Source of the DNA: Promethearchaeota archaeon
Lineage (GTDB): Archaea > Asgardarchaeota > Lokiarchaeia > Sigyniarchaeales > SOKP01
Assembly (NCBI GenBank): GCA_016840545.1
Contig: JAEOSD010000008.1
Span: forward strand, 1-34,501
DNA length: 34,501 nt
Direction of reading: 5' to 3'
Part shown: positions 1 to 34,501 of the stretch, piece by piece
Numbering within the stretch: position 1 is the stretch's first letter
Layout of the letters: each line of letters starts with the position of its first letter
Program-made: the position numbers and the translations under genes
Notes under the pieces: model-generated
What the model was told of the DNA's origin: nothing
Seen by the model: the letters and a program-made list of their open reading frames with translations, nothing else
The model's database searches: none

Positions 1-828
1 AAATCCTGCTTTAGGCACATCAACTTCCACATATTCAATCTGACCTTTTTCTCTTATATGATGACTTATTGATGAAGCAATAAATAAGGTTGTTAAATTT
101 GGACCCCCTAACATGCATGCATAGGCTTCATTCTTTATTTCTACAATATCAGTTATCGATCCACCCTCAAGAACTCTTACTACTCTATGCTGTCCTGGAG
201 CAGCAACCCATATTGCTTCTTCTTCATCAAGACAAATTCCGTCGGGGGGAATAGATTTTAAATCCGCCCATAATCTCCGGTTGATAAGAGTTCCATCGTT
301 TTTGATATCAAAAGCAGTTAATCGAGCTGAAAGGGTTTCTGCGATAATAATTGTTTTACCATCGGGTGTAATAACCATGCCGTTTGGAAATGAAAAATTT
401 TCAGCCACAACTTTAGCTTCTCTCTCAGGGGTGACCATAATAATCGCAGCAGGAATAAATGGTTGATCATTAATAAAATCAAATCCAAAATTTCCAATAT
501 ATACGCATCCCTGTTTACTAACAACCATATCGTTTAAATGATAAGTTGCAAATCTACCTAAATCAGCAAATTCTTTTAAAGCTCCTGATTCGAGTTCAAA
601 TAATTTTCGGTCTTCCATAGAAACCACTAATAGTCTTCCATTGGGTAGCCATCCTAAACCAGATGGCCTGTTTGGTACTTCAAGTATTGTTTCTATCTCT
701 CCTTTTACATTAACGGACATCACCTTACGATCTTCCATATCGGAAAACCATAATCTGTCATCATGCCATCTTGGGGCTTCTGGAAATTTTAAATCTTTTA
801 ACAAGACGTTTGTAGTTAATTTGTTCAT
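1..828 (-). CDS. SMP-30/gluconolactonase/LRE-like beta-propeller protein, 3' end off window
   Basis: The frame is open from an ATG at 828 to the window edge (276 codons seen), so the C-terminus is missing. The N-terminus (LKFPEAPRWHDDRLWFSDM) is the classic opening of SMP-30/gluconolactonase six-bladed propellers. Further family marks are HLNDMVV, FSFPNGMVITPDGKTI and SIPPDGICLDEE, which supply the Glu, Asn and Asp that usually bind the divalent metal. Family members hydrolyse sugar lactones or related esters in the cytoplasm; the substrate here cannot be told. A TATA-like stretch about 25-30 bases upstream suggests a leaderless message. The family assignment is firm, the exact reaction is not. 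Confidence 0.85.
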   Translation of the reverse strand, partial: MNKLTTNVLLKDLKFPEAPRWHDDRLWFSDMEDRKVMSVNVKGEIETILEVPNRPSGLGWLPNGRLLVVSMEDRKLFELESGALKEFADLGRFATYHLNDMVVSKQGCVYIGNFGFDFINDQPFIPAAIIMVTPEREAKVVAENFSFPNGMVITPDGKTIIIAETLSARLTAFDIKNDGTLINRRLWADLKSIPPDGICLDEEEAIWVAAPGQHRVVRVLEGGSITDIVEIKNEAYACMLGGPNLTTLFIASSISHHIREKGQIEYVEVDVPKAGF

Positions 829-849
829 AATTGTTACTTTTTTTAAGAA

Positions 850-984
850 TTATTTAAATATTAATCTAAAAAACAGATAATTGATATCATTATCCAACAA
901 GCTGAGGCGCTCTAAGTTTTTTAAATTTTCCAGACCTTCAATATTTTGAATGTTATTCCCATCTAGGTATAATTCTTGCAAAAA
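850..984 (-). pseudogene. Leucine-rich-repeat remnant behind the ABC exporter gene
   Basis: Directly after the stop of the ABC gene ending at 988 there is a second stop (TAG then TAA), and then an open 44-codon stretch in the same frame. It reads as about two LRR units, with LQELYLDGNNIQNIEGLENL followed by KNLERLSLLDNDI. There is no start codon of its own. It is best seen as the decayed tail end of an LRR gene. A read-through extension of the ABC protein is formally possible but would need two adjacent stops to be suppressed. Confidence 0.6.
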
Positions 985-987
985 TTA

Positions 988-2769
988 CTATTTTAAACTC
1001 TGATGCTCGAAATATTGTTTATAAAGCTGAGCATATTTTCCATTATGTGCAAGTAACGATTTATGGGTTCCTTCCTCAACAATATCTCCATGATCCATGA
1101 CAATTATTCTGTCAGCATTAAGGACAGTTGATAATCTATGAGCGATAATTATAGAAGTACGATTTAACATTAACTTTTCAAGAGCTTCTTGGATTATTGC
1201 CTCTGTATACGCGTCAACACTGGAAGTTGCCTCATCCAATATGAGAATTTTAGGATTGCTTAAAATTGCTCTTGCAAAACTAATAATTTGCTGTTGTCCC
1301 ATAGATAATCCCTTTCCTCTTTCTCCTACTCTGGTTTTTATACCGTCTGGTAAATATTTAATTATTTCCTCAGCATGAACGGCTCTAATTGCTCTCTCCA
1401 ATTCTTCCTTAGAAGCATTGCTTTTTCCATAACGTATGTTTTCTTCTAAAGTACCCGAAAATAGGAATATTTCTTGTTGAACCATAGCAATATTTCTTCT
1501 GTAGGAATCTAATGTCATATTCCTAATATCAATATCATCAATTTTAATTGTTCCACCTTGAAACTCATAAAATCTCGCTAATAAGGACACTAAAGATGTT
1601 TTACCAGCACCAGTATGGCCTACAATTGCCAGTTTTTCTCCTCTCCGTACTTTTAGATTAAAATCTTTAAAAACCCAGTGATCATTTCCATAACGAAAAT
1701 TTACATTTTCAAATTCAATTTTTCCTTCTAATTCACCCACTTGGATGGCATTAGGATGTTGTTTAACCAATGGTTTAGAATCTAAAATTTCTAAGATTCT
1801 TTCATATGCCGCCATACCAGTACTTAATTGTGGAAAAAATGTTGCTAGAACAATAATTGGTCTGAAAAAGCTCTGTAGATATAGAATAAATGTAAAAATT
1901 GTTCCCGCAGTTAAATAACCTTCTAAGAAGATTTGAGCTCCATAAAAAATTATTATCAATATTGTAATTGAGGCAATTAAGTTCAATATATGCCTCCATA
2001 AATGGGTAACAGCTGTCAATTTAAAAGTTGCTCGAAAATAATCTTTATTAATATCACTAAATTGATTCAAGATTGTGGATTCTTGACCATAACTTTTCGA
2101 AACATGAATTCCTTCAATTGATTCCACCATAGCATTGTTGACATTCTCGATTGCTTTTCGATAGGGTCTGCTAACTAATCTTGCCAATCTTCGTAAGGAA
2201 AACATCAAAAATAATACAATGGGTACTGTAATTAGCGCGATTAATGCCAAAAAGAGATTTAGAAGTGCTAAGATGGTAAAGGTTAATATACTTATGAGAA
2301 AATTACCTATTGTTTCTGAAATTAGTGATGTTATATCCCCAAAATCTAATGCATCATTTGATACTCGTGTATTTAAAGCTCCACTTTGATATTTATCAAA
2401 AAAACTTATATCCTGTTCTTGTAATTTTTCAAAAATATCCATACGTAAATATTCTAAAAAAAAAGGAACAAATTTACCATATTCTCTCCTTCGTAAAAAG
2501 AACATTATCCATTGAATAGTAGAGAGAAAAATATAGCTTAGGGTAAGAAATAACATCAAACCAAATTGATTTGATAAAATAGCTAATTGATCAACCACAA
2601 ATCCTACCACTAAAGGACCAATAGATTCTGCTATTGTTGTTAAGAAAATAAATAATGCAACTAACAAGATGTTCTTTCTAAAGGGAGCCAATCTTTTAAT
2701 ATATCTACTAAATAATTCACGATCTGAGTATCTCCGATTGTGTTTTTCTTTGATTATACTTCTATACAT
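988..2769 (-). CDS. ABC exporter half-transporter, consensus ATP-site subunit
   Basis: A 593-residue half-transporter of the MsbA/MdlB type: an N-terminal six-helix membrane domain (about residues 30-320) followed by an ATPase domain. Visible motifs are Walker A GHTGAGKT (near residue 386), Walker B with the catalytic glutamate (ILILDEATSSVD) and the H-loop AHRLST. The signature is altered to LSMGQQQ in place of LSGGQ. It starts five bases after the stop of the upstream ABC gene at 2775-4562, so the two form an operon and very likely a heterodimer. In this pairing its intact Walker B glutamate faces the intact LSGGE of its partner. The substrate (drug, lipid or peptide) cannot be read from sequence. 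Confidence 0.9.
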   Translation of the reverse strand: MYRSIIKEKHNRRYSDRELFSRYIKRLAPFRKNILLVALFIFLTTIAESIGPLVVGFVVDQLAILSNQFGLMLFLTLSYIFLSTIQWIMFFLRRREYGKFVPFFLEYLRMDIFEKLQEQDISFFDKYQSGALNTRVSNDALDFGDITSLISETIGNFLISILTFTILALLNLFLALIALITVPIVLFLMFSLRRLARLVSRPYRKAIENVNNAMVESIEGIHVSKSYGQESTILNQFSDINKDYFRATFKLTAVTHLWRHILNLIASITILIIIFYGAQIFLEGYLTAGTIFTFILYLQSFFRPIIVLATFFPQLSTGMAAYERILEILDSKPLVKQHPNAIQVGELEGKIEFENVNFRYGNDHWVFKDFNLKVRRGEKLAIVGHTGAGKTSLVSLLARFYEFQGGTIKIDDIDIRNMTLDSYRRNIAMVQQEIFLFSGTLEENIRYGKSNASKEELERAIRAVHAEEIIKYLPDGIKTRVGERGKGLSMGQQQIISFARAILSNPKILILDEATSSVDAYTEAIIQEALEKLMLNRTSIIIAHRLSTVLNADRIIVMDHGDIVEEGTHKSLLAHNGKYAQLYKQYFEHQSLK

Positions 2770-2774
2770 TTTTA

Positions 2775-4562
2775 TTATTTCTCATTTATTATTTCTTTAT
2801 CTGGTAATGGGATAGCTCGTCCGAAAGTCCTTCTATAATCTTCTGATCTTTTTAGTAATTCTTGGTGTCTTCCTTCTGCTATAATCCTTCCATCTTTAAG
2901 GACAAGGATTTTATCCGAATATCTTATTGAATTTAAACGGTGAGTTATAATTAAGGTGGTTCTTTTCTTTAAGACATTTTCAATGGCTCTGCCTATTTTT
3001 TCTTCGGTTTCACTATCTACTGCAGAAACAGAATCATCTAGAATGATAATGTCAGGATCAGTGAGCAATGCGCGAGCAATTGCAATACGTTGCCTCTCTC
3101 CACCAGAAAGTCTAGTTCCACGTTCACCTACTATTGTATCATAACCATTTGGAAAATTTTTTACAAAATCATTAACTTGTGCTAGTCTAGCAACTTGCTC
3201 GATTTCTTCGTCAGAGGCATCTGGCTTGCCAAAAGCAATATTTTCTTTAATTGATCTTGGAAATAGATAAATGTCTTGCTCTATATATCCAATTCGCTTC
3301 CTTAATGTTTCAAGAGAAAAGTTTTTTATGTCTATATCATCTATATAAATTGACCCAGTTTGTGGTTCATATAAGGATAAAATTATTTTGGCGAGAGTTG
3401 TCTTACCGCATCCCGTTGGACCTACTAAAGCGACTTTCTGTTTTGGGTTAATAATGAAGTTAAGATTTTCAAAAACAGAAGTTATTTTATTATTTTCATC
3501 TTTATACGAAAAAGATATATCTTTAAATTCTATTTTTCCCTTAATTTTTGTGATAAAATCCATAATATTAAGAGAAGTTTTCTCCTTTTCCCCCTTTAAA
3601 AATGCACTAAAGACCCGAGAGCAAGCCGCAAAACCACTAGTCATATCATTTGTAGCCCAAAAAATTAAGTTAGTAGGATCAATTAGAGTGATTAAGAGTA
3701 AATTAGTAGCAACCAGCTCACCTATTGTAAGTGTGTTAAAATAAACAAAAAAGCAGCTTATTAAGAATATAATACTAATCGCAAGATAAATAGCTAAGAG
3801 AGGATAATATTTCGATTGTACATCATTTTCTGCAATCCAATTGTCTCTAAATGCTCGAACAGCTGAAAGGAATCTTTTTTTTTCTAGTTTTTCTTTTGTA
3901 AAGATCTTAATTACTTTGGAACCACTTAAATTGTCTTGAAGAGTTATTGCTATATTTGAGTGCTTTTCCATGCGTGCTCTAACAATTGGAACAAGTTTTT
4001 TTCGATAATATAAGATAAAGTAGCAATAAAATACGAGGAATGGTAAAAAGAGTAAGGCTAATCTTAAATCAAGGATATTGAATAGAATTATTAATGCTAT
4101 AAATACCTGTATAAATGGATAAATATAAAATGCACCATGAGAGACCATGGTATTTACGATTCTTAAATCATAGGTTGCGAGTGCTTGTAAATCCCCGGTT
4201 CTTGCACTATCATGATATTTTAATGATTTCGATTGGATTACATCGAAAAATTCTGTTCGCATATTTTTTTCCGTTTTCAACCCCAGAAAATGTCCGGCCA
4301 TCATAGAGCCGTAATCTAAAATAATGTTTATTCCGTAAATTAATAATATAGTGAATATTAGTGGTAAAATCTCTGAAACGTCGCTAATAGTTAGAATGTT
4401 ATCAATAATATCTCCCAATAATAATGGGATTAAAGTCCTTGTAAATGTTACAAGAATTATTCCAATTATTACGCATAAGACTAAATATTTTTGGAGTAAA
4501 AGATGATGTAAAAGCCACCTCAGATAGTTTTTATACTCTTTATGTTCTTTATCCATATCCAT
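2775..4562 (-). CDS. ABC exporter half-transporter, degenerate ATP-site subunit
   Basis: The first gene of the exporter pair, about 595 residues. It has an N-terminal transmembrane domain, Walker A GPTGCGKT (near residue 386), intact signature LSGGERQ, and H-loop ITHRLNS. The residue after the Walker B aspartate is Asp instead of the catalytic Glu (IIILDDSVSAVD). That is the hallmark of the noncatalytic subunit in heterodimeric exporters such as TM287/288. An ATG at 4562 is preferred because a TATA-like box lies about 26 bases upstream; a TTG at 4568 and an ATG at 4556 are alternatives. The gene is co-transcribed with the following ABC gene. Confidence 0.9.
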   Translation of the reverse strand: MDMDKEHKEYKNYLRWLLHHLLLQKYLVLCVIIGIILVTFTRTLIPLLLGDIIDNILTISDVSEILPLIFTILLIYGINIILDYGSMMAGHFLGLKTEKNMRTEFFDVIQSKSLKYHDSARTGDLQALATYDLRIVNTMVSHGAFYIYPFIQVFIALIILFNILDLRLALLFLPFLVFYCYFILYYRKKLVPIVRARMEKHSNIAITLQDNLSGSKVIKIFTKEKLEKKRFLSAVRAFRDNWIAENDVQSKYYPLLAIYLAISIIFLISCFFVYFNTLTIGELVATNLLLITLIDPTNLIFWATNDMTSGFAACSRVFSAFLKGEKEKTSLNIMDFITKIKGKIEFKDISFSYKDENNKITSVFENLNFIINPKQKVALVGPTGCGKTTLAKIILSLYEPQTGSIYIDDIDIKNFSLETLRKRIGYIEQDIYLFPRSIKENIAFGKPDASDEEIEQVARLAQVNDFVKNFPNGYDTIVGERGTRLSGGERQRIAIARALLTDPDIIILDDSVSAVDSETEEKIGRAIENVLKKRTTLIITHRLNSIRYSDKILVLKDGRIIAEGRHQELLKRSEDYRRTFGRAIPLPDKEIINEK

Positions 4563-4584
4563 TAACAATACGGTTAATGAATTA

Positions 4585-4595
4585 AATCATAAAAG
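4585..4595 (-). promoter_or_regulatory. TATA-like box of the ABC exporter operon
   Basis: On the minus strand this reads cttttatgatt, centred about 27 bases before the ATG at 4562. No Shine-Dalgarno sequence is present, so a leaderless transcript is inferred. Confidence 0.4.
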
Positions 4596-4625
4596 ATTAG
4601 TGGAAATAGTCATAGCTCATTTATT

Positions 4626-4703
4626 TTAATGATGAATTTTTCCAGACCAAAGTAAACCATAAAGACTCACAAAAACGATCATCATCGCGATAATTTTATT
4701 CAT
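4626..4703 (-). CDS. Possible 25-residue single-pass membrane peptide
   Basis: ATG at 4703 to TAA at 4626 encodes a 25-residue peptide: MNKIIAMMIVFVSLYGLLWS followed by GKIHH. It is one hydrophobic helix with a basic start and a polar end, as in small membrane proteins. It lies in the otherwise empty 260-base interval between the divergent ABC operon and the DUF996-like gene. No homologue is recognised and a chance ORF cannot be excluded. Confidence 0.25.
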   Translation of the reverse strand: MNKIIAMMIVFVSLYGLLWSGKIHH

Positions 4704-4823
4704 TTAGCTTATCAAATCATTCCTTAATTTAATATAATCCTTATATCAATAAATGGACTCCCATTTCTTAATCAGTTATCTTTGAGTTGAATATATTAAA
4801 TATCTAAAAATCAAAATTCGAAA

Positions 4824-5573
4824 ATGAAAATGTCAAATATAGCTGTTAGAAAAGAATTCCATGATTTTGGAAAATATATTCAAGTTGTTGCAATTTTAAC
4901 GATTGTAAGCATTACCACAGGAATAGCTGGCTTTGTAGCAATGATTTTTATTTTTATTGCAATGGGAAGTCTTAAAAGGGCAAATTATACATTAAATAAC
5001 TCATCGTTACATGTATTTCGTTCAAAATACATCAGAGGTTTTATATTAAGAATATGTGGTATGGTCGTCTTGATTATCGGAGGAGTTAACCTTGCTCTAT
5101 TTTTCTTTATCCCAACCTCGATCCCTATCTATATCTCGCTCTCTGTTTCTATAATTCTTATGATATCCGGTATAGTGTTTATTTATGTAGGCGTAGCAGC
5201 TGAAATGAAAGCGTGGAAAAATCTGAAAATATTTTTTGAGAATAACCTTAAGATATTTCCAGCTAATATTTCTGAAGAGGCAATTAATGGGTGTAATAAA
5301 CTAAAAACAGGTACACTCTTAATTTCATTATGGTTTTTAATCGTTCCGGCAATCATCGGATTTATCTATCAAGTGAAAGGGTATTTTAAGCTCGCAACAT
5401 TAAACAAATTGTCGACTAATGACGCTCCAGAATCTCCAAAACTGCAAACTGCCTTGCCTAAACATCAACCAGTAAACAACCTTGAACAAAAAATCAATTT
5501 TTGCCCAAATTGTGGAGCCAAATTATCTGTGTTAGGAAAGTTTTGTGCTTTATGTGGTTCAGAAATTAACTAA
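4824..5573 (+). CDS. DUF996/DUF973-like membrane protein with C-terminal zinc ribbon
   Basis: A 249-residue protein with about four transmembrane segments (roughly residues 18-48, 70-95, 98-125 and 160-185), a polar linker, and a C-terminal zinc ribbon with two knuckles, CPNCG and CALCG. The layout resembles the archaeal DUF996/DUF973 family of small polytopic proteins, with the repeated pattern of a hydrophobic segment ending in a short basic stretch. Function is unknown. The zinc ribbon would lie in the cytoplasm and could bind a partner. The gene is preceded by an AT-rich promoter region and followed by a ten-T run. Which DUF it belongs to is uncertain. Confidence 0.7.
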   Translation: MKMSNIAVRKEFHDFGKYIQVVAILTIVSITTGIAGFVAMIFIFIAMGSLKRANYTLNNSSLHVFRSKYIRGFILRICGMVVLIIGGVNLALFFFIPTSIPIYISLSVSIILMISGIVFIYVGVAAEMKAWKNLKIFFENNLKIFPANISEEAINGCNKLKTGTLLISLWFLIVPAIIGFIYQVKGYFKLATLNKLSTNDAPESPKLQTALPKHQPVNNLEQKINFCPNCGAKLSVLGKFCALCGSEIN

Positions 5574-5575
5574 AA

Positions 5576-5585
5576 TTTTTTTTTT
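5576..5585 (+). terminator. Oligo-T transcription terminator
   Basis: A run of ten T residues begins three bases after the stop codon at 5573. Archaeal RNA polymerase terminates at such T tracts without a hairpin. Confidence 0.5.
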
Positions 5586-5616
5586 CTTTCAATAAGTTAA
5601 CATAGCTGTTTTTTTT

Positions 5617-5653
5617 GATGAATATGATGAATATGAGATGATGAATATGAGAT
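5617..5653. repeat. Short direct repeats of gatgaatat
   Basis: The 9-mer gatgaatat occurs at 5617, 5626 and 5640, and the 14-mer gatgaatatgagat occurs twice in tandem (5626-5639 and 5640-5653). The tract is noncoding and probably arose by slippage. The rest of the stretch from 5586 to 5735 is plain AT-rich sequence with nothing else recognised. Confidence 0.6.
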
Positions 5654-5735
5654 TGTATTAGATTTTAAAGTTTTTATTAAAAAACATTATTTTACCAATA
5701 TAAATTACATTTCGATTAATTCTATTTTCTGTTCA

Positions 5736-5900
5736 TTAAATGGCTTTCCATTCTGTTTTATCTATCTCTTCTTCATTTACAATTTGAACAGGATGACCAG
5801 AATGCATTGAATCAAACGTGGCCAATTGTTTTTTATTGAGATAATTATTTTCAAGAACAGGCATATATTCATGACACTTAAAACATACTTTTATTTTTAT
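5736..5900 (-). CDS. 54-residue zinc-knuckle protein with ATA at the start position
   Basis: The open frame reads from position 5900 as IKIKVCFKCHEYMPVLENNY and continues to VNEEEIDKTEWKAI before TAA at 5736. A CxxC-H knuckle sits at the N-terminus, and a later GHPVQIV resembles other small zinc-ribbon proteins of archaea. There is no ATG, GTG or TTG before the knuckle; the nearest stop is immediately upstream. A good Shine-Dalgarno sequence (ggaagtga) ends five bases before the ATA codon at 5900, and a TATA-like tataacata lies further upstream. So either ATA is used as the start or an ATG has just been lost. The protein would probably bind zinc; its role is unknown. Confidence 0.5.
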   Translation of the reverse strand: MKIKVCFKCHEYMPVLENNYLNKKQLATFDSMHSGHPVQIVNEEEIDKTEWKAI

Positions 5901-6064
5901 TTAAGTCACTTCCTTTCTTTTACATTTGTACTTATGTTATATAGTTAGAAGTAAAATGGGTTTACATATTTTATTATTTTTTATAAAGCTGATGCGATTT
6001 ATAATATGTTCAGAAAATTAACTCTCTCTTATGAATAAATGTATCCATATTATCAATATAGTTC

Positions 6065-6292
6065 ATGCAGATAAGATTTTGTGTTGATTGCAAGAAGCCA
6101 TTGAAATTCGAGGAATTTTGCCGTGATAATCCTTCTATTTCTAAGGAAAAAGTCATTGAATTTTGGGATAATAGGATTTTTTCGATACATTGTCCAGAGT
6201 GTTTTTTTAATCACCCAGAAAGACCATTTAAAATAAAAAGAGGGTATCACAGATTTTTCTTGAAGAGAATGAGAACTCAAGAGAACTTATAG
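6065..6292 (+). CDS. Small zinc-ribbon protein
   Basis: A 75-residue protein with an N-terminal knuckle CVDC (MQIRFCVDCKKPLKFEEFC) and a second knuckle CPEC, then a basic tail. Four cysteines at this spacing suggest a single zinc site. The overlapping frame on the other strand (6053-6280) lacks any such motif, so this strand is preferred. The end overlaps by 16 bases with the convergent small zinc-ribbon gene at 6277-6456. Function unknown; nucleic-acid or protein binding is the usual role of such modules. Confidence 0.55.
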   Translation: MQIRFCVDCKKPLKFEEFCRDNPSISKEKVIEFWDNRIFSIHCPECFFNHPERPFKIKRGYHRFFLKRMRTQENL

Positions 6293-6456
6293 TAGCTAAA
6301 ATATTGCTTAATCGCACGATTGTAGCGTATGCCCTTTTCATATTGGTAATAACATTTTGGACAGGTAAAAATAGTAGCTTTCACCCCGTGTAATTCCTTT
6401 TGTGCTTTGCGAATCATTAAGGTTCCACACCTACTACAATAAGTGGGTTTTTCCAT
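6277..6456 (-). CDS. 59-residue zinc-ribbon protein
   Basis: ATG at 6456 begins MEKPTYCSRCGTLMIRKAQK, followed by a second knuckle CPKC at residues 32-35 and a basic, tyrosine-rich tail (YNRAIKQYFSYYKFS). The pair CSRCG/CPKC is a textbook zinc-ribbon layout, which makes the frame convincing despite its length. A T-rich TATA-like stretch about 25 bases upstream fits a leaderless start. It converges on and slightly overlaps the zinc-ribbon gene at 6065-6292. Function unknown. Confidence 0.6.
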   Translation of the reverse strand: MEKPTYCSRCGTLMIRKAQKELHGVKATIFTCPKCYYQYEKGIRYNRAIKQYFSYYKFS

Positions 6457-6553
6457 GACTGTATTTCTAGATCTGAGAATAAAAACTAATTGCTAAATTA
6501 TTTCTCATTCAGAAAAGAGGTGAAAAGTAAAATAAAAAAAAGTTTATTTATTT

Positions 6554-6682
6554 TTATTCAGGTTTATAGCTTATTCCTAGATTGGGTACGCAATCAGGAA
6601 GAGGATTATAAAATTCGATATCATCATCAAAATCATATGGATATTCGGTAATGATAACGATCTGTTCTTTAGACTGGGCCAT
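6554..6682 (-). CDS. 42-residue acidic hypothetical protein
   Basis: ATG at 6682 encodes MAQSKEQIVIITEYPYDFDD and ends with VPNLGISYKPE. The main support is the translation signal: a full Shine-Dalgarno sequence ggagatga lies six bases before the ATG, and a TATA-like cttttaaatag about 45 bases before the start leaves room for a short leader. The product is acidic and rich in Tyr, Pro and Asp, with no known domain. Function unknown. Confidence 0.5.
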   Translation of the reverse strand: MAQSKEQIVIITEYPYDFDDDIEFYNPLPDCVPNLGISYKPE

Positions 6683-6807
6683 ATATTATCATCTCCAATT
6701 TTTATTAAAAAATAATAGCCAAACTATTTAAAAGAAAAATAAACAAAAAAGGAGAAAAAATTCCTATTTACTCATGAATAACATTCCTTTCATTTGAGTA
6801 CATTTTA

Positions 6808-7032
6808 TTACAGGTTTTCATTTAACTCGTAATAATACCCTTCATTTTTTAGAATCTTCAAGATTCCGTTTCTTACGAAGGTTGTGATTAATCCTTTTAC
6901 TTCATGAGAGGGAATTCCGTAGTTTTCAGCAACGATTTCAATCATAAACTTAGGAAATTTTTTATAAGTGTGTTGTAAAAAGTGGAGAGCTTCCAAAAAC
7001 TCATGGAAATGATTAATTTCTGTAATCTCCAT
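6808..7032 (-). CDS. Small helical protein, winged-helix-like
   Basis: A 74-residue protein. The middle reads as a helix-turn-helix-like unit (IEIVAENYGIPSHEVKGLI) followed by a second helix and a hairpin-like end (NGILKILKNEGYYYELNENL), which together resemble a minimal winged helix. The start ATG at 7032 has a clear Shine-Dalgarno sequence (agaggaga) and a TATA box further upstream. It is transcribed away from the gene at 7202. It could bind DNA or a partner protein; this is inference from pattern only. Confidence 0.55.
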   Translation of the reverse strand: MEITEINHFHEFLEALHFLQHTYKKFPKFMIEIVAENYGIPSHEVKGLITTFVRNGILKILKNEGYYYELNENL

Positions 7033-7064
7033 TAAAATCTCCTCTCTAAATAAATTATTAAACC

Positions 7065-7073
7065 TATATAAAG
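7065..7073 (-). promoter_or_regulatory. TATA box of the 74-residue gene
   Basis: On the minus strand this reads ctttatata. It lies about 25 bases ahead of the Shine-Dalgarno sequence at 7038-7045. Confidence 0.45.
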
Positions 7074-7090
7074 AAAAAATATTTTAATTT

Positions 7091-7143
7091 GATACTCTTA
7101 ATACTCTTAATTCTATTAATAGTATGATATATCGTATATATAA
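7091..7143 (+). promoter_or_regulatory. Promoter with tandem and palindromic elements
   Basis: The 9-mer atactctta is repeated in tandem (7092-7100 and 7101-7109). It is followed by the perfect palindrome ctattaatag (7113-7122), the palindrome gatatatc (7126-7133) and a TATA-like tatatataa at about 7135-7143. This would place transcription start near 7167, shortly before the gene at 7202. The palindromes are candidate operators, but AT-rich sequence makes short palindromes common. Confidence 0.35.
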
Positions 7144-7201
7144 ATGTTCGTAAAAGAGATTACTTAATCAGGGATAATATGTCACAAAAGACTAATGATT
7201 A

Positions 7202-8341
7202 ATGATGCCAACAATTGCACATTTTATATTAGCAGGAATTATTGGATTATCTTTCTATTCGATTAGTGATGGAAAATTTAGTAAAATCCATATTTTTATC
7301 TTTTTCATGAATAATGTTTGGGGGCCAGATCTCATCGCAACAATCGGACTACCAATTTCGCATTCTATATTATTATGGCCTTTATGTGCATACTTTTTAA
7401 CTTTTCCTTATCATTATTTCACAAAATTTACAGTTAATTTAAAAGATTGGAGAAAATTTGAAATAGTTGAACTTAAAGAAAAAAGATTGACTTTCTCGCA
7501 AACTTTCTTCTTGGTTTTAGCAGGGGGGATTATGCATCTCTATCTAGATTTCATGATTAATAATATGGGTTATATTGTTTTAGTACCTAGTATTGCTAAT
7601 TTCGGAACAGTGTCTTTTACTCTTTATGATTTAAATGTATTATTTAAATATGGCCTATTTCCCATAAATCCTATTTTATCCGTTTTTATTGGGGGTTTTT
7701 TTATCATAGGATTTATCTTTCTATTTATTAGGCTTCTTAAATTCTATTCAAAAAGAGAAGCAATTTTGGTATTAATTTATATTATTGCATTTTCAGTTAT
7801 ATTTTCTTTACTTGGTCAAATATTCACATTATCTCATCCTGATTTAGGAGCTATATTATATATTATGCTTTTTTGGGGCATACCCATGTTACTTATAGTT
7901 CTCTCCACTAAGAAAAGTAAAATTATAGACTTAAAGAATCATAAAGAGGAAAAAGAGAAAAAAAATAAAGATCATATCAAGCGGGTTAGCAGAATCTTAT
8001 TCTTTACAGGAATTTTGATTATAATTATATCCTTGATATTTATGCGATATAATAGAGAAATTATTAATTATGCTATATCCTTAAATCCAGAAGAAATGAG
8101 TAGATATTTTAATTTTGAGAGCGGGGTACTTTTAGCGTATTTATTAGAATTATGTGGCATAACTTTTGGTTTTATATTAATTATTTGCTCGATTGGATTA
8201 AATTATAGAATCAAGAAAATCTGGCAATTAACGATTTATATTGGCATTCTTTTCACTTGGACCGTTTTAGGTTTGGTTTTAGCGTGTAAATTGTGTGAAG
8301 ATACCATAAAAACAGAATTTTATATTAAAAAAGAAAATTGA
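7202..8341 (+). CDS. Polytopic membrane protein, possibly DUF457/YdjM-like hydrolase
   Basis: A 379-residue protein with about nine hydrophobic segments and a charged loop near residue 240 (KNHKEEKEKKNKDHIKR). The N-terminal half holds polar residues inside membrane stretches that recall membrane-bound metal-dependent hydrolases (DUF457/YdjM): MMPTIAH, WGPDLIATIGLPISHS and GGIMHLYLDFM. The His and Asp residues could form a metal site. The C-terminal half carries four more helices. It is followed after seven bases by the alpha/beta hydrolase, so the two are probably co-transcribed. The DUF457 suggestion is tentative. Confidence 0.6.
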   Translation: MMPTIAHFILAGIIGLSFYSISDGKFSKIHIFIFFMNNVWGPDLIATIGLPISHSILLWPLCAYFLTFPYHYFTKFTVNLKDWRKFEIVELKEKRLTFSQTFFLVLAGGIMHLYLDFMINNMGYIVLVPSIANFGTVSFTLYDLNVLFKYGLFPINPILSVFIGGFFIIGFIFLFIRLLKFYSKREAILVLIYIIAFSVIFSLLGQIFTLSHPDLGAILYIMLFWGIPMLLIVLSTKKSKIIDLKNHKEEKEKKNKDHIKRVSRILFFTGILIIIISLIFMRYNREIINYAISLNPEEMSRYFNFESGVLLAYLLELCGITFGFILIICSIGLNYRIKKIWQLTIYIGILFTWTVLGLVLACKLCEDTIKTEFYIKKEN

Positions 8342-8348
8342 ATGAAAA

Positions 8349-9341
8349 ATGAAACTTCGGGTCTTAATTATAGTTTTACCAGCATTTGTAATTGTTAGTG
8401 GGATTTTGATGTATATCTTATTTATTGATTTAAATAATTTACTTTTAGGATTTACGTTTAGTATTATTTCTATATTAGTTGGATTAACACTTTTCAAAAT
8501 AGGAATTCATACTCCTCAAAGTCATTTTGAAAATATTTCAAAAAGTACAGTAGATATTCAAAAAGTGGAAATTGCTTTCAATGATGGTGTTAAATCAGCA
8601 GGAAATTTTTATCGTTCACTCTCTGATACAATCTCAACATCTAATGGACGGAGATATCCCGAACCTAGACCAGTAATCATATTTTTTCACGGGTTTTGGA
8701 AGAAAAAAGAGATTAATCAGATCAATCTCATTACTTTAGCCCATATGGGATTTATAACTGCTGCTTTTGATCAAAGAGGTCATGGAGAAGCGGGAGGTAA
8801 AAAAACCGATTGGTATAAATTATATAACGATGTTGACAAAATTCTTGACTCCGTCTGCTCTTTTGAGGATGTTAGAAAAGGTTCTCTATGCTGTATCGGA
8901 AAATCAATGGGAGGGACTTCTGTTCTGACAAAATGTTATCAAGACGAACGGGTAGCAATGGTTATAGGAATAAGTGCATTATATGATGTTGAGCTATTAC
9001 GTGAAGCAAAATTCCGCTTTTTATCAGCAGGATGGTTTATTAGGCGTATAATGTCTAAAGTAAAAGATAAACGTGCATTAAAAATATGTGCGCATTATTT
9101 CTTAAAAAATGATCCAGAATTTAATAAAAATCGTGTATTTCTCATTCATGGTAAGAATGATAAAATTTTTCCACCTTCCCTAACTTTTAAATTAAACAAA
9201 GAACAAGCAGGAATCCCAGAAGATCATGCTTTCTTATTAAGAAATAGTGGTCATAGCTTTGAAGGTCAAGAATCATTAATTTTTGGGGTAATACTTAAGT
9301 GGATAATTGAAAATAAAGTCATGAAATTAAACGATAATTAG
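8349..9341 (+). CDS. Membrane-anchored alpha/beta hydrolase
   Basis: A 330-residue protein: two hydrophobic segments (about residues 5-27 and 31-52) anchor a serine-hydrolase domain. The oxyanion region is FFHGFW (112-117), the family motif DQRGHG is at 141-146, the nucleophile elbow GKSMGG has Ser186, the acid is Asp271 in HGKNDKIFPPS, and the base is His302 in SGHSFEG, giving a complete triad. The pattern is that of the S33/BAAT-like peptidase and esterase group, but the substrate is unknown. The gene begins seven bases after the polytopic membrane protein, which suggests a functional pair acting at the membrane. Confidence 0.85.
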   Translation: MKLRVLIIVLPAFVIVSGILMYILFIDLNNLLLGFTFSIISILVGLTLFKIGIHTPQSHFENISKSTVDIQKVEIAFNDGVKSAGNFYRSLSDTISTSNGRRYPEPRPVIIFFHGFWKKKEINQINLITLAHMGFITAAFDQRGHGEAGGKKTDWYKLYNDVDKILDSVCSFEDVRKGSLCCIGKSMGGTSVLTKCYQDERVAMVIGISALYDVELLREAKFRFLSAGWFIRRIMSKVKDKRALKICAHYFLKNDPEFNKNRVFLIHGKNDKIFPPSLTFKLNKEQAGIPEDHAFLLRNSGHSFEGQESLIFGVILKWIIENKVMKLNDN

Positions 9342-9420
9342 ACTTAATACACTGAAAGTGAGTTAGGATTTAAAAGGGAGCAAATTGTAACATTCTATTC
9401 TATTCAATGCATTTATAAAA

Positions 9421-9685
9421 ATGAGAAAAAGAAATGTAGGATTTATATTATTTGCTGTAGCTGGTGCCAACTTAATATTGGGTCTAATAAGTCAAACCAT
9501 ACTTGATCCCTAATTTTCTATTAACTACTGTGATCGATTTAGGCAACATATCTATAGGAATTTGGCAATATGATGTTTCTTATAGTGTTTACAATCTAAT
9601 ATGGCACATCGAGAATGCTATTTTATTCTTTATATCACTCTATTTACTTAGGAGTATTAAAAAGCGTGATTTGATTAATATATAG
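9421..9685 (+). pseudogene. Small two-helix membrane protein split by a frameshift
   Basis: The frame from ATG 9421 reads MRKRNVGFILFAVAGANLIL and on to SQTILDP, stopping at 9513. A second frame, shifted by one base and open from 9503, continues with a sensible sequence (NFLLTTVIDLGNISIGIWQY) and a second hydrophobic helix (IENAILFFISLYLLRSIKKR) up to 9685. Together they form one protein of about 86 residues with two membrane helices. The switch point is around 9503-9513. It is either a recent frameshift, a sequencing error or two tiny overlapping genes. No family recognised. Confidence 0.45.
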
Positions 9686-9813
9686 TATAAAAACCTTGAA
9701 TAATAAAAAATAAAATCTCTAATTTATGTCTTCCTTAAATTAGAACTTCAATTAAATACACGTTAATACGGATCTGAATTATTACAAATATTAAAGACTT
9801 TGAAAGAAAAAAA

Positions 9814-10491
9814 TTATTGGTTAGTTTTATATATTGTATTCCGAAGTTGTTCTGCAGCCTTACTAGGATTTTCCGCACGGGTAATTGCTCCACCCACTAT
9901 AATAATGTCTAGCGGGTAAGTTAAAATTTTTGGAATGTCAGAAACTTTAATCCCACCAGCTAGAGCTAATCGTGGATGGTTCTGTATCTGCATTACGGAT
10001 TCTATTTCTGACAACGGGGCTCGTCGTGATGCTTGGCGATCCAAACCACTATGCACTAGAGCATAATGTAATTTTGTACCCTTATAATTGAGATTCATAA
10101 TTTCTGCTAATCTGCTAGCAGGTGATCGCGATACAATAAGATCTGCTATAATTTCAACGTGAAAATCATGGGCAGCGTGTAAAGCCTCTTCAATTGTTAT
10201 ATCGTAAGCATCGGCAAGTATTGTAACAATATCGGCTTTTGCTTGGGCAGCCATTTTCACCTCAAGGTAACCAGCATCTGCGGTCTTTAAGTCTGCACAA
10301 ATAGTTTTAGCGGGGTGTGCTTCCTTTAATGCTTGGATGGCTCGAACACCTTCAGATTTTATCAAAGGAGTTCCAGCTTCTAAAATATCTACAAATACTG
10401 CTACCTTATTAGCCATATCTAATGCATCTTCCAAGACTTCAATGTCTAAAGCCACTTGTAATCTTGGAACCGATTTTTTCTCATTACTCAT
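9814..10491 (-). CDS. hps: 3-hexulose-6-phosphate synthase
   Basis: A TIM-barrel protein of the OMP-decarboxylase superfamily, about 225 residues. It condenses formaldehyde with ribulose 5-phosphate or runs in reverse, the route many archaea use to make pentose phosphate from fructose 6-phosphate. Diagnostic segments are LQVALDIEVLEDA, VDILEAGTPLIKSEG, the catalytic ADLKTADAG (DxKxxD) and LALAGGIKVSDIP with a phosphate-binding IVGGAITRA. The ATG at 10491 is preferred because a TATA-like box at 10515-10522 would start transcription there; an upstream ATG at 10509 would add six residues. The related 3-keto-L-gulonate-6-phosphate decarboxylase is the main alternative. No isomerase (phi) gene is adjacent. 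Confidence 0.85.
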   Translation of the reverse strand: MSNEKKSVPRLQVALDIEVLEDALDMANKVAVFVDILEAGTPLIKSEGVRAIQALKEAHPAKTICADLKTADAGYLEVKMAAQAKADIVTILADAYDITIEEALHAAHDFHVEIIADLIVSRSPASRLAEIMNLNYKGTKLHYALVHSGLDRQASRRAPLSEIESVMQIQNHPRLALAGGIKVSDIPKILTYPLDIIIVGGAITRAENPSKAAEQLRNTIYKTNQ

Positions 10492-10583
10492 CTTCGCCGG
10501 ATTCACCATTGTACTATAAATTGTTTAAATTTAAACTTTTTAATTTTTCTAAACTTGGGTATCTAAAAATCCCATATATATAT

Positions 10584-10796
10584 TCATTTAGAGAAAGATG
10601 TTTCAGTTTTTGGTTTCATTTTATTAATTCTATATAAAACTACGTAAACAACAACAATAAGAATAGTACAGTCTAAGATTTCTACAAGTAGCATATCAGG
10701 TGGAATCAGATTCATAGTAGCCAAAAAGATTGTACAACCAGCATAAACCGTAAAAAGAACTATCATCAAGATTTTTATTCTAAAATTAGAGCTCAA
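10584..10796 (-). CDS. Small two-helix membrane protein
   Basis: A 70-residue protein with two hydrophobic segments (about residues 7-27 and 35-56), a short loop with prolines (NLIPPDM), and a basic C-terminal tail. The start is TTG at 10796, supported by a Shine-Dalgarno-like gaggggt about eight bases upstream. No family is recognised. It lies between hps and a stand-alone Lrp ligand domain, all on the same strand but each with its own spacing. Confidence 0.5.
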   Translation of the reverse strand: MSSNFRIKILMIVLFTVYAGCTIFLATMNLIPPDMLLVEILDCTILIVVVYVVLYRINKMKPKTETSFSK

Positions 10797-10915
10797 CTTA
10801 TTAACCCCTCATATTCAATTTTAAGATTTTATTTCTTATTCCTTTTTATAATCTTTTTGATAAATTTAAATTTTTTCTTTATTAGAATAGCCAACATTAT
10901 TTTAAAGCTTAAACT

Positions 10916-11149
10916 CTATAATGGTGTAACTATATGAGTTGATGTTCTATCAACACCATCAATTCTATGGATTCTCGCTAAAACAATTTTTGAAATGGTG
11001 GTAATGTCTTTTGATTCTACTTTTGCAATTATATCGATGCCTCCTGTAACTGCATGAGCCTCTAATACTTCAGGTATTTGATTTAAATTGTCAATTATAC
11101 TTTCTAAAAATCCAGCTTTTGTTTTCAAAAAAATAAAACATACGGTCAT
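10916..11149 (-). CDS. Stand-alone Lrp/AsnC ligand-binding (RAM) domain
   Basis: 77 residues that match only the C-terminal alpha/beta sandwich of Lrp/AsnC regulators: MTVCFIFLKTKAG, an EAHAVTGGIDIIAKVES core and THIVTPL at the end. There is no DNA-binding part. Such single RAM domains form ring oligomers that bind amino acids and may tune full-length Lrp proteins. The ATG at 11149 is chosen because a Shine-Dalgarno gaggt (11155-11159) lies five bases upstream; the frame stays open to a TTG at 11161. A full Lrp protein is encoded at 13074. Confidence 0.8.
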   Translation of the reverse strand: MTVCFIFLKTKAGFLESIIDNLNQIPEVLEAHAVTGGIDIIAKVESKDITTISKIVLARIHRIDGVDRTSTHIVTPL

Positions 11150-11293
11150 TTTAAACCTCAATTTATTAATATAATTATCTTTTTAGTTTATAAAATCAAA
11201 AATTGGAACATTCATTTAAAAACATTTGTTCGCTGAATCTTTGAATCAAATATCAAAAAGATTAAATTATAATTCATCATAACTTCAAATAAG

Positions 11294-11304
11294 TTATACT
11301 TATA
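11294..11304 (+). promoter_or_regulatory. TATA box of the bPH-like gene
   Basis: The sequence ttatacttata is centred about 23 bases before the ATG at 11322, and no Shine-Dalgarno sequence is present. This fits a leaderless transcript. Confidence 0.45.
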
Positions 11305-11321
11305 CTCTAATAACTGAAATA

Positions 11322-11822
11322 ATGGAAATTTTTACTGAATCTAAAAAATGGTTTGTCTTTGTAGTTTTTATTTTAATTCTATTTCTAATGTTGATAATTG
11401 TGAGGATTTCGATATACATCTCCAGTTCAATGGAATTCATTATAAGTTTCCTAATTACTAGTGCCTTTTCTATTGGTTTAATTTTACTTGCATTTTATAT
11501 TAATTATGTGCTTAAAACTTACCAACCGTCAAAAAAAAGAACCTTTCAAATCACAGACGATGGTATTACTATTGATGTTCCATATAAAGATTTCTTTCAA
11601 ATTAATTGGTCTGAAATTGAAAAAATTAAAATAAGAAAAGAATATAGTGGTTTTGTAAAACCAAGAAAGCTACATTACGTTTTAATATTTACAAGTTCTA
11701 AAGTTTATCGTACCTATAGTATGTTAAAAGGTTGGGATTTTCGAAGGTCAACAATAAAAAGAATTTTAAGAGTCTTGGATTCATATTCTCAAAATCTGGG
11801 AATAGAATTTATAGAATTTTAG
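11322..11822 (+). CDS. Membrane protein with bPH-like domain
   Basis: A 166-residue protein with two transmembrane helices (about residues 9-31 and 37-61), then a soluble domain that begins FQITDDGITIDVPYKD and continues INWSEIEKIKI. This helix-pair plus beta-rich arrangement is that of the bacterial pleckstrin-homology-like (bPH/YcxB) membrane proteins. Their role is poorly known, with links to membrane stress in some bacteria. Start and promoter are well placed for a leaderless message. It converges on the RDD gene with a 15-base gap. Confidence 0.6.
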   Translation: MEIFTESKKWFVFVVFILILFLMLIIVRISIYISSSMEFIISFLITSAFSIGLILLAFYINYVLKTYQPSKKRTFQITDDGITIDVPYKDFFQINWSEIEKIKIRKEYSGFVKPRKLHYVLIFTSSKVYRTYSMLKGWDFRRSTIKRILRVLDSYSQNLGIEFIEF

Positions 11823-11837
11823 TTTTTTATTCCTCAT

Positions 11838-12284
11838 TTATTCTGCTTTAATAACGACTGTTTTTGATACATCTTGCATTATTCTAATTTTCCTCTTGTC
11901 ATTATCATAGCTTGTGAAAAAACCTATTAGCACATCTACGATTAAGAGCACAGACCCTTTAAAAACATTATTTAGTGCATAACTCTTTAAGGATGCTACT
12001 TGCAATGTATCTTCATTCACGGTTCTCAATTTTAAGGCCATTTTACCTAAAGTCTGACCATTATTAAAAGATTCTAGTAACCAATAATATAAAAATCCAA
12101 TAGCAAATTGAATAGAGTTGGTAATCCACCAATAAGGAGGATTAATATAAGAGAATGGAAGGGTCCAGAAATTCTCTATAGGTCTAATGAATAAAAAAAC
12201 TATATTGGAGATTATGGAAATCAAAATTATATCAATAATCCAAGCTATAAATCTAAATAAGACATCCGCATGTTCTATTGCCAT
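11838..12284 (-). CDS. RDD family membrane protein
   Basis: A 148-residue RDD protein. The first helix carries the typical Arg and Asp pattern (RFIAWIIDIILI), a second helix spans about residues 70-90, and the hallmark loop NNGQTLGKMALKLRTV follows, then a third helix and the C-terminal segment KIRIMQDVSKTVVI, also a family feature. RDD proteins are small integral membrane proteins, some proposed to act in ion or compatible-solute movement. The specific role is unknown. The gene is convergent with the bPH-like gene. Confidence 0.85.
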   Translation of the reverse strand: MAIEHADVLFRFIAWIIDIILISIISNIVFLFIRPIENFWTLPFSYINPPYWWITNSIQFAIGFLYYWLLESFNNGQTLGKMALKLRTVNEDTLQVASLKSYALNNVFKGSVLLIVDVLIGFFTSYDNDKRKIRIMQDVSKTVVIKAE

Positions 12285-12436
12285 TTTTTTCTATACCAAT
12301 TTATTTTAATCTAATTATTCTAGGTCATCCTTTAAAATTAATATATTTAATCATTATTAATTTTAAAAGTGAAATATATCTTAGAAAAAGAGATATATAT
12401 GATTATGATCTTATCTTATAAGTCGTTTAGTAATAA

Positions 12437-12811
12437 GTGATTCAAATTATTGAAAGATATATTGACTGGTATTGTGAAGAAATGTTCGCTGCATATTTAA
12501 ATAAATCTATTAATATAACGGAATTATTACATAAATTAGATTATGAGCAAGTAAATAATCAAAAAGAATTATTTAATTTCTTAAATTTAATATTAACCAA
12601 AGAATTTCCTCATAATTGCTACAATAAATACTGTAGAGAAAAAATTTATTTTTCTAATACATTTGATTATGCTAAAAAGAACTTTAGCTTAAAATTAAAA
12701 GAGTTTGTGAAAATATGGATTGCTCCTCACAATCTAGAAAAACTTTCCCAGTGGAGAGTAAATATTCCTTTTTATTGCTGCAAATGTTTTAAAGAAAAGA
12801 TTGTTCGATAA
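12437..12811 (+). CDS. Hypothetical protein with C-terminal Cys cluster
   Basis: A 124-residue, mainly helical protein starting at GTG 12437; an in-frame stop lies just upstream. The C-terminal half contains CYNKYC and FYCCKCFKEK, a possible zinc-binding cluster. Base composition is very AT-rich, with many Asn, Lys and Tyr codons. No family is recognised. A TATA-like atatatatg near 12393 could serve as its promoter. A shorter form from an internal ATG at 12482 is possible. Confidence 0.5.
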   Translation: MIQIIERYIDWYCEEMFAAYLNKSINITELLHKLDYEQVNNQKELFNFLNLILTKEFPHNCYNKYCREKIYFSNTFDYAKKNFSLKLKEFVKIWIAPHNLEKLSQWRVNIPFYCCKCFKEKIVR

Positions 12812-12820
12812 ATTTAGTAA

Positions 12821-13036
12821 TTAGATATCGGTAGGAAGCTGAATTTCAAAACTACAAACATCATCTCCCTTCATAATAATTTTTAATATTTTTACATTTA
12901 CAGGTTTCTGTCAATTATTTTTTCTTTATCAAAAATCAAAATAAATAGCTGTTTCATTATTTAATTTAAAATCTCCTTCTTTTGGAGTAAGGTTTAATGG
13001 TTGTGGTATTATTGAAAAAAAAGTGTCATTAATCAT
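12821..13036 (-). pseudogene. Decayed fragment resembling a GH20 hexosaminidase N-domain
   Basis: The minus strand from ATG 13036 reads MINDTFFSIIPQPLNLTPKE and continues GDFKLNNETAIYFDF before stops at 12929. The pattern of PQP, a KEG turn and FKLNNETAIYFD resembles the small N-terminal domain of family 20 glycosidases. In the same frame beyond three stops, an open stretch (KILKIIMKGDDVCSFEIQLP) continues to 12821. A one-base shift at the first stop would also give a sensible continuation (FDKEKIIDRNL). This looks like a degraded gene remnant; the family identity is tentative. Confidence 0.4.
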
Positions 13037-13073
13037 AATGTTTAAGAATAAATTTTCATACCATTTATTTTAT

Positions 13074-13565
13074 ATGAACGAATCTAACCAACCATATATA
13101 GAAGATGTTGACTTAGAGATTTTAAGAATTCTGAGTCAAGATGGACGTGAAACTTATCATGGTATCGCGAAAATCTTAGAAAAATCACCAGTAACCATAA
13201 AAAAGCACGTAGAAGAATTAGAAAAGAAAGAAATTATTAAAGGATATGGGGTACAACTCGATTTGGAACAACTAGGTTATAATATAATTGCCATTATAGA
13301 GGTTACTATATCAAAAGGAAAAATGTTCGAAGTTGAAGGAAAAATTGCTAAAAATCCACACGTTTTTGCTGTATACGACATTACTGGAACTTATGATGCC
13401 CTCGTATTTGCGAGATTCAAATCACGGAATGATTTGAGCGCAATGATAAAAAAAATCCACACTTCTCCTTATGTTGAAAGAACAAATACTCATATAGTTT
13501 TGAATGTGATAAAAGAAGAAATATCTTTAGTAAAAATACTTGATAAAGAAAAAATTAAACAATAA
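13074..13565 (+). CDS. Lrp/AsnC family transcriptional regulator
   Basis: 163 residues from ATG 13074. The N-terminal winged helix starts VDLEILRILSQDGRETYHGI and contains the recognition helix KSPVTIKKHVEELEKKEII. The C-terminal RAM ligand-binding domain runs from GYNIIAIIEVTI through the YDITGTYDALVFARF turn to RTNTHIVLNVIKEE. Regulators of this family form octamers and respond to amino acids. The longer frame from 13023 is rejected because its first residues do not fit the family and the internal ATG suits a leaderless start. Adjacent genes are unrelated, so targets are unknown. Confidence 0.9.
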   Translation: MNESNQPYIEDVDLEILRILSQDGRETYHGIAKILEKSPVTIKKHVEELEKKEIIKGYGVQLDLEQLGYNIIAIIEVTISKGKMFEVEGKIAKNPHVFAVYDITGTYDALVFARFKSRNDLSAMIKKIHTSPYVERTNTHIVLNVIKEEISLVKILDKEKIKQ

Positions 13566-13616
13566 TAATATTTTTACTTTGATTACTAAAGTTGTCGGGA
13601 GTCTTCTCTTTTATTG

Positions 13617-13835
13617 ATGAAATTTAATCTGTTTAATATGAGTGTAGGAATAATTAAGGTACGCAAAAAAAATTTTTATGATTATCTCCTTCCTGATATC
13701 TCTCATTTAATCATCCCCTTTTCGGAGTTCTTCAAAAATAAAAATGATTACTTTGTCTATACTGGAACAGAACAAATTCCATTCATAGAAAAAGATCCTG
13801 AATTTATTGAAATTATGAAGAAAGAATTCCTATAG
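13617..13835 (+). CDS. Hypothetical protein of 72 residues
   Basis: A small open frame with ATG at 13617, or a second ATG at 13638 giving MSVGIIKVRKKNFYDYLLPD. It is rich in Phe, Ile and Lys, with no membrane segment and no cysteines. It lies 50 bases after the Lrp gene on the same strand. No domain recognised. Moderate confidence that it is translated, because both the length and the mixed composition exceed what chance usually gives here. Confidence 0.4.
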   Translation: MKFNLFNMSVGIIKVRKKNFYDYLLPDISHLIIPFSEFFKNKNDYFVYTGTEQIPFIEKDPEFIEIMKKEFL

Positions 13836-13880
13836 ATCCTGTCTAATCTAACTACTATTAACTATTAATAGGAGCCTAAT

Positions 13881-14174
13881 TTATTTTAAACTGTCTATCA
13901 ATTCTAGAAAATCTGAATATGGAATGGCGGTCCAACTTTCAGCAAACCTAGCTCCTGCATCCCGAGAAAGAAGCGAAACTTTTGCTGCTTCTTGTTCATC
14001 CTTAGCTTCAAAAATATCAATAAAGTCGTATGGACCAAGGATGGCATAATGAGCAATCCATCTAATGCTTGGAACTTTTTCTTTTACTAACTTTAGCCAC
14101 TTTTCACCCTGATCCTTCCTTCTTTCAACCAGATCAGGATTTCGAAGTCTAGTTGCTAGTATATATATCGGCAT
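13881..14174 (-). CDS. GYD domain protein
   Basis: 97 residues beginning MPIYILATRLRNPDLVERRK and containing the family core ILGPYDFIDIFEA and a C-terminal AESWTAIPYSDF. This is the GYD family (PF08734), small alpha/beta dimeric-barrel-like proteins of unknown function. Here the Gly-Tyr-Asp motif is GPYD. The ATG at 14174 is preferred over an upstream one (14216) because the family begins at this methionine and a TATA box (ctttatttataac, about 14192-14204) lies 25 bases upstream, giving a leaderless message. Confidence 0.8.
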   Translation of the reverse strand: MPIYILATRLRNPDLVERRKDQGEKWLKLVKEKVPSIRWIAHYAILGPYDFIDIFEAKDEQEAAKVSLLSRDAGARFAESWTAIPYSDFLELIDSLK

Positions 14175-14299
14175 AAAGAAAATTATAATAGTTATAAATA
14201 AAAGCTTTACTTTCAAATTTTTCTTAAAAAATTTTTTCTAAACCTTTTTCTTTATTGAAAGCAAAATTTTTTATTAGAAACACGTGTTATTTATTACAA

Positions 14300-14422
14300 T
14301 CAATTTTCTTTTAGAGAAGGTAAGTTTCCAATAGTTTCAGGAATTTTTTCTCTTTTATTATGACTCAAATCTAAGTATTCTAAAGAATTTAAGTTTCCAA
14401 TATTGTCAGGTATTATTTCCAT
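14300..14422 (-). pseudogene. Truncated leucine-rich-repeat ORF (40 residues)
   Basis: ATG at 14422 opens a 40-codon frame beginning MEIIPDNIGNLNSLEYLDLS, then a second unit (HNKREKIPETIGNLPSLKEN) and a stop. It contains just under two LRR units of the IPxxIGNLxSLxxLDLS type. It is far too short to fold as a solenoid and is best read as a leftover of a larger LRR gene. The rest of 14217-14580 is AT-rich with no other gene seen. A different LRR subtype remnant lies at 850-984. Confidence 0.55.
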
Positions 14423-14586
14423 TTATAAATTATTGTCGAAATATTAAGAGAATTTTTCTAATACAGCCTTAATGTAATATTAAATTGTTCACCTTTCAGA
14501 ACAACTTTTAGAATATTTCTGAACAAATCCTAGAAAAATCTTTTTAAAAAATGAACGAAATTGCAACAAAAAATGAAAACATAAAA

Positions 14587-14599
14587 CTTATATATTTAA
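14587..14599 (+). promoter_or_regulatory. TATA box ahead of a 16-codon upstream ORF
   Basis: The box cttatatatttaa is centred at about 14593. Archaeal spacing puts transcription start near 14619, exactly at the ATG of a short upstream frame at 14621. Confidence 0.45.
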
Positions 14600-14620
14600 A
14601 ATCACTAGCTTTTATTAAAA

Positions 14621-14671
14621 ATGTTTCAATGGGACACAATTCCCACAGAAATAAAAAAAATTAGCATGTGA
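14621..14671 (+). CDS. Possible leaderless upstream ORF
   Basis: ATG at 14621 encodes the 16-residue peptide MFQWDTIPTEIKKISM and stops with TGA at 14671, seven bases before the next gene. Its start coincides with the predicted transcription start. It may be a leader peptide, or the original N-terminus of the following gene now out of frame. Support is positional only. Confidence 0.3.
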   Translation: MFQWDTIPTEIKKISM

Positions 14672-14678
14672 ACATAAG

Positions 14679-14933
14679 ATGGCATTAGAAAAATTAAAAG
14701 TTAGCATGGAAGTTTTAATAAAGCCTAAGAAGAAGGTATTTAGGACATATGAGTTAATTTGTTTGGAGAAACTTAAAGAATTGGGAATTTGTACAGCAGC
14801 GAGATGGTCAGCTGCGATGGGATATAACCATAGAAGCTCACTTGCTAAAATTATAAAAAGGATCGAAAAAAAATATCCTGATAAGTTGAAAATATACTAT
14901 GATAGGTCACCACGTCAATATGAAGCTCTATAA
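14679..14933 (+). CDS. Small basic HTH-like protein
   Basis: An 84-residue, lysine- and arginine-rich protein. Residues 33-70 look like a helix-turn-helix followed by a basic wing-like strand: CLEKLKELGICTAARWSAA, then YNHRSSLAKIIKRIEKK, and a C-terminal KIYYDRSPRQYEAL. This suggests DNA binding. No Shine-Dalgarno sequence is visible, and translation may be coupled to the short ORF just upstream. No named family recognised. Confidence 0.55.
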   Translation: MALEKLKVSMEVLIKPKKKVFRTYELICLEKLKELGICTAARWSAAMGYNHRSSLAKIIKRIEKKYPDKLKIYYDRSPRQYEAL

Positions 14934-15014
14934 AGTATAAATTTTTTATATTGTTATAGAAATCCTGTCAAATAGCATTTACCAAATAAGTAGCATAATA
15001 AAGAGGTATTAAAA

Positions 15015-15329
15015 ATGGTAATAAGATGTCCTAAATGCGGAATTGAATATTCTTACGGTAGAAATATTTGTCATATATGTGAAGATCATTCCATATTTTT
15101 TGGAACTTTATTCAATGAAGATCGAAGAGAATATCAATGGAATTGCAATATGAAAATCATTTCAGATGTATCGCATACTAATCCTCTAACCTCAGACATC
15201 CTATTGAAAGACGCAGAGTTAATGATAAAGGAGAAAAATTCTTATGAATGGAATTGTGATCCTGCTTTAAGAGTACTACAAATTTCTTTTTTTGATAAGA
15301 AAATAGGATGGAACTTGGTTTATGAATAG
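15015..15329 (+). CDS. Zinc-ribbon hypothetical protein
   Basis: A 104-residue protein whose N-terminus holds a zinc ribbon: CPKC at residues 5-8 and CHIC at 19-22 (MVIRCPKCGIEYSYGRNICH). Two related later segments, YQWNCNMKI and YEWNCDPAL, each contain a Trp-Asn-Cys triplet and look like an internal repeat. The start has a Shine-Dalgarno gaggt at 15002-15006. It sits 29 bases before the glutamate-synthase-like gene on the same strand and may be co-transcribed with it. Function unknown. Confidence 0.65.
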   Translation: MVIRCPKCGIEYSYGRNICHICEDHSIFFGTLFNEDRREYQWNCNMKIISDVSHTNPLTSDILLKDAELMIKEKNSYEWNCDPALRVLQISFFDKKIGWNLVYE

Positions 15330-15358
15330 AGTCTAAAATGAAAGAAGTTGAATAAAAA

Positions 15359-17005
15359 ATGACAAAATTTTCAATGATGACCCATCAATCAAGCATAATT
15401 GGGTCTAGAACAAGGGTAGAAGATTCTTGTGAATCTGGGCTTTGTCCAATTTGCATTACAGATTGCCCTGTATTTTGTGAAGTTTCAAAATCAGCATTAA
15501 GGGGTCGCGAGGTACTTTATCCACTGCGAGAACATTTCGGAAATTCTACTGCAGGAACCCCTAAGGATTTTGGATTATCTTATAGTGATTTTCAAATACA
15601 ATTTGAGGCTAGAGGAGTACAAGGTATTGAACCTGATGAAGATAGAGCAATTTTTCCAAATGTTGATCTAACAACATATTGGGGAAATATATTACAAAAG
15701 TATCCCATCGTTATAGCAGGATTAGGGAGCACTTATGTTGCAAAAAATAACTGGGAAGGTTTAGCTATGGGTGCGGCTTTAGCTGGAGTTAGTATTACCG
15801 TAGGAGAAAACGTTGTAGGTATGGATCCTTTTGCTAAATTCGCAAACCACGCCGTTTATCCTAAAGTAATTGATACAGAAGATATGAAATTTCGTGTTAA
15901 AACCTTCAGAGAATTTTGGGATGGAACACACGGAGATATTATAGTGCAGAAAAATGTAGAAGATACAAGATTGGGAGTTTTTGATTATGTATCTTCAAAA
16001 CTGGAGGTAAATGCACTTGAACTTAAATTTGGCCAAGGAGCTAAGGCTATTGGAGGAGAAGTTAGATTAGAATCTCTAAAAAAAGCACAATTATTGCAAA
16101 AGAGAGGATATTTAGTGTTTCCTGATCCATCCGCTCCCGATGTCATTGAACAGTGGAAAGAAGGATTAATTCCTGACTTTGAGAGACATAGTAGAGTTAT
16201 GCTTGCATCTACAAATGAGATTTTAGAAGAAATTGATCAAATTCGTTCGAAAGGAGTGAAAAATATCTTTATTAAGACAGGAGCTTATAGACCAGCTGCG
16301 ACAGCTTGGATAATAAGGTTAGGTGTAGAAGGGAAAGTTGATGGAATGACTTTTGATGGAGCCGGAGGCGGCACTGGAATGAGTCCTGTTGGTATGATGA
16401 ATGAGGGGTCTATACCGACAGTATATTTGGAAGCATTACTAGTTGGGTGTTTAGATATGATTAAACAGAAAAACCCTAATATTATATTGCCAACCATAGC
16501 AATAGCTGGAGGAATCGCAAATGAGACTCAAATTTTTAAAGCACTTGCTATGGGAGTCCCTTATATTACATGTGTTGCTATGGCAAGGGCTCCAATCACG
16601 GCGGCTATGAAAGGGAAATATGTTGGAGATGTTATTAAAAAAAATGAAGCTACTCATGCTTTATTAAGGAATTTAGGATTCCCCAAGGAAAAAGATCCAA
16701 GTACTTTAACTTTAAATGAAGCATTTGTCGAATATGATAACCTTCTTAGAGCTTACAATAGGGAGATTCCAACGTCAGCAATTGGAGTTTATACCTACTT
16801 TACGAGTAAACTGGGTATTGGGTTGAAACATTTATTAGCAGGAGTCAGAAAATTTAACTTAGACTTGATTACTAGAGATGATATTGCCTATATTTCTCAA
16901 CGTGCAGAAGATGTGTGCAGTACTTGGAAGTTGGGGATAAAATCACAAGAAAGTATAGATTTTGAATTAGTTAAAAAAGAAATATATTCAGGAAACTATG
17001 AATAA
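15359..17005 (+). CDS. FMN-dependent glutamate synthase-like protein
   Basis: A 548-residue protein matching the FMN/Fe-S synthase domain of glutamate synthase (GltS, PF01645). The barrel shows the flavin-binding stretch FDGAGGGTGMSPVGMMNEGS, a preceding LELKFGQGAKAIGG, and later IAIAGGIANETQIFKALAMG. There is no amidotransferase domain. The N-terminus carries five cysteines (C24, C29, C32, C36, C40) in a CxxC-rich segment that could hold an Fe-S cluster. Stand-alone archaeal versions are assumed to make glutamate from 2-oxoglutarate with ammonia supplied by a partner, or to act on another amide; the exact reaction is not fixed by sequence. It converges on the M3 peptidase with a 13-base gap. 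Confidence 0.85.
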   Translation: MTKFSMMTHQSSIIGSRTRVEDSCESGLCPICITDCPVFCEVSKSALRGREVLYPLREHFGNSTAGTPKDFGLSYSDFQIQFEARGVQGIEPDEDRAIFPNVDLTTYWGNILQKYPIVIAGLGSTYVAKNNWEGLAMGAALAGVSITVGENVVGMDPFAKFANHAVYPKVIDTEDMKFRVKTFREFWDGTHGDIIVQKNVEDTRLGVFDYVSSKLEVNALELKFGQGAKAIGGEVRLESLKKAQLLQKRGYLVFPDPSAPDVIEQWKEGLIPDFERHSRVMLASTNEILEEIDQIRSKGVKNIFIKTGAYRPAATAWIIRLGVEGKVDGMTFDGAGGGTGMSPVGMMNEGSIPTVYLEALLVGCLDMIKQKNPNIILPTIAIAGGIANETQIFKALAMGVPYITCVAMARAPITAAMKGKYVGDVIKKNEATHALLRNLGFPKEKDPSTLTLNEAFVEYDNLLRAYNREIPTSAIGVYTYFTSKLGIGLKHLLAGVRKFNLDLITRDDIAYISQRAEDVCSTWKLGIKSQESIDFELVKKEIYSGNYE

Positions 17006-17018
17006 ATTAAAAAAGATT

Positions 17019-18830
17019 TTATTTTAATAATTCTTCTAACTGGTCTACAAAATCTTCATATTGCTTTATTCCAAGCTTCCAAAAATCAGGTTTAATAACA
17101 TCTAAGCCTACGATTTTAGATAATTCTTCAGTAGATAAGCTACCGCCAGCACTTAAAAGCTTTTTAAATTTTGGAATAAATTCTTTTCCTTCCGTTTTGT
17201 ATTTCTGGTACAGAGCATAAACAAAAAGTTGAGCATAGACATAGGGATAATTATAAAATCGAAAATTAGGGAAATAATAATGAGGTTTCATTGCCCATTC
17301 CCAATCCATCTCCTCAAACCATTCAACAGATTGTCCATATATTTTATCTCTCCCTGCACACCAATATTTTGAGATAGATTTTCCATCCAAAGTTTCTTTA
17401 TTTTTGATAGCATCATATAAACTCTGCTCAAACCATACACGAGCACTAACTTGGAATGCAACTTCACCTGCTCCATCTAAAACCTTGGCCAAAATTGCCT
17501 TTTTTTCTTCATCAGTATCCGCTTTTAGGAATAATAAATCGGTAAGTAATAATTCTCCAAAAATTGATGCTGTTTCAGCAACGGAAGCGCCAGGATGTAA
17601 ATTAAAAATGGTTTGTACTTTTGAAGCCATGGAACCATGAATAGCATGACCGAATTCATGAGCAAGGGTATATACTTCTCTTAAAGCACCAGTAAATGAT
17701 AGTAATATATAACATGTTTTACCATTATACCAAGTATCACAATATCCCCCATTTTTTTTTCCTTTTCTTATCGCAGCATCAATATGATTCCTTTCATACA
17801 TATCTCTAACTACACTCTCAAATGTATCGTCAAATCTTCTATAAGCTTCTAAAATAAGTTCTTTAGTTTCTTCCCAAGATCTAGTTTTATTTGGAGCATT
17901 TGGAAGCGGAGCATAAATATCCGCACAACTTAGTTTGGGAATTCCTAAAATTTTGGCTTTAAGTTTTAAATATCTTTGATATACTCCAACATTTTTTTCT
18001 ATAGTATTCATTAAATTGTCAATGATCTCAGGAGTTGTGTCGTTTGCAATAAGACTTTGATGCATTGGACTATCATACTTTCTTCTTTCAGTAATTTTTA
18101 GCCAATCATTAAAGATATTTTTCATAGCAGTTGAGTAGACAATTTCTTCCTTTCCAAGTGTACCATAAATTGATTTATTAGCAGATATTCTTGTATTTCT
18201 ATCAGGATGAGTTAATAGGCTATTTGCCTCTCCATATGATAAAGACTTTTCTTCTCCCTCAACATTAACAATATATACTCTACTAGTAAGCCATTCAGAC
18301 TGTAAATCACTCCAAGCTTTTACTCCAAACTGATCCTTCTCTAAAATAAGCTGTTCTTCAACTTCTGAAAGTAAATGAGGAACTTGTCTTTTAAATTTTC
18401 TCAAGTATTGCTTATATCCTTCGAGAATTGGATCTTCGATTATATCCCCTCTCTCTTTAATTAATTTTCCAATTTCTAAATCAATAAAAGTAATTTTTTT
18501 TAAGATCTTAGTTTGAAAATTATCTATCTTATTCTTTAATCCTTTAGCTAGTGGTTCATTTTGATCTCCATCATATAATCTGTTAGTATACAATGTCACC
18601 TCATCAAGATGAGCTATAAATTTTTCATGTTTTCTAATCAATTCAAATAAGTCTTTAGCAGAAAAATAGGGTGAGCTTATTTCACCCTTATATTTTTTAA
18701 CAAGTTCATCTGCCATTTTTTTGAGAGAGTTGGTTGTTTCTATAATTTTTGGATCTTTGGTACTTGAAAAAATCTCTGTTAAATCCCAAGCAATATCATT
18801 TTCTGACATACTAATCATGACGTAATACAT
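17019..18830 (-). CDS. pepF: M3 family oligoendopeptidase F
   Basis: A 603-residue metallopeptidase of the M3B (PepF) group. The zinc site is HEFGH at residues 391-395, and the third ligand is Glu419 in ASVAETASIFGE. The preceding GGYCDTWYNGK and FTGALREVYTLA segments are typical of PepF. These cytosolic enzymes cleave short peptides, here probably for amino-acid recycling. The start at 18830 fits a leaderless message, as a TATA-like tctataaag lies about 25 bases upstream; internal ATGs at 18818 and 18809 (MSENDIAWDL) are alternatives and better match family N-termini. Confidence 0.9.
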   Translation of the reverse strand: MYYVMISMSENDIAWDLTEIFSSTKDPKIIETTNSLKKMADELVKKYKGEISSPYFSAKDLFELIRKHEKFIAHLDEVTLYTNRLYDGDQNEPLAKGLKNKIDNFQTKILKKITFIDLEIGKLIKERGDIIEDPILEGYKQYLRKFKRQVPHLLSEVEEQLILEKDQFGVKAWSDLQSEWLTSRVYIVNVEGEEKSLSYGEANSLLTHPDRNTRISANKSIYGTLGKEEIVYSTAMKNIFNDWLKITERRKYDSPMHQSLIANDTTPEIIDNLMNTIEKNVGVYQRYLKLKAKILGIPKLSCADIYAPLPNAPNKTRSWEETKELILEAYRRFDDTFESVVRDMYERNHIDAAIRKGKKNGGYCDTWYNGKTCYILLSFTGALREVYTLAHEFGHAIHGSMASKVQTIFNLHPGASVAETASIFGELLLTDLLFLKADTDEEKKAILAKVLDGAGEVAFQVSARVWFEQSLYDAIKNKETLDGKSISKYWCAGRDKIYGQSVEWFEEMDWEWAMKPHYYFPNFRFYNYPYVYAQLFVYALYQKYKTEGKEFIPKFKKLLSAGGSLSTEELSKIVGLDVIKPDFWKLGIKQYEDFVDQLEELLK

Positions 18831-18914
18831 TCCAAAATTAAAAAAACTTTTCTTTATAGAAATCGCTTTTGTAATTTAGGTGAAAAATAAATTGAAATAA
18901 TAAGATTCTAAAAA

Positions 18915-20468
18915 TTATTCGTATTCTATTGTACTTGGAGGTTTGTTTGAAATATCATACACAACTCTATTAAAGCCTTTAACTTCATTAATAATTCTTG
19001 TTCCAATTCTTTCTAACAAATCCCAATCTAATTTTGCGAAACTTGCTGTCATCGCATCGATAGATTCTACTGCCCGTATAGAGCATATATATTCGTATGT
19101 TCGATAATCACCCATTACTCCTACGGTTTTTACAGGAATAAGGACACAGAAGATTTGCCAAAGTTTGTCATACAAATTTGCTTTTTCTATCTCTTCCAAT
19201 AAGATTGTATCAGCGTCCTTTAAAATCTCCAATTTATTTTTATCAATTGGTCCAAGACATCTTACAGCAAGCCCAGGTCCAGGAAATGGATGCCTATACA
19301 CCACTTCCTTTGATAAATCTAATTCTAAACCGATTTTCCTTACTTCATCTTTGTATAAATCTTTCAATGGTTCGATTAATTCCAATTTCATATCATCGGG
19401 CAATGTGACATTATGGTGTGATTTAATTTTTGCTGTAGCTTTACTAGTTGCTGCAGTTTCTACACGATCAGGATAAATTGTCCCTTGAGCAAGATATTTT
19501 ATATTTGGAAATGCTTTTTCTAATTCTAATGTTTTCTTTTCAAAAACTTTTATAAAGGTATGCCCAATAACACGGCGTTTTTCTTCCGGATTATCAATGC
19601 CTTTTAATTTTTCTAAAAAAATTTCTTCAGCATTCACAAAATGGAAATTTTTGAACCCTAATTGCTCTTTGAAAATATTTTGAACCTCATTTTCTTCATT
19701 TTTACGTAACAAACCATTATTAACAAAAATACAATGTAATCTATCCCCTATTGCTTTATGGAGTAGAGCTGCCGTTACAGAGGAATCAACTCCACCGCTT
19801 AGCCCTAAAATTACTTTATCTTCATTTCCTATTTTCTCTTTAATTCCTTTTATTGATTCTTTAATCCAATTCTTTAATTCCCATTCCTTTTTACAATGAG
19901 CTATTTTGAATAAAAAATTTTCTAATATTATTTGCCCCTTTGGAGTATTCTTCACTTCTGGGTGGAATTGAACTCCATAGATATGCTTTTCACGATTTGC
20001 ATAAGATGCTATAGGACACGTTTCTGTTTTGGCTAAAATATCAAAATTTGGTGGTAATTTTTTCACGTGATCTCCGTGTGAATTCCAAACGATTTCGGTT
20101 GGATTTAAAGAGTCTAATAATAAATTTGATTTGATAATTTCTAATTTTGTTTTTCCATATTCTTTTTGCTTTTTAGATACGATTTTTCCATCCAAGTTAT
20201 GAATAATTAAATGAAACCCATAACAAATTCCTAAAATGGGGATCTTTTTATCAAGAATATATTGAAAAACCTCTTTAGTTAAATTAGGACTATCGCTTTC
20301 GTAGACTGATCTTGGGCCACCTGAAAAAATAATTCCTTCAGGTTGTCGATTCTTTATAGTTTCTAATTTAATACTGAAAGGAAAAATTTCGGAATATACT
20401 CCTAAATCTCTGATCCTTCTTGCTATTAGATGACAATATTGCCCACCAAAGTCTAAAACTATAATCAT
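18915..20468 (-). CDS. guaA: GMP synthase (glutamine-hydrolysing), fused form
   Basis: A 517-residue fusion of all three GuaA domains. It converts XMP, ATP and glutamine to GMP. The class I amidotransferase has Cys82 in GICYGFH, and His169 and Glu171 in VQFHPEV. The ATP-pyrophosphatase has the P-loop LGLSGGVDSSV (residues 220-230). The dimerisation domain ends with the conserved VYDISNKPPSTIEYE. Many euryarchaea split this enzyme into two genes, so the fused layout is worth noting. It lies about 100 bases after the hydrogenase large-subunit gene on the same strand and is probably independent of it. Confidence 0.95.
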   Translation of the reverse strand: MIIVLDFGGQYCHLIARRIRDLGVYSEIFPFSIKLETIKNRQPEGIIFSGGPRSVYESDSPNLTKEVFQYILDKKIPILGICYGFHLIIHNLDGKIVSKKQKEYGKTKLEIIKSNLLLDSLNPTEIVWNSHGDHVKKLPPNFDILAKTETCPIASYANREKHIYGVQFHPEVKNTPKGQIILENFLFKIAHCKKEWELKNWIKESIKGIKEKIGNEDKVILGLSGGVDSSVTAALLHKAIGDRLHCIFVNNGLLRKNEENEVQNIFKEQLGFKNFHFVNAEEIFLEKLKGIDNPEEKRRVIGHTFIKVFEKKTLELEKAFPNIKYLAQGTIYPDRVETAATSKATAKIKSHHNVTLPDDMKLELIEPLKDLYKDEVRKIGLELDLSKEVVYRHPFPGPGLAVRCLGPIDKNKLEILKDADTILLEEIEKANLYDKLWQIFCVLIPVKTVGVMGDYRTYEYICSIRAVESIDAMTASFAKLDWDLLERIGTRIINEVKGFNRVVYDISNKPPSTIEYE

Positions 20469-20570
20469 ATTTATAGAATATTTATCGTTTATCTTCTTAT
20501 AATAATAGAATTAAACAAATAAAATTAGTTTTTTCTATAGTATAAGAAATTCATCACTTTTTTTAAAATA

Positions 20571-21872
20571 TTAATGGGTGGCGCAAGAAATACATGGATC
20601 AAAAGCTCTTATAATTTTTTGAATTTCTTTCTTAACTTTATTTAAATCCTTTTTTTCATAGAGTTTTCGAGCATAATTACTAATCATATTGTTAATAAGT
20701 GCTATATTTATTTCTGTTGCTATAAATAATTTAGCTTCTTTAAGAACATTTCTTTTATTAATTCGATAATGATGAATAAGCGATCCTCTAGGAGCTTCCA
20801 CAACTCCAATACCTTCTCGAGAAATAATTGATTTAAGATTTGGAAGAGGAATGGTACTTTTTAGAATAGGATCCTCCAAAATTTTTAATGAATTTTGTGA
20901 TTCAACATACATTTCAATTAAATTTAAAAAGGACGCATATAGAATATTATTTCTCCATTTTTCATCAAAAAGACTTAAATATCCAGAAATTTCATCTGAT
21001 CCATAACTTTCTACAACCTGATTTCGAGAAATTGGTCCAACTAAATAATTATGATTTTTATCAGTAAAATCAATACCCCTTATTGTAGGATCTTTGTCAA
21101 AATAATCGATATATTCTTCTAACCTAAAGTCCTGATATTCAGCTAACCCCTTTTTTATGGTTAAAATACCATCATATCTATCATAGGATTTATTATTACT
21201 TAATGAAAGGAAATTAACATTTGGGATTACAAAATCCTCTGGTGGGTTAAACTTTGAGAATAAATCAATAAAGTTTTTAATAATCCATTCTAAATTACTT
21301 AATACCCTTAAAAAGTATTTCTCAACAATAATTATCCTATTCCGTGATGGTCTATAAATAACTCCACCAGGGATAGGTGTAATTGCATGGATTGATCTTC
21401 CCCCAAAAAGCTTATCTATATCATTCCCGATTTTAATAATTTCATATATGTGAGAGGTTAATTGTGGATTATATTTTATTAAATCATAAATATCGATAGG
21501 TTTTGTATAAATTTTAAAGATATTTAATAGGTCTGGAAAAGATTGGAAAAAATAATGCATACTATGTGATTTTAATAACTCTCCTGCCATCAGGAGCCTT
21601 CTTACTAGAACAGATTGTTGATTGACTTTTATATTATACATTTCTTCAATGCTTTTACAGCTTACAATAGTTTGGGATGCATGGCATAATCCACATATTC
21701 TAGAAACAATTTTAGGAACATCTGATAATTTTTTACCTATTAAAATATTTTCAAATCCTCTGAAGGCTAAAATTTCAAATTCCACATTCGAAATCTCATC
21801 ATTTTGTATATAAATTTTTACATTACCGTGACCCTCAACCCTTGTACACACATCAATAACTTTTTGAATCAT
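20571..21872 (-). CDS. mvhA: [NiFe] hydrogenase large subunit, group 3 (Mvh-like)
   Basis: A 433-residue catalytic subunit. The N-terminal signature is RVEGHGNVKI, the L1 motif RICGLC is at 58-63, and the L2 motif DPCISCATH is at 425-433, so all four nickel-binding cysteines are present. The protein ends exactly at the L2 histidine, so it has no C-terminal peptide for a maturation protease to remove. The position after L1 usually held by His is Gln67 (CHASQ). The gene follows the small subunit by one base, with an overlapping Shine-Dalgarno ggtgat. It likely feeds electrons from H2 to the HdrA-MvhD fusion encoded first in the operon. Group 3c is inferred from this partner. Confidence 0.92.
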   Translation of the reverse strand: MIQKVIDVCTRVEGHGNVKIYIQNDEISNVEFEILAFRGFENILIGKKLSDVPKIVSRICGLCHASQTIVSCKSIEEMYNIKVNQQSVLVRRLLMAGELLKSHSMHYFFQSFPDLLNIFKIYTKPIDIYDLIKYNPQLTSHIYEIIKIGNDIDKLFGGRSIHAITPIPGGVIYRPSRNRIIIVEKYFLRVLSNLEWIIKNFIDLFSKFNPPEDFVIPNVNFLSLSNNKSYDRYDGILTIKKGLAEYQDFRLEEYIDYFDKDPTIRGIDFTDKNHNYLVGPISRNQVVESYGSDEISGYLSLFDEKWRNNILYASFLNLIEMYVESQNSLKILEDPILKSTIPLPNLKSIISREGIGVVEAPRGSLIHHYRINKRNVLKEAKLFIATEINIALINNMISNYARKLYEKKDLNKVKKEIQKIIRAFDPCISCATH

Positions 21873-21873
21873 A

Positions 21874-22632
21874 TCACCATCCTATTTTTGGTTTCGAGAA
21901 TCTATAAAAGATTCCTTTGTATTTTGTTAAATCTTTAGAGAGATTAATAAGACTTAAGAAATTTATCAAATTTGAGGTATAATCCTTAGATACAGGCCCT
22001 AAACATCCTTCACAGGGTATTCCCTGTTCAATACAAATATGATCGCAGCCCTCCCTAGTTATTGGTCCTAAGCATAAAATTCCATTATCTAAAAAGCAAT
22101 TAGATTTCTCATTAAAAATTGTTAACTCATCATTTGATGGATTTAATTTGTTAACTGGTTTTTCAAAAGGAATATTATTATTTCCTCTTAGAGGGCATGA
22201 TGAGCATAGATTTTTTTCCGATAATTTTATTTCTTTATTTTCTATTAATCTTATTAAACAATTTCCTATTAGTTTTAAAGGAGGAGGACAACCAGGAATT
22301 ATACCATCGATTTGGACGACATCTGATATTGCACCTGCTTTTTTCTTTTCAGATAAACTTAAAATTCCCCCAAATGCTGCACAAGTACCTAAAGCATATA
22401 CTTTTTTTGCATTATTTCTAATATCTTTTAATAGTTCAATTTGTGAATCCATCGAAATACAACCTTCTATTAAAGCAATATCGCATTCTTCAATTTTATT
22501 CTCATCAGAGATAAAGGGAAAGTAAGAAAGTTTTATTCTTTCTAAAAACTGAGGAAATATATCACTTGAGAGTACAGAAGATATGCATCCACTACAGGAT
22601 GTAAGTGATGCTATTAAGATTTTAAGTTTCAA
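21874..22632 (-). CDS. mvhG: [NiFe] hydrogenase small subunit (Mvh-like)
   Basis: A 252-residue electron-transfer subunit. The proximal 4Fe-4S cluster is bound by C13 and C16 (TSCSGCISS), the Cys of GTCAAFGG, and the Cys of PGCPPPLKLIGN. The C-terminal half adds further cysteines (LCSSCPLRGN, NGILCLGPITREGCDHIC and PCEGCLGP) for two more clusters. There is no signal peptide, so the enzyme is cytoplasmic, as for group 3. Its start overlaps the end of the HdrA fusion by 11 bases, and the large subunit starts one base after its stop, so the three genes are translationally coupled. Confidence 0.92.
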   Translation of the reverse strand: MKLKILIASLTSCSGCISSVLSSDIFPQFLERIKLSYFPFISDENKIEECDIALIEGCISMDSQIELLKDIRNNAKKVYALGTCAAFGGILSLSEKKKAGAISDVVQIDGIIPGCPPPLKLIGNCLIRLIENKEIKLSEKNLCSSCPLRGNNNIPFEKPVNKLNPSNDELTIFNEKSNCFLDNGILCLGPITREGCDHICIEQGIPCEGCLGPVSKDYTSNLINFLSLINLSKDLTKYKGIFYRFSKPKIGW

Positions 22633-25168
22633 ATCTAATCTCCTCCGTTAATACGTTATAAAATTTATTTATTGCATTTGCAAATTTGGCACCTTCAACC
22701 GCATTCAGATTTTCTACTATTATCCTATTACTTAATCGGGGACCAAATACTTTCTTTAACAGGTTTACTTTTTTCTGAACTTTTTGAATTCCATCGATAT
22801 ATCTACACGCATCTTTTCTACAGCCAATAACCATTACACCATCAAATCCACACTCAAATGACTTAAGGATAAATTCAGTATCAATACGCCCTGTGCATGG
22901 TACTTTAATTATAAACACATTGGGATGATAGAATAATTTCTTTAATCCCGCATCATCTGCAGCAGCATAACCACAGGATTTACAGCAAAAAGCAATAATC
23001 ATTGGCTTTTTATTAAATTTAGAAAAAATTTCTATTGTTTTAAGTATTTTTTTGGAAGTATCAATATTTAAATCAATAGCATTTGTAGGACACACACTCA
23101 CACATGATCCACAGCCTTTACATTTAAATTTATCGATATTTATTTTATCTCCCCCGATTATTATGGCATTATATGGACAAGATACTACGCATAATCCGCA
23201 CAACCCACACTTTTCTTCATTTATTTTAATTCCTGTAAATTCTGATACTAAATAGTCATTTGAAAGAAGATAGATTATTTCTAAAGCTGTTTGATTTGTT
23301 GTAGAAATTGTAGATTTATAATTTAATGGTCCAAAAATTGTACCAACGCCATATATACCAGATGCTAAAGTTTCTCTACTCATGAAACCATTATCGTCTA
23401 AAGAAAAGTCCATGTATTTTCGAAGATTTTTTAAATCTTTGTTGGGAATATACTTAAGGTTTAATACTATCAAATCACTTAGAAATTCAGTATCATCAGC
23501 AACAACATAGTTTATATCTTTAATACTTTTAACAGAAATATGATTAGCATAAATAAATTTAGGGTTAGTTGATCTTAATAAAATCTGATCCTTATCACTT
23601 AATTTACTCAAATCATAAAAAACATTAACTTTACATTTAGTATTTCTTATTTTAATATCCTCAATATATTTTTGTGCTAAAATTTCAGAGTAATCTGAGA
23701 TTAATTTTGAAGGTCCGACCTCTTGAAGAATAGAAACCGAATTAACTGGTTTCTTGTCTGATATTCTTAATAATTTCCCTTCTGTAATACCATCAGAAGA
23801 TAATATACGCTCAAATTCAGGTGAAGTAATAATATTATTTTGAGGATTATAATTGTAATCCTTTAAGTTATCACTAAAATCTGCCCCGATAGCTATAACT
23901 TTTACACCAACCTTAATTCGGACTTTTTCTGGTTTTTCATTTAAATTAATTGCATTATTAATACAAGCTCGTTCACAAATCCTGCAATCGAGACAATCTT
24001 CAATATCTTCGTGATCAATTAAAGGGATATATGGATATGAATTCTGAAAAGGGATATATATAACTTTTCGATATGACAGACCAAAATCGTATTGATTCTT
24101 TTTCTCTTTACCACAAACATTAACGCATTGTTTACATCCGGTACATTTCTTTTCATCTATATAGCGAGGTTTTTTAATTAATTCAATTGTAAAATTTCCC
24201 ACTTCTCCTGAGATTGTTTCAATTTCGCTATTTGTAAATATATTGATATTCTTTTCTTTGACTATTTCTCCAATCAATTCTGAAGTGAAACAAATAGAAC
24301 AATCACCCATCTCAGAGATACGGTGCCATCTAGCTACTTTACCCCCTAATGTTGGTGATTTTTCAATAAGATATACTTTTATTCCTGCTTTTGATAAATT
24401 CAGTGCTAAAGTCATACCTGCAATACCACCCCCTAATATTGCACAAGCTTTCTCAACTTCAACCGTTTTAATTTGAACTTCCTTTTGAAGCTTTACACGT
24501 TCAATTCCTGCTTCTATTAATAATTCTACTTTTTTTAGAATTAGATCCGCACTAAATTTTTCGAGATTTGAATCATGAACCCAGCAGCATTGCTCCCTAA
24601 TATTTGCAATTTCTATATTTGTATGTTCAATCACATCTTTAAAGATACGTTCAAAAATATGTTGGTGTGTTTTTGGAGAACAAGCTGCAATTACTACTTT
24701 ATTTAGAAAATTTTGTTTTGCCCAAGATGTGATTTTATTCAAATTCTTTTCTTGACATAAATTATCAAATTTCTTGACAGAAACAACATCATTTAACTTT
24801 GCAATATACCTCTCTAATATTTCAATATTAATAACATTAGAAATTTCAGTATTACAATCACAGATTATTACTCCTATACGATTTATTATATTTCCTCTTT
24901 TATCCAAATATTCTAATTCTTCGCCTGATAAAATACGTTTGTTTAAACTTATTATATTTAATACTCTTTTACCATCTTCTGTCAAAAAATAAGATTTTTT
25001 ATCTTTACTGATCAATGACCCAAGCTTTTTTAAGTGGAAATTTAATTGCCCCGTTTGGGCTAAACCCAATTTTTCCATTAAATCGGTATAAGGAATGAAT
25101 CCCTCTCTTTCCAAAAGTAAGAGAATCTTTCTACGAAAAGGATGTGATAATATTGAGTAAATATTCAT
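22622..25168 (-). CDS. hdrA: Winged-helix/HdrA/MvhD fusion flavoprotein
   Basis: An 848-residue fusion. Residues 1-75 are an ArsR-like winged helix (MNIYSILSHPFRRKILLLLE and LGLAQTGQLNFHLKKLGSLI). Residues 97-645 are HdrA: FAD-binding GGGIAGM near 246-252, PTLGGKVAR, two 4Fe-4S motifs (CTGCKQC...C at 342-352, CLDCRIC...C at 392-402). Two more ferredoxin clusters lie at 654-664 and 683-693. Residues 722-805 are MvhD, with CCKSCG, PCTGR and GCRKDAC. HdrA bifurcates electrons from the hydrogenase to ferredoxin and a second acceptor, in methanogens HdrBC; none is encoded here. The start ATG at 25168 has a strong Shine-Dalgarno ggagg (25177-25181). Domain assignment is firm; a regulatory role for the winged helix is inferred. 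Confidence 0.92.
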   Translation of the reverse strand: MNIYSILSHPFRRKILLLLEREGFIPYTDLMEKLGLAQTGQLNFHLKKLGSLISKDKKSYFLTEDGKRVLNIISLNKRILSGEELEYLDKRGNIINRIGVIICDCNTEISNVINIEILERYIAKLNDVVSVKKFDNLCQEKNLNKITSWAKQNFLNKVVIAACSPKTHQHIFERIFKDVIEHTNIEIANIREQCCWVHDSNLEKFSADLILKKVELLIEAGIERVKLQKEVQIKTVEVEKACAILGGGIAGMTLALNLSKAGIKVYLIEKSPTLGGKVARWHRISEMGDCSICFTSELIGEIVKEKNINIFTNSEIETISGEVGNFTIELIKKPRYIDEKKCTGCKQCVNVCGKEKKNQYDFGLSYRKVIYIPFQNSYPYIPLIDHEDIEDCLDCRICERACINNAINLNEKPEKVRIKVGVKVIAIGADFSDNLKDYNYNPQNNIITSPEFERILSSDGITEGKLLRISDKKPVNSVSILQEVGPSKLISDYSEILAQKYIEDIKIRNTKCKVNVFYDLSKLSDKDQILLRSTNPKFIYANHISVKSIKDINYVVADDTEFLSDLIVLNLKYIPNKDLKNLRKYMDFSLDDNGFMSRETLASGIYGVGTIFGPLNYKSTISTTNQTALEIIYLLSNDYLVSEFTGIKINEEKCGLCGLCVVSCPYNAIIIGGDKINIDKFKCKGCGSCVSVCPTNAIDLNIDTSKKILKTIEIFSKFNKKPMIIAFCCKSCGYAAADDAGLKKLFYHPNVFIIKVPCTGRIDTEFILKSFECGFDGVMVIGCRKDACRYIDGIQKVQKKVNLLKKVFGPRLSNRIIVENLNAVEGAKFANAINKFYNVLTEEIRFET

Positions 25169-25513
25169 TTCAAAATCCTCCCTCTTTCTCTTTTATTATG
25201 GTTTTTTTCTTAATTTTTAATTTTTGATAAATTTATTTTTCCTCATGATAATGATTGTTATCGAATTATTTAAATCTTTGTAAAATATTGATCATATAAT
25301 GTATGAGATTTATAGTCCACATTATGAATATTAGTCATTTTTTTGTTAATTTTAGATATAACTAAAAAAATTGTCATATTAGAGTTTTTGATTAAAAAAT
25401 TTATCAAATTTGAAGAAATTATTCTTGTCAAATTCCTTTTATTTTGGTAAAATAATCATTTACTTAGAAAGTAAATTACTTGTAAATTTAAACTTAAAGA
25501 GGTGTATAACTTA
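25169..25513. promoter_or_regulatory. Divergent promoter region of the redox island
   Basis: The 345 bases between the two oppositely transcribed redox operons hold no gene. They are extremely AT-rich and contain several inverted repeats (gataa/ttatc at 25247-25262, and two tight ones at 25439-25476) plus the Shine-Dalgarno sequences at both ends. TATA boxes cannot be pinned down in such AT-rich sequence. Shared control of both operons from here is an inference from position. Confidence 0.5.
25439..25476. promoter_or_regulatory. Paired palindromes, candidate operator
   Basis: Two perfect inverted repeats lie side by side: ttatttt-ggt-aaaataa (25439-25455) and atttactt-aga-aagtaaat (25458-25476). 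Their centres are 20 bases apart, about two helical turns, as expected for a dimeric regulator bound twice on one face. They are about 40-75 bases before the start at 25514. Confidence 0.4.
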
Positions 25514-26131
25514 ATGGAAGTTTTGGAATTTAAACCAATAAGAGACAAAAAAATCGTAGTATATATGTCATCTAAAGAGAATGCTAAATATTTCCAAAAT
25601 ACTGATAACTCTAAACTTATAGAATTTTTAAAAAAGAAAAATATTGACTTTATCACTGTTGATTTTCAAGTTGATATAAAAGAATTCAGAACAACACCAT
25701 TTGCTCAAACATTAAATGAACTAGACATACCATATTTTCAATTAGATATTCCAGATTATGCTATGGGGTATCTATATCAGGAAATTATTGAAAAACAACA
25801 ATTTCTAAATGAATTGTTTGAAGAATATGAAAATATGGAAGATAAAGAATCGTTTAAAGGGCTTAGTTTAAAAAATTGGATAGATATGTTGGGGGAGGAA
25901 ATTCAGGAAAGAGAAATTTTTCTTAGTTTAAAATTAAGACCTCAATGGATTGTTAAAAAAATGTTAGATTTAGCATTATCTTACAAGAAAGATACTGTGA
26001 CATTTGTTCATTTTGTTCAAGAAGATATCTGTGAAGATATTTGTCCGCAAGTAGTTGAAAATTTAAGAGAATTAAAAGTTAAAGTTATATCTTATAATAA
26101 AAAACATACAATTCAAAATATAATATTTTAA
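25514..26131 (+). CDS. Unknown protein, first of a paralogous pair
   Basis: 205 residues from ATG 25514, chosen over GTG 25502 because the Shine-Dalgarno gaggtg covers that GTG. It begins MEVLEFKPIRDKKIVVYMSS. The layout parallels the next gene: an N-terminal strand after a VLExKP motif, a DIPYFQLDIPDYA segment matching GIPFKHTDISENA, a long charged helical middle, and an alpha/beta C-terminus. Both recall the TraB/GumN fold in outline, but this copy has no His at the expected C-terminal motif (HFVQEDICEDI), so it may be inactive. It is the first gene of the rightward operon; its role is unknown. Confidence 0.65.
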   Translation: MEVLEFKPIRDKKIVVYMSSKENAKYFQNTDNSKLIEFLKKKNIDFITVDFQVDIKEFRTTPFAQTLNELDIPYFQLDIPDYAMGYLYQEIIEKQQFLNELFEEYENMEDKESFKGLSLKNWIDMLGEEIQEREIFLSLKLRPQWIVKKMLDLALSYKKDTVTFVHFVQEDICEDICPQVVENLRELKVKVISYNKKHTIQNIIF

Positions 26132-26154
26132 TAAAAAAAGAGAGGCGATAATAA

Positions 26155-26880
26155 ATGCCAGAAGTATTAGAATTAAAACCTTTAAAAAATAAGAATTTAA
26201 AGTTAATTTTAATTGAGAGTGAGTTTCCTATCGACTGGTGGTTTGAAGTACCCAAGGATTATAAAGAAGATCTTTTTTGGAATCTTCATTTAATTTCTAA
26301 GGAATACCTTGAATTAATTAATTCGTTAATAAAAAAATATAACCCGAATTTTATTTTAGAAGAAAGACCAAATTCATGGAGTGAAGAACTGAATGCAAAT
26401 GATCCTTTAAAAATGCTTATTAAAAAACGTGGAATTCCGTTTAAACATACTGATATTTCAGAAAATGCTGAATTATATCTCTCTTCAGCGTTAGATGAAC
26501 ACAGGACCATAGTTAAGAATCTCGAAAAAAGGATTAATGGTATAATGAAAGAATTTAAGGAAAAACCAGAAAATGATGAATTTTTTCAACGTTTGGTATT
26601 ATGGAAAGAATATTTACAATTAGATTACAATAGTCAAGAAGATGAAGTCAGATATAAGGTTCGAGAAGCATGGATGATGATGAATATTTTAAAGTTTGCA
26701 AAAGAATTTGAAGGAAAGAAATTGAAATGTTTATTCATATGCGATCCTCGACACTTTAACGGTCTTGAGAAACTTTCATTGGATCTTGGTATTGAAACCG
26801 AACAAGTGAAAATAAGTAGAAGGATTAAAACTGAAGGAGTCGGAGAAATCTTTGAAAAAGATTTAGAAATTGATATTTAA
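26155..26880 (+). CDS. Unknown protein, second of the pair, TraB/GumN-like outline
   Basis: 241 residues starting MPEVLELKPLKNKNLKLILI, with a Shine-Dalgarno gaggcg upstream. A motif FILEERPNSW (E-x-x-R-like) follows the first alpha/beta part. After a long helical region come REAWMMMNILKFAKEF and KCLFICDPRHFNGLEKL, which resemble the conserved R-x-x-x-M and G-x-x-H segments of TraB/GumN/EreA-type proteins. The match is by eye and remote. It is a diverged tandem copy of the preceding gene and lies 37 bases before the MtdB-like gene. It might be a helper of C1 or redox enzymes; this is not established. Confidence 0.65.
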   Translation: MPEVLELKPLKNKNLKLILIESEFPIDWWFEVPKDYKEDLFWNLHLISKEYLELINSLIKKYNPNFILEERPNSWSEELNANDPLKMLIKKRGIPFKHTDISENAELYLSSALDEHRTIVKNLEKRINGIMKEFKEKPENDEFFQRLVLWKEYLQLDYNSQEDEVRYKVREAWMMMNILKFAKEFEGKKLKCLFICDPRHFNGLEKLSLDLGIETEQVKISRRIKTEGVGEIFEKDLEIDI

Positions 26881-26917
26881 TAGCTAATTTTTATTAAAAA
26901 AAAAAGAGCTGATGTAA

Positions 26918-27913
26918 ATGGTAGAAAGAGAACTTGAAAATATTCTTGGAAAAAAGTCAATAATAGAATTAACACCCATTATTATTAAGAAGAAAGATAC
27001 CTCCGATAAAATTTGCTATTTTTTTGATACTGATGATAATGCATCTCCATTCGATATCAATATGGCATATGATGCCGGTTTTGATGTTGTAATCCCTTAC
27101 AATAATATAAAAGCTGATAAAGTAACTCAATTAGTTCAAGATGCAATGTTTTCGAGAAAAGCAAGCGCTCCAACGGTTTATTTTATTGGTGGTTCCAATG
27201 TAGAAGAAGCTAATAAGATAGCTGAAACTGTCTTAAATTCGCTTGTGCCTCCTTTTGAATCTCCTGTAATCATAGATCCAAGAGGGGCTAATACAACCGC
27301 AGCAGCAATGGTTGCTAAGACTATAGAAGTTACTCGAAAACTAGGATGGCATGATATCTCTGGTAAAAAAGTTGTCATTTTAGGAGGTACAGGTCCAGTT
27401 GGACAAATTGGTGCAATTTTAGCTGCAAAGCTTAATTGTACTGCTGTAATGACATCTCGAAGGGCGGATACTGTCAAGATATTAGCAAAGAACTTAACTG
27501 AGAAAGCAGGAGAAGGAGCAACCGAAATTATTGGTGCTGTAGGGATTACTGATGAGCAAAAATATAACCTTCTTAAAGAAGCTGATATTATTTGGTCTGT
27601 AGCTAAAGCAGGAGTCCAAATGGTTTCGAAAGAACTATTAGAAAAATTACCTAACAATAAGATCGTAGTTGATATCAATTTAGTGCCTCCCTACGGAATT
27701 GAGGGATTAAAACCAAAATTTGAAGGTGATGAAATAATTCCAGGAATTTATGGAATTGGAGCTTTAGGTGTCGGGAGATTGAAATACAAGACTGAGAGTA
27801 ATATTTTTAAAGAGGCATCAGAGAGCAAAGGTAAAAAAATCTTTAATTATAACAACGCATTCAAACTTGCATGTAGGATTCTTTTCGACGAAGAAATTCA
27901 GATTACAGCTTAA
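26918..27913 (+). CDS. mtdB: Methylene-tetrahydromethanopterin dehydrogenase, MtdA/MtdB type
   Basis: A 331-residue enzyme that oxidises methylene-tetrahydromethanopterin (or the folate form) to the methenyl form with NAD(P)+. Hallmarks are FDTDDNASPFD (36-46) and YDAGFD in the pterin-binding domain, RGANTTAAAM (122-131), the Rossmann loop ILGGTGPVGQIG (154-165) followed by SRR (180-182), and IYGIGALGVGRLK near the end. The Arg pair suggests NADP preference, an inference. Methanogens use an F420-dependent, unrelated Mtd, so a nicotinamide-dependent version beside NfnA and an NfnB fusion suggests direct coupling of C1 oxidation to NADPH. Shine-Dalgarno gctgatg lies upstream. Confidence 0.88.
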   Translation: MVERELENILGKKSIIELTPIIIKKKDTSDKICYFFDTDDNASPFDINMAYDAGFDVVIPYNNIKADKVTQLVQDAMFSRKASAPTVYFIGGSNVEEANKIAETVLNSLVPPFESPVIIDPRGANTTAAAMVAKTIEVTRKLGWHDISGKKVVILGGTGPVGQIGAILAAKLNCTAVMTSRRADTVKILAKNLTEKAGEGATEIIGAVGITDEQKYNLLKEADIIWSVAKAGVQMVSKELLEKLPNNKIVVDINLVPPYGIEGLKPKFEGDEIIPGIYGIGALGVGRLKYKTESNIFKEASESKGKKIFNYNNAFKLACRILFDEEIQITA

Positions 27914-27991
27914 ACAAAACAGAAATCAATTTAGAATTAGAATTTCTAATCTAATTTTTTTAAAAAATAAATAAAGGCCGAGGTTTCAAGC

Positions 27992-28879
27992 ATGGTCTAT
28001 AAAATTTTGATGAAAAAAGAATTAGGAAGTAGTGGAACGTTATTTGAAATAGAATTAGCCACGCCTTTAATTGCTAAAAGGGCGCGTGCTGGAAATTTTA
28101 TTTTAATCAGAATAAATGAAAAAGGAGAGAGGATTCCTTTAACTATTGCTGACTATGATCGAGAAAAAGGAACAATAACGATTGTTTTTCAGGTTATTGG
28201 TAAAACTACAAAGTTATTATCAACATTAGAAAACGGAGATTTCCTTCTTGATGTTGTTGGGCCTTTAGGAAATGAAATTCATATAAAAAAATTTGATTAT
28301 CCTGTGGTAATTATTGGAGGTGGAGTTGGTATTGCTCCATGTTACCCTCAAGCAAAGGAATTGAAAAAAGCAGGAAACAAGATAATTTCAATTATTGGCG
28401 CAAGGAGTAGCGAATTATTATTTTGGAGAGAAAAAATGGAAGAAGTTAGTGATGAGTTAATAATTTGTACAGATGATGGAACCGAAGGGAAAAAGGGTTT
28501 AGTTACTGAACCCCTTAAGGAACTTTTAAAGAGAGAGTCTTTAAGTCTAGTTATTTCTATAGGGCCATTAATTATGATGAAATTTGTAGCTCTAACGACA
28601 AATGGGTATGAAGGATTACCTAAAGTAAAAACGATGGTTTCTCTAAATACTATTATGATTGATGGTACTGGCATGTGTGGAGGATGCCGATTTTCCACAA
28701 TAGATGGGAAAATATACTTTGCATGCGTGGATGGCCCTGATGTAGATGGTCATATGGTAGATTTTGATAATCTTATAAAGCGTGCTAAGAGATTTATGGA
28801 TCAAGAAAAAGAGAGCATTGAACTCTATGAACATGAATGTAGGGCTGTAGAAAAACTCAAAATGGGAGGTTCATTTTAA
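27992..28879 (+). CDS. nfnA: NfnA-like ferredoxin-NADP oxidoreductase alpha subunit
   Basis: A 295-residue FAD and [2Fe-2S] subunit of the NfnAB/sulfide dehydrogenase family. FAD is held at RIPLTIADYD (47-56). NAD(H) binds at IIGGGVGIAPCYPQAKEL (107-124). The C-terminal DHODB-type cluster has Asp224, Cys229, Cys232 and Cys245 (DGTGMCGGC and FACVDGPDVDGH), the Asp-plus-three-Cys arrangement known for NfnA. NfnAB couples NADPH to NADH and ferredoxin by flavin bifurcation. The partner NfnB starts one base after its stop and is fused to extra domains. Confidence 0.92.
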   Translation: MVYKILMKKELGSSGTLFEIELATPLIAKRARAGNFILIRINEKGERIPLTIADYDREKGTITIVFQVIGKTTKLLSTLENGDFLLDVVGPLGNEIHIKKFDYPVVIIGGGVGIAPCYPQAKELKKAGNKIISIIGARSSELLFWREKMEEVSDELIICTDDGTEGKKGLVTEPLKELLKRESLSLVISIGPLIMMKFVALTTNGYEGLPKVKTMVSLNTIMIDGTGMCGGCRFSTIDGKIYFACVDGPDVDGHMVDFDNLIKRAKRFMDQEKESIELYEHECRAVEKLKMGGSF

Positions 28880-28880
28880 A

Positions 28881-31667
28881 ATGGAGAATCAAACAACAAT
28901 AATTAAAATTTTATTAGATAATAAACAGAAGATTTTGAAAGCAGCAAAATTCGATAAACCAGAGTTTGATAGCTTAATTTCCAAACTAAATAAAGCTGAA
29001 GAGCAAAGAAAAAAGCTATTACAGAAAATTAAGGATATTGGAGAACTTAATATAGAAAAATTAAGTCATGATTTAGGAATTTCGCGTTATAAATTAACAT
29101 TAAAGATCGATTACTTAAAAGAATTAGGATTTTTAAAAGCTGTCGGAAAGGAATCACGATTTTTCCAATATTTATTGGATGAATATAGATCTAAGGGTAT
29201 TTTTCCTAACGTATCTATTATTAAAGAAAAGAACCTATGTTGCAATTGTGGATTATGTGTTTCTGTATGTCCTTTAAATGCTGTTAAGTATTCTGAGGAT
29301 ACTTTTGAAGTCATTAAGGAAGATTGTATCAATTGTGGATTATGTTTTGCATGTTGTCCGAGATCATTTTTTCCAATAACTCTCAAATTTATTAAAGAGA
29401 ATGAAGATATAAAAACTAAATTTTCTGATCAAATAAATTATTATCGAGAAGTCTATACTGCCCAGACAAACGATAATCAAATAATTGAAGTTGCTCAAGA
29501 TGGAGGTATTGTAACAAGCTTATTAAAGACTGCTTTTCAAGTAAATATGATTGATTGTGCTTTGGCTGTTGGATTAACAAATAAACCACACAAGCCAGCA
29601 CCTATCTTCGTTGAAAATGTAGATGATTTATTAAAAACGGCTGGGACAAAATATAGTAATACACCGTCTTTAAAAATTTTACATGAATCTAAAAAATATA
29701 AAGATATTGCGATAGTGGGGACTCCTTGTATAATGGAGGGGCTTAAAAAAATATCCATCTATCCATTTAGCGAACCTTTTTATGATAATATCGCTATAAA
29801 AATTGGATTATTTTGTATGGAATCATTTGATTACTCACAAATTTTAGAGCTGTTAAAAAATGAATTTCAAAAACCTGCTGATGATATTATTAAAATGAAT
29901 ATAGATAAAGGTAGATTTCTTGTTTATAGTAAAGATGGTACTTCGTTAGATGTTCCTTTAAAAAAAGTCAAAAAATATGGAAGACTGGGATGTTTTTTCT
30001 GTGATGATTTGACTGCTGAACAAGCAGATATATCAGTAGGGTCTATTGGTTCTGAACCGGGATGGTCAACTGTTATAATTAGGACTCAAAAAGGTGCTGA
30101 TCTATTTCAAAAAGCATTAGATTTAAAAATAATCGAAAAGAAAGAAATTAAGGAAGATAATAAAAGCTTTGTTTATTTAGGACGGATAGCTAAGTCAAAA
30201 AAGAAAACATATAAGGAAGGGCGTAGGCCCAAAATGATTGAACAAGATCCTAAAGAAAGAATAAAAAATTTTGAGGAGGTTCCTTTAGGATTAACTGAAG
30301 AAATGGTGAAATTAGAAGCTCAAAGATGTTTACAATGCGGGAGGCCTTTATGCATTAAAGGGTGTCCAGTAAATATTAATATCCCTGAATTTATTAGATT
30401 AATCAAATTAGGTAAAAATGCTGATGCATTACATCTAATTAAAAGAGATAATTTATTACCAGCGATTTGTGGAAGAGTTTGTCCTCAAGAAACCCAATGT
30501 GAAGAAAAATGCCTATTAAATTCACTTGGAGAACCTATTTCAATCGGTTATTTAGAAAGGTTTCTTGCTGACTGGGAAAGAAAAAATAAGCTTAAAGAAT
30601 GTCCTGACTGTCAACCTTCCAATAATATTAAAGTAGCTGTTATTGGATCTGGACCTGCTGGGTTAACATGTGCGGGCGATCTTGCAATGAAAGGTTATAA
30701 TGTTACTCTTTTTGAAGCTTTTCATGCAGGTGGAGGAGTATTGGTCTATGGAATACCTGAATTTAGATTGCCTAAGGAAATTGTTAAAGATGAGATTGAA
30801 ACTTTGAAAATGCTTGGTGTTAAGATTAATTATAATACTATTATTGGTAAGGTTTTAACTCTAGAAGATTTAAAAGAAGAGGGTTTTAGGGCGTTTTTCA
30901 TAGGTGTTGGAGCAGGGCTTCCTATGTTCCTAAGAATTCCTGGATTAAGTTTGAATGGTGTTCTAACAGCAAATGAATTTCTAACAAGATCTAATTTGAT
31001 GAAAGCATATAGATTTCCAGAATATGATACACCAATAAATGTTGGAAAGATAGTTACTGTTATTGGTGGTGGGAATGTTGCTTTAGATTCTGCCCGAACC
31101 GCTCTAAGATTGGGCTCTGATAGAGTTATAATCGTTTATAGACGATCTGAAAAAGAAATGCCAGCAAGACTTGAAGAAATCCATCATGCAAAAGAAGAAG
31201 GTGTTGAATTTCAATTTTTAACAAATCCTACAAGAATCATTGGTGATGAGAATGATAATGCTATAAAAATGGAGTGTCTTAAAATGAAATTAGGAGAACC
31301 AGATGATTCAGGAAGGCGAAGTCCTATCCCCATTAAAGATTCAGAATTTATAATTGAAACTGATACAATAATACTTGCAATTGGAGCTTTAGCGAATCCT
31401 GTTCTAACAAAATCAATCCCTGATTTAATATTAAACAAATGGGGTTATATCGTAGCTGATCCTGATGGAAGGACGAGTATAGAAGGTGTATATGCTGGAG
31501 GAGATATAGTTACTGGAAGTGCTACAGTAATTTCTGCTATGGGTGCGGGAAGAATATCTTCATTAGCTATTGATAAATATCTTAGAAACAAGTTTCTGAA
31601 TAAGGTAGATTCTATTGTAATTAAAATGATGGAAATTAAGCCAATTAAGAGAGGGCAGATAAAATAA
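28881..31667 (+). CDS. Fusion of wHTH, 2x[4Fe-4S], FrhB and NfnB/GltD
   Basis: A 928-residue fusion. Residues 40-100 look like a winged helix after a coiled helix (LNIEKLSHDLGISRYKLTL, then KIDYLKELGFLKAVGKESRF). Residues 118-162 form a ferredoxin with two 4Fe-4S sites (CCNCGLCVSVCP and CINCGLCFACCP). Residues 190-435 are FrhB, the F420-oxidising flavin subunit (VAQDGGIVTSLL, GTPCIMEGL, CFFCDDLTAEQADISVG). Residues 455-928 are NfnB/GltD, with N-terminal Fe-S cysteines (CLQCGRPLCIKGCP), FAD loop GSGPAG (589-594) and NADPH loop GGGNVALD. It likely couples F420H2, ferredoxin and NAD(P)H with NfnA. The domain order is clear; the physiological direction and the winged-helix role are inference. Confidence 0.9.
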   Translation: MENQTTIIKILLDNKQKILKAAKFDKPEFDSLISKLNKAEEQRKKLLQKIKDIGELNIEKLSHDLGISRYKLTLKIDYLKELGFLKAVGKESRFFQYLLDEYRSKGIFPNVSIIKEKNLCCNCGLCVSVCPLNAVKYSEDTFEVIKEDCINCGLCFACCPRSFFPITLKFIKENEDIKTKFSDQINYYREVYTAQTNDNQIIEVAQDGGIVTSLLKTAFQVNMIDCALAVGLTNKPHKPAPIFVENVDDLLKTAGTKYSNTPSLKILHESKKYKDIAIVGTPCIMEGLKKISIYPFSEPFYDNIAIKIGLFCMESFDYSQILELLKNEFQKPADDIIKMNIDKGRFLVYSKDGTSLDVPLKKVKKYGRLGCFFCDDLTAEQADISVGSIGSEPGWSTVIIRTQKGADLFQKALDLKIIEKKEIKEDNKSFVYLGRIAKSKKKTYKEGRRPKMIEQDPKERIKNFEEVPLGLTEEMVKLEAQRCLQCGRPLCIKGCPVNINIPEFIRLIKLGKNADALHLIKRDNLLPAICGRVCPQETQCEEKCLLNSLGEPISIGYLERFLADWERKNKLKECPDCQPSNNIKVAVIGSGPAGLTCAGDLAMKGYNVTLFEAFHAGGGVLVYGIPEFRLPKEIVKDEIETLKMLGVKINYNTIIGKVLTLEDLKEEGFRAFFIGVGAGLPMFLRIPGLSLNGVLTANEFLTRSNLMKAYRFPEYDTPINVGKIVTVIGGGNVALDSARTALRLGSDRVIIVYRRSEKEMPARLEEIHHAKEEGVEFQFLTNPTRIIGDENDNAIKMECLKMKLGEPDDSGRRSPIPIKDSEFIIETDTIILAIGALANPVLTKSIPDLILNKWGYIVADPDGRTSIEGVYAGGDIVTGSATVISAMGAGRISSLAIDKYLRNKFLNKVDSIVIKMMEIKPIKRGQIK

Positions 31668-31688
31668 GAATTTGTAAAGGTTATAGAT

Positions 31689-33935
31689 ATGGAATCAGAC
31701 CTAAAATTAAGAATTAAAGATGCTTTTAAAGAGGATGCAGGAAGAGGTATTGTTAGAATAGACCCGGATATAATAAAAAAATTAAAGTTAAAGGTAGGTG
31801 ATGCTATAAGAATTTCTCATCCTTTTGTGAATAAAAAAACTGTTGCGTTGTTATCGTCAGGAAGAATTGAAGATAATAGAATGCAAGTAATTAGAATGGA
31901 CCCTTCTTTAAGGAGAAATTTAAATGCTTCCATTGATGATCTTGTAGAGATAAAAAAAATTGAAGTAGATTTAGCTACGAGTATAAGTTTTGCTGGATTA
32001 AATAGCTCATTGATCCCTCGAGATCCTCAAGCTTTGGCGAGAAAATTGGAAAATCGGGTCATTACTCTGGGAGACACTCTGAGTTTTTACGCAATGGGAC
32101 ATAGAATTGATATAGCTGTTGTTAATTATACTCCAAAGACAGAAGCCGTTAAAATTTCTCTTAATACAAATATAGAGTTTACAGAAAAACCTCAAAATAC
32201 TATTGAAACAAGAAAAACCATAATTCATTATGAAAAGATAAGTGATATTGAAGAGAAATTACAAGAAATACGTGAAAAGGTAACTTATGAGGATATTGGT
32301 GGATTAGAAGCATTAATTCAAAAAATTCGTGAAATTATTGAACTTCCTATAAGGCATCCGGAACTTTTTGAGAGAATAGGAATTGAACCACCTAATGGGG
32401 TTTTATTATATGGCCCCCCAGGTACAGGGAAAACATTATTAGCAAAAGCAGTTGCCTCAGAAACAGATGCAAATTTTATCAGTATTAGTGGTCCTGAAAT
32501 AATGAGTAAGTTTTTTGGTCAGAGTGAAGAAAATCTCAGAAATTTATTTGAAGAGGCTAAAGTGAATTCTCCTTCGATAATTTTTCTGGATGAATTAGAT
32601 TCTCTTGCACCAAAAAGGGATGAAGGGAAAAATCAAGTTGAATCAAGGGTTGTTGCTCAATTATTATCCCTTATGGATGGATTAAAAGGGAGAGGTGAGG
32701 TAATTGTAATAGGAGCAACAAATAAAGTAAATAATATTGATATTGCATTACGAAGACCCGGAAGATTTGATAGAGAAATTGAAATAAAGGTCCCAGATAG
32801 TAATGGACGTTTTGAAATATTATTAATTCATACCAGAGGAATGCCTTTAGGCGAAGATGTGAATTTAAGATTGATAGCTGAAAAAACTCACGGGTTTGTT
32901 GGAGCAGACATAAAATCTCTATGCAAAGAAGCTGCATTCCTTGCTATTCGTGAAATAATTCCTGAAATTGATTTAGATGAACCAGTTCCGGAAGTAGTTT
33001 TAAATCAATTAAAAATAAAAATGAGCCACTTTCTTGAAGCTCTAACTAACATTGAGCCATCAGCCTTAAGAGAAGTGTTAATAACTCATCCCTCAGAAAC
33101 ATGGGATGATGTTGGGGGATTGAGGGAAGCAAAACAAGAATTAAAAGAAATAGTTGAATGGCCCTTAAAATATCCAGAGTTTTATAAATATATGAAATCG
33201 AGACCTCCTAATGGTATTCTTATATATGGTCTACCTGGTACTGGAAAAACTTTACTTGCTAAAGCTCTTGCTCATGAAACTGAGATTAATTTTATCTCAG
33301 TGAAAGGTCCCGAATTCTTATCTAAATGGGTAGGAGAAAGTGCTAAAGCTGTTCGAGAGGCTTTCCGGAAAGCACGATCCACGGCACCATGTATTATTTT
33401 CTTTGATGAGATAGACGCTATCGCATCTAGACGTTCAGAATCTTCTGATTCAAGAGTAACAGATCAGATTGTAGCACAACTTCTAACTGAAATGGATGGT
33501 TTGGAAGAATTGAAAGATGTAGTGTTGATTGCAGCTACTAATAGACCTGATTTGCTCGATCCTGCTTTACTAAGATCAGGGAGATTTGGTAGACATATAG
33601 AAATTCCTCTCCCAGATAAAAATACTCGTATAAATATATTCAAAATTCATCTAAAAGATCGTCCTATTAATGATAAAATTGATATAGAATCATTAGCTCA
33701 AGAATTAGAAGGATATAGTGGTGCTGATATTGAAGCAGTATGTGAAGAAGCTACAATTTTAGCAATTCGAAAAGGAGTTTTCCATGTTGATATTGATGCA
33801 TCAAATCCTAATTCTTATTCTAAAATTAAAATTTCCCAAGAAGATTTTGAAAAAGCTATAGCAAAAATCAAAAAAGTTGCAGATAAAGCAAATAAATCCT
33901 ACAGGGAAGTTTCCTACAGTGAAATATATAGATAA
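31689..33935 (+). CDS. cdc48: CDC48/VAT-type AAA+ ATPase
   Basis: A 748-residue two-ring unfoldase. The N-domain covers residues 1-190 with a double-psi-barrel start (GIVRIDPDIIKKL, VGDAIRI). D1 has Walker A GPPGTGKT (242-249), Walker B IIFLDELDS and arginine fingers RRPGRFDR. D2 has Walker A altered to GLPGTGKT, Walker B IIFFDEIDA, and RSGRFGRHIE. It extracts and unfolds proteins for degradation. The C-terminus ends Ile-Tyr-Arg, fitting the hydrophobic-Tyr-X motif that docks ATPases on the 20S proteasome. It lies 21 bases after the NfnB fusion on the same strand and may share its message. Confidence 0.93.
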   Translation: MESDLKLRIKDAFKEDAGRGIVRIDPDIIKKLKLKVGDAIRISHPFVNKKTVALLSSGRIEDNRMQVIRMDPSLRRNLNASIDDLVEIKKIEVDLATSISFAGLNSSLIPRDPQALARKLENRVITLGDTLSFYAMGHRIDIAVVNYTPKTEAVKISLNTNIEFTEKPQNTIETRKTIIHYEKISDIEEKLQEIREKVTYEDIGGLEALIQKIREIIELPIRHPELFERIGIEPPNGVLLYGPPGTGKTLLAKAVASETDANFISISGPEIMSKFFGQSEENLRNLFEEAKVNSPSIIFLDELDSLAPKRDEGKNQVESRVVAQLLSLMDGLKGRGEVIVIGATNKVNNIDIALRRPGRFDREIEIKVPDSNGRFEILLIHTRGMPLGEDVNLRLIAEKTHGFVGADIKSLCKEAAFLAIREIIPEIDLDEPVPEVVLNQLKIKMSHFLEALTNIEPSALREVLITHPSETWDDVGGLREAKQELKEIVEWPLKYPEFYKYMKSRPPNGILIYGLPGTGKTLLAKALAHETEINFISVKGPEFLSKWVGESAKAVREAFRKARSTAPCIIFFDEIDAIASRRSESSDSRVTDQIVAQLLTEMDGLEELKDVVLIAATNRPDLLDPALLRSGRFGRHIEIPLPDKNTRINIFKIHLKDRPINDKIDIESLAQELEGYSGADIEAVCEEATILAIRKGVFHVDIDASNPNSYSKIKISQEDFEKAIAKIKKVADKANKSYREVSYSEIYR

Positions 33936-34046
33936 ATCGTTCCGAATTCAATTTTCCTAAAAAATTTTTAGTAATTATTAATATTTAGATTTAGTACACG
34001 TTAGCCATCTTCAGAAAGAATTTATGTTAAAAATGGATTTCAGTAG

Positions 34047-34501
34047 TTATGTTTCATCATTTGTCAATATCGCTGAAGTAGTTTTCCATGATTTCAATTT
34101 GTTTATCATGTTTTGCTCTGTTCTTGTTATTTTTGATTGAGAGTATTGCGTAATTTTTTCTTTCATTTTATTTTTAATGGTGTTATCCATTCTTAAACAC
34201 TTAATTATCCCTGTTTTAATTGCTCTATCAACTATATCCTTTCCTTTTTTAGTTCGAGTTATTACAGTTGTAAATTTATCTTCGGAACCTAATCCTCCAA
34301 AAGAGACATCAGCATAAATGTTAGTAAAATCTTTGCAAACTCCACAAGCGGGGCGCATATAATCAGTTAAACTTTCAAAAGGCACATGAATCTTTTTTTG
34401 GGGCGCTTTATGATTTTTTAATTCAATAATTAAATTTTCTTTAATATTTATTCTCTGAATATTTTTGAATTTAATTTTAAATTGTTTCTCAAATTGTGTC
34501 A
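34047..34501 (-). CDS. FrhB-like F420 hydrogenase beta subunit, 5' end off window
   Basis: The frame is open to the right edge, so only the C-terminal 150 residues are seen. The segment YMRPACGVCKDFTNIYADVS followed by FGGLGSEDKFTTVITRTKKG is the diagnostic C-terminal half of FrhB/FdhB proteins, which bind FAD and F420 and carry an Fe-S cluster. A lysine- and threonine-rich extension follows (NKMKEKITQYSQSKITRTEQ). It is separate from the FrhB domain in the 928-residue fusion and points toward another F420-linked enzyme lying beyond the window. The GTG at 34385 is internal, not the start. Confidence 0.85.
   Translation of the reverse strand, partial: TQFEKQFKIKFKNIQRINIKENLIIELKNHKAPQKKIHVPFESLTDYMRPACGVCKDFTNIYADVSFGGLGSEDKFTTVITRTKKGKDIVDRAIKTGIIKCLRMDNTIKNKMKEKITQYSQSKITRTEQNMINKLKSWKTTSAILTNDET

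Follow-up and report, generated by a model that had tools for sequence, protein, structure and literature searches.

A winged helix fused to an HdrA-MvhD flavoprotein in Asgard archaea: a candidate redox-responsive regulator within a hydrogenase complex

Trigger enzymes with DNA-binding domains include PutA, a ribbon-helix-helix (RHH) domain joined to a flavoenzyme, and BirA, a winged helix-turn-helix (wHTH) domain joined to a ligase. The hydrogenases HoxBC and HupUV signal through a histidine kinase and a response regulator, and their large subunits, HoxC and HupV, lack a C-terminal extension. Asgard archaea are thought to live by H2 exchange with partners, and models of eukaryote origin give H2-based syntrophy a central place; we found no described mechanism of H2 or redox sensing in this group. 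H2-sensing hydrogenases are known to serve transcriptional regulation (PMC9100943), and HdrR of Methanosarcina barkeri is a wHTH regulator of hdr genes (PMC11218639). A survey that distinguishes 28 HdrA classes describes no DNA-binding domain in any, and the word 'helix' is absent from its text (PMC12054007). The open-licence literature yielded no earlier wHTH-flavoprotein or HdrA and helix-turn-helix fusion for archaea.

The window analysed here is a stretch of 34,501 nucleotides from a Promethearchaeota archaeon (GCA_016840545.1, contig JAEOSD010000008.1). It encodes a winged helix, HdrA and MvhD in one polypeptide, beside [NiFe]-hydrogenase genes and divergent from a putative one-carbon operon (Table 1). 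The explanation we prefer, and consider rather likely, is that the fusion is a redox-responsive transcription factor built into the hydrogenase complex; the complex would sense hydrogen or redox state and probably switches its own operon and the neighbouring one-carbon operon directly. A sequence-only reading of the window had suggested a trigger enzyme. That idea has gained a conserved winged helix, a deeply conserved palindrome within 25169-25513 and a stand-alone winged helix with the same targets, while its 'bifurcating' element has become doubtful.

Table 1. Features of the fusion locus and its divergent neighbours (window coordinates).
Feature	Coordinates	Strand	Basis or remark
MvhA, [NiFe]-hydrogenase large subunit	20571..21872	-	PF00374; L1 RICGLCHASQ, L2 DPCISCATH then stop
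MvhG, [NiFe]-hydrogenase small subunit	21874..22632	-	PF01058; overlaps fusion gene by 11 bp
Fusion gene	22622-25168	-	One ATG-started open frame, 848 aa
MvhD/FlpD [2Fe-2S] domain, residues 720-840	22649..23011	-	PF02662 E 4e-34; 5odc_D, 40% identity
HdrA part, residues 97-712	23033..24880	-	NCBIfam HdrA2, PDB matches, ligand comparison
Flexible linker, residues 81-96	24881..24928	-	pLDDT < 50 at 82-93
Winged helix (ArsR-like, DUF7347), residues 1-75	24944..25168	-	Pfam, AlphaFold2 model, profile vs PDB
Half-site TTGATAA (TTATCAA on gene strand)	25224..25230		56-62 bp upstream of fusion start; position conserved
Operator-like palindrome TTGATTAAAAAATTTATCAA	25388..25407		One mismatch to TTGAYAA-N6-TTRTCAA
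Extra half-site TTGTCAA	25425..25431		Adjoins palindrome; position conserved
hyp209, uncharacterised	25514..26131	+	First gene of divergent putative target operon; conserved divergent neighbour
hyp241, uncharacterised hyp209 paralogue	26155..26880	+	Fused to MtdB in many Asgard genomes having it
MtdB-like methylene-tetrahydromethanopterin dehydrogenase	26918..27913	+	PF09176 Mpt_N E 4.6e-26
NfnA-like subunit	27992..28879	+	PF10418, PF00175
FrhB-NfnB fusion, weak HTH-like N-terminus	28881..31667	+	Profile matches

Winged helix, HdrA and MvhD had been read as continuous, and they do lie in a single ATG-started frame of 848 aa. The first 75 residues, described earlier as an ArsR-like winged helix, are identified as such by three profile matches: DUF7347 at residues 3-73 (E 3e-10 with the whole protein, 4.5e-12 with the domain alone), HTH_24 above its Pfam cut-off with the isolated N-terminal domain, and the solved ArsR-like structure 1Y0U (E 3.5e-4). 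Structure prediction, a check that the earlier reading had proposed, gave an AlphaFold2 model built from 31 aligned relatives. Its elements (H3-7, H10-22, E24-26, H27-34, H39-52, E53-56, E59-62, H64-80) follow the canonical wHTH order with good confidence and include a recognition helix and a wing, and the linker at residues 82-93 has very low confidence and is disordered. The recognition helix spans residues 39-52 (TGQLNFHLKKL), and its TGQLNFH is invariant across 16 aligned same-family sequences. Sequence-specific DNA binding by the fused winged helix is a well-supported prediction.

The remainder of the protein has the HdrA layout: an N-terminal Fe-S domain, a TrxR-like FAD domain with an inserted ferredoxin, and a C-terminal ferredoxin. 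The top PDB matches of this body are 8RVY and 5ODC, and Pfam finds FlpD/MvhD at residues 724-840 as well as Fer4 clusters. NCBIfam HdrA2 matches residues 97-841 with 551.7 bits, below its curated cut-off of 1100 bits; the protein is an HdrA2 homologue that lies outside strict membership of the model. An enzyme and a DNA-binding-type domain share one polypeptide, which is the layout of trigger enzymes.

One version of the preferred explanation makes the protein a trigger enzyme in the full sense, a working H2-dependent enzyme that passes electrons to ferredoxin or another acceptor, with DNA binding as an additional function by which occupancy of the enzyme is signalled, as in PutA for proline; we regard this as plausible, at rather less than an even chance. 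In 5ODC, C386, C399, C403 and C404 presumably ligate the cluster beside the FAD. These four ligands are absent from the window protein (around residues 483-498), which speaks against a working enzyme; the earlier description of a full HdrA plus MvhD is borne out for MvhD and for most of HdrA, and fails at these cysteines. The site is missing in families f1, f4, f5, f6 and f20 and present in the early branches f18 and f26, a retention in favour of the enzyme, and it is also kept in two other HdrA proteins of the window genome. The FAD-side cluster appears to have been lost after f18 and f26 branched off. Also in favour, the FAD motif, both ferredoxin domains, MvhD and the other examined Fe-S ligands are conserved, as are the invariant E453 and K500, equivalents of the HdrA residues E356 and K409 that have been tied to bifurcation (PMC12054007). 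This conservation leaves genuine electron-bifurcating catalysis possible.

MvhG and MvhA follow the fusion gene in almost every orthologous locus long enough to show them, and MvhA keeps the four metal-binding hydrogenase cysteines, CGLC in L1 and DPCISC in L2, again as a working enzyme would. Against it, MvhA of f1 has CGLC(H/Y)ASQ in L1 instead of CGxCxxxH, a change of His to Gln, and ends at CATH or its equivalent without a C-terminal extension, unlike MvhA of f6, f18 and f20; and no hdrB or hdrC was found near the fusion locus. In the window, MvhA ends right at DPCISCATH with no cleavable extension, and its L1 reads CGLCHASQ. The protein had been called bifurcating, and the E356 and K409 equivalents leave that name possible, while the cysteine loss, the lack of hdrB and hdrC nearby and the drift of MvhA count against it. 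Because the Lokiarchaeal branch has lost the four-Cys cluster beside the FAD, 'full bifurcating HdrA' seems overstated for it. A sensor-like protein would fit these features better than a canonical bifurcating enzyme; they fit, and stop short of proving, a drift of the enzyme part toward a sensor or a simpler relay. Separately, other HdrA-like genes of the genome (G000:C168, C50, C95 and C94; L004-L007) contain in-frame TGA codons; this would be consistent with selenocysteine, which has been reported for Asgard archaea (PMC11227280).

A search of archaeal genomes for HdrA with an N-terminal HTH, proposed with the sequence-only reading, found the fusion in eight Asgard families, 56 of 228 genomes in all, with identity down to 38%; the 67 non-Asgard archaeal genomes sampled gave no case. 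Within the window's own family it is continuous, either full-length or cut by a contig end, in 41 of 61 genomes, and seven further Asgard families carry it. Since it recurs in so many genomes and families at such divergence, it is no accident of one metagenome-assembled genome (MAG); the independent genomes rule out a MAG artefact or a frameshift. Among the 67 non-Asgard genomes, 25 had hits at E <= 1e-10; almost all of these fell in the HdrA part, where they began about residue 73 or later, and a spread of the fusion beyond Asgard archaea is ruled out within that sample. The named matches to the fusion are all Candidatus Lokiarchaeota. In a tree with only two outgroup rows, both on long branches, the fusion is consistent with a single clade in which f18 and f26 branch first.

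The winged helix might instead bind DNA as a constant tether or autorepressor, with no redox switching, which we think unlikely. The flexible linker would suit such a role, and so would one free-standing winged helix without HdrA that keeps the same targets: in G201 (L090:5773-7747) the gene for a 90-aa winged helix, which shares 45-49% identity with its f18 counterparts, opens an operon without HdrA and is followed after 4 bp by a hyp241-MtdB fusion gene. G201 belongs to another Asgard family, of which it is the sole member with hyp241-MtdB, and it is one MAG, with binning error possible. It appears to be a case in which the winged helix is parted from the enzyme and still accompanies the targets. 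Against a constant tether, the fusion has persisted in one clade despite deep divergence, and a constitutive repressor would need no fusion.

Under the preferred explanation the winged helix would act on the genes around it. Upstream of the fusion gene lies either the divergent hyp209-hyp241-MtdB operon (the window, f4, f20 and many f1 genomes) or a co-directional FrhB-like gene. In f18, the same strand as the fusion carries hyp241-MtdB, downstream of it. The fusion and hyp241 show strong co-occurrence: across the 228 Asgard genomes, counted with kinship ignored, 51 have both the fusion and hyp241, 5 the fusion only, 10 hyp241 only and 162 neither. In many Asgard genomes having hyp241 it forms with MtdB a fused product of ~560 aa. 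The hyp209/hyp241 family has no Pfam match, and the hyp241 fold has no PDB match at E <= 0.001; a partner role in tetrahydromethanopterin metabolism is probable for the family. It is unlikely that hyp241 is the missing methenyl-H4MPT cyclohydrolase, since 19 of the 21 genomes searched, among them that of the window, contain a normal Mch. At the far end of this gene set, the first ~105 residues of FrhB-NfnB are weakly HTH-like (HTH_11 E 0.19; HTH_20 E 0.006 in the homologue L108:3796), which only suggests that the window may encode another redox enzyme with a DNA-binding head.

Conserved TTGACAA and TTGATAA blocks in the intergenic alignment resolve to a 20-bp palindrome, TTGAYAA-N6-TTRTCAA. 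Among 38 promoter regions searched with this fixed pattern, in some of which it was first spotted by eye so that the statistics are partly post hoc, 11 have an exact match and 23 a match at <=1 mismatch, against 0.01 and 0.10 expected from dinucleotide shuffles; the reversed pattern gave no match in the same regions. Three results are less post hoc. Genome-wide, 50 exact sites occur in 55 fusion-bearing genomes, and 25 of them lie in the 450 bp that precede the fusion operon or a copy of hyp209 (two FrhB start positions in this tally were estimated from homology matches). In a follow-up, 8 of 16 additional hyp209 promoters, unlinked or paralogous, have the site at <=1 mismatch, with 0.08 expected. 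Where the two operons are kilobases apart (G042, G050 and G060), each is preceded by an exact site of its own.

In most orthologues the palindrome precedes the divergent hyp209-hyp241-MtdB operon by about 110-130 bp. Because of this position, and because that operon has its own copy where a long distance separates the two, the main putative target is the one-carbon operon, alongside the fusion's own or ahead of it. The protein had been proposed to regulate its own operon from the intergenic region, and the palindrome does lie there; as the main target, the one-carbon operon ranks equal or higher. By eye, the site adjoins a TATA-like stretch on the hyp209 side, so that either activation or repression would be possible. 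DNA secondary structure in the intergenic region showed nothing above chance.

The palindrome might also be read by another regulator, with the fused winged helix as a structural or protein-protein interaction domain. DUF7347 and ArsR-like proteins abound in these genomes, one of the many other DUF7347 regulators of Asgard archaea could bind the site, and some fusion loci lack it: no good palindrome was found in the promoters of f4, f5 and f26. This alternative too seems improbable to us. The site goes with the fusion gene, three examined genomes that have hyp241-MtdB or hyp209 and no fusion (L098-L100) lack it, with 3, 5 and 3 mismatches, and the recognition helix is invariant in lineages with exact sites. 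It reads TGQLNFHL in f1, f5, f6 and f20 and differs in f4 and f26 (TGILNFHL or TGKLNFHI, and SGKLNFHL-like). Because f4, f5 and f26 lack a good palindrome, either the rule would not be universal or the operator may have changed along with the recognition helix.

The winged helix could also be a relic or an error of gene calling, and the true start of the enzyme could lie near codon 90. We found no supporting point for this reading, and it is highly improbable: the winged helix has a mean pairwise identity of 0.77 against about 0.71 for the HdrA core and is level in conservation with the ferredoxin domain and above the flavin domain, its distances co-vary with those of HdrA (r=0.94), and no start codon at residues 76-100 is common to relatives. 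An internal start near codon 90 in all relatives, which the sequence-only reading had named as evidence against its fusion, is ruled out as not conserved. In L011, L013 and L036 the aligned start codon of the fusion gene is ATA or ACG with no in-frame ATG upstream, and non-standard start codons are possible there.

We return to the preferred explanation, a redox-responsive factor within the hydrogenase complex. MvhA and MvhG, from what is known of their family, would exchange electrons with H2, and the electrons would pass to the fused MvhD domain and then to the iron-sulphur clusters and FAD of HdrA. Because HdrA is dimeric in the methanogen complex, the dimer would present two winged helices together on flexible linkers, and this pair would bind TTGAYAA-N6-TTRTCAA. 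The redox state of the complex may alter the geometry or availability of the pair, a coupling to DNA that is wholly inferred, and the pair would then set transcription of the hyp209-hyp241-MtdB operon and of its own operon, in either direction. In Lokiarchaeales, loss of the FAD-proximal cluster would point to a sensor or simplified relay over a bifurcating enzyme. In its most specific form the proposal is a one-complex H2 sensor in which a [NiFe]-hydrogenase acts via the fused MvhD-HdrA on the winged-helix pair and controls one-carbon (tetrahydromethanopterin) metabolism with neither a kinase nor a messenger in between. Such a sensor would be shared across Asgard archaea and would have arisen from an electron-bifurcating enzyme through the loss of one cluster; we put this forward tentatively, as a nearly balanced call that tips slightly against. 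The fusion is a direct, testable candidate for H2 or redox sensing, for which both the DNA site and the target genes can be named, and if the proposal is true, HdrA-type flavoproteins join the few enzymes whose own redox state feeds into transcription.

Among the closest known systems is HdrA type Ia, the HdrA2-like, MvhD-fused form of methanogens and ANME (PMC12054007), with which the Asgard fusion shares the C-terminal MvhD, the E356 and K409 equivalents and its best family match (NF040770 HdrA2). It differs in its added N-terminal winged helix, in the loss of the four-Cys FAD-side cluster in most members, and in being encoded beside MvhG and MvhA with no HdrBC nearby. The MvhADG-HdrABC complex (PDB 5ODC, 8RVY) has the same HdrA fold, MvhD domain and MvhA and MvhG subunits, whereas here HdrB and HdrC are not encoded nearby, MvhD is covalently fused and a DNA-binding head is added. 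HdrR of Methanosarcina barkeri, a wHTH regulator of hdr genes, is a separate protein with no such fusion. HoxBC and HupUV resemble the proposed system as hydrogenases that sense H2 for transcription, and the f1 large subunit similarly lacks the extension; in contrast, the DNA-binding domain is here within the complex itself and the hydrogenase is group 3-like, and the annotated genes flanking the window locus include no PAS-kinase or response regulator partner. As in PutA and BirA, a metabolic enzyme and a DNA-binding domain that would control related genes share one chain, but the enzyme is unrelated and the signal would be H2 or low-potential redox, in archaea. We regard the winged helix-HdrA-MvhD fusion as a candidate of the trigger-enzyme type, with an unusually strong conserved DNA site.

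Follow-up and report, generated by a model that had tools for sequence, protein, structure and literature searches.

The window, as we call the whole 34,501-nucleotide stretch of Lokiarchaeota DNA analysed here, contains a gene of 928 codons that encodes a helix-turn-helix (HTH)-like domain, a ferredoxin (Fd) domain, an FrhB-type F420 oxidoreductase and an NfnB in a single chain, located directly behind the gene for NfnA. The features of this region are listed below.

25502..26131, + strand: unknown protein, a frequent companion of the MtdB-like gene
26155..26880, + strand: unknown protein; several relatives have it in one chain with the MtdB-like domain
26918..27913, + strand: MtdB-like methylene-H4MPT dehydrogenase (Mpt_N, E 5e-26), 78 bases before nfnA
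27992..28879, + strand: NfnA with FAD, NAD(H) and [2Fe-2S] sites (5jca_S, 301 bits; Xfn 5vj7_B, 163 bits; PRK06222)
28864..28870, + strand: GGGAGGT, the ribosome-binding site for the fusion, situated within nfnA and 10 bases ahead of the start codon
28881..31667, + strand: HTH-ferredoxin-FrhB-NfnB fusion, 928 aa (open reading frame, Pfam, NCBIfam and 26 further full or near-full homologues)
28881..29195, + strand: HTH-like N-terminal domain, residues 1-105 (predicted helices; alignment with standalone Fd-FrhB paralogues)
29217..29366, + strand: ferredoxin domain with two [4Fe-4S] clusters, residues 113-162 (Pfam Fer4; invariant Cys)
29451..30155, + strand: FrhB F420 oxidoreductase, residues 191-425 (Pfam; alignment to 8riu_B and 3zfs_C; ligand positions according to PMC3591093)
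30171..30248, + strand: FrhB-NfnB linker, residues 431-456, surviving as a scar in some relatives
30249..31595, + strand: NfnB, residues 457-905, with two [4Fe-4S] clusters, bifurcating-type FAD and an NADPH site (NCBIfam, PDB matches, Foldseek)

The fusion gene and its neighbours

The reading frame at 28881-31667 (+ strand) has no internal stops. Pfam recognizes FrhB_FdhB_N at residues 191-267 (E 7e-20) and FrhB_FdhB_C at 274-425 (2e-42), followed in the NfnB half by Fer4_20 at 460-570 (2e-40) and Pyr_redox_2 at 584-890 (1e-36). The NCBIfam model gltA/NfnB TIGR01316 scores 591 bits against a cut-off of 472, and the NCBIfam FrhB model and the NfnA-NfnB models likewise match the fusion. Against PDB sequences, the NfnB half scores 560 bits with 4ylf_B and 534 bits with 5jca_L; its AlphaFold model, with a pLDDT around 90, reaches a TMt of 0.91-0.92 to 5jca_L/4ylf_B in Foldseek. 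Sequence and fold together indicate that both cluster sites and the FAD and NADPH domains typical of NfnB are present. Ferredoxin, FrhB and NfnB in one chain beside NfnA, as the initial annotation had described, are thus backed by the domain models and by the uninterrupted frame. That annotation had also considered a frameshift joining two separate genes; such an artefact, or a chimeric assembly, is ruled out, since in 26 genomes the same architecture is encoded without interruption of the frame.

NfnA matches PRK06222 with 371 bits (cut-off 220) and contains both the FAD/NAD domain and the [2Fe-2S] motif. Its stop at 28879 lies one base ahead of the ATG of the fusion, whose ribosome-binding site falls within nfnA, so the two genes are very probably translated together. 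NfnA is located immediately 5' of the fusion in every locus with a sequenced 5' flank (in one genome, G134, the contig ends there). A CDC48 AAA ATPase gene follows the fusion, and in several genomes glutamate dehydrogenase genes lie downstream of NfnA-NfnB; this dehydrogenase and the MtdB-like protein are candidate sources of NAD(P)H. The unknown and MtdB-like genes at 26155-27913, separate in the window, form a single protein of 554-556 aa in several relatives (e.g., L062, 4720-6381).

Other genes of the window are described here for completeness. An HdrA-FlpD/MvhD fusion is encoded at 22622-25168; it has a winged helix (DUF7347) at its N-terminus, adjoins MvhG-like and MvhA-like hydrogenase genes, and is kept near the NfnB fusion in G016, G142 and G136. 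A divergent glutamate-synthase FMN-domain protein without a PDB relative lies at 15359-17005 (PF01645, 39 bits), and in the host family it occurs together with genes for GMP synthase and an M3 peptidase in the vicinity of nfnAB. A further Fd-FrhB gene at 34047-34499 is interrupted by the end of the window and is found complete elsewhere (L060, 13647-14801).

Cofactor sites, the N-terminal domain and F420 in the host

In none of the 27 aligned fusions is any of the 20 Fe-S cysteines replaced; eight of them lie in the ferredoxin domain, four in FrhB and eight in NfnB. The cluster ligands of the ferredoxin domain are Cys 120, 123, 126 and 130 and Cys 149, 152, 155 and 159, and Cys283, 312, 371 and 374 of the FrhB module align with Cys104, 134, 192 and 195 of Methanothermobacter marburgensis FrhB. 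In the latter protein, F420 is contacted by the IGKGK loop and by S209-V210 (PMC3591093). According to the alignment, the loop of the fusion reads IDKGR (residues 341-345), with one Lys kept and the second replaced by Arg, and the counterpart of S209-V210 is Ser388-Ile389, the same as in 8riu. Both the F420-loop and the flavin-side residues are conserved among the fusions; loss of the F420-binding residues, an outcome against which the initial annotation had set its proposal, is not seen in the alignment, where they appear intact. Comparison of close relatives gave dN/dS values of 0.17-0.38 in FrhB, which indicates that this module is maintained; the corresponding ranges are 0.09-0.25 (ferredoxin domain), 0.09-0.18 (NfnB) and 0.28-0.57 (N-terminal domain).

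The N-terminal domain is also the module with the lowest conservation in the 27-sequence alignment. It is probably a helix-turn-helix: a three-helix core is predicted (helices 26-53, 58-65 and 69-82) with fair local pLDDT of 79-88. A Pfam search gave no match, a fold search with a three-sequence model returned AsnC/DeoR/ROK-type matches that were all non-significant (E>0.6), and the best HTH fold matches had E values of 1.6-4 and a probability up to 0.89, several structural neighbours being DNA-binding domains, none of them significant. Of the "winged-helix-like start" noted earlier, the HTH-like core therefore stands as a prediction, without a significant match to a known domain. Fd-FrhB proteins that occur unfused in the same genomes begin with a homologous domain, so this one arrived together with the FrhB module. 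Being common to such proteins, it lends no support to the idea of a second regulatory fusion in this locus, and a docking role is as possible as a regulatory one.

The host appears to make F420, as judged from its genes. Its genome carries CofE and CofD about 700 bases apart on one contig (C199), as well as an F420-dependent Mtd, and CofD occurs in 64 of the 65 genomes of its family (f1). In a second family, f2, in which NfnB is standalone, CofD is missing from seven of eight genomes. No canonical F420:NADP reductase (Fno) was found above the cut-off in the 65 genomes of family f1, including that of the host, these genomes being incomplete; across the phylum, Fno exceeds the cut-off in 28 of 228 genomes, none of them in f1. 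An Fno-like protein below the cut-off (70-95 bits) occurs in several members of the family, mostly in genus g16.

Distribution, single origin and secondary loss

Full or near-full fusions were found only in family f1 in a whole-protein search of 228 genomes of the phylum. This survey gave a comparison set of 27 fusions in 26 genomes belonging to genera g1, g10, g11, g14, g15 and g16; database records name two of these genomes as Candidatus Lokiarchaeota. A second copy, 67% identical, is present in the host genome on a different contig. Among the matches listed in a scan of named genomes, at least two were fusions, both from Lokiarchaeota. In the phylum of a Methanoperedens MAG, 164 of 394 genomes contain an NfnB-level match; no FrhB-NfnB fusion was seen among the matches listed, all of which start at residue 415 or later and are without FrhB. 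A 1154-aa frame from this phylum was rejected as a fusion candidate, as it is a standalone NfnB. A different arrangement was noticed at L065 (6713-9463, - strand), where a ferredoxin, an NfnB/GltD domain and an HdrB-like CCG domain form another large fusion; this gene faces an aldehyde ferredoxin oxidoreductase gene and adjoins the second type of NfnA-fusion locus.

In the FrhB tree, the modules from 26 fusions group in a single clade (100/100), which lies within a wider set of HTH-Fd-FrhB proteins that these archaea encode in non-fused form; the majority of these non-fused proteins share 36-47% identity with the FrhB half from the window. The fusion therefore arose once; as read from these sequences, nfnB acquired an already assembled HTH-Fd-FrhB gene in one event. 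Some of the non-fused genes (L118, 1122-5655; also L100, L101, L103, L104 and L112) stand in tandem with a second FrhB of roughly 370 aa, and upstream of the pair lies a gene for a polyferredoxin-like protein, possibly marking a further F420 enzyme.

In the NfnB tree, five standalone NfnB proteins fall inside the fused clade: G018 beside the fused G003 (100/97), G009 beside the fused G007/G022 (94/97), and the group G008/G014/G002 (95/96). A clade of fused proteins only is rejected (p-AU 0.00015), which fits losses within the fused clade. The N-termini of these proteins bear scars. Those of G018, G014 and G002 retain the FrhB-NfnB linker, and those of G009 and G008 retain the fusion's first 17 codons, the match continuing into upstream DNA; for each of the five, none of 500 shuffled tails reached the real score. 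On this sequence record, the FrhB half disappeared from some relatives by in-frame deletion after the fusion had formed. There were at least two such losses and perhaps three, the lower bound being set because the scars of G008 and G009 are almost the same yet placed apart in the tree. At the nfnB starts of L087 and L089, these nearly identical 5' scars accompany NfnB parts from different clades, suggesting recombination or a wrong branch. The remaining standalone NfnB proteins of family f1, which bear no scar, may be older. Relatives that deleted the FrhB half kept NfnAB, so the F420 link is dispensable to them, and sister species with and without this half, separated by clean in-frame deletions, constitute a natural experiment.

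Proposed reaction, alternatives and known systems

In F420-dependent sulfite reductase (Fsr) and in the Ca. Ethanoperedens complexes, an Fd-FrhB unit links F420 to the partner enzyme via ferredoxin clusters (PMC10229431, PMC11493965); taken together, the simplest reading of the fusion is that it connects F420 with NfnB on the ferredoxin side. With moderate confidence, we propose that the fusion and NfnA constitute an F420-linked Nfn wired in this way. Hydride would be exchanged between F420(H2) and the FrhB FAD, and electrons would travel singly from the FrhB [4Fe-4S] cluster through the two clusters of the ferredoxin domain to NfnB, whose distal and proximal [4Fe-4S] clusters they would reach at the docking site that soluble ferredoxin uses in ordinary Nfn. 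NADPH would meet these electrons at the NfnB FAD, the other branch leading through the NfnA [2Fe-2S] cluster and FAD to NAD+; soluble ferredoxin possibly enters via the same clusters. The net reaction would most likely be 2 NADPH + NAD+ + F420 <-> 2 NADP+ + NADH + F420H2, and reversible. The fusion, its single origin, the conserved F420-site and cluster residues, the adjacency of NfnA, the F420 biosynthesis genes and the lack of canonical Fno are read from the sequences, whereas we infer this path, the complex with NfnA, the direction and the coupling. The F420-NAD(P)H link put forward earlier is the best reading. The full-length model (pLDDT 74, pTM 0.56) does not fix the seating of the FrhB half on NfnB.

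By our own arithmetic, the net reaction amounts to about +8 kJ/mol at standard state (F420 -360 mV, NAD(P) -320 mV). Physiological NADPH lies at about -370 mV. With NADH at -280 mV, this gives about -19 kJ/mol, which favours F420 reduction, so that bifurcation would not be strictly required. The NADH value comes from PMC9304861. With F420 near -360 mV, transfer from physiological NADPH is near isoenergetic, and F420, unlike ferredoxin, could be reached without bifurcation. More tentatively, and with the odds somewhat against it, F420 may replace ferredoxin, via the covalent FrhB, as the low-potential partner of a bifurcating Nfn, NADPH being split between NAD+ and F420. According to a 2018 review, the low-potential acceptor of flavin-based bifurcation had until then always been ferredoxin or flavodoxin (PMC5861303).

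The most serious alternative, which we nevertheless regard as unlikely, is a non-bifurcating F420:NADP(H) exchanger that replaces Fno and to which NfnA and NAD+ contribute little. The closeness of the NADPH and F420 potentials, the missing canonical Fno across the 65 f1 genomes and the precedent of Pyrococcus Nfn2, a non-bifurcating Nfn-type enzyme (PMC5861303), speak for it. However, NfnA is always retained beside the fusion, both NfnA (301 vs 163 bits) and the NfnB half (534 vs 492 bits) are closer to bifurcating NfnI than to Xfn, and the sub-cut-off Fno-like protein (70-95 bits) occurs in several family members. It is improbable that the Fd-FrhB half is a ferredoxin:F420 oxidoreductase attached to an ordinary Nfn, passing electrons from soluble ferredoxin to F420 while the halves work side by side: the ferredoxin domain could admit soluble ferredoxin, and FpoF is reported to catalyse such transfer (PMC9012536), but retention of the fusion across six genera suggests that the halves are wired. 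An F420-dependent glutamate synthase, in which NfnB would act as GltD and pass F420 electrons to GltB, is very improbable, because the invariant partner is NfnA rather than GltB and the genome yielded only partial, weak PF01645 matches and no full-length GltB domain, even though glutamate synthases linked to FrhB have been described (PMC9012536, PMC3591093) and the window holds the divergent FMN-domain protein at 15359-17005 (39 bits). Least credible of all is an FrhB module that relays or docks electrons without binding F420: FrhB-fold proteins with other substrates exist (5dqr, a weak match), but the F420-loop and flavin-side residues are conserved and CofD is present in 64 of 65 family genomes.

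Among known systems, NfnAB (NfnI; Thermotoga maritima 4YLF/4YRY, Pyrococcus furiosus 5JCA/5JFC) shares, by sequence, the NfnA and complete NfnB core, the clusters, the flavins and the adjacent genes, and these bifurcating enzymes are the best matches of both NfnA and NfnB. In contrast to NfnAB, NfnB here bears an extra 450-residue HTH-ferredoxin-FrhB half, and F420 is a possible partner at the ferredoxin side. The nearest PDB relative of the Fd-FrhB half is the Ca. Ethanoperedens CODH zeta subunit (8riu_B, E 3e-55), whose purified complex reduces F420 (PMC11493965). In this subunit (8RIU), and probably in FwdI (8RJA), an Fd domain likewise precedes an F420-reductase domain, wiring F420 to the clusters of another enzyme; there, however, the F420 reductase is a separate subunit on CODH or Fwd, whereas in the window it is fused to NfnB. 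Fsr (7NP8, 7NPA) has the same Fd+FrhB architecture (PMC10229431), joined N-terminally to a catalytic enzyme through Fe-S clusters, but its catalytic half is a siroheme sulfite reductase instead of NfnB. HdrA-NfnB proteins (HdrA9-11, type III HdrA; ANME-1 and related archaea) also carry NfnB/GltD in chain with a flavin/Fe-S protein, their ferredoxin site being thought to be repurposed; in them NfnB is hosted by HdrA, which has a bifurcating FAD of its own, FrhB is absent, and the HdrA thioredoxin-reductase FAD domain was not found in the fusion by Pfam or NCBIfam. HdrA2B2C2 of Methanosarcina acetivorans is a bifurcating enzyme that uses F420H2, but as hydride donor, with ferredoxin as low-potential acceptor and with HdrA instead of NfnB.

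In the open-licence literature, HdrA-NfnB fusions and FrhB gene clusters were found and no description of an FrhB-NfnB fusion; judged by its sequence, the protein would represent an Nfn that has an F420 input, and we found no prior description of such an input there. If the proposal is true, this would be the first enzyme known in which F420, NADPH and NADH meet within a single complex, and it would show how F420-using Lokiarchaeota without canonical Fno pass electrons from F420 to NAD(P)H or back. The architecture suggests one hub for electrons that connects carriers not linked by any described Nfn enzyme.
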